This document shows positions 1 to 61,628 of a stretch of DNA of 61,628 bases, piece after piece; position 1 is the first letter of the stretch; every line of letters begins with the position of its first letter. The notes beneath the pieces were generated by a model. It was not told the origin of the DNA, did not search any database, and was given only the letters and a program-made list of their open reading frames with translations. Source of the DNA: Opitutia bacterium (GTDB lineage Bacteria; Verrucomicrobiota; Verrucomicrobiia; Opitutales; Coraliomargaritaceae); NCBI GenBank assembly GCA_029248665.1, contig JAQWIW010000004.1:1-61628 (forward strand). The letters are read 5' to 3'. The translations under genes were made by a program, and so were the position numbers.

Positions 1-1169
1 CGAGTAATAATTGTTTTATTTGGGCGGTAGGTTTGCTCGATCGTCCGAAAAATAGCCTTAAAAGCAATAATGATACGAATCAGTTTAATCCCGCCACTAG
101 TGGATCCTGAGCAACCACCAATAAACATTAGAAACATGAGGACTACTTTTGCTGACGGTACCCATAAGTCGTAATTTGTAGAGGTGTAGCCAGTGGTTGT
201 TATGATAGAAGATGTTTGAAATAAAACATCTCTAAATGTTTGTATCGTAAACAAAGAAGAGTCGGATTGAATGAGCAAAGCTGAGATGAGAATCACGCTA
301 AAAAAAGCCAGACCATAAAAAGTATAGACTTCTATTCCTTTTTTAAGCGTATCTTTTGCTCCTTCAATAAGTCGGATGACGAAAATAAATGTCGTCGCAG
401 AAATGAGCATAAAGATAATCGCAACTGCTTCAATTAAGGGGCTATTATAAAAAGCAAAGCTCTCGGTATGGGTACTGAAGCCACCAGTAGCAATGGTGGT
501 CATTGAATGGTTGAGTGCGTCAAACCAATCCATCCCAGCTAGTTTGTAGGCAATGAAGCATATACCGGTGAGCGAGATATAAAAGATTAATAATTTAATA
601 ACACCATCTTGAATACGCCCTTGTTCAAAATCAGATGCTGCTGCAGAAGATTCGCTACTAAATAAGATTTTTGCACCTGCGCCAAGTGAGGTGAGAATTG
701 CAACGAAGAAAACGATCACGCCCAATCCCCCAATCCATTGACTTAAGGAGCGCCAAAGAAATAAGCTGTGAGTTAAGTCTGAAAATTCACTAAAGACAGT
801 TGCGCCTGTCGTAGTAAGCCCAGAAGTTCCTTCGAATAAGGCATCGACAAATGAACAATTTTCTAAGCCCAAATAAAAGGGAAGTGCACCAATTAATGAA
901 CAAGAGAGCCAAGTTAAGCCAATAGTACAAAGCGCTTCACGACGGAAAAATAATTTTTCGGCTCCATTTTTCAAGGATGCTCGATTTGAGATGATCCTAA
1001 AAAAAATGGCCAAAGCTAAAGTAATCAGTATACTGTAAAAGAAACCGACAATGGAGAGACTTTGCAATGTTTCGCCCATGATTAATCCGCCTGCCATACA
1101 CAGACCGAGAGCCAGTGCTATGGCAAAGTAAACCACACTTAATAATTTTTGGATGATAACGAGGTTCAT
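1..1169 (-). CDS. trkH: Trk-type potassium uptake membrane protein TrkH (3' truncated by window edge)
   Basis: This is the ion-conducting membrane subunit of a Trk/Ktr potassium uptake system. The reading frame stays open from an ATG at 1169 down to base 1, giving 389 residues; the usual length is about 480, so roughly the last 100 residues lie outside the window. The protein is strongly hydrophobic throughout. It shows the repeated pore-loop filters of the family: TTTGAT near residue 119, TTIATGGFS near 224, a TTTGYTS stretch, and a final GCSGSTSGGIK segment. It starts 20 bases after the trkA stop on the same strand, so the two subunits are co-transcribed. No Shine-Dalgarno sequence precedes the ATG. 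The family assignment is secure; the distinction between TrkH and KtrB rests on length and the TrkA partner. Confidence 0.93.
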   Translation of the reverse strand, partial: MNLVIIQKLLSVVYFAIALALGLCMAGGLIMGETLQSLSIVGFFYSILITLALAIFFRIISNRASLKNGAEKLFFRREALCTIGLTWLSCSLIGALPFYLGLENCSFVDALFEGTSGLTTTGATVFSEFSDLTHSLFLWRSLSQWIGGLGVIVFFVAILTSLGAGAKILFSSESSAAASDFEQGRIQDGVIKLLIFYISLTGICFIAYKLAGMDWFDALNHSMTTIATGGFSTHTESFAFYNSPLIEAVAIIFMLISATTFIFVIRLIEGAKDTLKKGIEVYTFYGLAFFSVILISALLIQSDSSLFTIQTFRDVLFQTSSIITTTGYTSTNYDLWVPSAKVVLMFLMFIGGCSGSTSGGIKLIRIIIAFKAIFRTIEQTYRPNKTIIT

Positions 1170-1189
1170 TAGAAAATGACAAAATTACA

Positions 1190-2542
1190 TTAACCGAGTA
1201 ATTTTTTCAGAACGGTTTTCTTTTCTTTACTCCCCGCAATCACAATTAAGCGATCATCAGTGATAATGGTATCATCGCCAGCAGGTACTTTAGCTTTGAA
1301 CTTATGCAGTAAGGCCACCAATAAAGTTCCTTTAGGCAAAGCCACATCTTTAATCTTTTTCCCAATCGCTGGAGAGCTGTGAGGGATAATTAATTGTAAG
1401 ATTTGCCCAGCATTATTTGGAAGTTCTGCTAATTCGGTCAGCTGAGTATTGATTAAATATTTTCGCATGTATTCAGTCATTGCAACACGTGGCGATACAA
1501 CGACTTCAATATTCAGCTCATTCTTTAATGAGTGGATCAATTTATCGTAGTCGCTTTTATTGATTACTAATTGTACGTGCTTAGCTCCAAGTTTAGATGC
1601 TTGAATACAAGTCAGTATATTTTCTTCATCATTTTTCGTACAAGCGACAAAATAATCAGCGAAACCAATTTGTTCTTCTTCCAGTAACCTTAAAGAAGTC
1701 GCATCACCATGAATCACATTAATATGGGGAAAAAGGTTTGCGAGGATTTCGCATTGTTCAGGATCTTTTTCAATGACACGAATTTTGAATCGTGGATTAG
1801 TCAGCATACGGATTAAACTGATGGTCGTTTCGCTGCCGCCAAATAGGACAACACTTGTGCTTTCTATCTTTTGACGAGGATCAAATTTTTCACGTTGGTT
1901 GAAGAGAGTGTCAGGATGACCAAAAACAGTCAGTTGATCACCTTCATTTAATTCAGTCTCTCCATTTGGGATGATTAATGAATTTGCTCGTTCAATAAAA
2001 CCAATTCTTAAATTAGCCCCAAAATCTAATTCGCTTAAGTTTTTATTGATAAATTTTGAGCCCTTAGCTAATTCCATACGCTGAACTTCAATCTGCCCCT
2101 TGGCAAAATCTTCAATGGCAACACGGCTAGGGTTGCGGATTGCTTTTGCCAACTCAACCGCACAAATTCCTTCAGGGTTGACGAATAAATCGATACCAAA
2201 ATGGACTTGGTAACTAAAACTGGAAGCATCACTATAGGTAGCATCATGAATACGGGCGATTGTATTTTTGGCCCCCAGTCCCTTAGCGAGTGAACAGGAA
2301 ATAACATTAGTGCGGTCGTCGCTGGTCATGGCTAAGAAAGCATCGCAACTATCTACGTCTAGTTGTGCTAATTGACTAGCAGAACTACCATTCCCCTTGA
2401 TAACTCGAGCGTTTTGCTCTTCGTCTACTTTTGCACACAGCGATTGCGATTGCTCAATTAAGGTTACATCATGCCCTTCCTTTGAGAGTGTCGCAGTCAA
2501 ATTGTGACCGACTTGGCCAGCTCCTACTATTATGATTTTCAT
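1190..2542 (-). CDS. trkA: Trk potassium system regulatory NAD-binding protein TrkA
   Basis: Cytoplasmic gating subunit of the Trk potassium transporter; it binds NAD(H) or ATP and controls the TrkH pore. The 450-residue length is that of classical two-unit TrkA. Residues 1-12 end in the Rossmann motif GAGQVG with an acidic residue near 30. A second RCK nucleotide-binding fold begins near residue 230 ([10 protein letters not shown]). Each Rossmann fold is followed by a TrkA_C-like domain; the last runs to about residue 450. It lies upstream of trkH in a two-gene minus-strand operon. The promoter should lie in the 2543-2734 divergent gap shared with the nfeD gene. Confidence 0.95.
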
Positions 2543-2734
2543 TTAGATGGAAGTTCTACTAAACGCATATAGTGAGGGATTTTTTTTAAATATCCAATAC
2601 TTTTTTGCTTTGTGAATTTTAGCTCAAAAGAGGCATTTTTGAGGCATTAATTAAGATTACTAATAAATGAGTCTTAAAGGTCGGTGAATTTTGGCTTAGC
2701 TTGCATTTTTAAAGAAATATTTCATAGTTTGTTT
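2543..2734. promoter_or_regulatory. Divergent promoter region between trkA and nfeD
   Basis: This AT-rich gap must serve trkA (minus) and nfeD (plus). A direct repeat GAGGCATT occurs twice, at 2630-2637 and 2641-2648, 11 bases apart, which is one helical turn. No confident promoter boxes were assigned. Confidence 0.35.
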
Positions 2735-4180
2735 ATGACTTCAGTGTTCAAGTATAGTGTCTTATCTCTTTTATTATTGCTTAGCTTTGTAGCCTCTTCA
2801 CAAGGAGAGACCTTACTTTTGGAGGACAGCGAATCTCAAGTTTTGAAAGAGACAAACATCGAAAGACCTAAATTAGTTTTTGCGATTCCAATCAATGAAG
2901 CGATTAACCAAGCAAATTTATTTGTGCTACGTCGAGGACTGAAAGAAGCCATTCGTAAAAATGCAGATATGGTCATTTTGGATATGGATACGCCTGGAGG
3001 TCGCTTAGATATTTGTTTAGAGATGATGGAAATGCTCGATTTTTTCGAAGGACAAACCGCTACCTACGTTAATCCTGACGCAATTTCAGCAGGGGCATTC
3101 ATTGCTTCAGCTTGTGATAAGATTTATTTTTCTCCAAAAGGGAAAATGGGTGCAGCCGCAGTGATTCAAGGAACCGGAGAAGATGTTCCCGATACGGCAC
3201 GAATGAAGATAGAAAGTTATCTTCTAGCAAATATTCGAGTATTGTCGGAAGGGTATCGCTACCGCACCGAGGTGATTCGAGCGATGTTTGATGCGAACTA
3301 TGAACTGATCGTTGATGGGATACTCATCAAACCGCAAGACGAGCTGCTCACACTAACAGCTAAACAAGCGTTTACACAATACGGAGATCCTGCAGAACCT
3401 CTGTTGGCTGATGGCGTTGCTGATTCCATTGAAGAAATATTGAATCAAGAATTTGGAGCGAATGGGTATCGCCTAGAGCGATACAAAATAACCTATTCAG
3501 AAGAGTGGGCTAAATGGTTGGCAAATATCACTCCAATTCTTCTCGGAGCCGGTATGCTCTTTTTATTTATCGAATTCAAGACACCAGGATTTGGGGTGTT
3601 TGGGATTGGTGGCATTTTCATAATCGGATTATTTTTCATTAGTCAAAATATTGCAGGCTTAGCGGGCAATGAAGCGATGCTCTTTTTCGCCCTCGGGTTA
3701 ATTTGTTTAGGCGTCGAAATTTTTGTCTTACCAGGGTTCTTCATCTTTGGCTTACTCGGCTTGATTTTGATTATTGGTAGTTTACTCTTTGCGATGACTG
3801 ATTTCTGGCCAGGACAAGGTTCGGCTTTCTCTTTCGAGCTTTTACAGCTTCCTTTATTAAATTTAGTCATTGCTTTAGGCATTGCCATCCTTGGGGCATT
3901 GGTTTTCGCCCGATTATTGAGAGGTTCATTTATCGAGCGTACGATTGTTTTATCCAGTTCCTTAAATTCGAAAGAAGAAAGCGAAGAGGAGGCACTTCAA
4001 GGAGAACTGATTGGGAAACACGGTATTACAATCACTCGCTTGAACCCATCGGGAATCATTGAAATAGAAGGAAAGCAATATGAGGCCCATGCCGAAATAA
4101 ATTATATCGAGAAGGGCAAGTCGGTTTTAGTTTGCTCGATGGATAATTTTAAAATAGATGTTAAGGAACTTTCTATTTAA
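2735..4180 (+). CDS. NfeD family membrane-bound serine protease
   Basis: Predicted membrane-anchored ClpP-class protease with a C-terminal NfeD (OB-fold) domain. I chose the ATG at 2735 because it gives a compact signal peptide (charged FKYS start, leucine run, VASSQG cleavage region). A GTG at 2684 in the same frame would add 17 residues and has only a weak AAAGG nearby. Numbered from 2735, the protease domain includes DMDTPGG near 84 and an ISAGAF block with the probable catalytic serine near 118; a lysine near 158 (ARMKIES) fits the Ser-Lys dyad described for NfeD proteases. Four or five hydrophobic helices follow, then about 70 soluble residues. The flotillin gene follows 20 bases later, the usual NfeD-flotillin pairing. 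Confidence 0.88.
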
Positions 4181-4200
4181 GCCAATTTAATCAAATTATT

Positions 4201-5193
4201 ATGCAAATTGTTATTTATTCTATTATTGGACTAGCCTCTATAGTCGTTGGATTTATTTTTATCAGCTATGTTGGTATTTTCGTAAAATCTTGGTTGTCGG
4301 GAGCGACAGTAGGATTTCCAACTTTGGTGGCGATGAGCTTACGTGCTGTTCCGGTATCTTTAATCGTAGATGCACGAATTACCGCAGTTAAGGCGGGGCT
4401 TACTTTATCCACAGATCAGTTGGAGGCGCATTATTTGGCAGACGGAAGTGTAGACGAAACAGTCCAAGCTTTAATCGCTGCAGACAAAGCAAACATTAGT
4501 CTCAATTGGCAAAAAGCCTGTGCGATTGATTTGGCAACAAAAGGAACAGGAAAATCTGTAATCGAAGCAGTACGAACATCGATTAATCCCAAAGTGATCG
4601 AGTGCCCTAGTCAAGAAACTGGAAAACGAAGTATTGATGGCGTGGCGAAAGACGGAATCCAAGTAAAGGCTAGAGCAAGAGTTACGGTTCGTTCGAATTT
4701 AGACAAATATGTCGGGAGTGCTTTAGAGGAAACAATCATTGCTCGTGTTGGTGAAGGCATCGTCACAACCATTGGATCTGCCGATTCTTATAAAGATGTG
4801 CTCGAATCCCCAGATAAAATTTCCAAGGTGGTACTTGAACGAGGATTAGATGTCGGGACTGCATTTGAGATTTTATCAATTGATATCGCCGACGTAGATG
4901 TGGGAGAAAATATCGGGGCAAAGCTTCAAGAGTCTCAAGCGGAAGCCGATAAAAATGTAGCTCAAGCTAAGGCGGAAATGCGTCGTGCTGCTGCGGTGGC
5001 TTTAGAACAAGAGATGAAAGCTAAAGTTGAAGAGATGCAGGCTAAGGTTGTGGAAGCAGAAGCGGAAGTGCCTTTGGCCCTTGCGGAAGCATTTCGTAGC
5101 GGAAATTTTGGAGTGATGGATTATTATCGCTTAAATAACATCAAGGCCGATACGGATATGAGAGATTCAATTTCGAAAGACGGGGAGGAATAA
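4201..5193 (+). CDS. floA: Flotillin-like protein FloA
   Basis: Scaffold protein of functional membrane microdomains. The 330-residue length matches FloA of the UPF0365/YqfA family. An N-terminal hydrophobic hairpin (about residues 3-30) anchors it. An SPFH-like domain follows, with the family-typical stretches NPKVIECP and [14 protein letters not shown]. An Ala/Glu/Lys-rich coiled coil runs over about 240-300, and the short tail includes [14 protein letters not shown]. It is the middle gene of a three-gene cluster after NfeD. In Bacillus the equivalent yqeZ-yqfA genes are also adjacent. No Shine-Dalgarno sequence is seen before the ATG. The stop is followed in the same frame by the next gene, discussed separately. 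Confidence 0.95.
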
Positions 5194-5235
5194 GTTATCG
5201 ACCAATTCTTCACAGATGAATCCTTTAGGGATCTC

Positions 5236-5769
5236 TTGGTATGGGGAGGCGTTATAGGTGTCTATCTTCTGAATTATTTATTCAAAAGATCTTCAGATGA
5301 TTCAAAGGCTCCTCAAAAAAAATATCCGCAAGAGACCAGTGAGCCTGTGGGAGGGCCTTTTGACGAAATACGTAGAGAGATTTTACGAAAAAAAGAAGAG
5401 CGTCAAAGGCTCGAAGAACAAGAGGCCGAGGGAATGGAAATGGGCGGACCTCTAGTAGAAACGATAATCGAAGTGGACGATGGTCCGAGTCCGTTTCAGG
5501 TGCATTTAGAGGAGCAATCCTTGCGAATTAAAGAAAAACAAGCGGAGGCCGAGCGACTCAAAGCGAAAATAGGGCGACTCAAAGAAGATAAGTCTGCTGA
5601 TAAGGCTTTAAGTGGAAGCAAGGGATCGGCTTTTGCCTATTCGTCTCGAGTTAGCAAAAAAGTCAGAGCTATTTTAGGCAACAAGAGTGATATCAAAGCA
5701 GCTTTGATTACAGGAGAAATTCTTGCTCAGCCAATTGCCTTAAGAACGAAAGAAAGCGTTCGATTTTAA
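5236..5769 (+). CDS. Small membrane-anchored coiled-coil protein of the NfeD-FloA cluster, function unknown
   Basis: The 177-residue product has a short N-terminal hydrophobic segment (VWGGVIGVYLLNYLF), then a long charged Glu/Lys/Arg-rich stretch (about residues 45-125) likely to form coiled coil, and a basic C-terminus. I recognise no family. The start is uncertain: TTG at 5236 is the first ordinary start codon. However, the frame is open back to the floA stop, and a strong GGGGAGGAA at 5182-5190 sits 6 bases before an in-frame ATC at 5197 that would add 13 hydrophilic residues. By position it is probably a partner of FloA/NfeD, but that is inference. Its TAA overlaps the stop of the convergent RodZ-like gene within TTAA at 5766-5769. 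Confidence 0.7.
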   Translation: MVWGGVIGVYLLNYLFKRSSDDSKAPQKKYPQETSEPVGGPFDEIRREILRKKEERQRLEEQEAEGMEMGGPLVETIIEVDDGPSPFQVHLEEQSLRIKEKQAEAERLKAKIGRLKEDKSADKALSGSKGSAFAYSSRVSKKVRAILGNKSDIKAALITGEILAQPIALRTKESVRF

Positions 5770-6611
5770 GGAAGGGTAATTTTCCCTGTTCCTTTGGTAT
5801 TTGGCTGTATAGGTGCACCCTCATCACCTGTGATTAAGGTGATAAAGTTTCCTTTCGTGAAAGCCACATCGACAGGGCCACGACGTTTTATTGTTTGTAT
5901 CTCTCCTTCGATAAGTTGCTTGGCTAAAAGTACTTTATTATCAATTTTTTGTCGGATTTGAATATACACGGCTCCACTTGCCTTAAGTGTGATTTCCTTA
6001 ATCGGATACTCGGCAGTTTGCTTAACCTCATTCGTTTGGATGACAGATGTTGCGCTCGTAGTACTGCCAGAATTTGCAATGGGGTCGTTGTTAGAATTCA
6101 TAGATTGGCTGACCGTTTGTATGAGCCAAATAATTCCAAAAACAAAAAGGAGAGTGCTGATTCCAACAATCGCAGTTTTAATATACAAATCTTTATTGCT
6201 AAGCCCTTCTTCGTTTACGGGCGTCTCATCTTTAGGTTCCGATGGTTTATTTAAATTAATTTTTCCTAAGGAAGGTTTTTCTAAAAGCGGATCGAGTGTA
6301 TCTGGGCTTGATGTTTGCGCTAAATCCGTATTGGTGCCAAATAAATCGGAATTCACTTTTTTAGATCGGCGTGATTGAGTGATCTGTTGCTCTTGATATT
6401 GTGACAGAACTTTATCGGCATTGAGCTTTAAATATTTAGCATAATTTTTGATAAATCCGCGTTTATAAATTTCGGGAAGGTCATAATCATACTGGTTGCT
6501 TTCAATATTGAGCAGGAAATCTCTTCGGATTTTTGTCGCTTCTGCGGCTTCGGAAAGAGAGATACCTTTACGTTTTCGTGTCTCTTCTATTTTTTCACCA
6601 ATCGTTTGCAT
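5766..6611 (-). CDS. rodZ: RodZ-like helix-turn-helix membrane protein
   Basis: Bitopic membrane protein of the RodZ type, which links MreB filaments to the cell-wall elongation machinery. Residues 1-70 form the Cro/Xre-like HTH typical of RodZ (IGEKIEETRKRKGISLSEAAEATKIRRDFL split across two helices, then a YKRGFIKNYAKYL stretch). A polar linker follows, one transmembrane helix lies at about 144-165, and the periplasmic C-terminal part (about 205-281) resembles DUF4115. The length of 281 is within the family range. It is the last gene of the minus-strand grpE-dnaJ-purN-prmA run, 9 bases after prmA. Function by family; nothing in the window tests it. Confidence 0.82.
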   Translation of the reverse strand: MQTIGEKIEETRKRKGISLSEAAEATKIRRDFLLNIESNQYDYDLPEIYKRGFIKNYAKYLKLNADKVLSQYQEQQITQSRRSKKVNSDLFGTNTDLAQTSSPDTLDPLLEKPSLGKINLNKPSEPKDETPVNEEGLSNKDLYIKTAIVGISTLLFVFGIIWLIQTVSQSMNSNNDPIANSGSTTSATSVIQTNEVKQTAEYPIKEITLKASGAVYIQIRQKIDNKVLLAKQLIEGEIQTIKRRGPVDVAFTKGNFITLITGDEGAPIQPNTKGTGKITLP

Positions 6612-6620
6612 AATTATTTG

Positions 6621-7547
6621 CTAAATTATTTTTTCACTTTCGCAAGCAATAATCTCAATCTTTAAATCACTCCATTCACCTTTTTCTCGTGAATCTATTA
6701 GAAAGGAAGCATTTGGCCGTAGGGAATTCAATTTTTTCGTGTAATGAAGTTTTAGTTCTTCAATTTCTTTGGTTAATATTCCTGACAAAATAAGGTGAGC
6801 AGAAGCACGTAAACTTTTAAGTATAGGCTCGGCAAAAGGTATCAATATGTTGGTTTGAATGTTTGCCATTAAGAAATCAATAGAGCCTTCAGGTAAGCCA
6901 GAAATTAAATCGTCTACCGTAAATTTGATTGGTTCTAATGTTGAGTTGTGGATTAAATGATCATGGCACACCTGAATGGCATCAGGGTCATTATCAAATC
7001 CTCTAATTGATTGAAAGCCAAGAGCTCTTGCCGAAAGTGCAAGAATGCCAGAACCACATCCAGCATCCACTAGAGTGAGATTTTCTTTGGATGTATCGGA
7101 TAAATAAAAATCAACCAAGCGAGACGCACAGAGTTGTGTTGTTTCATGACAGCCTGTGCCAAAGGCCATGCCTGCGTCTAGATAAACAGGTATACCTTCT
7201 TTTGGTATCGTGTAAGTTGCTTTTGACCATAAAGGAACCCAATGAAGTAAACGATCATTCCATGGTTTGACGTATTGCTTATAGGCGTTTTGCCATTCAG
7301 TTGCTACAAGTGTTTCTTTGCTAAAAGCAAGTTTGAGCTGAGGAAAGTTTTTGTTGAGTGCGGCAATCGCTTGGGCACAATCATCTTCATTGCTAAAATA
7401 GCCATTGAGAAAGTAAGGGTCGGCTGCGGTTTTTTGAATTAAAACCCAAGGGTTTGCTTCGCACTCATAGAAATAGGATTCAAGGACTTCGACCTGATCG
7501 TCGGGAATTTGCATAGAGATTTTTAGATCAAGGGGAGCGTCTGTCAT
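6621..7547 (-). CDS. prmA: Ribosomal protein L11 methyltransferase PrmA
   Basis: SAM-dependent enzyme that trimethylates ribosomal protein L11. The 308 residues include an N-terminal substrate-recognition domain, a PrmA signature stretch (LDAGMAFGTGCHETTQLC, about 123-140), the SAM-binding motif VDAGCGSG at 160-167, and the later DFLMANIQTNIL catalytic loop, where family members usually read N-I. The length is close to the usual 290-310. It lies 8 bases after purN and before the RodZ-like gene in one operon. Nothing unusual is visible. Confidence 0.93.
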   Translation of the reverse strand: MTDAPLDLKISMQIPDDQVEVLESYFYECEANPWVLIQKTAADPYFLNGYFSNEDDCAQAIAALNKNFPQLKLAFSKETLVATEWQNAYKQYVKPWNDRLLHWVPLWSKATYTIPKEGIPVYLDAGMAFGTGCHETTQLCASRLVDFYLSDTSKENLTLVDAGCGSGILALSARALGFQSIRGFDNDPDAIQVCHDHLIHNSTLEPIKFTVDDLISGLPEGSIDFLMANIQTNILIPFAEPILKSLRASAHLILSGILTKEIEELKLHYTKKLNSLRPNASFLIDSREKGEWSDLKIEIIACESEKII

Positions 7548-7555
7548 GGTAATAT

Positions 7556-8152
7556 TTATTTTTGGAAAGAAATTTCTCCAGTACTTAATCGGCGAATTAC
7601 GTCTGGGAGTAAAAGGTGTTCAGCTGAATGCACTTTTTCACTTAAAGACTCTAAAGTTTCATCGGGCTCTATCGTTACAGCTTTTTGGTCGATAATCTTA
7701 CCTGCATCAATTTTAGGAATTACCCAATGTACTGTACAGCCTGTGATTTTTACTGGAAAGTTTAAGGCATTTTCAATGGAATTGATTCCTGGGAAACTAG
7801 GCAAAAGGCTTGGGTGTAAATTAATAATTTTTCCATCGAGCGACTCAATAAAATGCTGATCGATGATTTTCATAAACCCTGCTAACACTACTAAATCGGC
7901 TTCAAGCTCTTGGATGATTTTAAGAAAGGCTTCTGTTTCCTCCGCATCTAAGCGGGCCTTTTTTGGGCGACAGGGAACATAGTGAGCAGATTTTCCGAAT
8001 TGCTTGGCTAGGTCGAGAATAGGGGCCTCTTTTTTATCTGACAAGACGGCCACCGTTGTTGCTTCCCCTAGCTGACCTGAGGCCTCGGCTTCAAGTATGG
8101 CATGGGCATTACTTCCGCGACCTGATCCAAGAATGATTATCCTAAAAGACAT
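7556..8152 (-). CDS. purN: Phosphoribosylglycinamide formyltransferase PurN
   Basis: Folate-dependent GAR transformylase, third step of de novo purine synthesis: it transfers formyl from 10-formyl-THF to GAR. The 198-residue product has the N-terminal nucleotide motif LGSGRGSN and the catalytic NLHPSLLPSFPG block, with Asn111 and His113. The downstream TGCTVHWVIPKIDAGKIIDQ segment supplies the third catalytic residue, Asp149. Its length matches the family. It sits between dnaJ and prmA with 8-base gaps on both sides, clearly in the operon, although chaperone and purine genes share no obvious pathway. Confidence 0.95.
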   Translation of the reverse strand: MSFRIIILGSGRGSNAHAILEAEASGQLGEATTVAVLSDKKEAPILDLAKQFGKSAHYVPCRPKKARLDAEETEAFLKIIQELEADLVVLAGFMKIIDQHFIESLDGKIINLHPSLLPSFPGINSIENALNFPVKITGCTVHWVIPKIDAGKIIDQKAVTIEPDETLESLSEKVHSAEHLLLPDVIRRLSTGEISFQK

Positions 8153-8160
8153 ATTTATGC

Positions 8161-9309
8161 TTATTTAAAAAATTTCTTCGCTTTTTTTACAAAAGATTTT
8201 GGTACAGGATTGCTTGAATCACCACAAGCTTCAGAAAATGCTTCAAGTTTTTCTCTTTGATCTTTAGTCAGTTTTTTTGGAACTTCCACTTGTACACGAA
8301 CAAGTAAATCACCTTGTCCGCTACCTCTTAAATGAGGCATGCCTTGTCCTCGCAATCGAAACACGGTGCCTGTTTGAGTTCCTTCGACAATCTTCAAGTT
8401 TCCTTTGCCAAAAAGTGTGGGCACATGGATGGTGCCTCCTAGACAGGCTAGCGAAAATTTGATGGGAATTTCACAAAATAAGTCATCTTCGTGGCGTTCA
8501 AATAATTCGTGCTCCGCAACAATGACGACAATGTATAAGTCTCCAGATGGGCCGCCATTAATGCCAGCTTCTCCGTTTCCTCCTGAGCGAAGTCGAGAGC
8601 TTGTGTGCACGCCTGCTGGGATTTTGACCTTTACCGTACTTTGGTCAATCGTCCGTCCTTCTCCTCGGCATTGAGAGCAAGGCTTGTCGATCTTTTGTCC
8701 GGAACCAGAACAGTCAGGACAGGCTTGGCGAAAACTAATGAATCCACGATTGGAGGAAATTTGCCCCATGCCGTTACAGGTAGAACAGGTGGATTTTGAA
8801 GTTCCAGGTTCAGCCCCCGAGCCTTGGCAGTTTTTACATTGGCAATGACGTCGGTAACGAATTTGTTTTTCTGTACCAGTGGCCGCTTCTTCTAAAGAAA
8901 TTTCTAAATCATAACGAAGATCGGATCCTTGTTGGGCTCCATTGGCACTGCGTCCGCCTCCTCCGCCAAAGAAATCGTCAAAAATTCCGCCGCCGCCGCC
9001 ACCGCCGCCAAAGGCTTCGCGAAAGATATCGAAAGGATCAACTCCGCCTCCACCGCCTTGGTAGGAGCCGCCACCCATTCCGTTTTGAAAAGCGGCATGT
9101 CCAAACTGATCATAAGAGGCCCGCTTCTTGGGATCTTTTAAAATATCATAAGCTTCGGAAATTTCTTTGAATTTCGCTTCGGCTGTTTGGTCATCTGGAT
9201 TTTTATCGGGATGGTATTTCACCGCAAGTTTTCGGTAGGCTTTTTTCAAAGCATCTTCGGAAACATTTCGATCGACTCCCAAAAGTTCGTAATAATCTTT
9301 TTTAGACAT
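8161..9309 (-). CDS. dnaJ: Chaperone protein DnaJ
   Basis: Hsp40 co-chaperone that delivers substrates to DnaK and stimulates its ATPase. All classical parts are present in 382 residues: the J domain with HPD at 33-35, a Gly/Phe-rich region at about 75-125 containing runs of up to eight glycines, and four zinc-binding CxxCxGxG repeats ([32 protein letters not shown]). The C-terminal substrate-binding domains follow. The glycine runs appear in the DNA as short GCC/CCG repeats around 8990-9070, a plausible slippage site. It lies 8 bases after grpE. No dnaK is in the window. Confidence 0.97.
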
Positions 9310-9317
9310 AATGTTAG

Positions 9318-9890
9318 CTAGCTAGTTTCTTTCCCAGAAGAGACAATAACATTTGCGGCACGGATTAACCTATCATTTAAAGTATAACCAGAGCGTACAG
9401 TCTGAATGACATGGTCTTCAGGAACTGTATCAGAGGCTTGGTAGGAAATGCTTTCGTGAAGATTAGGATCAAAAAGTGATCCATCAGGAGAAAGTTCAAC
9501 GAGGCCGTTTTCTTGAAGAGCTCGATTGAGTTGCTCAAGGACCATCTCAAAACCTTTTTTAATGTCAGCGGCTTCGGGTTGATTGTCGGCAGCCTGCAGT
9601 CCCAGTTTCATTGTATCGATAACGGGCAAGAGGGACTCAATCAGCGAGCCGTTTGCCATTTTAATGATGTCTTGCTTGTCTTTAGCAACCCGTTTACGGA
9701 AATTCTCTAAATCAGCCACGCTTCTTAGATACAGAGATTTGAAGTCTTCCTTCTTAACTTCTTTTACAGCTTCTGGTTTCGGAGTTTCAGCTTCATTTGT
9801 ACTGGATGCTTCCGCATTTGATGAAGTATCACTAGCTTCTTTGTCGTCTTCAGGTGTTTCGGATAGAGTGTCTGATTCTTTTTTATTCAT
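9318..9890 (-). CDS. grpE: Nucleotide exchange factor GrpE
   Basis: Exchange factor that releases ADP from DnaK. The 190-residue protein has a disordered acidic N-terminus (about 1-45, rich in Glu/Ser/Thr), a long coiled-coil dimerisation helix ([18 protein letters not shown]), and the C-terminal beta domain ending in the family signature [20 protein letters not shown]. It is the first gene of the minus-strand operon that continues with dnaJ, purN, prmA and the RodZ-like gene. The 133-base divergent gap upstream holds no CIRCE element, so HrcA control is not supported by the sequence. Confidence 0.95.
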
Positions 9891-10023
9891 TTAAATTTCT
9901 TTAGATTCCAATAGGTTCGATATTTATGTATATAATTTATTCGAATTGACGAATATATTTCAAATTTTATTCGTTTTTAATAATTTAATGTTTTAATGGT
10001 TTATAGATTTCATATTTAACTTA
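9891..10023. promoter_or_regulatory. Divergent promoter region between grpE operon and response-regulator gene
   Basis: This very AT-rich gap of 133 bases must hold the promoters of both the grpE operon (minus) and the two-component operon (plus). The only visible symmetry is TATTCG-aattga-CGAATA at 9938-9955, a 6-bp-arm inverted repeat. I could not assign confident -35/-10 boxes, and no CIRCE heat-shock operator is present. Confidence 0.4.
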
Positions 10024-10725
10024 ATGAAAGAAAATAATACAAATCGTATTCTAATTGTTGATGATGAGCCGGATGTTACTGAGTTACTTAAGTACAAACT
10101 GGAACAAGAAGGGCATCGGTGTCAGATAGTTAACAATCCATTAGCATTCGTCTCTGTGGCAAGAGAATTTAATCCAAATTTGATTTTATTAGATATTATG
10201 ATGCCGGAGTTGAATGGACTTCAGCTATGTAAGATGGTGCGTTCAGATCCTAAAATGAATGAGGTTCCAATCATATTTTTGACGGCTCGAGGTGAGGTTG
10301 AGGACCGAATCAAAGGATTGGAGTCAGGGGCCGATGATTATGTGGCGAAACCCTTTAATACTAAAGAGCTTCTTTTGAGAGTAGGCAAAATATTGAATCG
10401 AAGCCAATTAATCGAATCGAAAAATAATAAGAAACGTATTCAAATAGCGGGTGTGGTAATCGACGAATCGATTCATCAATTAACAGTAGATGAAGAGGAA
10501 GTAACCTTAACGGCAACGGAATTTCGCCTGCTCCAATTATTAATGTCTCGAAAAAATCGAGTACAAACCAGAGAAAATTTATTAATTAATGTATGGAATT
10601 ATGACACGGATATTGAAACGCGAACCGTTGATACCCATGTGCGTCGAGTTCGCGAGAAGCTCGGCCCGTACGCAGATATTATAGTAACAATCCGAGGCGT
10701 TGGTTATAAAGCCGTCGATATCTAA
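10024..10725 (+). CDS. PhoB/OmpR-family response regulator
   Basis: DNA-binding response regulator. The receiver domain (residues 8-120) has the acidic pair at D13-D14, the phospho-acceptor D57 in LILLDIMMPELNG, Thr87 and Lys109. The C-terminal winged helix (about 135-233) is of OmpR/PhoB type (TATEFRLLQLLM, then RTVDTHVRRVREKLG and IRGVGYKA). Its stop overlaps the start of the kinase gene by one base (TAATG at 10723-10727), so both are translated together. The pairing with a single-pass PAS kinase resembles PhoB-PhoR, but no phosphate genes are nearby, so the signal is unproven. Confidence 0.93.
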   Translation: MKENNTNRILIVDDEPDVTELLKYKLEQEGHRCQIVNNPLAFVSVAREFNPNLILLDIMMPELNGLQLCKMVRSDPKMNEVPIIFLTARGEVEDRIKGLESGADDYVAKPFNTKELLLRVGKILNRSQLIESKNNKKRIQIAGVVIDESIHQLTVDEEEVTLTATEFRLLQLLMSRKNRVQTRENLLINVWNYDTDIETRTVDTHVRRVREKLGPYADIIVTIRGVGYKAVDI

Positions 10726-12011
10726 TGAATCTTTTGTTATTAGTAATTATCCTCCTTCTGCTGATTCTGTATATTTTGAGAGGACGGGAATCAGAGAAAA
10801 TTATCCAACAACTATTGGAGTCAGTGGATCAAAAGCGACGCTTTTTGCTAAAAGAATCGAGCGCAAAGATTCAGTTCAAAAGTTTAGAAAGGTTGGTTCT
10901 TTCGGTGAATACTTTAATTGATGACCATGCAACGAGCCATTCAGAGACGAGTGGATTTTCTAATCAAGTGGAAGCGACCTTGAGCTCTATTCAAGAAGCG
11001 GTGTTTGTCTTGAATGATGAACATATAATCGAATACGCTAATGAATCAGCGGAACGCATTTTTAATTTTGGGCGTGAAATGAAATCGGTCCGCCTTGAGT
11101 CAATGGTGCGGTCCAGAAGTTTATTAGAATATTTGGCGAAATTTAAAAAAAGCCGATCGGCGCCAATGGACCAGATCTCAATTGAACTAGGAGGGGAAAC
11201 TTTATGGTTCGAGGCTTCGTGTTCAAAAATTTCTAGATCCAATCTAGGAGGAGTGAGAGCCACTTTACTGGTCTTGCACGAAATCACTCGATTGAAGCAA
11301 TTAGAGGTCATGCGGACCGATTTTGTGGCAAATGTATCCCATGAATTAAGAACCCCCTTAACGATTATCAAAGGCTTTTCAGAAACTTTAGTCGATGATC
11401 ATGACTCTTTGAGTGACGAAGCTAAAATACGTTTTACCAATAAGATCAAAAATAATGCCGAGCGATTGCATTTATTAGTTGAGGATTTGCTGACCTTGTC
11501 CCGTCTGGAGTCACAGCCGGATCAATTGGATTATTCAGTTCAAGCCTTGGATAAACTTATGCAAGAAGTCCAAGAAAGCTATTCGGATCGCTTAATCAAA
11601 GGAGAGCAGACGATTAAGCTAGCCTTTGATTCAGAGATTCAGCCATTTGTCTTTGACCGTTACCGAATTAACCAAGTTTTAGATAATTTAGTCGAAAATG
11701 CCTTTCGCTATGCCTCTGAATTCACGCTCTTGGAGTTATCAGCCGAATTATCTGAAGATAAGTCGTATATTATTTGCAAAGTGTCTGACGATGGCCCGGG
11801 GATTCCGAAAAAAAGTTTACCCCATTTATTCGAGCGATTTTATCGAGTGGATAAAGGGCGTAGTAAAGAAAAAGGTGGCACGGGGCTAGGCTTAAGTATT
11901 TTAAAGCATATTATTTTGCTTCATGGCGGAGTGGTACGGGCAGAAAGTAAGGTCGGAGAGGGAACCTCGATCATCTTTAGCTTGCCTTATTCAAATAGTG
12001 TGGAGGATTAA
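10725..12011 (+). CDS. PhoR-like sensor histidine kinase
   Basis: Membrane histidine kinase partner of the preceding regulator. The 428 residues comprise one N-terminal transmembrane helix (about 1-18), a linker, a PAS domain (about 85-190), a HisKA dimerisation domain with phospho-acceptor His206 in VANVSHELRTPLT, and a HATPase_c domain (N box DNLVENAFRY, then DDGPGIP and GTGLGLSI). With no periplasmic sensor domain, it resembles PhoR of many bacteria, which senses through other membrane partners. Translational coupling with the regulator is clear from the one-base overlap. Confidence 0.92.
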   Translation: MNLLLLVIILLLLILYILRGRESEKIIQQLLESVDQKRRFLLKESSAKIQFKSLERLVLSVNTLIDDHATSHSETSGFSNQVEATLSSIQEAVFVLNDEHIIEYANESAERIFNFGREMKSVRLESMVRSRSLLEYLAKFKKSRSAPMDQISIELGGETLWFEASCSKISRSNLGGVRATLLVLHEITRLKQLEVMRTDFVANVSHELRTPLTIIKGFSETLVDDHDSLSDEAKIRFTNKIKNNAERLHLLVEDLLTLSRLESQPDQLDYSVQALDKLMQEVQESYSDRLIKGEQTIKLAFDSEIQPFVFDRYRINQVLDNLVENAFRYASEFTLLELSAELSEDKSYIICKVSDDGPGIPKKSLPHLFERFYRVDKGRSKEKGGTGLGLSILKHIILLHGGVVRAESKVGEGTSIIFSLPYSNSVED

Positions 12012-12014
12012 GAA

Positions 12015-12632
12015 ATGGATAATACGGATGCCATCCCTTCAATGCCAGAAGGCTATTTAAAAGAACTTAAGCGAGCAGAAGCCCGTAAGACAGATATTTC
12101 TAAGCAGATACAGGAATGGTTTCCCTCTGAGGCGAAGATTCTTTTTGAGGCGGGTTGTGGTCATGGGCATTGGCTTACCAGTTATGCGATGGAGCACCCG
12201 GAGCAAATTTGCCTTGGGATTGATTTGATTGCCGGCCGAGTGGACAAGGCAAATAAGAAGAAAGACAAACGTGACTTGCAGGACTTGCATTTTCTTAAAG
12301 CTGAATTAGGTGAATTTTTAGAGATATTGCCTAAAGAAGTCACTTTTGAAGCAGTGGTATTCTTGTTTCCAGACCCATGGCCCAAGGCCAGGCATCATAA
12401 GAAGCGAATGATACAAGACGCTCTTCTGGAACAACTTGCAATTCGAATGGAGTCTGGAGGTAAGTTTTATTTTCGTACAGATGACCAATCTTACTTTGAC
12501 TGGACAGTAGAACATCTAAATGAGTCAAAGTTTTGGAAAATTAATTCGGATGCAGGCTGGCTTCATGAAGAGACCACCTATTTCCAAAATTTAATGGAAG
12601 GCTACTATTCTGTTATAGCAGAAGTGGTATAA
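12015..12632 (+). CDS. trmB: tRNA (guanine-N7-)-methyltransferase TrmB
   Basis: SAM-dependent enzyme that forms m7G46 in the variable loop of tRNAs. The 205-residue product shows the SAM-binding motif EAGCGHGHWL near residue 43 and the TrmB signature FLFPDPWPKARHHKKR near residue 115, followed by the FRTDDQSYFDW segment. The length matches the family. It starts 3 bases after the kinase stop and is probably the third gene of that transcript, though functionally unrelated. Confidence 0.94.
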   Translation: MDNTDAIPSMPEGYLKELKRAEARKTDISKQIQEWFPSEAKILFEAGCGHGHWLTSYAMEHPEQICLGIDLIAGRVDKANKKKDKRDLQDLHFLKAELGEFLEILPKEVTFEAVVFLFPDPWPKARHHKKRMIQDALLEQLAIRMESGGKFYFRTDDQSYFDWTVEHLNESKFWKINSDAGWLHEETTYFQNLMEGYYSVIAEVV

Positions 12633-12633
12633 C

Positions 12634-12864
12634 TTAGAATATATCTAGGCTGACTATCAAAAATAGCTGCCCGATTAAAGCGATCAAAAATAGCGAATAA
12701 GAAATAGTCATAAAAACGTCAAAGGTCGCTTCTTTGGGTGCCAAAGCTTTCTTTTTGTTAGGCTTAGGGGCATTGTCTCCGGAATTCAGTACGCTGGAGA
12801 CTTGTTTTTTTCCCCTAAGTTGAGAAATACGATCCGTTAAATTTGTGGGGCTAACCATATGCAA
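12634..12864 (-). CDS. Small hypothetical protein with one C-terminal membrane helix
   Basis: A 76-residue product, or 74 if it starts at the second methionine (MVSPTNLTDRIS). It has a basic polar first half rich in Lys/Pro/Ala and one strongly hydrophobic helix at about residues 52-75. I recognise no family. It is convergent with trmB, leaving one base between the stops, and its upstream side faces the atp operon promoter region. The tail-anchored layout could be a small membrane accessory protein, but nothing ties it to ATP synthase. It may be spurious, though it fills an otherwise empty gap. Confidence 0.45.
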   Translation of the reverse strand: MHMVSPTNLTDRISQLRGKKQVSSVLNSGDNAPKPNKKKALAPKEATFDVFMTISYSLFLIALIGQLFLIVSLDIF

Positions 12865-12998
12865 AGCTTCGCATTTTATCTTGTAAATGCAATATTTTTA
12901 GAATTTTTTCATTAGAGTGTTGACCGAAACAAGTCTAATGTTCATTTCGATAGAGTTTAATTTTCGCATAAGTTGAATAAAACGTAGTTATTTCATTT

Positions 12999-13850
12999 TT
13001 GAAACATTTCATAACATATCTTTTATTATTTCTACCATTGAGTTTTGTATTCGGGGCAGACACTTCGGGTGGCTCCACTGGCGTCAGTCCCTACGCTTAC
13101 GAAATTGGTAAAGTCTTTAATCTCCCGCTTACGAATGCTATTTTAACCACATGGGTGGTTTCAATCGTCTTTATTCTAGTAGTTCGCTTTGCGGTTGGAA
13201 AACCCAGCTTGGTTCCTAATAAAGCACAAAGTGTCATCGAAACACTGATTGAAGGATTGAAAGGCTTATTAGAGCCGATTTTAGGCAAAAAAGCCTTTGA
13301 GCAAGCTTTCCCTCTATTATTAGGGTTTTTTGTTTTCATCTTGATTCATAATTGGAGCGGACTGCTTCCAGGGATTGGAGTTTTTGGCTTTTATGACGAG
13401 ACTGGACATTTAAAATATTGGCTACGTCCTGCTAGTTCGGATTTAAATGCCGCATTAGGATTGGCTTTGATTGCTATGATTGCATGGGCCTATCTAACGA
13501 TAAAGATAGCAGGCCCTAAATTCTTTATTTGGGAATTGTTCGGAAATAAGGCGAGCAAGAAAGATACACCCGCACTGATTTACATGCTACTGACCCCTAT
13601 CTTTTTACTTGTTGGAGTAATTGAAGTGGTCTCCATTGCATTTCGACCCGTTTCTCTGTCCTTCCGTTTGTACGGAAATGTTTTTGGAGGAGAGAATTTA
13701 TTATCGAGTATGACAGGCTTGGTGCCTTATTTATTACCTGTGCCGTTTTATTTTTACGAAATCTTAGTGGGCGTAGTACAGGCATTGATTTTTACATTAT
13801 TAGTTGCCATTTATATAGGATTGATAACAAATCATGGCGAAGAGCATTAA
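12999..13850 (+). CDS. atpB: F1Fo ATP synthase subunit a
   Basis: Membrane stator subunit that forms the proton half-channels against the c-ring. The 283 residues start at TTG (12999); no ATG or Shine-Dalgarno option fits better. The essential arginine is Arg223 in the conserved helix [14 protein letters not shown]. The N-terminus (residues 1-20) is signal-peptide-like, followed by a polar ADTSGGSTG segment, so the mature chain may be processed. Six or so hydrophobic helices follow. It opens an eight-gene operon; no atpI precedes it. Confidence 0.95.
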
Positions 13851-13933
13851 GACATATTTTTTATCATGTGACCGTGAAGCAATACGCGGGCATGACATTC
13901 ACACAATAAATTAACCTAAAATTCAAAATTATT

Positions 13934-14146
13934 ATGATATTTGATCTATTATTAGCAGCAATCGAAGGAAAAATTCAAGTCGCAGCCGCGGCATTAGGCG
14001 TGCCGATCGGCATCGGACTTATTGGTTTCAAAGCCTGTGAGTCAGTTGGACGTAATCCTGAAGCAGCCACTTCAATTCTTGTGCAGTCTATTATCTGTAT
14101 GGCCTTCGCCGAAGCGATTATCTTCTTTGCCATCTTCCTTGGCTAA
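13934..14146 (+). CDS. atpE: F1Fo ATP synthase subunit c
   Basis: Rotor-ring proteolipid with two helices in 70 residues. The ion-binding carboxylate is Glu60 (MAFAEAIIFF) and the polar loop is RNP (40-42), where most families have RQP. The position after Glu60 is Ala, and the Gln/Ser-type residues of sodium-binding rings are not evident, so proton use is more likely. The helix-1 glycine motif is reduced (LGVPIGIGLIG). No Shine-Dalgarno sequence precedes the ATG. A strong 12-bp hairpin lies directly downstream. Confidence 0.94.
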   Translation: MIFDLLLAAIEGKIQVAAAALGVPIGIGLIGFKACESVGRNPEAATSILVQSIICMAFAEAIIFFAIFLG

Positions 14147-14153
14147 CATTTTC

Positions 14154-14200
14154 AATTACCGCTGTGCGTCATTCGTACAGCGGTAATTTATTTTTAAATT
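14154..14200 (+). terminator. Intra-operon hairpin between atpE and atpF (attenuator or mRNA stabiliser)
   Basis: A perfect 12-bp inverted repeat, AATTACCGCTGT (14154-14165) and ACAGCGGTAATT (14177-14188), with an 11-base loop, is followed by a T/A-rich stretch (tatttttaaatttt). It fits a leaky intrinsic terminator or 3'-end stabilising structure. Placement just after the c-subunit gene would raise atpE transcript over the downstream genes, as the c-ring needs many copies per complex. Confidence 0.75.
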
Positions 14201-14209
14201 TTATTTATT

Positions 14210-14854
14210 ATGTATAAATTCATTTCAGTTTGCTTATTCAGTGTATTTTTAACGCTTGGACTTCACGCAGCCGATACATCCGCGGATGCAGGTCTGTCTG
14301 TAATTGAGTCAGAGAATGCGACTTTAGCGGAAGAGCCTGGAAGAATTGCAGCAGTGGCAAAAAAATTCGGTGTCACTTGGCCGACTTTAATTGCCCAGAT
14401 AGTGAATTTCTTATTGGTGACCTTTGTCCTCTATAAATTTGCAATCAAACCTATTTTATTAACCTACGACGAACGTCAGAAAAAGATCGCTGATGGACTG
14501 CAATACGCTGAAGAAATGAGAGCTCAGCTCTTAGATGCGGAAAAAGAGCGTGTGGAAAAAATTAAAGAAGCAGTCTCTGAAGCTCAGAAAATTTTAGGCG
14601 AGGCGAGAGACCAATCCAAAGTGATGCTTGAGCAAAAGATACAAGAGGCATCTGCACAAGCAGAGAGCCTTATTCGTAAAGCGGGAGAAGCCACAGAGCT
14701 GGAGCGTCAAAAAATGTTGGCAGAAGTAAAGGCAGAAGTGGCACGTCTAGTGGTTAAAACAACCGCACGAGTATTGGATAAAGAATTAAGCTCAGAAGAC
14801 AAAGAGCGTTATTCAAATGCCGCCGCAGAAAATTTAAGCAGTAATCTATCATAG
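14210..14854 (+). CDS. atpF: F1Fo ATP synthase subunit b
   Basis: Peripheral-stalk subunit. The 214 residues show a first hydrophobic segment (about 3-20) ending [10 protein letters not shown], then about 35 polar residues, then the real membrane anchor (about 58-77, [17 protein letters not shown]), and a long charged amphipathic helix (about 85-200). The usual b subunit is about 160 residues and starts at the anchor, so the first 50 residues are an N-terminal extension that looks like a cleavable signal plus a short periplasmic segment. Only one b gene is present. No Shine-Dalgarno sequence precedes the ATG. Confidence 0.92.
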
Positions 14855-14859
14855 ATTGA

Positions 14860-15252
14860 ATGGACAAGCGTAAAAAAATAAACCGACTGGCAAAACGATT
14901 GATCAATATCTCAACCGTAAAGGGTGAATTGAATGAGTCGGAACTTTGGCAGGGGATTCTTCAATTAAAAGAATCTGGGTTTAAGCAATTGGTTCCATTA
15001 CTCAAAGCATTGCGACCAAAAGTATCTCAGGCGGTTGCATGGCAAACCCTAGAAGTGACATCACCAACGGAGTTGAGTGCTGGTGCGATTGCATCGCTAA
15101 AAAGTGTATTTGAAAAGAAATATAACCGTCCCGTTCAAGTGAGTACAAAACTCGACCCAGCTTTGATCGGAGGCCTACAGGTTCGTATTGGAGATGATGT
15201 GTATGATGCTTCGGTGTCTGCACATTTGAAACGTATAGCCAGTGAAATATAA
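14860..15252 (+). CDS. atpH: F1Fo ATP synthase subunit delta (short form)
   Basis: The OSCP/delta subunit joins the peripheral stalk to F1. The C-terminal domain is recognisable (SLKSVFEKKYNRPVQVSTK, then DPALIGGLQVRIGDDVYDASV). The whole protein is only 130 residues, whereas the E. coli subunit has about 177, so the N-terminal helical bundle that grips the alpha subunits is reduced. The gene starts 5 bases after atpF and is in the normal place, so it is a real short form and not a fragment; no frameshift is visible. Confidence 0.88.
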   Translation: MDKRKKINRLAKRLINISTVKGELNESELWQGILQLKESGFKQLVPLLKALRPKVSQAVAWQTLEVTSPTELSAGAIASLKSVFEKKYNRPVQVSTKLDPALIGGLQVRIGDDVYDASVSAHLKRIASEI

Positions 15253-15280
15253 TCATTAATCGAGAATTTTAAAAAACATC

Positions 15281-16825
15281 ATGAGCTCAATAGTTGAACA
15301 AATAGAAAAAGAAATCGCTAATTATGAAGCGGGAGTAGTGAAAAAGAATGTCGGACGCATTGTATCGATTGCGGACGGTGTCGCCAAACTTGAAGGTTTG
15401 TCGGACGTTATGTATAACGAAATGATTGATTTCGGAAACGGCGTAACCGCATTGGCCTTGAATCTTGAAGAAGACGCAGTGGGTTGTGTGATCCTCGGTG
15501 ATTACTCAAAACTTAAAGAAGGTGATGAGGCGAGCACGACAGGAAAACTTTTATCAGTCCCAGTCGGCAAAGGTTTGTTGGGACGTGTAGTGGATGCGAT
15601 TGGTCGTCCTGTGGACGGTAAAGGCCCAATTGCTTCAGATGAATCTTATCCAGTGGATCAAATTGCTCCAGGGATTATTCCTCGTAAATCTGTGGACCAG
15701 CCTTTGCAAACGGGTATCATGTCTGTTGATTCAATGATTCCAATTGGTCGTGGTCAGCGTGAGTTGATTATTGGTGACCGTTCAACTGGTAAGACAACTA
15801 TCGCGATTGATACAATTATCAATCAAGCAAAGATCAATAACCAGCACCGAAAAGAAGACGGAACATTTGAAGAAGGCTTCCGTCCTGTGTATTCAATTTA
15901 TGTAGCGATTGGACAAAAGAATTCCAACATCGCTCGTACCATTAATGTTTTAGAAAAAGCCAATGCAATGGAGTTCACCATTGTTGTAACGGCACCGGCT
16001 GCAGACAATCCAGCCAATCAGTACATCGCCCCGTTCTCTGGAGCATCTATGGGTGAGTACTTCATGAATAATGGCATGGATGCATTAATTGTTTATGATG
16101 ATCTCTCTAAACAAGCAGTGGCCTATCGTCAGATTTCACTTATTTTGAAACGTCCTTCAGGTCGTGAAGCTTACCCAGGTGATGTATTCTATTTGCATTC
16201 ACGTTTATTAGAACGTTCTGCCCGTGTGAATGAAGAAAACGGAAATGGTTCTTTAACTGCTTTACCAATTATTGAAACACAGGCGGGTGATGTTTCTGCT
16301 TATATCCCAACCAATGTTATTTCAATTACTGACGGACAGGTATTTCTTGAAACAGATTTGTTCAATCAAGGAATTCGCCCAGCGATTTCTGTTGGTCTCT
16401 CTGTATCTCGTGTGGGTTCAGCCGCTCAGATCAAAGCGATTAAGAAGGTAGCCGGTAAAGTGAAACTTCAATTGGCACAATTTAGAGAGCTCGCTGCTTT
16501 CGCTCAGTTTGGTTCCGACCTTGATGCGAAAACAAAAGCACAATTGGATCGTGGTGCTCGTGTGGTTGAGTTGTTCAAGCAAACAGCCTTCAATCCAATT
16601 CCAGTTGAGGTACAATCATCATTGATTTATGGTGTGCAAAACGGCTATTTCGATTCTATTGATGTTGCCGATATCGTAAAAGCGACTTCTAGCCTTAGAG
16701 AATTTTTAGAAACAATCGGTGCTTCTACTATGGATCAGATCCGTAGCGAGAAACAATTAAGCGAAGCAATCGAAGAAGCCTTGAAGAAATTATTATCTGA
16801 GTGGCAAACGAGCTTTTCTGGTTAA
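15281..16825 (+). CDS. atpA: F1Fo ATP synthase subunit alpha
   Basis: Non-catalytic nucleotide-binding subunit of F1. The 514-residue length and sequence are standard: N-terminal beta barrel ([18 protein letters not shown]), P-loop [13 protein letters not shown] near 170, the alpha-type VAIGQKNS stretch, and the [27 protein letters not shown] block split around residue 340. It is the fifth gene of the operon. The promoter is shared and no special leader is seen. Confidence 0.98.
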
Positions 16826-16863
16826 TCCTCCACAAGATAGAGACGACTCATATATAATCACCA

Positions 16864-17754
16864 ATGGCTAATTTAAGAGACATACGCAGACGAATAAAGT
16901 CGGTTAAAAATACCCGACAGATTACTCGTGCTATGCAATTGGTATCTTCATCAAAAATGAAGCGCGCGCAAGATTCGGCAATTGCCGGTCGTCCTTACTC
17001 GCTGATTTTGGCGAATATGTTGAATACAGTGAGTAATGCATACAAGGTTTCAGGCGAGACGATCGAGCATCCATTCTTCCAAGAGCGTGAAGTCAAACGT
17101 CGTGGCATCATTATGCTGTCATCGGATAAAGGTTTGTGTGGCCCTTTAAATACTAATTTATTTCGCTTAATTACTGACGAGGTTGAAGGCGATGCGTCTT
17201 TCTTCAGCATCGGCAAAAAAGGTGCTCAGTTTATTCAGCGAGAAGGCTTAGATTTAGAGAAGGCTTATCAAATTTCGGATAAAGCGGAATCAAGCGAAGT
17301 TGCTCCTTTAGTTGAAGCTGCCATTAATGCCTACAAAGCTGGCAAGGTTGATACTTTGGAAATTGCTTACCCAAGCTTCGTCAACGTGCTCATTCAAAAG
17401 CCAATCATCATGCCTCTCTTGCCTATTCTTGATTTAGAGACAATGTTGGATCAGTTGAAAAAGAAGATCAAAGGAGATACTGAATTAGCCAGTTACGAGA
17501 GTAGAGCGATTGCCTTTGAGCCATCTCCTGAAGAGATTTTAGCACAGTTGCCTGATTTATATATTAATTTTATGATCTACCAAATGATTCTTGAATCAAG
17601 AGCCTCTGAGTATTCCGCTCGTATGGTTGCGATGAAGGCTGCGACGGATAATGCGTCTAATTTGGTGGATTCTTTGACCTTAGATTATAATAAAGCCCGA
17701 CAAGCGGCGATTACCCAAGAAATTTTAGAAATTGCCGCCGCCTCGGCCGCATAA
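16864..17754 (+). CDS. atpG: F1Fo ATP synthase subunit gamma
   Basis: Central rotor shaft of F1. The 296 residues begin with the gamma signature [22 protein letters not shown] (in two halves) and [11 protein letters not shown], contain the [11 protein letters not shown] segment, and end with the conserved helix [17 protein letters not shown]. The length matches the family. It lies 38 bases after atpA with no structure between. Confidence 0.97.
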
Positions 17755-17771
17755 TCAAACGAAAATATTAG

Positions 17772-19217
<1,446 letters not shown>

Positions 19218-19232
19218 ATAATCTTCGATTCA

Positions 19233-19631
19233 ATGCTTAAGCTAGAAATCATATCACCCAAAGAAAAAGTCTTCTCGACCGAAGCAAAAGAAGTTATTTT
19301 GCCTACGGAATCAGGAGAGGTCGGTTTGTTGACGGGCCATATTCCTTTAATCACTCAATTGAAATTAGGAGCATTGAAAGTGATCAATGATTCAAGCCAA
19401 GAAGTATTTGCGATCAAAGGAGGTTATGCGCAATTAGTTTCAGATAAGATTTCCATCCTCACTGATGAGGCGATTGCTTCTAGTGATTTGGAAGCGTCTG
19501 AAATAGAGCAGGCGATTAATAATGTTGAAAAGCAATTGGCAAATTCGGAGTCAGCTTCGGAAAAACAAAGCCTTTCAAAATTGTTGAAATATTATCAATT
19601 GCAAGAATCGCTATTAGCCCAACGTTCATAG
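19233..19631 (+). CDS. atpC: F1Fo ATP synthase subunit epsilon
   Basis: Small rotor subunit that couples gamma to the c-ring and can inhibit ATP hydrolysis. The 132 residues have the beta-sandwich signature (PTESGEVGLLTGHIPLIT) and a C-terminal helical hairpin rich in Glu/Ser/Lys. It closes the operon. Its last 37 bases overlap, tail to tail, with the end of the coaX gene on the other strand, so no terminator exists between the two. Confidence 0.95.
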   Translation: MLKLEIISPKEKVFSTEAKEVILPTESGEVGLLTGHIPLITQLKLGALKVINDSSQEVFAIKGGYAQLVSDKISILTDEAIASSDLEASEIEQAINNVEKQLANSESASEKQSLSKLLKYYQLQESLLAQRS

Positions 19632-20377
19632 GCAACCGCTAATCCAATTAAGGTTAAGTGGTCAACAAATTGTGTTTTCCCTACCCAGTCTTGGGTTAAA
19701 TTGGCAATGCTTCCGCCAGTCGATAAAACGACGGGCTCATTCCCACTTTTCTCTTTCATCGTATTGAGGACATGTTGCAAAAGAGCATCGACCATGCCAG
19801 AAAATCCCACAGATACACCGAGTTGCATTGCTTGAATTGTAGACTTACCAAAGCTACCTTTAACTGAGCCAAGGGCTTCATTATCTAATTCTGGCAAAAG
19901 GGCCGTTTGCTCATTTAGGTAACGAGTCATTAATTCAAATCCAGGGGCGATGATTCCTCCTTCATAGCCTTTTTCGCTGACAACATCCAAGGTGATGGCC
20001 GTACCCAAATCAATGATGATGGCGGGTAGAGAAAAGTATGCTTGGGCCGTAAGGGCATTGGCAATTCGGTCGTGTCCTACTTCTTCGGGTTTCGGATAAT
20101 GTAAATCAATTCCCTTGAGAGTTTTATCTGTGAGTTGAAAAATAGGAATCTCTAGATTTAAGAGTGATCTCAATCGATTATTCAAATCGGGTACTACCGA
20201 ACAAAAAGACACCGCCTCTATTTGATGTGCTTCAATAAGCATGTGAAATTCTTTAATGTAGTGCAGGTCTTCTTTAAGTCGCTTGGTGGAAAAAGAGTTC
20301 GCATGTGTAACCTCCATTTTGTCCACAATGGCATAATTCAAATTGGTATTCCCTATATCAATGCAGAGTATTTTCAT
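19595..20377 (-). CDS. coaX: Type III pantothenate kinase CoaX
   Basis: Phosphorylates pantothenate, the first step of CoA synthesis. The 260-residue protein has the ASKHA-fold phosphate motif CIDIGNTNLNYAIV at the N-terminus, the EVGHDRIANALTA stretch, and IDLGTAITLDVVSEKGYEGGIIAPG split near residue 135, all hallmarks of type III kinases. Its ATG overlaps the birA stop by 4 bases (20374-20377), so it is translationally coupled. It is the last gene of the minus-strand cofactor operon and overlaps the end of atpC by 37 bases. Confidence 0.94.
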   Translation of the reverse strand: MKILCIDIGNTNLNYAIVDKMEVTHANSFSTKRLKEDLHYIKEFHMLIEAHQIEAVSFCSVVPDLNNRLRSLLNLEIPIFQLTDKTLKGIDLHYPKPEEVGHDRIANALTAQAYFSLPAIIIDLGTAITLDVVSEKGYEGGIIAPGFELMTRYLNEQTALLPELDNEALGSVKGSFGKSTIQAMQLGVSVGFSGMVDALLQHVLNTMKEKSGNEPVVLSTGGSIANLTQDWVGKTQFVDHLTLIGLAVAYERWANSDSCN

Positions 20378-21402
20378 CGCTTCAAAGTCACATCTCCTGA
20401 ATGTATTGAACGTATTGTTCCATCATTTGCTTTGAGTTGTAAAGCTCCGTATACATTGATGCCAAGAGCAAGACCCGATATTTTTTTACCATTTTCGGTC
20501 AGAGAGATAGTGCGGTCTCTTAAATAATCAAAGGCATCCCATGCATCGCTTAAAGATTCATCATCATTACTTTCAATGCATTTATTATAAGCACGAACCG
20601 TTGCTTGAATGATTTCAATACTCAACGCATTCATATCATAAGATTGATGGGTCTCGGCTCTTAGGCTTGTGGCAATAGATTGAATTTCTTTAGGAAATGA
20701 TTTCTGAGTGCTATTAATATTTAAGCCTAGTCCTAAAATAATTGTGTGCATTCGGTCGCTATCAATTTTTGCTTCTGTAAGAATTCCAGAAACTTTTTTT
20801 CCATTACAGTAGAGATCATTTGGCCATTTGATTTTTAAATCAAGAGAGGGGATTAATGCCTTGAGTGAACGACATACTTCTATTCCTGCCCATAGGGTAA
20901 AACTTTGCAGTTTTTCTGGCGGGGTGTTTGGTGAAAACATAATGGAGCAGTAGAGATTTTTATTGGCTTGGCTGTGCCACTTGCGTCCGAGTCGACCTTT
21001 GCCTGCGGTTTGCTTATGAGTGAATACGGCAAAAGGGGTCTTGGCTCCATTAGAAAAAAGGCGCTCGGCCTCAAGATTCGTACTATCGACTGAAGGATAA
21101 AAAAAGAGCTGAAAATCCTTAGATAATGCCTGACCATAAGTATGCAAAAGTTGGGGAAGGAGATTTTGTGGAAGTTTTTCCAAGCAGTAACCACGATTGG
21201 ATATGGCATTAATTTTAAAGCCAGCGCTTTTTAATTGATCCATTTTTGTGTGTATGGTGGTTCTTGAAATACCAATTGATTTAGCTAAGGCACTTCCTGA
21301 AACATAAGCATTTGACTCAATCAAAGTTTTGAGAATCGCTACCTCAGTTGGATCTACTTCGACAGGCTGATTTTGTGTGATTAATTTTTTTATCATAGCC
21401 AA
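20374..21402 (-). CDS. birA: Bifunctional biotin-protein ligase / biotin operon repressor BirA
   Basis: Attaches biotin to carboxylase carrier proteins and, with its N-terminal HTH, may repress biotin genes. The 342 residues show a winged HTH at about 17-70 (VSGSALAKSIGISRTTIHTKM), the ligase loop TAGKGRLGRKWHS, the KWPNDLYCNGKKVSGILTE segment in two parts, and an SH3-like C-terminal domain. The length matches the HTH-bearing class. Overlaps of 4 bases with coaX and 10 with nadC indicate tight coupling. No biotin operator was recognised in the window. Confidence 0.93.
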   Translation of the reverse strand: MAMIKKLITQNQPVEVDPTEVAILKTLIESNAYVSGSALAKSIGISRTTIHTKMDQLKSAGFKINAISNRGYCLEKLPQNLLPQLLHTYGQALSKDFQLFFYPSVDSTNLEAERLFSNGAKTPFAVFTHKQTAGKGRLGRKWHSQANKNLYCSIMFSPNTPPEKLQSFTLWAGIEVCRSLKALIPSLDLKIKWPNDLYCNGKKVSGILTEAKIDSDRMHTIILGLGLNINSTQKSFPKEIQSIATSLRAETHQSYDMNALSIEIIQATVRAYNKCIESNDDESLSDAWDAFDYLRDRTISLTENGKKISGLALGINVYGALQLKANDGTIRSIHSGDVTLKR

Positions 21403-22328
21403 TCCAACCCTATGTCAACCCACTGGCTTTGATGTATAGGTGCTCCAGTTGAAATAAAATCCAGCCCAAGGTTTTTTAAATCGGCTAGATTATTTAAGGT
21501 AATTCCGCCACTTGCTTCAGTGTATGCCTGATCGTCGATGATACGGATCGCTTCCTTTGTTGCTTCTATAGAAAAGTTATCCAGTAAAATACAATCAGGT
21601 TGAGCGTCTAAGACTTTATTCAATTGGTCTAGAGAATCGACTTCAATTTGAATTGGAAGCTTAGTAAAGCGTGCTCGGAGTTGATCCATTTGTTCCGCTA
21701 AACTTTGATCTGTATTTGTTTCAAGTACCGCTATGTGGTTATCTTTAATCATGATACGGTCGTATAAGCCATAACGGTGATTATAACCGCCACCACAAAC
21801 AAATGCATATTTTTCTAGAATTCGGTATAGTGGTGTGGTTTTTCGTGTGTCTAAAAGTCGAGTCTCTGAATGATTCAAACAGTCACTATAAGATTTGGTA
21901 GTTGTCGCTATGCCACTCAAATATTGAAGAAAATTTAAAAGGATGCGTTCTGCTTGAAGCAGACTTTTTGCAGGGCCATTCAAAATTCCAAAGGAGGTAT
22001 TTTTATTCACGGTGTCACCGTCTTGATAGCTTGTTTCAAAACTTAAAGACGGATTGTATTGAGTTAAAATCAAAGGCACTAAATGGAGTCCGCAAAGTGT
22101 GAATGATTTTCGGGCAATGAGTGCGGCCTTTCCGTTTCCCGTTTTTGGAATAATCTCTGAGGTGACATCGAGCGGATGACTCAGTGGATTTTTCAATCCT
22201 AAGCCGGCCATATCTTCCAATTTGGCTTGGGTGATTATTGATTGAAGGTAGTCTAAATCAATGGCACTCCAAGTGAGTCGTTGGCTAAGAGCATCTTTTA
22301 TGAATCGTGAAGCCATGGCTTTGATCAA
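21393..22328 (-). CDS. nadC: Nicotinate-nucleotide pyrophosphorylase (carboxylating) NadC
   Basis: Quinolinate phosphoribosyltransferase of NAD synthesis: quinolinate plus PRPP gives nicotinate mononucleotide. Typical segments in the 311 residues are LNFLQYLSGIATTT, LLDTRKTTPLYR, YNHRYGLYDRIMIKDNHIAV (two parts) and the C-terminal EASGGITLNNL. A start at the fourth or fifth codon (MASRF) is also possible. It overlaps gmk by 4 bases and birA by 10. Its place among gmk, birA and coaX gives a cofactor/nucleotide operon. Confidence 0.95.
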   Translation of the reverse strand: MIKAMASRFIKDALSQRLTWSAIDLDYLQSIITQAKLEDMAGLGLKNPLSHPLDVTSEIIPKTGNGKAALIARKSFTLCGLHLVPLILTQYNPSLSFETSYQDGDTVNKNTSFGILNGPAKSLLQAERILLNFLQYLSGIATTTKSYSDCLNHSETRLLDTRKTTPLYRILEKYAFVCGGGYNHRYGLYDRIMIKDNHIAVLETNTDQSLAEQMDQLRARFTKLPIQIEVDSLDQLNKVLDAQPDCILLDNFSIEATKEAIRIIDDQAYTEASGGITLNNLADLKNLGLDFISTGAPIHQSQWVDIGLDWL

Positions 22329-22936
22329 TCGATTTGGTTTAAGCGTGCCACTTCTTTTTTATAAATATCAAGGGCCGTGATGAGGTCGGCTGACTTTGAC
22401 TGACTGGTGATCGTATAATTGTAATGTTTTTGCTGCTCCATTTCTGAGCGGGCAACAATTAGTCGACGTTCGATTTCTTCGTCAGAATCGGTCCCTCGAT
22501 TTCGCAAACGCGCATCTAATTCTTCTAAGGAAGGGGGCATGATAAAAATGGTCACGATATGTCCTTTTAAAACTTCATCGGCAGACGCTTTTTCTGTAAT
22601 TGTTTTGGCCCCTTGTACATCGATATTTAAAAGTAAATTTTGTCCGGACAATACTGGCTTAATGATATCCGCTTTCTGTGTTCCATAATAGTTATTATGA
22701 ACGGTTGCATATTCATAAAAAGCGTCTTCCGAAATTTTTATTTCAAAATCTTGAGAATTTAAAAAGTGATAATCAAGACCATCAATTTCGCCTTGTCTTG
22801 GGCTACGTGTAGTGGAGGTGACAATTATTTGCAGGTTTTCTTTCTCCATCAGTCCATCGCAAATCGTGGTCTTTCCACTACCAGCTGGACCTGAAATGAT
22901 AAATAATAAACCTTTGCCTGTTGAGCTATCGGACAT
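22325..22936 (-). CDS. gmk: Guanylate kinase
   Basis: Converts GMP to GDP with ATP. The 203-residue protein has the P-loop SGPAGSGKTT near residue 15, the guanylate kinase signature (TSTTRSPRQGEIDGLDYHF) and the FIMPPSLEELDARLRNRGTDS lid region in two parts. The length is normal. It starts one base after the stop of the upstream membrane protein gene and overlaps nadC by 4 bases. Confidence 0.96.
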   Translation of the reverse strand: MSDSSTGKGLLFIISGPAGSGKTTICDGLMEKENLQIIVTSTTRSPRQGEIDGLDYHFLNSQDFEIKISEDAFYEYATVHNNYYGTQKADIIKPVLSGQNLLLNIDVQGAKTITEKASADEVLKGHIVTIFIMPPSLEELDARLRNRGTDSDEEIERRLIVARSEMEQQKHYNYTITSQSKSADLITALDIYKKEVARLNQID

Positions 22937-22937
22937 T

Positions 22938-23474
22938 CTAGTAATTTAAAGCGACGTAAGTGAGCAGAATCCCATAAAAGGACAGTGCATAGGCGAGAAT
23001 TTGCACGCGGAATTTTATTTTAAAAAACCAATTTATCACATCACGTAAAACATAAGGGACCACGCCTAAAATCAAAACGAAGAGAATGGCTAAATAAACA
23101 AAGCTGACTAAAAATAAACGGGAGGTGGGTTCTTGCATAAAAGCAGCGTCTAAAAGGATATCAGCAATGAGCAAGGTTAAGCCTGCTAAAGCACGCACAC
23201 CTAAAAAATCAGGCACTAAGTAAAACGAGGCAAAAGTGATGCTTAAGAAAATTACCAATAAAATAGTACTGTAATCACCAAACTCAGATGAAGGTAAATT
23301 ATAAATTTTAAAAGAGAACCAGATTATTGCCGTTGCCATTAAAATGTAGGTGGCTGGCTTGGATCGTGGAAAGGCTTTTAAAATTTTTTGCGATGGATTG
23401 TAGTTAAAAATCAAAGTACCTCCGCAGAGAATCAAGAATAAGCCCGTGGCTATTGTTGCGTAAAAAAGTGACAT
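22938..23474 (-). CDS. Multi-pass membrane protein of unknown function
   Basis: The 178-residue product is almost entirely hydrophobic, with about five or six predicted transmembrane helices (near residues 3-24, 42-58, 70-88, 92-110, 120-145 and 158-176) and short basic loops. I recognise no named family. It is the first gene of the gmk-nadC-birA-coaX operon, one base from gmk, so it is certainly expressed with them, but a role in nucleotide or cofactor supply is not shown by the sequence. Confidence 0.75.
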   Translation of the reverse strand: MSLFYATIATGLFLILCGGTLIFNYNPSQKILKAFPRSKPATYILMATAIIWFSFKIYNLPSSEFGDYSTILLVIFLSITFASFYLVPDFLGVRALAGLTLLIADILLDAAFMQEPTSRLFLVSFVYLAILFVLILGVVPYVLRDVINWFFKIKFRVQILAYALSFYGILLTYVALNY

Positions 23475-23521
23475 AACAGTTAGTTAAAAGATTTTTCAAC
23501 AGAGGGTCGATAAATTTTTAT

Positions 23522-24184
23522 TCAATCAATCTTAGAGGGGGCTCTTTGATGAATGCTTAGAACTCGACTGATATTGTCTTCTACGGCGAAAATGAGATCT
23601 TTCCAATGAATGAGTTTCGCTTCAGCGATATTTTTATAGATAGCGCGTTCGCTAATCTGCATTAGCTCAGCGATTTTTGCTTCAGGATATCCTTGCAGCT
23701 TATAGTTTAATATTTTTAAGCGATTCAAATTCCAATTCCGAGTGGAAGACCAGAGCAATTCTATGCTTGGATTCATTAAGCGTTCTAGCGATTTAGAAAA
23801 ACCACGCATTATTAAGTGATTTCCTAATTTAGGTGCACTCAATAGAGCAACGTTTGCATTTTCTATGGCTGTCCCTTCTATATTTGTAGCCATTACGGAA
23901 TTAATTGGGGGTTTTACTTCGCCTATGCCAATAGAAAATTGGATATCACAGGGATAGAGGTGCTCTCGTATAAGAAATAGATTCTGTAGCAAATGTTTTC
24001 CAGTGGCAAAGATACCTTGGAAGCAGTCATCTTGATTTCTTGAATAGGGAGAGAGCAAATCTTTAGAAATACTCGGATTATTCAATATTTCGTTTAATTG
24101 TCCCATTTCTATGGTCTTAAGTTTACTTTTTGCAGAAGGTAAAGTCCGAAATAAGACTACAGGATACAGTTGAGGAGTTTCCAT
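23522..24184 (-). CDS. SatD-like protein with C-terminal helix-turn-helix
   Basis: The 220-residue protein resembles the SatD family: an N-terminal alpha/beta domain with a DDCFQGIF segment near residue 52 and a QFSIGIGEVKPP strand near 82, followed by an IEGTAIENANVALL helix. The last third carries a helix-turn-helix (YPEAKIAELMQISERAIYKNI, about 165-185) of the sort seen in DNA-binding regulators. Three copies of a 19-bp palindrome (24192-24210, 24256-24274, 24302-24320) lie in its own upstream region, the nearest 8 bases before the ATG, which suggests autoregulation. The biochemical role of SatD proteins is not established. The family call is moderate; a DNA-binding role is inferred. Confidence 0.68.
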   Translation of the reverse strand: METPQLYPVVLFRTLPSAKSKLKTIEMGQLNEILNNPSISKDLLSPYSRNQDDCFQGIFATGKHLLQNLFLIREHLYPCDIQFSIGIGEVKPPINSVMATNIEGTAIENANVALLSAPKLGNHLIMRGFSKSLERLMNPSIELLWSSTRNWNLNRLKILNYKLQGYPEAKIAELMQISERAIYKNIAEAKLIHWKDLIFAVEDNISRVLSIHQRAPSKID

Positions 24185-24191
24185 GTCTAAC

Positions 24192-24210
24192 TTGAACTAA
24201 TTTAGTTCAA
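24192..24210. promoter_or_regulatory. Candidate operator 1 of the SatD-like gene
   Basis: Perfect palindrome TTGAACTAATTTAGTTCAA, two 9-bp arms around a central T, ending 8 bases upstream of the SatD-like start codon. A TTGACA-like hexamer lies just outside it, at 24211-24217 on the minus strand. A bound protein here would block both transcription and the ribosome site. Confidence 0.7.
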
Positions 24211-24255
24211 TTTGTCAAGTTGCCAGATGTCGCTTGAATTTATTTTATTTATAAT

Positions 24256-24274
24256 ATGAACCAATATAGTTCAA
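24256..24274. promoter_or_regulatory. Candidate operator 2 of the SatD-like gene
   Basis: Second copy of the 19-bp palindrome with two departures from symmetry (ATGAACCAATATAGTTCAA). On the minus strand it covers a TTGAAC that could serve as a -35 box, with a TATAAA-like hexamer 15 bases further on. Confidence 0.65.
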
Positions 24275-24301
24275 TATATGAGTAAGCATGATTTTTGCTT
24301 A

Positions 24302-24320
24302 TTGAACTGATTTAGTTCAA
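24302..24320. promoter_or_regulatory. Candidate operator 3, overlapping the metH stop codon
   Basis: Third copy (TTGAACTGATTTAGTTCAA), with one position departing from symmetry. The last bases of metH, including its TGA at 24317-24319, lie within this copy, so the site is partly coding. Centres of the three copies are 64 and 46 bases apart. Confidence 0.65.
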
Positions 24321-27300
24321 TAACCTTTATTAGTGGCTAATTGTCGTTCACATTCGGCCAATGATAGGTTTTTGCGTTGGGCATAATCACTCATTTGTTC
24401 TTTGGAAAGTGCTCCAACATGAAAATAATTGGCTCTTTCGTGAGCAAAATAGAGTCCACTAACCGTGGATGCTGGGCTAATCGCAAAGTTTTCAGTTAAA
24501 GTAGCTCCGGTATTTTTTTCGCCATCGAGAAGTTGCCAGACAAGATCGAGATTTGAATGATCCGGGCAGGCGGGGTAGCCAAGGGCTGGGCGAATTCCGA
24601 TATATTCTTCTTTAATTAAAGCATCGGTGGATAGATTTTCGTCGGCTTGATAGCCCCAATGATGTTTTCGGACACATTCATGGGTATATTCGGTGAGTGC
24701 TTCGGCCATACGATCGCCCAATGCTTTAACTAAAATTGAGGTATAGTCGTCTATGTCATCTTCGAATTGTTTAGCAAAAGTGTCCACATTTTCGATGCTA
24801 CAAATAAAGGCTCCGCAAGCATCGAGACGATTGCTGTCACGAGGGGCGATAAAATCAGACAAACTATAATATAAGGGATCGCCTACTTTTTTCTTTTGCT
24901 GACGCAGTGTCGGCATAGTACCGAGAACGGTTTCTCTAGAAGTGTCTTGGTAGAGAATAATATCGTCCTCAACAGTATTGGCATAACAAAGTCTTAGTGC
25001 TGATTTGGCGGTAAAAGTCTTTTCTTGAATAATGCGATCAAGTATTTTTAAAGCATCCATATGTAGCTGCTTCGCTTGTGTGCCATACTTTTTATGTTCT
25101 AAAATTTTAGGATAGACCCCCTTAAGTTCCCAAGCCCAAAAGAATGGAGACCAGTCAATATATTTTGCGATGGTCGCAAGATCGATATCTGTTTCGACAA
25201 TTATATCGGTGGACTTAGGTAATGTAATGGCCATATCGGACCAATCGGTTTGAAAGTGGTTTTTACGAGCATCTGCTAAAGAAAGTAGTTCGGTCTTATC
25301 TTGATTTTGGAGAAAGCGTTCACGGCGAATGTCTTGGTCTTTTTTAAGAGCATCAATAAAAGCAGGTGCTTTATCTGGATTGAGTAGTTGGTTACAAACC
25401 TCAGTGACGAGTGAGGCGTCAGCTACCTGGACAACAGGTCCAGGATAATGGGGCGCTATCTTTATCGCAGTGTGGGCTTTGCTAGTCGTTGCACCACCTA
25501 TTAGCAAAGGTTGAGTGAAGCCTAAGCGTTTCATCTCACTTGCGTTGTGAATCATCTCTTCAAGAGAAGGGGTGATCAGCCCAGAAAGCCCAATGAAATC
25601 GGCATCCCAGGCTTTGGCCTCTTTTAAAATCGCATCGCAGGCAACCATGACTCCGAGGTCTTTCACCTGATAATTATTACAAGCGAGAACAACAGAGACG
25701 ATATTTTTTCCGATGTCATGAACATCACCTTTGACAGTGGCAATTAGGAATCGACCTTGAGAGCGGGCGTTGGGATTAGCTGCTTTTTCTTCCTCCATGA
25801 AAGGGGTGAGGTATGCAACCGCTTTTTTCATGACGCGTGCACTTTTCACGACTTGTGGTAAAAACATTTTCCCTTGGCCAAAGAGATCTCCAACAACTTT
25901 CATCCCGTCCATGAGCGGGCCTTCGATAACTTCGAGCGGGCGACCGAGTTTTTGACGAGCCTCTTCGGTATCGTCTTCTATAAATTCGACAATTCCTTTG
26001 ATCAAAGCATGACTGAGTCGAGCTTCTACGGGATCATTTCGCCAAGCAGCCGCTGCCTTGGCATCGACTTTTTTTTCCGTGCCTTTAATCGAGGTAGCAA
26101 ATTCAATGAGTATTTCGGTGCCTTCAGGATTTCGATTGAGCAGGACATCTTCCACTTTTTTGAGCAGAGCGGGCTCAATTTCTTCATAAACTTCAAGCAT
26201 ACCGGCATTTACAATACCCATATCAAGTCCGGCTTGAATGGCATGATATAAGAAGGCGGAGTGCATGGCTTCTCGCACGGGATTATTTCCGCGAAAAGAA
26301 AAAGAAATATTGCTGACACCTCCGCTGGTCAGTGCTCCAGGGCAGGTTTCCTTAATTGTTTTTACAGCATCGATAAAATCGACGGCGTAGTTATTATGCT
26401 CCTCCATGCCTGTTGCAATGGTGAGAATATTAGGATCAAAAATTATATCATGCGGATTAAAGCCAATTTTTTCTGTGAGTAAGCGATAGGCTCGTTGGCA
26501 GATGCGGACTTTATCTTCTTTAGTGGCGGCTTGTCCTTTTTCATCAAAGGCCATAATGACTGCAGCAGCACCGTACTGCTGAATTTTTTTCGCCTGTTCA
26601 AGGAAGATAGCTTCACCTTCTTTAAGGCTGATGGAGTTTACGATACATTTTCCTTGTACGCATTTTAGGCCGGCTTCAATGACTGACCATTTGGAGCTAT
26701 CGATCATGATGGGTACTCGAGAAATCGCTGGCTCGGAGGCGATTAAGTTTAGAAAGTGAGTCATACACCCTTCGGAGTCGAGTAGGCCTTCATCAAAGTT
26801 AATATCGATAATATTGGCACCATTTTCGACTTGTTGTAAGGCAACGGCAAGGGCGCCTTCCCAATTGGATTCGAGAATCATTTTTTTAAATCGAGGGGAA
26901 CCCGTGACATTGGTCCGTTCGCCTACGGTGATAAAATTGTGATTAGCTTCTATGTTAAAAGGTTCAAGTCCACTTAGACAAGTCATGGACTTAGTGGTCT
27001 TGAGTGCTCTCGGAGTGATGGATCGGGTCTTTTGAACAACGGCTTTTAGGTGCTGTGGCGTAGTTCCGCAACAGCCTCCAATAATATTAATAAAGCCACT
27101 TTCGGCGAAATCCTCTAGGGCTTCAGCAGTTTGTTCGGGAGTTTCATCATAGCCAGTTTCAGAGAGTGGATTGGGCAATCCAGCATTTGGGTAAGCACTG
27201 ACATAAGTGTTACTAAGATGGGACAGTTCTGCGATGTAAGAACGCATCTCTTTAGCCCCTAAGGCACAGTTTATTCCAACGCTAATTGGTTTGGCGTGTG

Positions 27301-28033
27301 CGATAGAATTCCAAAAAGCTTCCACGGTTTGCCCAGATAAAGTGCGCCCAGATTGGTCGGTAATCGTCACCGAAATCATAATCGGAATCTCAACGGGGTG
27401 GGTCTTTTGGAATTCCTCGATCGCAAAGAGTACCGCTTTGAGGTTCAAGGTATCAAAAACAGTTTCTGGGAGTAAGAGATCTACGCCTCCGTCGACCAGG
27501 CCCTTGATTTGCTCTCCATAATCAGTGACAAGTTGATCAAAAGTAACGGCACGATATTCAGGACGATTCACATCGGGGGACATTGAGCAGGTACGATTTG
27601 TCGGACCAATGGCACCGGCAACAAAAGTAGGGCGACCTTCTTTTAGGGCGACCTCATCGGCAACTTTTCGAGCAAGCTCTGCCGCAGATTTATTCAACTC
27701 ATAAACAATGGGCTCGAGCTTATAATCCGCTTGAGCGATGGCGGTACTACTGAAAGTGTTGGTTTCAATGATGTCCGAACCAGCTTCTAGAAAATCTCGG
27801 TGGATACTTTCAATGATGTCGGGACGTGTTAATGTGAGCAAATCGTTGTTCCCTTTTAGGTCAGCGGGATGGTCTTTAAAGCGGTCACCTCGAAAGTCTT
27901 CTTCTTCGAGTTTGAAGGTTTGGATCATTGTGCCCATAGCTCCATCTAAATAAGCAATACGCTCAGCCATCAATGCTTTCAATTGTTGGATCTTGAGAGT
28001 TGTCGTTTTTGACTGTGCGGGCTTTTGGCTCAT
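24317..28033 (-). CDS. metH: Cobalamin-dependent methionine synthase
   Basis: Transfers methyl from 5-methyl-THF to homocysteine through methylcobalamin. All modules are present in 1238 residues: a homocysteine/zinc domain (about 20-345, with its cysteines in INCALGAKE and [10 protein letters not shown]), a pterin domain (about 370-640, [11 protein letters not shown]), the cap and B12-binding domains (about 660-910) with the cobalamin histidine in GDVHDIGKN, and a C-terminal SAM-binding reactivation domain (about 930-1225, with [12 protein letters not shown]). The length equals the E. coli enzyme. It is a single gene, divergent from rsmG across 93 bases. No cobalamin or SAM riboswitch fits in that gap. 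Confidence 0.97.
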
Positions 28034-28126
28034 AAACGAATCAACGTATAAAGATAAATTGATATGTGCAAGTTCTATTCTTTGTATTGTGTAAAATAGT
28101 TTTAAAGGTAATACAGTGAAAATCGA

Positions 28127-28789
28127 ATGAAATTAGCACCGTATCAACACTTATTCCCAAATATCCCAGAGGAGGCCTGGCCGATGCTTGAGCAGTGGGC
28201 CGAATTACTCCGAGAGTGGAACGCTAAAATAAATCTGATTTCGAGAAAAGATATCGATGCCTTGGAAGCACGACATTTAGTCCATTGTTTAGCGATAACG
28301 AATGCTTTGAATTTAATGAACGGGGCACGTGTCTTGGATGTGGGGACAGGTGGTGGCTTGCCGGGGTTACCGATGGCGATCTGCTATCCGCAGGCAAAAT
28401 TTACCTTGGTGGACTCAATTGCAAAAAAGGTGGGGGTGGTTCAATCAATCGCTGATGAGCTTGGTTTAGAAAATGTGGTAGCGAAACAGATTCGAGCGGA
28501 AACCTTAAAAAAGAAGTACGATTTCGTTACGGGAAGGGCGGTGAAAAATTTGCCTGAGTTTTTAAGTTGGATCCAAAACAATTTACAAAAAGGAAATAAG
28601 CATTCTTTAGCTAATGGGGTGATTTATTGGAAAGGTGGCTCAATCGATGCGGAGTTGAATCCACTTGGGATTCAATCCAATAATCTTGTGGACTTAGAAA
28701 AAGCATTAGGGGACCCTTATTTTAAAGATAAATTTATCATTCATATAAAAGCCGAAGCGGTGACAGGGGTCCGTTTTTTACAAAAATAA
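28127..28789 (+). CDS. rsmG: 16S rRNA (guanine527-N7)-methyltransferase RsmG
   Basis: Methylates G527 of 16S rRNA. The 220-residue product has the RsmG opening ([19 protein letters not shown]), then the SAM-binding block [18 protein letters not shown] near residue 76 and the VTGRAVKNL segment. The length matches the family. It is not next to mnmG or parA, where it is often found. A short CCCTTTAA/TTAAAGGG inverted repeat (28799-28823) follows its stop but lacks a T-run. Confidence 0.94.
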
Positions 28790-28835
28790 AGTAAAAAGCC
28801 CTTTAAGCCCTCATTTTAAAGGGTACTAAGTAAAA

Positions 28836-28852
28836 TTGGCACAGTTTAAGCT
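28836..28852 (+). promoter_or_regulatory. Candidate sigma-54 (-24/-12) promoter upstream of putative porin
   Basis: TTGGCAC-AGTTT-AAGC-T: the -24 box TTGGCAC is perfect, and the GG-to-GC distance is the required 12 bases. The -12 box reads AAGC where the consensus is TTGC. The same element, including AAGC, recurs upstream of urtA (30411-30427). Transcription would start near 28863, about 65 bases before the porin ATG. Confidence 0.7.
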
Positions 28853-28892
28853 TAGCTATAGTTGGTTACATCCCACTGCGTGGCGTGTGGCT

Positions 28893-28908
28893 ATTGTTCA
28901 TGAACAAT
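28893..28908. promoter_or_regulatory. Perfect 16-bp palindrome in the porin leader
   Basis: ATTGTTCATGAACAAT is fully self-complementary and ends 19 bases before the porin ATG, inside the leader that the candidate sigma-54 promoter would make. It may be an operator or an RNA structure. No second copy was noticed in the window. Confidence 0.5.
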
Positions 28909-28927
28909 ACAAAACAACTATAAATAT

Positions 28928-29773
28928 ATGAAAAAAACATTAATAACATTATTCGCAGCGAGTGCATTATTTGCATCGTCTGTGTTTGCCGGAGTAGGCT
29001 CTTATGGATACATTGATTATGTATACGATGAAGGTTCTACAAGCGTCTTCGAATTCGAATACGGAATGGAATTCTCTGAAGAAGGTTCTCCGTTCACTGC
29101 TGTTGTCGAATTATCATTTTCTGATGATGATACTGATGACACAGACTTCGAAACAGTCACATTAACTTATGCTGCTTCAGATGAGTTATCCTACACTATT
29201 GGTAACATCTTAAGTTATCAAGGGTTCGAAGCTTTTGACCAAACTGGTATGTATCAATACTCATACCAAGGTCCATCATCAGCTGTTGCTTACTCTGCAG
29301 GTTATGCGGTAGGTGCATCGGTAGATTATGTCACTGATGATTATGCTTTTGGTTTCTGGGTAGGTGATGCAGGTTCTTCAGACAGCTATGAGTACTTATT
29401 TGCTTACACTGGTATCGAAGGTGTGACAGCAAAATACATCTATGCGGATGATCCTAGTTATACAACTGATAACTTCTGGGTTTCTTATGAAACAGGTGAC
29501 TTAACACTTGCTTTCGAAACTACAGAAACAGAAGCTGCTGGAATAACCACAGTAGACACTGATATGTTCCTTGCTTATTTAGCAATGGGTGATGGAGGTC
29601 TTACTGTTCGTTACTCAGATGGCGAATGGGGAGGTGTTGATTTTGAGAAATTCACAATTTCACCAAGCTATGCTTTCTCTGATGCGGTATTCGGACTTAT
29701 CGAGTACTCTGATGAAGAATTAGGTGGAGTAGAAACTACTTCTACTGCTGTTGAAGTCTTATACACATTCTAA
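28928..29773 (+). CDS. Putative outer-membrane porin / beta-barrel protein
   Basis: The 281-residue protein has a clear signal peptide (MKKTLITLFAASALFASSVFA, cleavage near residue 21). The mature part is made almost wholly of short alternating strands rich in Tyr, Phe, Gly, Ser and acidic residues, and ends in Phe (VLYTF), the usual C-terminal signature of outer-membrane barrels. I cannot name a subfamily. A sigma-54-type promoter like that of urtA precedes it, and the urea transport genes follow about 700 bases later, so uptake of urea or another small nitrogen compound is a reasonable guess. A strong terminator follows. The leader AAATATATG has no Shine-Dalgarno sequence. Confidence 0.78.
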   Translation: MKKTLITLFAASALFASSVFAGVGSYGYIDYVYDEGSTSVFEFEYGMEFSEEGSPFTAVVELSFSDDDTDDTDFETVTLTYAASDELSYTIGNILSYQGFEAFDQTGMYQYSYQGPSSAVAYSAGYAVGASVDYVTDDYAFGFWVGDAGSSDSYEYLFAYTGIEGVTAKYIYADDPSYTTDNFWVSYETGDLTLAFETTETEAAGITTVDTDMFLAYLAMGDGGLTVRYSDGEWGGVDFEKFTISPSYAFSDAVFGLIEYSDEELGGVETTSTAVEVLYTF

Positions 29774-29792
29774 TTAAACTTTAAATCACAAT

Positions 29793-29825
29793 GGCCTTAG
29801 GTATTTATTACCTAAGGCCTTTTTT
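29793..29825 (+). terminator. Rho-independent terminator after the putative porin
   Basis: GGCCTTAGGTA (29793-29803) and TACCTAAGGCC (29809-29819) form a perfect 11-bp stem with a 5-base loop, followed by six T (29820-29825). The next ATG is only 9 bases further on, so the hairpin probably acts as a partial terminator within a two-gene transcript. Confidence 0.88.
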
Positions 29826-29834
29826 ATAAATCAT

Positions 29835-30314
29835 ATGAAATATATTATCTACAGTATTTGTTTATCCTTTTTATTCTCTCCAATGTACGGAGAAGAGCAC
29901 TCAATTGAAGACTTAGAAAAGCGTATTGAAATTTTAGAAAAGCAGATGAAAGAATTTCAGCTTTATAAGATAACTGAGAACCAAGTATTTTCTTCTCCTG
30001 AAGTCTCGCAAATTATTGCTAATCTGAGCAAGGAAGACATCGAAAAACTAGCGAATAAAGTTTACCAAGAAGAGGAAGGTAATCTCTATCCGTGGATGGA
30101 TTTGAGTAAATGGGAACAGTTGAAAAAAGGCATGAGCACAAGTGACGCTTTAGCCATATTAGGAAAACCAACAAAAGAATTTCCATCGCTTCATAAGCGA
30201 GTGGATTTGCTATTTATTTATAAGGGAAGACAGATTCCGTCTAATCGACTAGTTGAAGGAATTCTTAAATTTTATAAAGATGAGTTAATTATCATTGAGC
30301 TGCCAAATCTTTGA
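29835..30314 (+). CDS. Secreted coiled-coil protein with SmpA/OmlA (BamE-like) domain
   Basis: The 159 residues start with a signal peptide (about 1-19, ending PMYGEE), followed by a short coiled coil (EDLEKRIEILEKQMKEF). The second half has the SmpA/OmlA-type motif W-x-x-L-x-x-G-M (WEQLKKGMSTSDALAILGKP, about 102-121), as in BamE and related envelope proteins. There is no lipobox cysteine, so it is probably soluble in the periplasm. It starts 9 bases after a terminator, leaving no room for its own promoter, so it depends on read-through from the porin gene. Its role is unknown; assisting porin assembly is a guess. Confidence 0.72.
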   Translation: MKYIIYSICLSFLFSPMYGEEHSIEDLEKRIEILEKQMKEFQLYKITENQVFSSPEVSQIIANLSKEDIEKLANKVYQEEEGNLYPWMDLSKWEQLKKGMSTSDALAILGKPTKEFPSLHKRVDLLFIYKGRQIPSNRLVEGILKFYKDELIIIELPNL

Positions 30315-30344
30315 GAAAATTACTTAAGAATTTTTAAAAATTGA

Positions 30345-30376
30345 AATGCTTTCTCTCCAGGGAAGGCATTTTTTTT
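30345..30376 (+). terminator. Rho-independent terminator before the urea operon
   Basis: AATGCTTTC (30345-30353) pairs with GAAGGCATT (30362-30370) as a 9-bp stem with one G-T pair and an 8-base loop, followed by T8 (30369-30376). It separates the SmpA-domain gene from the urtA promoter. Confidence 0.85.
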
Positions 30377-30384
30377 ATTTAAAG

Positions 30385-30398
30385 CGAAATAAATTTCG
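30385..30398. promoter_or_regulatory. Palindrome upstream of the urtA sigma-54 element
   Basis: CGAAAT-AA-ATTTCG is a perfect inverted repeat ending 12 bases before the -24 box of urtA. It may be an operator, but enhancer sites for sigma-54 activators usually lie further upstream, so the role is uncertain. Confidence 0.35.
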
Positions 30399-30410
30399 AG
30401 TCTCAGGATA

Positions 30411-30427
30411 TTGGCACGGTTAAAGCT
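30411..30427 (+). promoter_or_regulatory. Candidate sigma-54 (-24/-12) promoter of the urt-ure operon
   Basis: TTGGCAC-GGTTA-AAGC-T has a perfect -24 box and the exact 12-base GG-to-GC spacing. It is nearly identical to the element before the porin gene at 28836. The start of transcription would be near 30438, about 37 bases before the urtA ATG. Nitrogen-limited sigma-54 control of urea uptake is known in other bacteria. Confidence 0.75.
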
Positions 30428-30474
30428 ATTAGTATTTTGTGCGAATTATCGCATATGAAAAATTAAATTAGAAA

Positions 30475-31728
30475 ATGAAAAATCTTAAAAAATTAACAAT
30501 TAGCTGTATAGCTGGTTTATTCTTATCGTTTTCATCTTTGTTTGCTGGTGATGAAGATTCCGTAAAAGTCGGTATCTTGCATTCATTAAGTGGTACGATG
30601 GCGATTTCAGAAACATCTCTTAGAGATGTATTACTCTTCACTATTGACGAAATCAATAAAAGTGGAGGTGTCCTTGGTAAACAAATTGAAGCAGTTCAAG
30701 CTGATGGAGCTTCAGATTGGCCAATGTTTGCGGAGAAATCAGAACAATTATTAGCTCAAGATGAGTGTGCAGCTGTGTTTGGTTGCTGGACATCGGTGAG
30801 TCGTAAATATGCATTACCTGTTTTCGAAAAATACAACGGATTATTATTTTATCCGGTACAGTATGAAGGCGAAGAAGAGTCACCAAATATCTTTTACACT
30901 GCGGAAGCGGTTGGACAGCAAGCGATCCCTGCGGTTGATTATTTGCTCAACGAAGGGTACACAAAATTTTACCTAATTGGTACCGACTACGTTTATCCAC
31001 AGACAACAAATATTGTTTTATTTGAGTACTTACTTTCTAAAGGAATTCCAGTTGAAAATATTGGAGGTGGTATTCGTTACGAAGGCGATGTGGCCGTTTC
31101 TGCGGGTAATTATACACCTTTCGGACACACAGATTTCCAGCAAATTGTTGCTGAAATCACTGACTTCGCTGCTTCTGGTGATGCGTGTGTGATTAATACA
31201 ATTAACGGTGATGCGAATGTGCCTTTCTTTAAAGAGATTGCGGCTTCAGGACTTACATCAGATGATTGTCCAATTGTTTCATTCTCTCTTTCTGAAGATG
31301 AGTTTCGTAGTCTACCAACAAAAGACTTAGTGGGTCACCTCGGTTGCTGGACCTATTTCATGTCAATCGACTCAAAGGCGAACAAGAAGTTTATTAAAAG
31401 TTTCAATAAATGGCTGAAAAAATCTGCACCGGATTATGTGCAAAAAGAAGGCCGTGTTACTTGTAGCCCAATGGTACTTTCATACAATGGTGTATATCTA
31501 TGGAAAGCAGCGGTTGAAGCAGCAGGTACGTTTGAAGTCGATGCGGTAATCGCTGCATTAGAATCAGGAATTTCTTTCGACGGGCCCGGTGGTACAGTTA
31601 CCACACAAGCTAACCATCACGTAACTAAAAATGTTTTCATCGGCGAGACACTCGAAGATGGACAATTTGAAATTTTAGAAGTTATGGAAAATGTTTACGG
31701 CGAACCTTGGTTGAAGGGAACTTTTTAA
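30475..31728 (+). CDS. urtA: Urea ABC transporter substrate-binding protein UrtA
   Basis: Periplasmic urea receptor of the branched-chain-amino-acid type. The 417 residues start with a signal peptide (about 1-24, ending SSLFAG). The mature protein follows the UrtA pattern: [50 protein letters not shown], and [18 protein letters not shown]. The length agrees with the family. It opens the contiguous urtABCDE-ureABCEFGD operon under a sigma-54-type promoter and is followed by a hairpin that may limit transcription into urtB. Confidence 0.95.
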
Positions 31729-31768
31729 AAAAAATCATATTTTTTTTATAATGTTTGTTTAAATGTTT

Positions 31769-31806
31769 GGCTTACGGGAAGGGGTTTCTCGTAAGCCTTC
31801 ATTTTT
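31769..31806 (+). terminator. Hairpin between urtA and urtB (attenuator)
   Basis: GGCTTACGGGA (31769-31779) pairs with TCTCGTAAGCC (31787-31797), an 11-bp stem with one G-T pair and a 7-base loop, followed by TTCATTTTT. It is a likely leaky terminator that gives more of the binding protein than of the permease. Confidence 0.8.
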
Positions 31807-31838
31807 AATTATTTTAAAAACTCTTAGAGCAATTTTGT

Positions 31839-33485
31839 ATGTATAGGAACGGATTTAGTTTATTATTTTTTGGGCTCACATTCCTAGCGACAATTGTCCT
31901 GTACGGCAATTCTGATGAGCGAGGGCCAAGAGATGTTTTTGTCGATCTTATACTTGCTGATAAATCGGAGCAGAGTGCTTTAATTGAAGAGATGAATGAG
32001 TTTGGTGATCCAATTATTGCGAAAATTTATGAGGATTGGAGACGGGGTAAAATTTTTAGTTTGGAAACGGAAGCAAGCAAAGAGATCATTTATATTGATG
32101 AACGAAATAACTGTTATTCATTGCTGACAGGAGAGGTGCTTGAATATTCCGAAGAGACGAGAGAGAATTTTAATAAAGAACGGATTGCCCGTGCTTTGAG
32201 AAAACAATTTAAAGGACTTATCGATACTTTGGGGCTTAAATCGATTAATGCGAAAACACGAATAAAGTCAGCGATTAAACTAGGGCGTAGTCAAAAAGCA
32301 GAGTATATAGAGCCTTTAGAAAAACGATTAGCAATCGAAGAAAATGCGAAAGTGAAAGCAGCAATCGATGAAGCTTTAGCGATTAATTTATTGAAAAATG
32401 GCAATGAGACTCAGCGCTTAGAGTCGGTCAATCGATTGGCTGAACTGAAGTCAATTGCGGCTAAAGATTTTATTGAAAAGATTTTAGCAAGAGAGATAGA
32501 TGCTGGTAAATCAAATGAGCCTTTGGCACTTGCTTGTAGTGCATCGATTTTAACCATAGAGTCACATATCCGAGTCATTGAATTTTTTGGAAGCTTTTTT
32601 CGAGGCTTAAGTACGGGTTCTGTTTTACTCATTGTTTCTTTCGGCTTGGCGATTACCTTTGGTCTGATGGGTGTGATTAATATGGCACACGGAGAATTCG
32701 TTGCCATTGGCGGTTATACGACTTTCTTAGTGCAAAATGTTTTCATATCAATTTGGGGGATCGACCATCCTATGTTCGGGTGGTATTTTCTCGTAGCATT
32801 CCCAGTCAGTTTTATTGTGGCTGCTTTGATTGGAATTGTTGTCGAGAAAGGTGTGATTCGATTTTTATACCGAAGACCTTTGGAATCATTACTATGTACA
32901 TGGGGCTTATCTATGATGATGCAACAAGGCTTTCGCTTGATTTTTGGTGCGGCAAATGTGCAAGTAAATAACCCTTCATGGTTGATGGGTAGTTTAAATT
33001 TTGGCGGGTTTTCTATGAGTTTCACTCGTTTGCTTATTGTTGCCTTGGCTATTTTGGTCGTCTTTTTAACCTGGGCTTTGCTCCAAAAAACGAATCTTGG
33101 ATTACATATTCGAGCGGTTATGCAAAATCGTAATATGGCGAGCAGTTTAGGAATTCCTGTGAGTAAAGTGAACAGTATGACTTTTTCCTTGGGCTGTGGC
33201 TTAGCGGCACTTGGTGGTGCAGCACTTTCTCAAATTGGCAACGTAGGCCCATCGATGGGGCAAGCCTATATTGTGGATAGTTTTATGGTGGTGGTGATAG
33301 GAAGTGTGGGCAATCTTATAGGTGCCGGTTTGTCTGCGATGGGAATTGGCATGGTGGATCAATTATTGCAACCCTACCTCGGTCCAGTCATGGGAAAAAT
33401 TACCGTATTTTTCATTATCATTTTATTTTTACAATGGAAACCAGGAGGAATCTTTCCAACTAAATCAAGGAGCTTAGATGACTAA
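31839..33485 (+). CDS. urtB: Urea ABC transporter permease UrtB
   Basis: Inner-membrane permease of LivH type. The 548 residues have a signal-like N-terminus and a soluble, helical, repeat-like domain of about 240 residues, then about eight membrane helices with typical permease stretches ([19 protein letters not shown] near 279, [13 protein letters not shown] near 421). The long N-terminal extension is normal for UrtB and not a fusion peculiar to this organism. It overlaps urtC by 8 bases. Confidence 0.94.
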
Positions 33486-34578
33486 CAAAAATATATTTAA
33501 AGAGTTAGGTGCATCAGGAGTCATTTTGGCTTTCTTGATGTTGCTTCCAATATTAAATATGGTGGGACCTGACTCAGGATTATTTTCCGTCAGTGCCTTT
33601 CAACTCTCGCTTTGGGGCAAGTATTTAACTTTTGCCGTTCTAGCTATGAGCTTGAATTTATTATGGGGCTACACGGGACTACTGTGTTTGTGTCAAAGTT
33701 TATTCTTTGCTTTAGGTGGCTATATGATGGGCATGTACCTAATGTTGATGATAGGAGAACGAGGTGCCTACAAAAGTGTCTTGCCTGATTTTATGGTTTT
33801 TCTTGGTTATCAAGATTTACCAATTCACTGGGCTCCATTCTATAATTTTTGGTTTACTTCTGCGGCAATTTTATGGGTACCTGGAGTGGTTGCTTTAATT
33901 TTTGGCTACCTTGCATTTCGATCAAGAATTCGAGGGGTCTATTTTTCTATATTAACACAAGCGCTGACTTACGCCTCATGTTTACTTTTTTACCGCAATG
34001 ATTTTACTTTCGGTGGAAATAATGGATTCACTGATTTTAAAGATATTTTGGGGATGGATTTAAATTCCATAGAAACGGTAAGAATTCTTTTTATCAGTTC
34101 AGTTGTGCTTTTATTTCTTACTTATTTTATAACTAGTTTTCTCCTCAAGACTAAGTTGGGTAAAATTCAGCAAGCGATTCGAGATTCGGAAAATAGGGTG
34201 CTTTTTTCTGGCTATTCCACTGCCAACTTCAAACTCGGAATTTTTGTTTTAAGTGCGATGATAGCTGGAGCGGCTGGAGCCTTGTATGTCCCACAAGTAG
34301 GCGGGATTAATCCTAGCTTAATGGAGGCGGCTAAATCTTTAGAAGTAGTGGTGTGGGTGGCTGTAGGAGGACGTGGTACCAAATGGGGTCCGGCAATTGG
34401 GGCAATCTTTGTCAACTTGTTAAAGAGTTATACGACTCAGGCATTTCCAGATTATTGGCTAATTTTTATGGGTGGATTATTCGTCTTTGTTGTATTGTTT
34501 ATGCCGCAAGGATTGATTGGGGTCTACAATCAATTAAAAGAGAAATTTTTAAAAAAGGAAGGAACAGTTTCAGTATAG
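33478..34578 (+). CDS. urtC: Urea ABC transporter permease UrtC
   Basis: Second inner-membrane permease, LivM type, 366 residues with about eight to ten helices. Recognisable segments are [30 protein letters not shown], and the cytoplasmic coupling region [17 protein letters not shown]. The start overlaps the end of urtB by 8 bases, so the two are translationally coupled and should form a heterodimer. Length and order agree with urt operons in other bacteria. Confidence 0.94.
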
Positions 34579-34584
34579 ATAATT

Positions 34585-35388
34585 ATGAATGCGATGAACA
34601 AGCCTCCTGTTTTTAGAGACACGCCTTTTATTCTTTCTGTCGAAGGAGTGACCAAAAGCTTTGATGGATTTAAAGCAATCAACGACTTAAATTTTTACCT
34701 CGAAGAAGGGGAATTGCGTACAGTGATTGGTCCCAATGGTGCAGGCAAAAGTACCTTCATGGATATTCTTACCGGAAAAACAAATCCTGATGTGGGGACG
34801 GTGACATTCCATCGACCTGACGGGCATGATGTGGATCTAATTAAATTAAAAGAATATCAAATTAACCGTTTAGGGATTGGTAGAAAATTTCAAACACCGA
34901 GTATTTATGCTTCTCATACCGTCTATGATAATTTGCTTCTTTCTTTGAATCGAGCACGCGGAATCCTTGGAACATTATTTTATAAACTGAACTCTGAAGA
35001 CGAGGACAAGATCAACGAAGTTTTAAAAATAATTAATTTAACCACTTCAAAATCCAGGCCGGCGGGACTCTTGTCGCATGGACAAATGCAATGGCTAGAA
35101 ATCGGTATGCTCTTAGCTCAAGAATTAAAAATTTTATTAATTGATGAGCCTGCAGCTGGAATGAGTGATGAAGAGACAGTAAAGACAGGAGAATTGCTGC
35201 TTAGTTTGGAGGGGAAACATACTTTAATTGTCATTGAGCATGATATGGAATTTATCCGACAAATTGCACGAAGGGTAACCGTTTTGCATCAAGGTTCTGT
35301 ACTGAAAGAGGGCTCTTTTGAGAATGTTAAAGCAGACCCCGAAGTGATTGAAGTATATCTTGGAAGGCAAACTCGAGCGGAAATATAA
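34585..35388 (+). CDS. urtD: Urea ABC transporter ATP-binding protein UrtD
   Basis: LivG-type ATPase, 267 residues. Walker A is GPNGAGKST near residue 50; the signature loop reads LLSHGQ where most ABC proteins have LSGGQ, as is usual in UrtD/LivG proteins; Walker B is ILLIDEPAAGMSDEE; and the switch histidine is in VIEHDMEF. It starts 6 bases after urtC. Confidence 0.95.
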   Translation: MNAMNKPPVFRDTPFILSVEGVTKSFDGFKAINDLNFYLEEGELRTVIGPNGAGKSTFMDILTGKTNPDVGTVTFHRPDGHDVDLIKLKEYQINRLGIGRKFQTPSIYASHTVYDNLLLSLNRARGILGTLFYKLNSEDEDKINEVLKIINLTTSKSRPAGLLSHGQMQWLEIGMLLAQELKILLIDEPAAGMSDEETVKTGELLLSLEGKHTLIVIEHDMEFIRQIARRVTVLHQGSVLKEGSFENVKADPEVIEVYLGRQTRAEI

Positions 35389-35395
35389 AATAGAT

Positions 35396-36130
35396 ATGAA
35401 AGAATCAGAATCAGAATTTAAAAGTAATAAAACATTGCTTAAAATCCGTGACTTAAATGCAAGTTATGATGCTTCATTAATTCTTAAATCAATCAATATG
35501 GATTTAGTTGAAGGTTCGGTGATGGCTTTATTAGGACGAAATGGTGTGGGTAAAACGACACTCCTTCGGGCTTTAATGGGATTAATGCCTAAGACGGATG
35601 GCTCGATAGAATTTACCGGCAAGGCGATTGAAAATTTGCGTCCAGATCAGCGAGCTATTCTTGGGATGGGATATGTTCCACAAGGAAGAGATATTTTTCC
35701 AAATTTAACAGTTAAGGAAAATTTAGACGTGAGTATGAGTATCTCGGGCCAAGCAGGACGTGAGCAATTAGAGTTCGTGTATGATTTATTTCCGGTCATC
35801 AAGGAGATGCTTTCAAGAAAAGGTGGTGTTTTATCAGGTGGACAGCAGCAGCAACTTGCTATTGGGCGTGCACTTCTAACTAATCCAAAATTATTAATTC
35901 TTGATGAACCTACGGAGGGGATACAGCCTTCAATTATTGATCAAATTGAAGATTCGATCCACCGTTTAAAAAATGAAAGCTCAATTAGTATTATACTAGT
36001 CGAGCAATATCTAGACTTTGCTAAATCAGCGAGTGATAATTTCTATATAATGGATCGTGGGTCGGTGGTTCAATCAGGAGAATCCAAAAATTTATCAATT
36101 GAAATTATTCAAAAATATTTAACTGTATAG
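35396..36130 (+). CDS. urtE: Urea ABC transporter ATP-binding protein UrtE
   Basis: LivF-type ATPase, second nucleotide-binding subunit. I chose the ATG at 35396, 7 bases after the urtD stop (244 residues). A TTG at 35348 in the same frame would overlap urtD by 41 bases and add a poor N-terminus. Walker A is GRNGVGKTT, the signature LSGGQQQQLAIGRAL and Walker B LLILDEPTEGIQPS. The TEGIQPS stretch is typical of UrtE/LivF. ureA starts only 3 bases after the stop. Confidence 0.94.
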   Translation: MKESESEFKSNKTLLKIRDLNASYDASLILKSINMDLVEGSVMALLGRNGVGKTTLLRALMGLMPKTDGSIEFTGKAIENLRPDQRAILGMGYVPQGRDIFPNLTVKENLDVSMSISGQAGREQLEFVYDLFPVIKEMLSRKGGVLSGGQQQQLAIGRALLTNPKLLILDEPTEGIQPSIIDQIEDSIHRLKNESSISIILVEQYLDFAKSASDNFYIMDRGSVVQSGESKNLSIEIIQKYLTV

Positions 36131-36133
36131 GTT

Positions 36134-36436
36134 ATGCATTTAACTCCAAGAGAACAAGAGAAGCTCATGATATGTGTAGCCTCAGATCTTGCGCGTAGAA
36201 GACAGGCGCGAGGATTAAAATTAAATTACCCAGAAGCTATAGCGATTATCACTTTTGAATTACTTGAAGGGATAAGAGACGGCAAATCAGTTGCAGATTT
36301 AATGAGCTTTGGAACAACGATTTTAAGTCGAGACGATGTCATGGAAGGAGTCCCTGAAATGATTCATGAAGTTCAAGTTGAAGGCACTTTTCCTGATGGA
36401 ACAAAATTGGTAACGGTACACAATCCCTTAAGATGA
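36134..36436 (+). CDS. ureA: Urease subunit gamma
   Basis: Smallest structural subunit of the nickel urease, 100 residues. It begins with the family signature [12 protein letters not shown], includes [19 protein letters not shown], and ends with the [18 protein letters not shown] tail. It is separated from urtE by only 3 bases, which places the transporter and the enzyme in one transcript. The stop overlaps the ureB start by 4 bases. Confidence 0.97.
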
Positions 36437-36744
36437 TCCCAGGAGAATATAGATTCAAAGACGATGCCCCTGATTTAATCGGAAACGAAGGCTTAGAAAC
36501 CAAGACCCTTCGTATCACGAATAAAGGTGATCGGCCGATTCAGATTGGAAGTCATTTTCATTTTTTTGAGGTGAATGAATTTTTAGAATTTGATCGGATG
36601 GCGAGTAAAGGTTTTCGTTTAAATATAGCAGCGGGCACAGCTATTCGCTTTGAGCCAGGTGATGTGCGTGAAGTTGAATTAGTTGCACTGAGTGGACTGC
36701 GTAAAGTCTATGGGTTAAATAACAAAGTGGATGGAGATTTATAA
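36433..36744 (+). CDS. ureB: Urease subunit beta
   Basis: Second structural subunit, 103 residues, starting MIPGEYRF. It contains the conserved [19 protein letters not shown] block and [13 protein letters not shown]. The length is normal for the three-subunit enzyme. The overlap with ureA couples their translation. Confidence 0.97.
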
Positions 36745-36750
36745 GTGTCT

Positions 36751-36757
36751 AAGGAGA
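36751..36757 (+). promoter_or_regulatory. Shine-Dalgarno sequence of ureC
   Basis: AAGGAGA lies 7 bases before the ureC ATG. It is noted because most other genes in the window have no such sequence, so ureC may be translated more strongly than its neighbours. Confidence 0.75.
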
Positions 36758-36764
36758 TAGTATT

Positions 36765-38498
36765 ATGAGTTTAAAATATACAAGACGCCAATATGCAGAA
36801 ATGTACGGACCGACAGTTGGAGATCAAGTTCGCCTAGCCGATACCGATTTATTTATCGAAGTGGAGCGTGATTTAATCGCCGAATCGGGTGGCTACGGAA
36901 ACGAAGTGAAATTTGGTGGAGGTAAGGTGATTCGAGATGGCATGGGCCAATCGCCTTTAGCCGAAGATGCAGATTGTTTAGATTTAGTACTTACTAATGC
37001 GACAATCATAGATCCAGTACAAGGTATCATTAAAGCGGATATCGGGGTAACAAATGGCTTAATTTCAGGTATTGGTCATGCGGGCAATCCTTTGATTCAA
37101 AAAGGCATCACCGAAGGAATGGTTATCGGTGCGGGAACAGAAGTGATTGCAGCAGAAGGGCATATTGTAACTGCCGGTGGCTTTGATTCACACATTCATT
37201 TTATTTGCCCTCAGCAGATTAATGAAGCTTTGACTAGTGGCATCACAACAATGACGGGTGGAGGCACTGGTCCCGCTACTGGCACAAACGCCACAACCTG
37301 TACTCCAGGCATTTGGAATATTCATAAGATGCTCGAAGCCGCTGAAGCCTTTCCGATGAACCTTGGTTTTATGGGCAAAGGTAACGCTTCCAATTTAAAT
37401 GCACTTCGGCAACAAGTTGAAGCTGGAGCGATGGGATTAAAATTGCATGAAGATTGGGGGACAACACCGAGTGCAATTGATCACTGTTTAAGTGTCGCCG
37501 ACGAAATGGATGTGCAAGTGGCTATTCATACAGATACTTTAAATGAATCAGGCTTTGTGGAGACAACAATAGAGGCCTTCAAAGACAGAGTCATTCATAC
37601 ATTCCACTCGGAAGGTGCAGGGGGAGGTCATGCTCCTGATATCATAAAAGTTTGCGGCCTGGCTAATGTACTTCCTTCATCAACCAATCCAACTCGTCCC
37701 TTTACAAAAAATACCATTGATGAGCATTTAGATATGTTGATGGTGTGCCATCATTTGGATTCTAAAATTCCCGAAGACGTGGCCTTTGCGGAATCAAGAA
37801 TCCGCCCACAAACCATTGCCGCTGAAGATATATTACATGATCAAGGTGCGATTTCAATCATGTCTAGTGATAGCCAAGCGATGGGTCGAGTGGGTGAAGT
37901 TATCATTCGTACTTGGCAGACAGCGGATAAAATGAAGAAACAATTTGGCACACTTGAATCTGAAACTCCGATGCCCGCAGATAATTTTCGGATCTTGCGT
38001 TACATTGCAAAATATACACTGAATCCAGCGATTGCATGCGGTTGTGCTTCGGATGTGGGAAGTCTGGAAATTGGCAAATTAGCTGATATGGTTATATTTA
38101 AACCAGCTCTTTTTGGTGTGAAGCCAGAGATGGTGCTTAAAGGTGGTTTTATCGCTACAGCAAATATGGGTGATCCGAATGCTTCAATCCCGACTCCTCA
38201 ACCCACTTACTATCGTCCGCAATTTGGTTCCTTTGGAAAAGCCTTATCGAAGACCTCAATCACATTTGTCAGTCAAAAGGCTTTAGAGCAAGATATTGCA
38301 GGAACTTTAGGGCTGAAGAAAATAATTAAGGCAGTATCAAGTACGCGTACAATTTCCAAAAAAGATATGATGTACAATTCGGCCTTGCCAAAAATTGAAG
38401 TCGACCCTGAGACCTATACAGTCAAAGCGGACGGAAAAATTCTTACCTGCGAGCCGGCAGAAGTCTTGCCAATGGCACAACGGTATTTATTATTCTAA
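36765..38498 (+). CDS. ureC: Urease subunit alpha (catalytic)
   Basis: Catalytic nickel subunit that hydrolyses urea to ammonia and carbamate. All active-site residues are in place in the 577-residue chain: nickel ligands His143 and His145 ([11 protein letters not shown]), the lysine to be carbamylated Lys226 and neighbouring His228 ([10 protein letters not shown]), His255, His281 ([14 protein letters not shown]), the flap residues Cys328 and His329 (VCHHLD), and Asp369 ([12 protein letters not shown]). The numbering is offset by 9 from the Klebsiella enzyme. The enzyme should be active when matured by UreDEFG, all encoded downstream. Confidence 0.98.
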
Positions 38499-38507
38499 AT
38501 AGTTCCT

Positions 38508-38963
38508 ATGCAAATTATAGAACAATCGATTCATTCTCATAAAAATTTAGCGGAAGTGATTCCGCTCTCAGTAGATCGGCACACTTTGGCGAGAAAACGT
38601 TGGCATGGTGTTGCAAGTGATGGAAGTGAGTTTGGCTTTGATTTAAAAAGTAGCTTAAAGCATGGGGATATTTTTTTTGAAAAAGAAGGCCGGCTCTACG
38701 CAATCGAACAAACAGAAGAACCTTGTTTTCTAATTCAATTGAGTACACCTAAAGCGTCTGCTTGGCTCGGTTGGATGGTCGGCAATTTACATTTTAAAGC
38801 TGAATTTACCGAAGAAGGCATGCTTGTGCAGGATGATTTAGCGGTACGCCAAATGCTTGAACGAGAGTCGATTGAATTTGCTTTGGTGAATCGAATTTTT
38901 CAGCCATGTGCCCAAGGAGGACATTCACACGATCACCCACACTCACATAGCCACGAACATTAA
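38508..38963 (+). CDS. ureE: Urease accessory protein UreE (nickel metallochaperone)
   Basis: Delivers nickel to apo-urease. The 151 residues have an N-terminal UreE beta domain (LARKRWHGVASDGSEFGFDL), the metal-binding domain with a conserved histidine in GWMVGNLHFKAEF, and a histidine-rich tail (HSHDHPHSHSHEH) that stores nickel. The tail is shorter than in Klebsiella but clearly present. ureF begins directly after the stop. Confidence 0.94.
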   Translation: MQIIEQSIHSHKNLAEVIPLSVDRHTLARKRWHGVASDGSEFGFDLKSSLKHGDIFFEKEGRLYAIEQTEEPCFLIQLSTPKASAWLGWMVGNLHFKAEFTEEGMLVQDDLAVRQMLERESIEFALVNRIFQPCAQGGHSHDHPHSHSHEH

Positions 38964-39671
38964 ATGATGAAAGCCCTTGAGAATAATGCTTGGGTGGCTC
39001 CGCTTCTTCAGGTTTCCGATCCTCTATTTCCAACCGGAGGTTACGCACATTCACTTGGGTTTGAGCAATGGGCTTACGAAAAAGCTTACGATTCTAAAGA
39101 AGACCTGAAACAATTTTTCCTCAATCACGCGGGACCTGCCTTGATGCGACAAGAATTTCCTTACTTGCGAGAGGCCCTCATAGCATTTACCGAAGAAGAT
39201 TTTGAAACAATCATTCAGTTAGATGAAGCGATCAATGCTTGGAAGTGGGCGAGTGAAATTCGTGAAGCAAGCATTGCTCAGGGGCGAGGACGCTTACGAT
39301 TATTAAAACAAATGTGGGGCGAAGATAAGTCATTAAATAAATACGCAGAGCTTTTTGATCAGGGAAAAGTGATGGGACACCATTTAATTGTTTCGGCTCT
39401 ACAGTATAAAATTTTATCGGTTCCAAATTCAGCGGCCTTGTTTGCCTACGGCTACCAAACCTTGGCGACTTATATTTCTGCATCGATCAAACTGCTGCGG
39501 ATCAGTCCGGAGTCGGCTCAGGATGCAATGCACTTTGGGCTCGATCACTTAAGCCAGTGGGTAGAAGATTCAAATGCCGTCTCTGTGTCATCGGCCGGTT
39601 GGTTTGCTCCACTTTACGATATCTATTCGGCTCGTCATAAGACGGCCTTTTCACGACTTTTTATTTCTTAA
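38964..39671 (+). CDS. ureF: Urease accessory protein UreF
   Basis: Part of the UreDFG activation complex; it controls the UreG GTPase. The 235-residue helical protein has the family opening [21 protein letters not shown], as well as [18 protein letters not shown] and the C-terminal [20 protein letters not shown]. It begins immediately after the ureE stop and ends 2 bases before ureG. Confidence 0.94.
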
Positions 39672-39673
39672 TT

Positions 39674-40309
39674 ATGAGTACACAATCAACAAACATTCGT
39701 CCTGTCCGTGTCGGCATCGGTGGCCCAGTAGGCTCTGGAAAAACGATGCTTCTACTTCGCTTAATTGAAGCGTTGAACGAGCAGTATTCTTTAGTCGCAA
39801 TTACTAATGATATCTACACCCAAGAAGATGCACAATTCATTGTCAAAAACAGTCCTTTAGAAAGCTCTCGGGTTGTTGGGGTCGAAACAGGCGGTTGCCC
39901 ACATACCGCAATCCGTGATGACACGAGTATGAATGAAGTGGCGATCGAAGATTTGCTCAAAACACATCCAGATGCCAACGTTGTCTTAATTGAAAGTGGG
40001 GGAGATAATTTATCCGCGACTTTTTCTCCTGATTTAGTCGATGCTTTTATTTATGTGATCGATGTGGCGGAAGGCGATAAGATCCCGAGAAAAGGGGGAC
40101 CGGCTATTCGTTTTTCCGATTTGCTGATTATCAATAAAATTGATCTCGCACCCTATGTCGGAGCAGACCTAGCGGTGATGGATAGAGATTCTAAATTAAT
40201 GAGAAAAGAAAAACCCTTTCTTTTTTGTGATCTAAAAAGCCATAAAGGCTTAGCGGAAGTGATTGAATGGTTAGAGAAAGAATGCTTCTTTGCGATTAAG
40301 AATAAGTAA
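39674..40309 (+). CDS. ureG: Urease accessory GTPase UreG
   Basis: SIMIBI-class GTPase that powers nickel insertion. The 211 residues show the P-loop [12 protein letters not shown] near residue 16, the nickel-binding Cys-Pro-His in [29 protein letters not shown], and the guanine motif [13 protein letters not shown]. It has no histidine-rich N-terminal extension. The stop overlaps the ureD ATG by one base. Confidence 0.97.
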
Positions 40310-41172
40310 TGCTGGCTTTTTCAAATAAGAATGATCTCAGTCGCTCGGCGGTGAAAGGTGGTGCGAATTTAGTCTATGGATTAAATTCGCTTGGGGATTC
40401 TGCTTTGAGTAAACAATGGGTGAGCCCTCCATTGCATATGTCAAAGACCCACCAAGAAGATGGCTTCGCGATTTCCCAATTACTCAGTCCAACGGCAGGG
40501 CTACTACAAGGAGATCTTCTAGAAGTGAAAGTTTCGGTGCTTGATGCGGCCAAGGTCGCTGTTATCTCTCCTGCGGCTTGTCGGATTCATTCTATGGATT
40601 CAGGGTATGCCCAGGTTAAACAATCTTACTCTGTAGAAACAGGTGGATTCTTAGATGTTTGGACGGCTCCGTTGATTTTACAGGCCGCTTCCAAGCTCAA
40701 ACAAGAAACGATTCTCGATATCGCAGAAGGGGCGTGTGCTTTATTTTGCGAAATTGTCTCCCCAGGCCGCAGTGCCTTTGGCGAGCAGTTTGAGTTTGAG
40801 CAATGGCAGTCCAATACTCGTATTCTCTATAATGATACCTTAATCAATTATGAAAACTTTACTTGTGAACCCAAGAAAGGGGATGTTCGGGACTGGCAGG
40901 ACGCTTATCCCGAGGGGAATTATGCCAGTATGTATTTAATCAGTAGTCGTGATTTTGATGAATTTATTGCCGAAATGCATCAAATTGAAACGCCAGATGC
41001 GATTATTGGCTTAAGTGACTTAAATAAAGCAGGGCTGGGCATTAAAATACTGGCAAAAGATGGGGTAAGTCTCAGAAGAACCATTGTTTTACTGCGAGAA
41101 AGGCTATTTAAAGAACTTAAATTGAGTATTCCGGCCTCATTGAACCGATCTCAGAGCTTCTTCTATAATTAG
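40309..41172 (+). CDS. ureD: Urease accessory protein UreD (UreH)
   Basis: Scaffold that binds apo-urease with UreF and UreG and carries the nickel path. The 287 residues show UreD features such as LSPTAGLLQGDLLEVKVSV near residue 55 and QSYSVETGGFLDVWTAPLI. Many operons place ureD first; here it is last, after ureG. It is translationally coupled to ureG. No clear terminator follows within the 199-base gap before the TorF-like gene. Confidence 0.92.
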   Translation: MLAFSNKNDLSRSAVKGGANLVYGLNSLGDSALSKQWVSPPLHMSKTHQEDGFAISQLLSPTAGLLQGDLLEVKVSVLDAAKVAVISPAACRIHSMDSGYAQVKQSYSVETGGFLDVWTAPLILQAASKLKQETILDIAEGACALFCEIVSPGRSAFGEQFEFEQWQSNTRILYNDTLINYENFTCEPKKGDVRDWQDAYPEGNYASMYLISSRDFDEFIAEMHQIETPDAIIGLSDLNKAGLGIKILAKDGVSLRRTIVLLRERLFKELKLSIPASLNRSQSFFYN

Positions 41173-41306
41173 CTAGATAATATATATGTCAGTTAGCGGG
41201 AGGTGATTTGATTACTATCTGCTTTGCTTTATTTAATTAAAATGATGTCTATAAGCAAGTTACGTAAATTAAGAATTATTATGTTTTAATAAAAAGCTTG
41301 CATTTT

Positions 41307-41336
41307 TCACATAATCTCACATATATTCACATCGAG
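41307..41336 (+). repeat. Three 10-bp direct repeats upstream of the TorF-like gene
   Basis: TCACATAATC, TCACATATAT and TCACATCGAG follow each other without a gap, placing TCACAT once per helical turn on one face of DNA. They end 35 bases before the start codon. Such arrays are typical of OmpR/PhoB-family regulator sites. This is the only notable structure in the 41173-41371 gap. Confidence 0.6.
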
Positions 41337-41371
41337 CATTAGCTCAAAAAACAAACAATTATAAAATTAAT

Positions 41372-41956
41372 ATGAAAAATATTACATTAATCACATTATT
41401 CTTGGGTGCTTTCGCATTCATTACTTCAGCTTATGCTTCAGTAACAGCTTCTGGTTCAGTTTCTTCAGACTATGTCTGGCGTGGTGAATCATTGTCTGGT
41501 GGCGATGCAGTAGTACAAGGCGGTTTAGAGTATACAGACACTAACTATTATGCTGGTGCTTGGGTTTCTACACTTGGAAACGATAACGGTGAAGAATTAA
41601 ATCTTTACGTTGGTACAGAATTATCTGGATTCGATTTAGCTATTACTAAATACGTAGTTAATTCAGAAGAAATTACAGAACTTTCTGTAGGTTATTCACT
41701 TGCTGGTTTCGACCTTTTCTACGCTCAAAACGAAGAAGAATCTGACGAAACATTTATGTCAGTATCTTATGGTTTTGATATCAATGAAAGCATTTCTGGA
41801 AGTCTTACATACGGTGAGTGGTCAGACGAAGCAGTAATTAACACATCTGATTACATTCAGCTTGATATCTCTTACGGTGCAATGACATTCTCTGTTGTTG
41901 ACGCTGATAACAGAGATGACCTTGATTTCGCTGTTTCTTACGCTTTATCACTGTAA
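41372..41956 (+). CDS. TorF-family putative porin
   Basis: The 194-residue protein has a signal peptide (about 1-22, ending SAYAS). The mature barrel-like sequence resembles the TorF/Gcw_chp putative porin family: VSSDYVWRGESLSGGDAVVQGGLEY in two stretches, then YYAGAWVSTLG. Strands alternate with Gly/Ser turns to the C-terminus. It follows the urease operon by 199 bases and has its own upstream repeats and downstream terminator, so it is a separate unit, perhaps with read-through. A role in outer-membrane passage of a nitrogen compound is suggested only by position. Confidence 0.82.
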   Translation: MKNITLITLFLGAFAFITSAYASVTASGSVSSDYVWRGESLSGGDAVVQGGLEYTDTNYYAGAWVSTLGNDNGEELNLYVGTELSGFDLAITKYVVNSEEITELSVGYSLAGFDLFYAQNEEESDETFMSVSYGFDINESISGSLTYGEWSDEAVINTSDYIQLDISYGAMTFSVVDADNRDDLDFAVSYALSL

Positions 41957-41991
41957 GTTAATTACATTTTAAACACTTTTTGTGTTTACTT

Positions 41992-42025
41992 AAGGCCGGG
42001 CTTTTTAGCTCGGCCTTATTTTTTT
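41992..42025 (+). terminator. Rho-independent terminator after the TorF-like gene
   Basis: AAGGCCGGGCT (41992-42002) pairs with AGCTCGGCCTT (42007-42017), an 11-bp stem with one G-T pair and a 4-T loop, then T7 (42019-42025). The T-run overlaps the stop codon of the convergent def gene. Confidence 0.88.
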
Positions 42026-42587
42026 AAGATTTGTGGGAACGTTTGAGTTGCTTAATCCGTGTCAGGTTTTTTTGCAGATCTTTTTTCTCCATTGTATCAA
42101 TAAATAAGATCCCATTGAGGTGATCGATTTCATGGAGGATGCAGCGGGCGAGCAGCCCATCCGCTTCAATGGTATGACTGTTTCCATCGGTATCTTGAAA
42201 CTGACAGCTTATGGATTTGGCTCGAGAGACATCGCCTAAAATATTGGGGAAAGAGAGACAGCCTTCTTGGTAAAGACTTTCATTGGTGTCGGTAAGTGAG
42301 ACTTGAGGATTGATGATGGCTAAGGGCATGAAGAGATCGAGCGGAGTGGATTTGCCATCATAGCTATAGTTGAAATGAATTTCGCTCTCTTTGGGTGGAC
42401 GCACATCAACGACACAGATTTGCTGGGCAATGCCAATTTGTTGTGCGGCGAGTCCGATGCCTTCTTCGGCATACATAGTCTCAAACATATCACGGATCAG
42501 AGTTTTTAAGTCTGAGTCAAAGGTTTCGACGGTATCGCCTTTTTGCCGTAAGACGGGATTTCCATAATAAGTAAGTGCTCTTTCCAT
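42024..42587 (-). CDS. def: Peptide deformylase
   Basis: Removes the formyl group from nascent N-termini. All three motifs are intact in 187 residues: GIGLAAQQ at 43-50, EGCLS at 108-112 (Cys110 binds the metal), and HEIDH at 152-156. It is a single gene, not followed by fmt. It faces the TorF-like gene tail to tail, and its stop lies in that gene's terminator T-run. Confidence 0.96.
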   Translation of the reverse strand: MERALTYYGNPVLRQKGDTVETFDSDLKTLIRDMFETMYAEEGIGLAAQQIGIAQQICVVDVRPPKESEIHFNYSYDGKSTPLDLFMPLAIINPQVSLTDTNESLYQEGCLSFPNILGDVSRAKSISCQFQDTDGNSHTIEADGLLARCILHEIDHLNGILFIDTMEKKDLQKNLTRIKQLKRSHKS

Positions 42588-42682
42588 AAGACTTATTTCA
42601 TTGCTGGCTGAGTTTTTGTAAAGCGTACATTGGAAAAATTTATTTAATACTTGTTGATGAAGCGAAGTGATGGATTGCTTTG

Positions 42683-44581
42683 ATGACTGCTTATCGTATA
42701 GTTATCGCTATGTTTAGATCGGTCATTCACGCTTGCTTTCTCGCGCTTATCTTTGCTTCGGCATTTGTTGGCACGAGTGTAGCTCAGTCTGAAAACACTA
42801 GTGAAACAAATAAACTATCGATTCAAATTCTGACGAATAAGTCAGAAATTATTTTAGGCGAAGAATCAAGAAGTGATGAAGGTCTTTTGATTGGCTTAGA
42901 AATGGAGGCTGAATCGGGCTGGCATTTTTATTGGGCTGGATTAGGCACTGAATTATTAGAACCGACCATTACTTGGGATTTACCAGAAGGTATGCGTGTG
43001 GAAGCCTTGAATCATCCTGAGCCAAGTCGTTTTGATTATGGGGCCTATATGGGCTATGGCTATGATGGGAGCGAGGTTTTTCTTTATCGTTTAGTGAGCG
43101 ATGAGGAAGAGGTTAGGGATTACAACTTAGGGGATTTGCTTACAATTTCGGCTACAGTTGATTGGATCTTGTGTAAGGATGTGTGTATTTTTGGAACTGA
43201 AATGGTTTCTTTAGATTGGACGATTTCTGATGTGGAAGAAATAATACCAGAGAGCATATTTTTAAATGGCTTATTAGAAGCAGAAGAAGCAGAAGAAGCA
43301 AAGACGAATCAAGGCCTAGAAAATCGCTTTTTAGAAATGGGTGTTTTGGGATGGCTTATGGCTGCGTTTCTTGGTGGGGTGATTTTAAATTTAATGCCCT
43401 GTGTGTTGCCGGTTTTATCGATCAAAGTATTCAGTTTGATTCAACATGCAGATGGGGCGGCTTCGAAACGCTATTTGCATGGTGCGATGTATACGCTTGG
43501 AGCCGTATTGAGTTTCATTGTCTTGGCCTTAGTTTTGATTGGATTGCGAAGTATAGGTGAAGAAGTGGGTTGGGGCTTCCAATTACAAGATCCTTACTTT
43601 ATTGCTTTCTTGATCATACTATTCTTTTTGTTGGGATTGAATATGCTAGGAGTGTATGAGTTGGGCTCGAGTTTGTCTCGCCTGTCCAATGCTTCTATTT
43701 CGAATCGTTCGGATTGGCTGGGGTCATTCGGTACGGGGATTTTAGCCGCCGTTGTTGGAGCACCGTGTGTGGGGCCGTTTATAGGAGGTGTGAGTGGTAT
43801 TGCTTTGCAAGTGAATAGTACACTGGGCGTTTTGATCTTTGCTTGCATCGGCTTGGGTATGGCTTTCCCGTTTTTGCTTTTATCTTGGTTCCCTGGCTTA
43901 TTAAGATTTTTGCCTAAGCCGGGTGCGTGGATGGTGACCTTCCGCCAAGCAATGGGGGTCTTGTTAATTCTATCAACAGCTTTCCTTGTCTGGGTAGTCG
44001 GTCAATCAGCTGGGACGAATGGGGTGATGCAAATTTTGCTAGTTCTATTTTTTGTTTTAATCGCGAGTTGGGTGCTGGGTCGTTGGGGGCGTATTTCTGA
44101 AAGCAAAGAGACGCAAAGGCTGGCAAAGTTTCTGAGCCTTTGCTTGATTGTGATTCCTGGATTGATTGTCAGTCAGAATTTAGCCGAGCTTTATGAAGCG
44201 GAAGGCGGCCAAGCAAGCATCTACGAAGAAGGACCTTGGAAAGAATGGTCAGAAGAATCGGTAGCGGATGCTTTGAACTCTGGGCATGGAGTGTTTATTG
44301 ATTTTACAGCCAGCTGGTGTTTGATTTGCCAAAGCAACAAAGTCTTAGTGTTAAGAAAAGAAAAAACAGAGTCTTTGTTTGAAGATTATGGGATTCGTTT
44401 ATTTGTAGCAGATTGGACACAGAATGATCCTGAAATTACTCGAGCTTTAGAGCGTTACGGCCGTTCTGGAGTGCCGCTTTATGTTTTGAAAGCAGCAGAT
44501 GGCACGGAGCAAATTTTGCCTCAAAATCTAAGCTATTCAGCAATAGAGTCCGCGGTGAAAGCACTGTTTTCCGAGCAATAG
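42683..44581 (+). CDS. DsbD-like protein-disulfide reductase
   Basis: Transfers reducing power from cytoplasmic thioredoxin across the inner membrane to periplasmic thiols. I start at ATG 42683; a TTG just before it and an ATG at 42710 (with a neater signal peptide, MFRSVIHACFLALIF) are alternatives. The N-terminal periplasmic domain (about 40-190) has a cysteine pair in VDWILCKDVCIFG. The membrane domain (about 215-500) has the two redox cysteines in LNLMPCVLP and GAPCVGPFIGG, and the C-terminal thioredoxin domain has the WCLIC active site. This is the full three-module layout of DsbD/ScsB proteins. Confidence 0.88.
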   Translation: MTAYRIVIAMFRSVIHACFLALIFASAFVGTSVAQSENTSETNKLSIQILTNKSEIILGEESRSDEGLLIGLEMEAESGWHFYWAGLGTELLEPTITWDLPEGMRVEALNHPEPSRFDYGAYMGYGYDGSEVFLYRLVSDEEEVRDYNLGDLLTISATVDWILCKDVCIFGTEMVSLDWTISDVEEIIPESIFLNGLLEAEEAEEAKTNQGLENRFLEMGVLGWLMAAFLGGVILNLMPCVLPVLSIKVFSLIQHADGAASKRYLHGAMYTLGAVLSFIVLALVLIGLRSIGEEVGWGFQLQDPYFIAFLIILFFLLGLNMLGVYELGSSLSRLSNASISNRSDWLGSFGTGILAAVVGAPCVGPFIGGVSGIALQVNSTLGVLIFACIGLGMAFPFLLLSWFPGLLRFLPKPGAWMVTFRQAMGVLLILSTAFLVWVVGQSAGTNGVMQILLVLFFVLIASWVLGRWGRISESKETQRLAKFLSLCLIVIPGLIVSQNLAELYEAEGGQASIYEEGPWKEWSEESVADALNSGHGVFIDFTASWCLICQSNKVLVLRKEKTESLFEDYGIRLFVADWTQNDPEITRALERYGRSGVPLYVLKAADGTEQILPQNLSYSAIESAVKALFSEQ

Positions 44582-44599
44582 AAATTGATACAAACCTTA

Positions 44600-46294
44600 T
44601 TAGCTATTGGAAAGAGGAAGGGTGAATTCAAATACGGTGCCTTCAGAGTCTGACTTAATCAGGGAGATGCTTCCTCGGTGACTGGCAAGAATTCCTTTAG
44701 CAATGGATAACCCTAAGCCAGTGCCTTCGCTTCGATTGGTGAGAAAGGATTCGAAAATTCGATCTTTAATTGATTCAGGAATACCGTGTCCGTTATCCTG
44801 AATATTGAAATAGACGAATTGTTCATCTTGAAATAGTTTAATATGTATCTCGCCGCCAGATTTTGAAATCGCCTGGCTAGCATTGAAAATTAGATTGAGA
44901 ATCACTTGTTGTATCTGCCCTTTATTAACTTCAATATGCAATTCGGAGTCGGGTTTTTCAAAGGAGACATTAATTTTCAGTTGGTTTAATTTGAGGCGAA
45001 TCAGTTGGAGCGATTCTTCGACTAAGGTAGAGAGGCAGTTTTGTGATTTAGTGTTGTGATTTCTGTGACTGAATCCGAGAACTCTTTCAACTATGGTTTC
45101 AAGGTGGTTAATTCTTTCCGCAATCAGCTCGGCATCTTTTGATCTTGGGTCGGTGGGATCAAAATGTAAATCGAGTGTTTGGAAGAGTAATTTAATTACG
45201 GTGAGAGGGTTGCGAATTTCATGAGCAATTTCTGCAGAGAGGAGCCCTAGGGTAGTGAGCTTTTCATTTTTTCGGAGGATCTCTTCACTAGTGAATGTTT
45301 TTTCATAGAGTCGAGCATTTTCTAAAGTCATCGCACCAAGGTCGGCAAGGGCGAGGGCAATGCGCTTTTCGTCATCACTGAAGCGATGCATTTCTTGAGT
45401 ATAAGCATTGAGGACTCCGACAACTTGATTTTGAAAAACAATGGGCGTGACGAGCATCGAGTAAAGGGAATCTCTCTGAATGATGGTATTGAATTCATTT
45501 TCTTCTGTGTAGAGGATGTTATGAATTTCAATTTGCTTTTTGCGTTTTAAGGCTCCACCGATGGCGCTATCATTAAGGTCAATTTGACTGGAGTCATTCA
45601 AGATGCCAGTAGGATTTACCATGGTATGCAGGTCTAAATTATTTTTATCGGGTGATAATAAAAAGAGTGCACAGGCATGGCATTTGAGTAAGTCGCGTGT
45701 TTCCTGTGCGAGGTTAATCAGTATCGAATTTTTATCTAATTTGGCGACAAGCTTTCGACTGAGGTCGATCAATGAATGCAGTTGGTTGGTCTTGCTTTTG
45801 AGTTGTTTGACTAGCCAAATATGAGAAATCACTTTTCCTGCTTCGTTGGCAAATGCGGTAGCAATTTTTAAGTCCTCAAGGCTGTAGTGATTAGCTTGAG
45901 TACTTTCCATATGCATCACGCCTATGGCCTTTCCATTTAAAATCATCGGAATGGTGATCGCTGATATAGAGTCATTAGAAAGAGGAGTGAGCTTACTTTC
46001 GTCTTTAAAATTTTTGGTAAGGATGGGTTTTCGATAAAATGCAGTCCAGCCGACGATACTCTGTTTTAATGGAATGGGGGACAATGCCTCCTTTGTGCCT
46101 TGTGCAACTTCGATTTCTACAACTTGCCGATCTTCGTTAATTGTTCCAATTATTGCGATACTTGAAGAGAAGTGCTGGCTGACTTTTTTCAGTATGGTTG
46201 AAAATGCTTCCTCTAATTTATAGGAACCATAGATGGAATCATTGATTTCATTTAAGGAATCAATAGCGGCAAAAATACTATCATGAGTATTCAT
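44600..46294 (-). CDS. Soluble GAF-domain sensor histidine kinase
   Basis: Cytoplasmic histidine kinase of 564 residues without membrane segments. It has two tandem GAF-like domains (about 20-165 and 185-335), a HisKA domain with the phospho-acceptor in LSAEIAHEIRNPLTVI near residue 355, and a HATPase_c domain (NLIFNASQAI, DNGHGIPE and GTGLGLSIAKG). NtrB-like kinases share this His/ATPase subtype. No response regulator is adjacent, so it is an orphan. It precedes no operon partner; glnD lies 50 bases upstream on the same strand. Confidence 0.88.
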   Translation of the reverse strand: MNTHDSIFAAIDSLNEINDSIYGSYKLEEAFSTILKKVSQHFSSSIAIIGTINEDRQVVEIEVAQGTKEALSPIPLKQSIVGWTAFYRKPILTKNFKDESKLTPLSNDSISAITIPMILNGKAIGVMHMESTQANHYSLEDLKIATAFANEAGKVISHIWLVKQLKSKTNQLHSLIDLSRKLVAKLDKNSILINLAQETRDLLKCHACALFLLSPDKNNLDLHTMVNPTGILNDSSQIDLNDSAIGGALKRKKQIEIHNILYTEENEFNTIIQRDSLYSMLVTPIVFQNQVVGVLNAYTQEMHRFSDDEKRIALALADLGAMTLENARLYEKTFTSEEILRKNEKLTTLGLLSAEIAHEIRNPLTVIKLLFQTLDLHFDPTDPRSKDAELIAERINHLETIVERVLGFSHRNHNTKSQNCLSTLVEESLQLIRLKLNQLKINVSFEKPDSELHIEVNKGQIQQVILNLIFNASQAISKSGGEIHIKLFQDEQFVYFNIQDNGHGIPESIKDRIFESFLTNRSEGTGLGLSIAKGILASHRGSISLIKSDSEGTVFEFTLPLSNS

Positions 46295-46344
46295 ATGCCT
46301 TTATATTTGAATAACTGGCAAAAGAATCAAGTTATAAGAATAGT

Positions 46345-49137
46345 TTATTCAAAACTCTGAATAATCACTTCTATTTCAGCTCTTAGGTCTAATAAATCAG
46401 AAGTGTTTGTAGACTCATTAAGATTGAGGTTTTCAATATAGAAAGTATCCATAGCGATGCCTCGTTCTGTGGCGATACGGGCAAAGCTGATATCAAATCC
46501 TTTTTCGGTGATCAACTGAGTGATTTTAAAGAGTAGTCCAATTTGGTCTTTTGCCTGCACTTCGATAATGGTTCGGTGTAGGGAAAGCTCGTGATAAACC
46601 TCTACACTTGGAGGGAAGGGTGAGGGCAGTTGGCTTTCTTTGATACTGGCTTGTAAATACTTTTGCTCGAGTGTGTTAATTTCCTCAGTTAGATCTTTCC
46701 CATGAACCAATGCATTTTCCACTTTTTCTTTAAAAGTATTTTTGATTTTTGGATCGCTTACGTATTTGCCATCTAGGTCGACTACATAGAAGGTGTCGAT
46801 GGAGATATGATCTTTTCTTGAGATAGCTCGTGTGCTGATAATAGCGAGTTCAGAAAGGGTTAATGCACCGGCTAACTTGTAGAACAATCCAGCTCGGTCC
46901 CAAGTGACAATATTGATCACAGACATCCCTAGGTTTTTGTCATCTCTCCAATCGATAATTGGTGCCAGAGAGCCAATTGAATCTGCATTTTGAATCTGCG
47001 AAAGCAGACGATTAATCATGTTGAGGTGTAAAATAGCTTCGTTGGCACTAGTATTTACGAAGTAGCGCTCAGGAAGCAGACTAAAGTGTGCCTCTACCTC
47101 TTCTTCGGGGAGATTGCCTAAGGACAATTGTAATACATCTTTTTTTAGCATGGCTCTGTGTTCTTCGTTAAGTGTATCAGGTTTGGTTTGGTTCTCTAAA
47201 GTTTTAAGGGTACGGGAAAAGAGGGTTAGGTGCATACTATCTTTAAAATTATTCCACAGAGTGGGTGCAGTACCTTTGGCATCACAGTAAGTATGAACTG
47301 TGAGAAAGCGTAAGAGTTCTGCGTCTTTAATAATTTCTGAGAATGAAATAGCGGTTTGTATGTCATCTAAATCATAACGTTGCCAGAATCGTGCCATTTC
47401 TAAATGTTTTCGTATAATAAACAGGATTTTTTTCTGATTTTCTTTTTTATATCCAAGTCGATTTAGGATAGGTTCAGCAAGAATAGCCCCGCTTTCCGCA
47501 TGGCCTTGGATGCCGTCGGATTTGCCTATATCGTGCAATAATAAAGTAATATAGAGAAGGTGAGGCGCATTATTTTTTCTTAATTCTTTTTCATAGGTTA
47601 CATCCATAGGTGTTACCTTTTTAAAAACATTATCTAGGTGGCGAATAGTACGCAAAACATGCTCATCGGCAGTGTATCGATGGTAGTATTCGTGTTGAAT
47701 CAAACAGGTTAATTCTCCAAATTCTGGAATATATCGACCAAGGACCCCAAGAAAGTGCATTTCTTTTAAAATAGGGTAAACTTCTCCTGGAGCATTTAAA
47801 ATTGCTTTAAAGCTGACTGCTGCATCGGGAGAATTGATCACTTGATTATCGATCAAGGGGATGGAATTTGTAATCTTATTCTTTAAACTTATGTCTAAGG
47901 AAACATTGAATTGTTGCTTGATTCTAAAGACTCGAATTAGTCGATTTGGATCTTTAGTGAAGATGTCATTTCGATTGCTGTACAGTACACCTTTTTGAAT
48001 TAAGAAACCATCGATTCCTTTGACTGATTTTTTTTGATAAGCCCTGAGTGCATCTAAAAATGAAATGCGTTTGTTTTTATTTTTTTCTATATTGAAAAAT
48101 CGTTCCTTTAATAATTCTGAAATTGAATAAATGGTTCTAGCTGCTGAATAGTAATCTTGCATGAGTGCAGTGAGCCTTTCAAAGGAATCCCGCTGCGTGT
48201 AATTTAATTGAGTGGCAATTTTCAGTTGCTGCTCTAGGTCAATCTTATCAGTCGGACGCTTATTCTGATAATGTACTTCGTTGCGAACACGTAATAAAAA
48301 GTCATAAGCTTTTTCAATATCTCTTTGCTCATCGGGGCGTAAGAATTTTCGTTTAGCTAAGTCTTTAAAAGACTGGCATCCGAATTTAATTTTAGCGATC
48401 CAAAGAATATTTTGATAATCTCTAAGACCGCCCACACCATTTTTGATGTCAGGCTCTTGTACATATAATGTTTTTCCAAATTTGAAGTGACGCTCTGATT
48501 CATCTTTTAGGCGTTGCTCAATATATTCTGTAGATTGATCTTGTTTGAGATTATCTAGAAAACTATGGATCATCTCTTTGTAAAGCGGCTGAGAACCACA
48601 AATAAACCTCGATTCTAAAATCGCATTCTTCGATTGAATTTCTTTATTAATCTCTTTTAACACTTCTTTGGTGTTACGGGAGGCATGACCAACTTTTAAA
48701 CCTAGATCCCAAAGAGGGTAGAGGATTTCTTCAGCCATCAATTCTTGAAATAAAGTAAGAGCTTTAGATTCCGCATTATCAGGATAAAGAAACATGATAT
48801 CAATATCACTATGCGGATTCAATTCTGCTCGCCCGTAGCCACCTGTTGCAACAACGGCCATCCGAAATTGCAATTTCCCATATTTTGTCACAAATAAATC
48901 GAGTGCAGATAAGAAAAGATTTTCAATCACTACATCGATCATCGTGGCCCGCATTTGACAAATCTCTCTGCCGGATTCACCTCTTAGGTGGAAACGCTTG
49001 AGCATCTTATTTTCGAGCTCTAAATAGCGTTTGTATGAAGAAAGTTGCTGATTCCTTGGAATGCCTGGATCAAAAACTAAGCGCTGTTGAGCGTGGCTTC
49101 TGAGTCGTTTGAGAATGCTTTGATTCTGTGATGGCAT
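46345..49137 (-). CDS. glnD: PII uridylyltransferase / uridylyl-removing enzyme GlnD
   Basis: Glutamine sensor that modifies the PII protein. The 930-residue protein has a nucleotidyltransferase domain with GGYGRAELNPHSDIDIM (Gly99-Gly100, Asp111, Asp113), an HD domain near residue 540 (LLLHDIGKS) for deuridylylation, and two C-terminal ACT domains (about 735-805 and 855-930) that bind glutamine. All catalytic residues are present, so both activities are expected. No glnB, glnK or amtB is in the window. It fits the nitrogen-scavenging theme of the urea cluster. Confidence 0.94.
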   Translation of the reverse strand: MPSQNQSILKRLRSHAQQRLVFDPGIPRNQQLSSYKRYLELENKMLKRFHLRGESGREICQMRATMIDVVIENLFLSALDLFVTKYGKLQFRMAVVATGGYGRAELNPHSDIDIMFLYPDNAESKALTLFQELMAEEILYPLWDLGLKVGHASRNTKEVLKEINKEIQSKNAILESRFICGSQPLYKEMIHSFLDNLKQDQSTEYIEQRLKDESERHFKFGKTLYVQEPDIKNGVGGLRDYQNILWIAKIKFGCQSFKDLAKRKFLRPDEQRDIEKAYDFLLRVRNEVHYQNKRPTDKIDLEQQLKIATQLNYTQRDSFERLTALMQDYYSAARTIYSISELLKERFFNIEKNKNKRISFLDALRAYQKKSVKGIDGFLIQKGVLYSNRNDIFTKDPNRLIRVFRIKQQFNVSLDISLKNKITNSIPLIDNQVINSPDAAVSFKAILNAPGEVYPILKEMHFLGVLGRYIPEFGELTCLIQHEYYHRYTADEHVLRTIRHLDNVFKKVTPMDVTYEKELRKNNAPHLLYITLLLHDIGKSDGIQGHAESGAILAEPILNRLGYKKENQKKILFIIRKHLEMARFWQRYDLDDIQTAISFSEIIKDAELLRFLTVHTYCDAKGTAPTLWNNFKDSMHLTLFSRTLKTLENQTKPDTLNEEHRAMLKKDVLQLSLGNLPEEEVEAHFSLLPERYFVNTSANEAILHLNMINRLLSQIQNADSIGSLAPIIDWRDDKNLGMSVINIVTWDRAGLFYKLAGALTLSELAIISTRAISRKDHISIDTFYVVDLDGKYVSDPKIKNTFKEKVENALVHGKDLTEEINTLEQKYLQASIKESQLPSPFPPSVEVYHELSLHRTIIEVQAKDQIGLLFKITQLITEKGFDISFARIATERGIAMDTFYIENLNLNESTNTSDLLDLRAEIEVIIQSFE

Positions 49138-49208
49138 ATGATTTCAAGAAGGAAAAATTGTCATATTGATTTTAACAACTTATTCTATTTAGCGATGTTC
49201 TATAGAGA

Positions 49209-49236
49209 ATTCATTTTTAATAAAGTAAAAATGAAT
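49209..49236. terminator. AT-rich 11-bp hairpin downstream of the glnD promoter side / near pdhC
   Basis: ATTCATTTTTA (49209-49219) and TAAAAATGAAT (49226-49236) are a perfect inverted repeat with a 6-base loop. It lies 33 bases past the pdhC stop on the minus strand. The stem is almost all A/T and no T-run follows, so a terminator role is weak; it could equally be an operator for glnD. Confidence 0.35.
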
Positions 49237-49269
49237 ATCGTCTAATCAATCGATAGGTAGTCTTGAAAT

Positions 49270-50589
49270 TTAAACCAGCATCAAAGAAGGCGTTTCTAGA
49301 ATTTCTTTCAATGCGAGTAGATATTGAGCTCCAACCGCACCATCGATCACTCTATGATCTCCAGACAAACCAATCTTCATGGTTTGTCCGATGACGATTT
49401 CGTCTTTATCGTTCACAACAGGTCGTTTGATAGTAGCTCCTATGCTTAAAATGGCCGCATTCCCTGGGTTAATGATACCGTAGAAATCAGAAATACCAAA
49501 CATACCAAGATTGGTGACAGTAAAGGTAGAGCCACTCATTTCATTCGGGGCTAATTTCTTATCCCTCGCTTTTTTGATTAAGCTCTTTGCTTCATTGCTG
49601 ACTTGGCGAAGTGATTTATTTTCGGCTGAACGGATCACAGGTGTGACTAGGCCATCGTCGATAGCGACTCCAAAGGCAAGATCTACGTTTGGATGTTGTT
49701 TAATGGAATTGCCCTCCCAAGAACGATTGATTGCTGGGACACGTTTGATTGCTTCTGCAGAGGCTTTTAAGGTCAAGTCATTGACAGAAAATTTAATCCC
49801 GCCTTGTTCTTTTGGAAGCTCGGCAAGTCTTTGATTCAGCTCTTTTCTTAAGTTAGCAAGAGGGGCGCCATCGACTTCAATTTGTAAATAAAAATGAGGG
49901 GCTTGTGTTTTGGAAGCGACCAAAGCACTGGCAATACTTTTGCGCATATTAGAAACAGGAAGATCAAGTGCTTCTAATGTCGGAACAGATTCAATGGCTT
50001 TAGATGAAGGTTCAGGCACTTTCGAATCTTCCGCTTGAATACTATTGGAAACCGCTTCTTTGATTGCCTCCAAATCGGCTTTAACAATGCGGCCATTGGG
50101 GCCAGATCCTTTGATTTGGCTCAAGTCAATTCCTTTACTCTCCGCAATTTTTCGAGCTAAAGGAGATGCTTTCACGCGATCACCATTTGTTGCGGAAGAT
50201 GTAGCGATTGGCTCTGAATGTGAAGGGGCAGAGGAAGGAGCAGGTGCCTCCACAACAGGTTTTTCCGGAGTGCTTGTTTCAACAACAGGCTCTATTGCTA
50301 AAGGTGTAGTGGATTCTGTGGAACTTGCATCAATTGCAGGGGCGGCCTCACCGGCTTCGCCGATTGCAGCAATCGCACCACCAACGGGCACTTCTTCGCC
50401 TTCTTTACAGTATTGCTTAATTAAAATACCTTCTTCAAAGCACTCTACTTCCATAGTGGCTTTGTCGGTTTCTACCTCAGCTATCATGTCTCCATTAGTG
50501 ACTGGGTCGCCTTCTTTTTTTAACCAGTTGACCAATGTTCCCACAGTCATGGTATCGCTCAATTTGGGCATTTCAATTAGTGTCGCCAT
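49270..50589 (-). CDS. pdhC: Pyruvate dehydrogenase E2, dihydrolipoamide acetyltransferase
   Basis: Core of the pyruvate dehydrogenase complex. The 439 residues have one lipoyl domain with Lys43 (EVETDKATMEVE), an Ala/Pro/Ser/Glu-rich linker, an E3/E1-binding domain (about 135-172, ASPLARKIAESKGIDLSQI), and the catalytic domain ending GLSGDHRVIDG (His412, Asp416). The branch with E1 alpha and beta subunits is typical of Gram-positive and mitochondrial-type complexes. It is the last gene of the pdhABC run. The E3 gene is not in the window. Confidence 0.94.
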   Translation of the reverse strand: MATLIEMPKLSDTMTVGTLVNWLKKEGDPVTNGDMIAEVETDKATMEVECFEEGILIKQYCKEGEEVPVGGAIAAIGEAGEAAPAIDASSTESTTPLAIEPVVETSTPEKPVVEAPAPSSAPSHSEPIATSSATNGDRVKASPLARKIAESKGIDLSQIKGSGPNGRIVKADLEAIKEAVSNSIQAEDSKVPEPSSKAIESVPTLEALDLPVSNMRKSIASALVASKTQAPHFYLQIEVDGAPLANLRKELNQRLAELPKEQGGIKFSVNDLTLKASAEAIKRVPAINRSWEGNSIKQHPNVDLAFGVAIDDGLVTPVIRSAENKSLRQVSNEAKSLIKKARDKKLAPNEMSGSTFTVTNLGMFGISDFYGIINPGNAAILSIGATIKRPVVNDKDEIVIGQTMKIGLSGDHRVIDGAVGAQYLLALKEILETPSLMLV

Positions 50590-50621
50590 AGATGTAATAT
50601 TTAAATGTTTGAAAAGTTAAT

Positions 50622-51599
50622 TTATGCAAGGCACTTAAGCACGCTTTCAATGATTCGTTCTTCGTTAGGAATTTGCCAATCCTCAAGCGGCTTTGAGTAA
50701 ATTTGTGGTGCATCAATCGCAGAGACTCTGTGTACGGGTGCATCTAAATCATCAAATGCCTTGTATTGTATCAGGTGAGAAATTTGCGCATCCACTCCAC
50801 AGAATGGTTTATTTTCTTCAACTAAAACGGCACGGTGGGTCTTTTTTACAGAATTTAAAATAGTAGTCTCATCCAATGGGCGAATAGAGCGTAAGTCGAT
50901 AACTTCGGCATTGATTGAGTGTTTTTCTGCAAGTATTTCGGCTGCCTTTAAGGAGATCATCGCACAACGTCCGTGTGTAATGATTGAAATATCGCTACCT
51001 TCCTTGAGTACATTAGCAACACCTAGTTCCACGACGTACTCTTCCTCCGGCACTTCCCATTTTTCTCCGTAAAGCAAAGTATTTTCCATCACAAAGACGG
51101 GATCATTATCACGAATCGCACTCTTCATTAAGCCTTTTGCATCGTAGGCGTTTGAAGGGCATACCACTTTTAAGCCAGGGTGATTTGCCACTAAATTTTC
51201 AGGAGTGTGGGAGTGGGTAGCTCCAACATTTGTTCCACCATTTGCAGGTCCACGAACCACTATTGGGACGTTCATTAATCCACCAGACATATATCGGCAA
51301 AAAGAGGCGTTGTTGAACAATTGGTCAAAGGCAACATAGGAGAAGCTCATGAACATCATCTCAACTACCGGGCGTACTCCGAGCATGGAAGCACCAATGG
51401 CAAGTCCCGAGAAAGCTGCTTCTGAAATAGGCGTATCGATAATACGCTTGTCTCCGTACTTATCCCAAAGCCCTTCGGTGACTTTATAGGCTCCGTTATA
51501 CTGAGCAACTTCTTCACCAAGTATACACACATTTTCATCTCGCTCGATTTCTTCAGCGAGTGCTTGTTTGATCGCTTCTCTATAAGTTATTAATGGCAT
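50622..51599 (-). CDS. pdhB: Pyruvate dehydrogenase E1 component, beta subunit
   Basis: Thiamine-diphosphate-dependent E1 beta subunit, 325 residues. Clear segments are TYREAIKQALAEEIERDENV, VFILGEE-type ending CILGEEVAQYNGAYKVTEGL, RIIDTPISEAAFSGLAIGAS, and the C-terminal RVSAIDAPQIYS. It lies between pdhA (18 bases upstream) and pdhC (32 bases downstream). The pyruvate assignment over other 2-oxo acids follows the similarity pattern and gene order. Confidence 0.94.
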   Translation of the reverse strand: MPLITYREAIKQALAEEIERDENVCILGEEVAQYNGAYKVTEGLWDKYGDKRIIDTPISEAAFSGLAIGASMLGVRPVVEMMFMSFSYVAFDQLFNNASFCRYMSGGLMNVPIVVRGPANGGTNVGATHSHTPENLVANHPGLKVVCPSNAYDAKGLMKSAIRDNDPVFVMENTLLYGEKWEVPEEEYVVELGVANVLKEGSDISIITHGRCAMISLKAAEILAEKHSINAEVIDLRSIRPLDETTILNSVKKTHRAVLVEENKPFCGVDAQISHLIQYKAFDDLDAPVHRVSAIDAPQIYSKPLEDWQIPNEERIIESVLKCLA

Positions 51600-51617
51600 A
51601 GGAAAATTCTCTTTGGT

Positions 51618-52718
51618 TTAGTCGTTAAAAAAGTAAGTACCTTTTAATTGTTGATCGGTGTCGTTATCAACCGTCCAGTAAACATCGTTCGTTAATTCTG
51701 ATTTAGGTGGATAGGGACTTTCTTCGGCAAATTTTGCAGAGGCATCGGCTTCAACTTTCTTCTCTTGGTCGATTTCTTTCGCGCTGGCTTCAGTCAGTGT
51801 TTTATCCGCAATCAATTTTTTACGCAAGACGTTGATCGGGTCTTTGTTTTTCTTGTAGGTCTCGATTTCCTCTTTGGTACGGTATTTTTCGTGATTTGCA
51901 TCGGCTACAGAGTGTCCACGATAGCGATAGGTACGAATTTCAAGAAGGAAAGGCTTTAGCTCGTCTCTTGCATAAGTCATTGCCTCATTAGCTTTTTCTC
52001 GAACTTCGAACACATCATGTCCTTCACAAGTATCCCATTTAATTCCAAAGGCTTCACCTCTCTTGGCCAAGCTTTCCTCAGCAGAAGAGCGTTTCAAACT
52101 CGTTCCCATAGAATAACCGTTATTTTCAATCACAAAAACAACAGGTATACCCCAAAGTGAAACTAAGTTTAGAGTCTCCATGAAAGATCCTTGGTTAACC
52201 GCACCATCTCCTAAGAAACAAACTGCGCAACCTTTAAGCCCTTTGTATTTAAGGGCAAAAGCCAACCCTGCTCCAAGTGGCGTTTGTCCCGCAACAATTC
52301 CGTGTCCTCCCCAGAAGCCTTTATCAGGAGCGAAATAGTGCATTGATCCACCTTTACCTTTAGAACATCCTGTATACTTACCAAAGAGTTCGGCCATGCA
52401 TTCATTCATATTCATGCCAACTGCTAAAGCATGACCATGATCTCTATATGCGGTGATAATGTGATCATTTTCTTCCATTAAAGACACAATCCCAGTAGCG
52501 ACTGCTTCTTGCCCAATATACAAATGAAGAAATCCTCCAATTTTTCCTTGATTGTAGGCCTGCAAGGAACGTTCCTCGAAACGTCGTATTCCTACAATGG
52601 TTCTATATAACTCAATTTTTTCTTCTTTTGAAAGTTGAGCATTGATTTCAGAAGTTTCGTAAGCACGTTTTTTTGACGTTTTTCTTACGGCTTTTTTGGT
52701 AGATGCGGCGGAAGACAT
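51618..52718 (-). CDS. pdhA: Pyruvate dehydrogenase E1 component, alpha subunit
   Basis: E1 alpha subunit, 366 residues. It has a basic N-terminal tail of about 25 residues (KKAVRKTSKKR) beyond the usual start, then FEERSLQAYNQGKIGGFLHL, the thiamine diphosphate motif GDGAVNQGSFMETLNLVSLW near residue 167, and the RYRGHSVADANHEKYR phosphorylation-loop region. It is first in the pdhABC operon. The 210-base gap upstream should hold its promoter. Confidence 0.94.
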   Translation of the reverse strand: MSSAASTKKAVRKTSKKRAYETSEINAQLSKEEKIELYRTIVGIRRFEERSLQAYNQGKIGGFLHLYIGQEAVATGIVSLMEENDHIITAYRDHGHALAVGMNMNECMAELFGKYTGCSKGKGGSMHYFAPDKGFWGGHGIVAGQTPLGAGLAFALKYKGLKGCAVCFLGDGAVNQGSFMETLNLVSLWGIPVVFVIENNGYSMGTSLKRSSAEESLAKRGEAFGIKWDTCEGHDVFEVREKANEAMTYARDELKPFLLEIRTYRYRGHSVADANHEKYRTKEEIETYKKNKDPINVLRKKLIADKTLTEASAKEIDQEKKVEADASAKFAEESPYPPKSELTNDVYWTVDNDTDQQLKGTYFFND

Positions 52719-52928
52719 CTAGTTAGCAGTAAGACATTTATGCTGTTTAGCAAGGTTTTTTTCAAAAATCATCTAAACATACGACAAATTTTTCGCATGT
52801 TCGAGATAAATTATCATTAATTTAGATAAACTGAACTTTAGAAAGCTTAACTATCGTAAACTTTCATCAATAAAGAGAGCTTGATTGGGCTTTATTATGG
52901 ATTTTTCAATTTTTTAAAGAATTTCGGC
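52719..52928. promoter_or_regulatory. Upstream region of the pdhABC operon
   Basis: This AT-rich gap separates the pdhA start from the end of the dehydrogenase gene, both minus-strand genes. An imperfect palindrome of 22 bases around 52776-52797 (catacgaca ... ttcgcatg) could be an operator. An AATAAAG/CTTTATT repeat at about 52869-52896 may be a weak terminator for the gene upstream. No confident -35/-10 pair was found. Confidence 0.4.
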
Positions 52929-53681
52929 TTAAGCTCTTGGCTTAGGAACAGTGGTAGATAAGCCACCATCAACCGTAAAGCATTGCCCAGTGACAAATTT
53001 TGCTGAGTCAGAAGCAAGCCATGCGGTTAAGCTAGCAATATCATCTGGCTGAGCAATCGCATTGAGCGGAGACATCTTCTTTGAAATTTCTAAGGCTTGG
53101 GGATTTGAGGTGATCGGTTTAGCCAAATCAGTATCGGTCAAGCCAGGGGCGATACAATTAAAGCGGATGTTACGATTTGAGTAGGTTGCAGCTGCCGAAC
53201 GTACTAATGCTTCGATACCAGCTTTACTTGCGGCAATGGCTTCATGGTTAGGGACGCCGATGCGGGCGGCAGTCGAACTATAGAATACCAGTGAGCCGTG
53301 AGATTGTTTTTGCATAAGAGCAACGGCTTCTTTTAAAGCGTAAAAAGCGGAACTGAGATTTAGATTTAGCGTGTCGAGCCACTGTGCTTGATTGGTTAAG
53401 TGGGCGGGCTTGATAATGATTGAGCCTATGGCATGTATATAAACATCAATGGAACCCATGGCCTCATGTGCCGCCTTGAAGGTATTCGCTAAATCGTTTG
53501 TATCAGTGGCATCGGCACGGAAGGTGTGGATGTCGGGCAAGTCTGATTTAAGTTTAGCCAATTTATCTTCAGAGCGAGCATAACCCGAAACAGTATGCTG
53601 TTGATTGGAAAGGATTTTAGCTACTGAGGAACCAATGCCGCCAGAGATGCCTCCTATAAGAATGTTTTTTTGAGTATCCAT
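52929..53681 (-). CDS. Short-chain dehydrogenase/reductase family protein lacking the catalytic tyrosine
   Basis: Rossmann-fold SDR of 250 residues. The coenzyme motif is GGISGGIG (10-17), an Asp-Ala pair follows near 57, and the tail FVTGQCFTVDGGLS is typical. However, the usual Tyr-x-x-x-Lys reads Ile149-Ala-Ala-Ser-Lys153 (HEAIAASKAG), so the catalytic tyrosine is absent, and the NNAG motif reads HAIG. Ser135/Ser136 remain. This pattern occurs in a subfamily that I recall but cannot name, so it is probably not a random mutation. The substrate is unknown. Divergent from valS. Confidence 0.85.
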   Translation of the reverse strand: MDTQKNILIGGISGGIGSSVAKILSNQQHTVSGYARSEDKLAKLKSDLPDIHTFRADATDTNDLANTFKAAHEAMGSIDVYIHAIGSIIIKPAHLTNQAQWLDTLNLNLSSAFYALKEAVALMQKQSHGSLVFYSSTAARIGVPNHEAIAASKAGIEALVRSAAATYSNRNIRFNCIAPGLTDTDLAKPITSNPQALEISKKMSPLNAIAQPDDIASLTAWLASDSAKFVTGQCFTVDGGLSTTVPKPRA

Positions 53682-53797
53682 AGCTTATAAATCGTGAGAA
53701 AGGAAATTTGATTACAGAAATCCTATTAAAACAAGTAAAAGCATTTTTCTGGCTTGAAAGAATCGCTCAGACCATACCATATGTCTGTTTATCGTAT

Positions 53798-56548
53798 ATG
53801 TCAGAGATATCAAAAGCCTACAGTCCAAAAACCGTTGAAGCCCACTGGTCTAAACAATGGATAGAGCAACAGTCGTTTAAGGCAACGGTTGATGATAAGA
53901 AAGAACCGTATGCCATTATGATCCCGCCTCCAAATGTAACTGGTATGTTGCACATGGGTCATGTTTTGGACAATACGCTACAAGATATATTTATTCGTAG
54001 GGCTCGCTTGGAAGGTAAAGCCGCTTTATGGCAACCGGGTACTGACCATGCGGGGATTGCTACTCAGACAAAAGTAGAGAAGCAGTTAAGGGCGAATACT
54101 GGAGAATCTAAATATGATCTAGGTCGTGAAGCGTTCGTTCAAAAGATTTGGGATTTTCGCCATGAGTCAGGTGGGATTATTTTAAATCAATTGCAAAAAT
54201 TAGGGGCATCCTGTGATTGGTCGCGCAGTCGATTTACTTTGGATGAAGATTATTCAAAAGCGGTGCTTCAAGCGTTTGTCTTACTTTACAAAAGAGGATT
54301 TGTTTATCGCGGAAAGCGAATGGTGAATTGGTGTCCTGCAACTCAAACGGCAATTTCTGATGAAGAAGTTAATATGAAGCCACAAAATGGTATTTTGTAT
54401 AAAATGCGCTATGAATTGGTTGAGGCAGATGGCGAAAGAACGCATTTAGAGATTTCAACGACACGACCAGAAACAATTATGGGAGATAGTGCAGTTGCGG
54501 TTCACCCAGAGGACGAACGTTACAAACATTTAATTGGTCAGTCTATCTGGCGACCATACCCCAAGGCAAAGATTCCTATTATTGGTGACAGTTATGTGGA
54601 TCGCGAATTTGGTACTGGTTGCTTAAAGGTGACCCCAGCCCATGATAAAAATGACTTTGAGATTGGACAAAGGCACAATCTAGAAGTCATCGAAGTGATT
54701 GATGCAAAGGGCTGCTTGAATGAATCTGCAGGTTCTAATTTTGCGGGACTTGATCGTTTTAAAGCAAGGAAGCAAGTGGCGGATGCTTTAGAGGCCGACG
54801 GATTATTGCTGGAGCGTGAGCCATACGAAAACGTGGTTGGATTTTCAGAGCGTGGTGATGTTCCCATTGAGCCACGCTTGTCTGAACAATGGTTTTTAAA
54901 ATACCCAAAAGTTGAAGAGGCGAAGCGAGCGGTTGAAAAAGGAATTATTCGCTTTCATCCAGATCGTTGGAAAAAGACTTATTTGCATTGGCTCAATGGA
55001 ATACAAGATTGGTGCATCAGTCGTCAGTTATGGTGGGGGCATCGTATTCCTGTTTGGTATAAAAAAGGAATTGAAAAAGAGGCCTTAGATTATGCAAATC
55101 CAGAGCATGTTTATGTGGGAGTGAATGCCCCAGAAAATTCTGAAGAGTGGGAGCAAGACCCCGATGTTTTAGATACCTGGGCATCGTCTTATTTGTGGCC
55201 GATGGCAAATTTAGGATGGCCTGAGCCGAGTGAAAAACAAAAGCAGGAGATGGCCTACTGGTATCCGACAACAACATTGGTGACAGGTTTTGATATTATT
55301 TTCTTTTGGGTCGCACGTATGATTATGGCAGGGCTTGAATTATTCGGTGAGGATAAAAAATCTTTGACGGATGAAGAAATCCAACAACGCATTCCATTTC
55401 GCAATGTTTTCATTCATGGTTTAATCCGTGATGAAAAAGGGCGGAAGATGTCGAAATCTTTAGGAAATTCCCCAGACCCACTTGAATTGATCGAAAAATT
55501 TGGTGCGGATGGCTTACGATTTGGTATTTGTAATATTGCTCCAACCGGTTCCGATATTTTATTTTCGGAAGACCGTATCGAAATCGGGCGAAACTTTTGT
55601 AACAAACTTTGGAATGCAGTTCGTTTTCGACAAATGTCAGGACCGATTGAGGATAATTCTTCGGTCGATGTAATCCTAAGTCGAATGAAGCCAGAAATCT
55701 GGGATGATTATGATCATTGGATTTTAGCCCGATTGACCGAATTTACTGAATCGATAGAATCCTGTTTCAAGAATTTTGATTTAGCACCTCTAACGCATTT
55801 AATTTATCGATTCTTTTGGAATGATTTTTGTGATTGGTATGTGGAAGCCTCAAAAGGCAAATTGAAGTCAGGCGGAGAGGCCACGGAAAATTGTTTGGCG
55901 ATCCAAGATTTTGTCCTTCGTCAGGTTTTACAGGTCGCACATCCAGTTATTCCACATATCACCGAAGAGTTGTGGTCACAGCTTGGTTATGGACAGTCGG
56001 ATAAATTATTAATTGAGAAAACAACTATCTTAAAAGCGGTAGAGCTAAAAGAGCAGTTGGCTTTTTCTGGATTAGCAGTCGACAGAGTGAATGCTATGCA
56101 GTCACTTATTCAAGAAGCACGAGCGCTAAAGGCACAGTACAAAATTGCGAACAAGAGAGACTTAACACTTTATTTTGATGAAGAAGCGAAGATGCAATCG
56201 GTCATCATAGAAAATCAAGATCGCATACAAACTTTGGCCGGCTTTGCTAAGGTAATTGGAATTAAGAAAAAAGACGCTAATGGTATGGTGGCCGCTTCTA
56301 CCTTGCTAGGTACTATTTATTTGGATCTTCGAGAAGGGATCGATATCGAAAGCGAACGAAATCGACTTAATAAAGAGTTGGAGAAATTGAATCAATTAGT
56401 TGCGATTGGAGAGAAGAAATTATCCAATCCTAAATTTGTGGACGGTGCTCCAGCTGCAGTTGTTGAAGGAGCTAAAAAGCAATTAGAGAGCACACGTAAT
56501 CAGCGTGATGAAACTCAAAAGATTCTAGATAGTTTGGTTCAGACTTAA
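53798..56548 (+). CDS. valS: Valyl-tRNA synthetase
   Basis: Class I synthetase that charges tRNA-Val. I chose the ATG at 53798 (916 residues, MSEISKAYSPKTVEAHW), the usual ValS start. A TTG at 53708 would add 30 atypical residues. The HIGH-type motif is PPPNVTGMLHMGHVLDNT near residue 45, the editing domain carries TTRPETIMGDSAVAVHP, and the KMSKS motif is in GRKMSKSLGNSPDP. A C-terminal coiled coil (about 850-916) is typical of ValS. The stop overlaps the convergent phosphatase gene within TTAA (56545-56548). Confidence 0.96.
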   Translation: MSEISKAYSPKTVEAHWSKQWIEQQSFKATVDDKKEPYAIMIPPPNVTGMLHMGHVLDNTLQDIFIRRARLEGKAALWQPGTDHAGIATQTKVEKQLRANTGESKYDLGREAFVQKIWDFRHESGGIILNQLQKLGASCDWSRSRFTLDEDYSKAVLQAFVLLYKRGFVYRGKRMVNWCPATQTAISDEEVNMKPQNGILYKMRYELVEADGERTHLEISTTRPETIMGDSAVAVHPEDERYKHLIGQSIWRPYPKAKIPIIGDSYVDREFGTGCLKVTPAHDKNDFEIGQRHNLEVIEVIDAKGCLNESAGSNFAGLDRFKARKQVADALEADGLLLEREPYENVVGFSERGDVPIEPRLSEQWFLKYPKVEEAKRAVEKGIIRFHPDRWKKTYLHWLNGIQDWCISRQLWWGHRIPVWYKKGIEKEALDYANPEHVYVGVNAPENSEEWEQDPDVLDTWASSYLWPMANLGWPEPSEKQKQEMAYWYPTTTLVTGFDIIFFWVARMIMAGLELFGEDKKSLTDEEIQQRIPFRNVFIHGLIRDEKGRKMSKSLGNSPDPLELIEKFGADGLRFGICNIAPTGSDILFSEDRIEIGRNFCNKLWNAVRFRQMSGPIEDNSSVDVILSRMKPEIWDDYDHWILARLTEFTESIESCFKNFDLAPLTHLIYRFFWNDFCDWYVEASKGKLKSGGEATENCLAIQDFVLRQVLQVAHPVIPHITEELWSQLGYGQSDKLLIEKTTILKAVELKEQLAFSGLAVDRVNAMQSLIQEARALKAQYKIANKRDLTLYFDEEAKMQSVIIENQDRIQTLAGFAKVIGIKKKDANGMVAASTLLGTIYLDLREGIDIESERNRLNKELEKLNQLVAIGEKKLSNPKFVDGAPAAVVEGAKKQLESTRNQRDETQKILDSLVQT

Positions 56549-57987
56549 TTCGGCTTTCCAATATGTTTGATTAACAGAAGCGTCTGATCATCTAAAGGTT
56601 CAAGTCCTTCTGCAAAATCATTTAGCCGCTCAATTATATCGGCAACAATTGCATCCGCATTTTTTGAGCTAGTTTTATCAATAATTCGCATTAGGCGATC
56701 GGCGGAAAATTCTACCTGTTTTTTGTTTTCCATTTCTGTTACACCATCTGTATATAAAACTAAGATGTCATCTTTTTGAAAGCTTAAGGTAAAGTCTTCA
56801 ATTTTTTCATTAAAAATTTCTCCAGGGACGATTCCTAATGCCATTCCAGAAACTTCTATCGGAAAAATTCTTTCTTTATGATTTGGACTGTAAAATAAAG
56901 GTGCCTCGTGACCGGCTCGGGCAATTGTCAGAGAGTTAGTTTTTAAATTAATAATTCCTAAAGATAGGGTAACAAACATTCCAGGTCGCATTGTTTTTAA
57001 TAATTCTTCATTAAGAAGTTTTAAAATATCAGCGGGTGAAGTTTTTTGTTTTATTAAGTGTTTTAGGTGTGTTTGACACATTGCCATTACGATGGATGCA
57101 GGAATGCCTTTCCCTGAAACGTCAGCAATAGCAACTCCAATTGAGTCAGTGTCTATTTCGAAAACATCATAAAGGTCTCCGCCAATTTTTTGAGCAGGGA
57201 GATAGTGTGTGGCGAATTCTAAAGGGATGTCTTCGGGGAATTGGGAGGGTAACAATAAGTTTTGAATATTTTGTGCTAACTGCAAATCGAGGTCTAATTT
57301 GTTTTTTTCAATTTGTAGTTGAATGGTCGTACTATTTTGAATGGCAAGGCCGACTTGACTTGCAAGTGATTGCAATAAAGAAAAATCCATTGCATCAAAT
57401 GGAACCCCGCTTAAAGGGTTGGCAACGGCTAGGATGGCAATCAGTGAGTCGTCATAAGTTACTGGTGCCAGCATTAAGGAGTGTATGTGAAGTGCAGGGT
57501 CATCGTGCTGAATAACACGTGGGTCATTTTTGGCTCGAGATATTAAAATAGGTTTACCTGTTTTTGCTACGGAGCCGACTAATCCTTCGCCTATAGAATA
57601 ACTTTCAGTTTCATAAGTATTTTTTATAAATTCAGTGCGAGAACTTGAGTGTTTCAATGCAGCGACGCTGGCTTGATTTTGTGGAGGGAAGAGACCTTCA
57701 ACTGCAATACGATAAAAGCGGGCATCGGATTTTTTTTCAAAAATACATGCAGACATAGCCCCGGTATTTGTAATCGCAGCATGTATGATTTTATGAAATA
57801 GTTTTTGTCGATTTTTTTCTCCAGTGATGGCACCCGAAATGGAGTGCATGAAATCAATAACTATCTGTTTTTCTTGTTCTAAACGTTGAATGGCTTCTTC
57901 TTTAATCGATATTTTGCGATTAATTCTATAGTTAATTAATGCCGTGAAAAGTAAAGTGATGAGGACTCCTGTAAAGAAAAGCAACAT
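56545..57987 (-). CDS. RsbU-like PP2C (SpoIIE-type) phosphatase with GAF domain
   Basis: Membrane-anchored serine phosphatase of 480 residues. One N-terminal transmembrane helix (about 2-22) leads into a short coiled coil, a GAF domain (about 60-210), and a SpoIIE/PP2C catalytic domain (about 245-475) with metal-binding GGDLYDVFEI, IADVSGKGIPASIVMA and LVLYTDGVTEMEN. Such enzymes dephosphorylate STAS-domain antagonists. The next gene on the same strand upstream, 20 bases away, encodes such a STAS protein, so the two form a partner-switching pair. Confidence 0.9.
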   Translation of the reverse strand: MLLFFTGVLITLLFTALINYRINRKISIKEEAIQRLEQEKQIVIDFMHSISGAITGEKNRQKLFHKIIHAAITNTGAMSACIFEKKSDARFYRIAVEGLFPPQNQASVAALKHSSSRTEFIKNTYETESYSIGEGLVGSVAKTGKPILISRAKNDPRVIQHDDPALHIHSLMLAPVTYDDSLIAILAVANPLSGVPFDAMDFSLLQSLASQVGLAIQNSTTIQLQIEKNKLDLDLQLAQNIQNLLLPSQFPEDIPLEFATHYLPAQKIGGDLYDVFEIDTDSIGVAIADVSGKGIPASIVMAMCQTHLKHLIKQKTSPADILKLLNEELLKTMRPGMFVTLSLGIINLKTNSLTIARAGHEAPLFYSPNHKERIFPIEVSGMALGIVPGEIFNEKIEDFTLSFQKDDILVLYTDGVTEMENKKQVEFSADRLMRIIDKTSSKNADAIVADIIERLNDFAEGLEPLDDQTLLLIKHIGKPN

Positions 57988-58007
57988 GAGGCATATAGAT
58001 TGAAAAG

Positions 58008-58520
58008 TTAGTCAGATTGTACCTTATCCTCTAGGATATTGATTAAATCTTTGAAAAGCGATGCATTTTCTTTTCTTGCTTTCACCAAATTTTTATGGGC
58101 GTTGAGTATGTCAATTGCCTCAAATCTTTCCGCTTCTTCAAGGGCTTGAAATTGGTCGGGATTTTTTGTGGGTGCTTCAAGTATCGCTTCTTCAGTCGCA
58201 ATAAAATTTTGCAAGCCTAGGTTATTGAATAACTCTTTATTACGTTTATTGAGATTTCTAACGATCAAATGTGATTTATTTTTTGACTGTTTAATTTGAA
58301 GCCCAAGCCAAGCAATGATCCCTAAAAAGGTGCTATCCATTCCCGTGCAATGTTCAAAATCAATTATGTAGTGAGAAATCTTTTTGCTAAGAGAGTTATC
58401 GATAAAATGTTTAAAAGTATTGGCGTTTAAAAAGTTGGCTTTGCCTTCAATTAAAATAAATACTGAGCTATCACTAGAGTTTACTAAAAAAGCTGATTTG
58501 GTTGAAGCTCTCATGGTCAA
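58008..58520 (-). CDS. STAS-domain anti-sigma-factor antagonist-like protein
   Basis: The 170-residue protein has a STAS fold over about residues 10-110 with the phosphorylatable serine in CTGMDSTFLGIIAW (Ser63), as in SpoIIAA/RsbV. The last 60 residues are a charged helical extension not usual in RsbV. It precedes the RsbU-like phosphatase in the same operon and is its likely substrate. The matching anti-sigma kinase is not in the window. A start at the third codon (MRAST) is also possible. Confidence 0.85.
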   Translation of the reverse strand: MTMRASTKSAFLVNSSDSSVFILIEGKANFLNANTFKHFIDNSLSKKISHYIIDFEHCTGMDSTFLGIIAWLGLQIKQSKNKSHLIVRNLNKRNKELFNNLGLQNFIATEEAILEAPTKNPDQFQALEEAERFEAIDILNAHKNLVKARKENASLFKDLINILEDKVQSD

Positions 58521-58548
58521 AACAATAGCATTAGAATAAACACTTCAT

Positions 58549-61254
58549 TTATTTATTCTGCATAAGATCATTTAATACATATTTTAAAATACCACCTTTT
58601 TCATAATAACTAACTTCAATTGGCGTATCGATTCTTAAAGTAAGAGTCACAGTATCTTTAGTGCCGTCAGTCCGCTTAATTTCAAGTGCCACCTGCTTTC
58701 CAGGTTTTAAATCACTGGACAAGTCGGCTAACGAGAAGATCTCTTCTCCTGTTAATTTTAGAGTATCAGCACCTACATCTTTAGGAAATTCAAGTGGAAG
58801 TACACCCATTCCAATTAGGTTGCTTCTATGGATTCGTTCAAAGCTTTTAGCGACAACCGCACGAACACCTAGAAGGGCGGTTCCTTTAGCGGCCCAATCT
58901 CGAGAACTTCCCATACCATAATCTTCTCCAGCAAATATAATCAGCCCAGTATTTCTTTCACGGTAAGTTTGGCTAGCATCGTAAATATCGATTGGCGTGC
59001 CTTCGGGCATTAATTTTGTAAAGCCGCCTTCTTTGCCATCGGCCATAATATTTTTAAAGCGGATATTCGCAAAAGTGCCTCGTGTCATGATGCGATCATT
59101 TCCACGTCGTGAGCCGAAGCTATTGAAATTGACTGGTGAGACATTGTTGTCGGTAAGATAACGTCCAGCGGGACTATCTGCCTTAATCGCACCTGCAGGG
59201 GAAATGTGATCTGTGGTGATTGAATCAGCAACAATGGCTAAAGGCCTTAAGTTATTCAAATCGGGAGTATTGATCTCCTTTGTATCTAAATGATTAAAGA
59301 AAGGTGGATTTTGAATATAGGTGGAATTTGGATTCCAGTCATAGGTAAGCCCCTCTGGAGATTCAATTGCATTCCATTCGTCATTCGCATTTTCTAAATC
59401 ACCGTATTTAGATAGGAACATTTCTGGCTTGAGACCTGATTTGATGAGTGCATCGATTTCACTTTGAGTGGGCCAGATATCTTTAAGGTAGACCGCTTGA
59501 TTCTCGCTTCCAATTCCAATTGGGTCATTACTCAAATCAATATTCACGTTACCGGCTAAGGCATAAGCGACCACTAAAGGGGGGGACATTAAGAAATTAG
59601 CTTTAATCGCACCGTGTACTCGTGCTTCAAAATTTCTATTTCCAGAAAGAACGGAAGCGCCAACAATTGAATTTTCTTTGAGTGCGTCTTCAATAGATGG
59701 ATTGAGGGGGCCTGAATTTCCAATACAGGTGGTACAGCCGTATCCAACCAAATTAAAGCCGAGTGCATCTAGGTAAGGTTGCAGTTTGGTTTCATTAAGA
59801 TAATCAGTCACCACTCTAGAGCCTGGGGCCAATGAGGTCTTGACTAAAGGATTCACGCTGAGCCCTAATGCATGGGCTTTTTTCGCAACAAGACCTGCGG
59901 CGATCATCACAGAGGGATTGGAGGTATTGGTACAACTAGTGATAGCGGCAATCAGCACCTGCCCGTGCTTCAAACTTGAAGAAAGGTTTTTATCTGAGTC
60001 ATTATATTCAAAAGAATATTCCGTATCTATAGTACTGCTGGCTAGATTAAAGCCTCCATCAGCTACAGGGGATTCGATCAATGTTTTAAATTTATCTTTG
60101 AGATCGGTTACCGCGATCAGGTCTTGGGGTCTTTTGGGACCCGCGACAGCAGGCACAATTTCAGAAAGATTTAAATCAATAGTTTTGGTGTAGCTGATAG
60201 CTCCTTTTTTTGGGATGCCGAAAAGCCCTTGTTCGCTTAAATAATCTTTGATCAATGAAATCTTAGATTCATCGCGACCAGTAAGTCTTAAATATTCTAG
60301 AGATTTTTCATCAATTGGGAAAAACCCCATAGTCGCCCCATATTCAGGTGCCATATTAGAAATAGTCGCTCTATCCGCAAGGCTTAGTTGCTTCGCACCT
60401 TCACCGTGAAATTCAACAAATTTGCCGACTACTTTTTCTGCCCTTAACAATTCGGTGATTCGAAGTGTTAAGTCAGTAGCAGTTGCTCCCTTAGGTAATT
60501 CACCTTCTAAATTTACTCCGATAACTTCGGGAGTTTTGAAGTATACAGGTTGCCCTAGCATTGCTGATTCCGCCTCAATGCCACCAACGCCCCATCCTAC
60601 AATACCAAGACCGTTAATCATAGTTGTATGAGAATCAGTTCCAACAAGTGTATCTGGGTAAAGAACGCCATCTTTCTCGAACACTACTCGAGCCAAGTGT
60701 TCTAGATTAACTTGGTGTACAATTCCTATGGACGGTGGGACCACATTAAAAGTTTCAAAGGCCTGCTGCCCCCACTTTAAGAATTCGTAGCGCTCTTGAT
60801 TTCGCTTAAATTCCATATTTAAATTGGTTTTAAAAGCATCAACAGTTCCTGAACGATCTACTTGAACTGAATGATCAATGACTAAGTCTACGGGCACTAA
60901 AGGTTCTATAGTGGACGGATCTTTGCCTTGAGCACTTGCCGCATCTCTCATTGCAGCAAGATCAACCAGTAGGGGAACTCCAGTAAAGTCTTGTAAGATA
61001 ACCCTAGATACAACAAATGGAATCTCATCATCGCTAGTATTTGTAGCATTCCAGTTGGCTAAATTAACAACATCTTGTTCGCTTATTCGAGTGCCATCAC
61101 AATTTCTTAATACTGATTCTAGGACAATCCGAATACTTATTGGCAAATGTTCTAAAGAGCAGTCCCCTAAATTTTTTTCTAATGCTTTTAAACTATAATA
61201 ACTGTGTCCGTTTAAAGACTGTATTACCTGAAATGGATCATGTTTTTTACTCAT
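58549..61254 (-). CDS. acnA: Aconitate hydratase (AcnA type)
   Basis: TCA-cycle enzyme that converts citrate to isocitrate with a [4Fe-4S] cluster. The 901 residues match the AcnA/IRP1 class. Cluster cysteines are in [10 protein letters not shown] and [14 protein letters not shown]. The substrate loop includes [21 protein letters not shown], and the swivelling C-terminal domain has [13 protein letters not shown]. It is the only gene of its unit, with the STAS gene 28 bases downstream. Its upstream gap shares TAAAGAGAGCTT with the pdh upstream gap. Confidence 0.97.
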
Positions 61255-61317
61255 AACTATACTACTATTAAAGAGAGCTTTTATTGATTATTGTGCAAGC
61301 TTACTCTTAAAATCTTG

Positions 61318-61353
61318 ATAAAAAAATGCCCCATATGAATTATATGAGGCATT
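61318..61353 (-). terminator. Rho-independent terminator of the gene at the right edge
   Basis: On the minus strand AATGCC-T-CATAT and ATATG-G-GGCATT form a 12-position stem with one mismatch and a 5-base loop, followed by a run of at least five T. It ends the acidic repeat-protein gene before the aconitase gene. Confidence 0.82.
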
Positions 61354-61380
61354 TTAAAAATTAAGTTAAATTCGTTTAGA

Positions 61381-61628
61381 TTATTCGATTGGGCTTACTG
61401 GTCGCATTGAAGGATCATCATCAATAGGAGTTTCTATAATTGGTAAATCATCCTCTACATCCTCTGCGTCACCTGCATCCTCTGCGCCATCATCTACGGA
61501 ACCATCTATATCAATATTGGCTTCAATAGCACCGGCAGTAGAACCTGCAGAAGCAGCTTCAACAGAATCAGCTACATCAATATTAGCTTCAACAGATGCT
61601 TCAACAGCACCTTGTGCAGAACCTGAGG
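61381..61628 (-). CDS. C-terminal part of an acidic Ala/Glu/Asp-rich repeat protein (5' truncated)
   Basis: The frame is open from the right edge to a TAA at 61381-61383, giving 81 full codons. The sequence is low in complexity and strongly acidic, with a repeated unit around VEANIDVADSVEA and IEANIDIDGSVDD, then an Asp/Glu-rich stretch (AEDAGDAEDVEDD) and a proline-containing tail ending RPVSPIE. I recognise no family. A terminator lies 28 bases downstream, which supports a real gene. The start and most of the protein lie outside the window. Confidence 0.7.
   Translation of the reverse strand, partial: SGSAQGAVEASVEANIDVADSVEAASAGSTAGAIEANIDIDGSVDDGAEDAGDAEDVEDDLPIIETPIDDDPSMRPVSPIE

Follow-up and report, generated by a model that had tools for sequence, protein, structure and literature searches.

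Two intergenic sites in the 61,628-nucleotide stretch of Opitutia DNA analysed here (the window) very probably are sigma-54 nitrogen promoters, one for a porin gene and one for the urea operon headed by urtA, which would be opened together with the amtB promoter by an activator of the NtrC/AtoC type and would yield mRNAs with a hairpin at +1. In the proposed mechanism, both sites would serve as -24/-12 promoters for RNA polymerase carrying sigma-54 and would be opened, along with the amtB promoter, when nitrogen is limiting. The opening would fall to a phosphorylated activator of the NtrC/AtoC type, whose gene is most likely the one adjoining amtB-glnK. The output would comprise an ammonium transporter and a PII protein, an outer-membrane porin, and a urea ABC transporter with urease, and the mRNAs would begin with a predicted hairpin that may guard against 5'-end-dependent decay. 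We infer the use of the sites by sigma-54, the identity of the activator and nitrogen as the signal from the genomic evidence that follows.

Both sites are exact 17-base matches to TTGGCAC-N5-AAGCT on the forward strand, TTGGCACAGTTTAAGCT at 28836-28852 and TTGGCACGGTTAAAGCT at 30411-30427. Each has a perfect -24 box, a GG-to-GC spacing of 12 bases and a -12 box reading AAGC. The initial annotation had described the pair in these terms, and all were found as described; the two bases in which AAGC differs from TTGC are at less conserved positions. Taking the C of GC as position -12, with RNA starting 12 bases further on, the predicted +1 falls at 28863 for the porin gene and at 30438 for the urea operon. 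The regions around the two sites could not be aligned outside the 17-mer, and the sites therefore do not belong to a longer repeat. Each precedes an open reading frame with a signal peptide (ATG at 28928 and 30475, respectively), and because intrinsic-terminator-like hairpins are predicted between the units, a bidirectional one 3' of the porin gene (29793-29819) and a forward-strand one upstream of the urtA promoter (30343-30372), the two sites would head separate transcription units. The window holds no other exact match to TTGGCACN5AAGCT; a third near match at 42768 lies in a DsbD-like gene, in the part coding for the signal peptide, and is probably due to chance. That the two sites themselves are chance matches, with the real starts provided by ordinary sigma-70-type promoters, is extremely improbable. 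A sigma-70-like match (9/12) does overlap the urtA site at 30411-30438, but it is weak and such matches occur at the chance rate for the region (6 found, 5.9 expected from shuffled sequence), whereas base composition predicts just 0.006 exact sigma-54-type matches in the window (0.13 in the whole genome) and the sites are conserved across genera.

The gene behind the first site (28928-29773, forward strand) encodes a protein of 281 residues with no Pfam or NCBIfam match, which had been described as a barrel protein. An AlphaFold model built from ten orthologues (m50ab141fc7df; mean pLDDT 74) has 16 strands, and Foldseek matched it best to OmpU, OmpF and the Rhodopseudomonas blastica porin, with TM-scores of 0.73 or less; on the strength of the strand number and these matches, the modelled protein is a general 16-stranded porin by fold. 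It also has the signal peptide and C-terminal aromatic residue of the porin class. Its neighbouring genes, including urtA, which it adjoins in relatives, suggest that the outer-membrane pore may pass urea or other small solutes. Between the porin gene and urtA, a forward-strand reading frame (29835-30314) with no family match encodes a small, probably secreted protein of 159 residues; in one relative (G010), the end of a similar reading frame stands upstream of urtA.

The gene behind the second site is urtA (30475-31728, forward strand), encoding the substrate-binding protein of a urea ABC transporter (PF13433, E 5e-127), in agreement with its earlier assignment. It is followed on the same strand by urtB, urtC, urtD and urtE (31839-36130), all NCBIfam equivalogs above cut-off, and by the urease genes (36134-41172) in the order ureA, ureB, ureC, ureE-like, a reading frame in the ureF position, ureG and a reading frame in the ureD position. 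NCBIfam matches identify ureA, ureB and ureG, and ureC and a UreE-like protein are also present in the operon; the reading frames at 38964-39671 and 40309-41172 gave no NCBIfam match at 1e-10 and are therefore assigned to ureF and ureD, respectively, by position only. UrtB (31839-33485) is 548 residues long and the UrtB model covers only residues 252-544, which indicates an additional N-terminal region of about 250 residues.

The 1.42 Mb assembly (completeness 97.8%) contains six matches to TTGGCACN5WWGC, compared with two for a reversed control pattern. Four of the six lie directly upstream of genes and in sense with them, namely amtB-glnK, dnaK, the porin gene and urtA; the other two fall within coding sequence, one antisense in a hisS-like gene and one in the DsbD-like signal peptide. 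The amtB site, TTGGCACGCCAATTGCT, precedes an amt-glnK-amt-glnK cluster. A relaxed pattern, TTGGCAYN7GCW, has 14 sites in the genome, the extra ones being mostly within genes. The initial annotation had looked to glnA, amtB and glnK as expected targets; amtB-glnK proved to have a site, and glnA is not among the genome matches to the exact or the relaxed pattern, so that any site at glnA would be a weaker one. A further sequence, TTGGCATAATATATGCT (G000:C31:70065-70081; L217 / L224), is intergenic, with a terminator-like hairpin and a T-run within about 100 bases downstream, and possibly marks a sigma-54-dependent small RNA or else a chance occurrence.

Conservation was examined in orthologues drawn from 57 related genomes, the named relatives being marine Puniceicoccaceae, Opitutales and BACL24 assemblies, which identifies the source of the window as a marine opitutial verrucomicrobium. 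A site was counted as conserved, within the family, if it scored at least 11 bits within the last 250 bases upstream of the gene on a sigma-54 weight matrix that was set from general knowledge of the consensus and not fitted to the family sequences. Sites were found upstream of 11 of 13 urtA, 8 of 9 porin and 25 of 26 amtB orthologues, where dinucleotide shuffles lead one to expect 0.45, 0.15 and 1.1, respectively, and in at least ten relatives the porin gene adjoins urtA on the same strand. The sequence evidence thus bears out the motif, its conservation and the linkage of the genes. The assignment of both window sites to a single RpoN regulon, proposed in the initial annotation, is upheld by the presence of rpoN, the motif before amtB-glnK, the conserved sites and the retained linkage of porin and urtA; with the activators encoded in the genome, these observations make it well supported that the porin gene, urtA and amtB would form one RpoN nitrogen regulon.

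The same comparison rejects AAGC as a lineage-specific form of the -12 box. Both the amtB and the dnaK box of this genome read TTGC, and in relatives the base preceding GC depends on the gene: all 30 amtB sites have T and all 8 porin sites have A, whereas urtA sites are mixed (4 A, 2 G and 5 T). As judged from these counts, the departure is gene-specific and is kept at the porin. The porin and urtA boxes in the window lack the usual T before GC, which counts against a sigma-54 reading of these sites; a reasonable guess is that a box without this T makes for a weaker or more tightly held promoter.

The genome encodes one RpoN (contig C20), as the initial annotation had asked to be confirmed, and its TIGR02395 score of 387.8 bits exceeds the cut-off of 277.35. 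Two strong matches to the sigma-54 activator domain PF00158 were found, on contigs C7 and C28, and both have GSFTGA motifs; a third, weak match is ClpC-like. The C7 activator is a response regulator encoded upstream of amt-glnK-amt-glnK. It scores 430 bits against the ntrC model TIGR01818, below the cut-off of 558.6, and the AtoC model outscores the ntrC model, yet also remains below its own cut-off. In four genomes of the genus the activator gene precedes amtB; in the stretches examined outside the genus, it was not seen adjoining amtB. The C28 activator is split into two reading frames of 313 and 165 residues (L223:3298-4742), reflecting either an assembly frameshift or a decaying gene. A search for dyads and 7-mers shared upstream of the promoters, as candidate activator-binding sites, returned only tRNA, terminator and poly-T words.

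With two GSFTGA activators in the genome and a sigma-54-type site also at dnaK, the promoters might answer to the second activator, or to some other cue (envelope or proteostasis stress, for example), and the urea genes would then belong to a general RpoN response. We regard this as quite improbable, since, of the four sites in promoter position, three stand before genes for nitrogen uptake or neighbours of such genes, the response-regulator gene adjoining amtB-glnK is a natural partner for them, and the second activator is the one that is split in the assembly. The dnaK site of this genome (L002:1501-1516; G000:C11:15799-15815) belongs to a set of TTGGCAY-N5-NTGCW-like sites that lie about 28 bases upstream of the dnaK ATG; most of the family's genomes have one, as do several from the order (loci L180-L207). 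Elsewhere in the phylum, similar sites occur 43-131 bases upstream of the dnaK GIDLG codons. Given sigma-54 spacing, the 28-base form would produce a nearly leaderless mRNA. The literature searched held no direct report of sigma-54-dependent dnaK in Verrucomicrobiota; in the parts consulted of a 2025 comparison of sigma-54 regulons, a chaperone cluster that includes DnaK shows enrichment in Planctomycetota and Bacteroidota (PMC12316311).

For a nitrogen regulon under RpoN, the predicted leaders have an additional feature in common, a hairpin at the predicted transcription start. In the window these are a stem-loop at 28863-28893 in the porin mRNA, which orthologues have at the same place with another sequence and which is followed by a second stem (TTGTTCATGAACAA, 28894-28907), and a stem-loop at 30438-30455 in the urtA mRNA (TGTGCGA-ATTA-TCGCATA), all on the forward strand. 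When a 26-nt window was moved along the orthologous leaders, folding energy reached its minimum at offset -2 from the predicted +1 in the urtA, porin and amtB groups, with mean energies of -4.5, -6.9 and -6.1 kcal/mol compared with shuffle means of -1.75, -2.7 and -3.0 kcal/mol; a further, shallower minimum lies about 24 bases downstream in the amtB group. The corresponding z-scores are -6.1, -7.8 and -9.3, with none of 500 shuffles as low; related sequences are not independent, so these scores overstate the evidence, yet three gene groups agree. In 38 of 48 leaders, pairing begins no more than two bases from the predicted +1, a count in which earlier starts are clipped since the folding window opens at -2. 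When 48 nt from +1 were folded for amtB, the signal was weaker than in the 26-nt window (mean z -1.0). The position of the energy minimum in three gene groups supports the predicted start sites. Past the hairpin, the porin and amtB orthologue leaders are rich in A and C (CAAACAAACAA-like), and most have no obvious Shine-Dalgarno sequence.

Hairpin sequence varies among genes and genera with the pairing retained, and G-U pairs make up about 12% of the predicted pairs. Covariation in the amtB hairpin of one genus group is only suggestive, 39 of 500 shuffles being as high. Both the drift in sequence under retained pairing and the G-U pairs, which operators would have no cause to retain, make it unlikely that the dyads at +1 are DNA operators for a repressor or activator instead of RNA hairpins, even though perfect inverted repeats occur among them, GTTCACAGTGAAC upstream of amtB being one. 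Nor are the hairpins a by-product of the promoter, as the leaders of eight dnaK genes with sigma-54-type sites, taken from other families and classes, have no hairpin at +1 (z -0.26). Several bacterial mRNAs are stabilised by stem-loops at the 5' end, which also impede RppH (review PMC3997798), and by analogy the +1 hairpins may shield the nitrogen-scavenging mRNAs against 5'-end-dependent decay. Whether the lineage as a whole pairs sigma-54 nitrogen promoters with a +1 hairpin of free sequence, joining RpoN switch-on to protection from decay, with dnaK expressed nearly leaderless from a sigma-54 promoter, we consider an even chance.

Compared with the NtrC/sigma-54 promoters of proteobacteria (glnAp2, glnK-amtB), the system described here shares the -24/-12 elements with a 12-base GG-to-GC spacing, rpoN, an NtrC-type response regulator and an amtB-glnK target. 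It differs in its occurrence in Verrucomicrobiota, its tiny set of exact sites, the absence of recognised NtrC operators, the weak -12 box at the porin gene and urtA, and the 5'-terminal hairpins. The FmdC-FmdDEF system for amide and urea uptake likewise has a porin gene adjoining a urea/amide ABC transporter, but no Pfam or NCBIfam model matches the window porin, which is likened to FmdC by gene context. The stabilising leaders of ompA, papA and aprE also carry a hairpin at the extreme 5' end, and a 5' hairpin appended to bla mRNA stabilises it (PMC3997798); here, in contrast, the hairpins are predicted, occur family-wide in three nitrogen gene groups and are fixed to the sigma-54 start. Computed sigma-54 regulons across phyla include Opitutia, and that study mentions COG3880 for this group and nowhere uses the word porin (PMC12316311). 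In a genus-mate (L225, G003:C9), TTGGCACTCTATTTGCA lies 79 bases upstream of a gene for a CXXC-pair protein resembling McsA (COG3880), an observation consistent with that mention of COG3880 in Opitutia.

It is well supported that the two window sites would be ordinary nitrogen promoters of the RpoN type; what is unusual is the phylum, and the 5'-terminal hairpins come as an unexpected addition. To our knowledge, nitrogen control in marine Verrucomicrobiota has been little studied, and these sites outline a compact RpoN regulon that lends itself to testing, in a streamlined genome of 1.4 Mb, and link a porin with no family match to the scavenging of urea. Should the +1 hairpins stabilise mRNA, promoter activity and RNA stability would be coupled within one regulon, and the hairpin would provide a sequence-based check on sigma-54 starts in this phylum.
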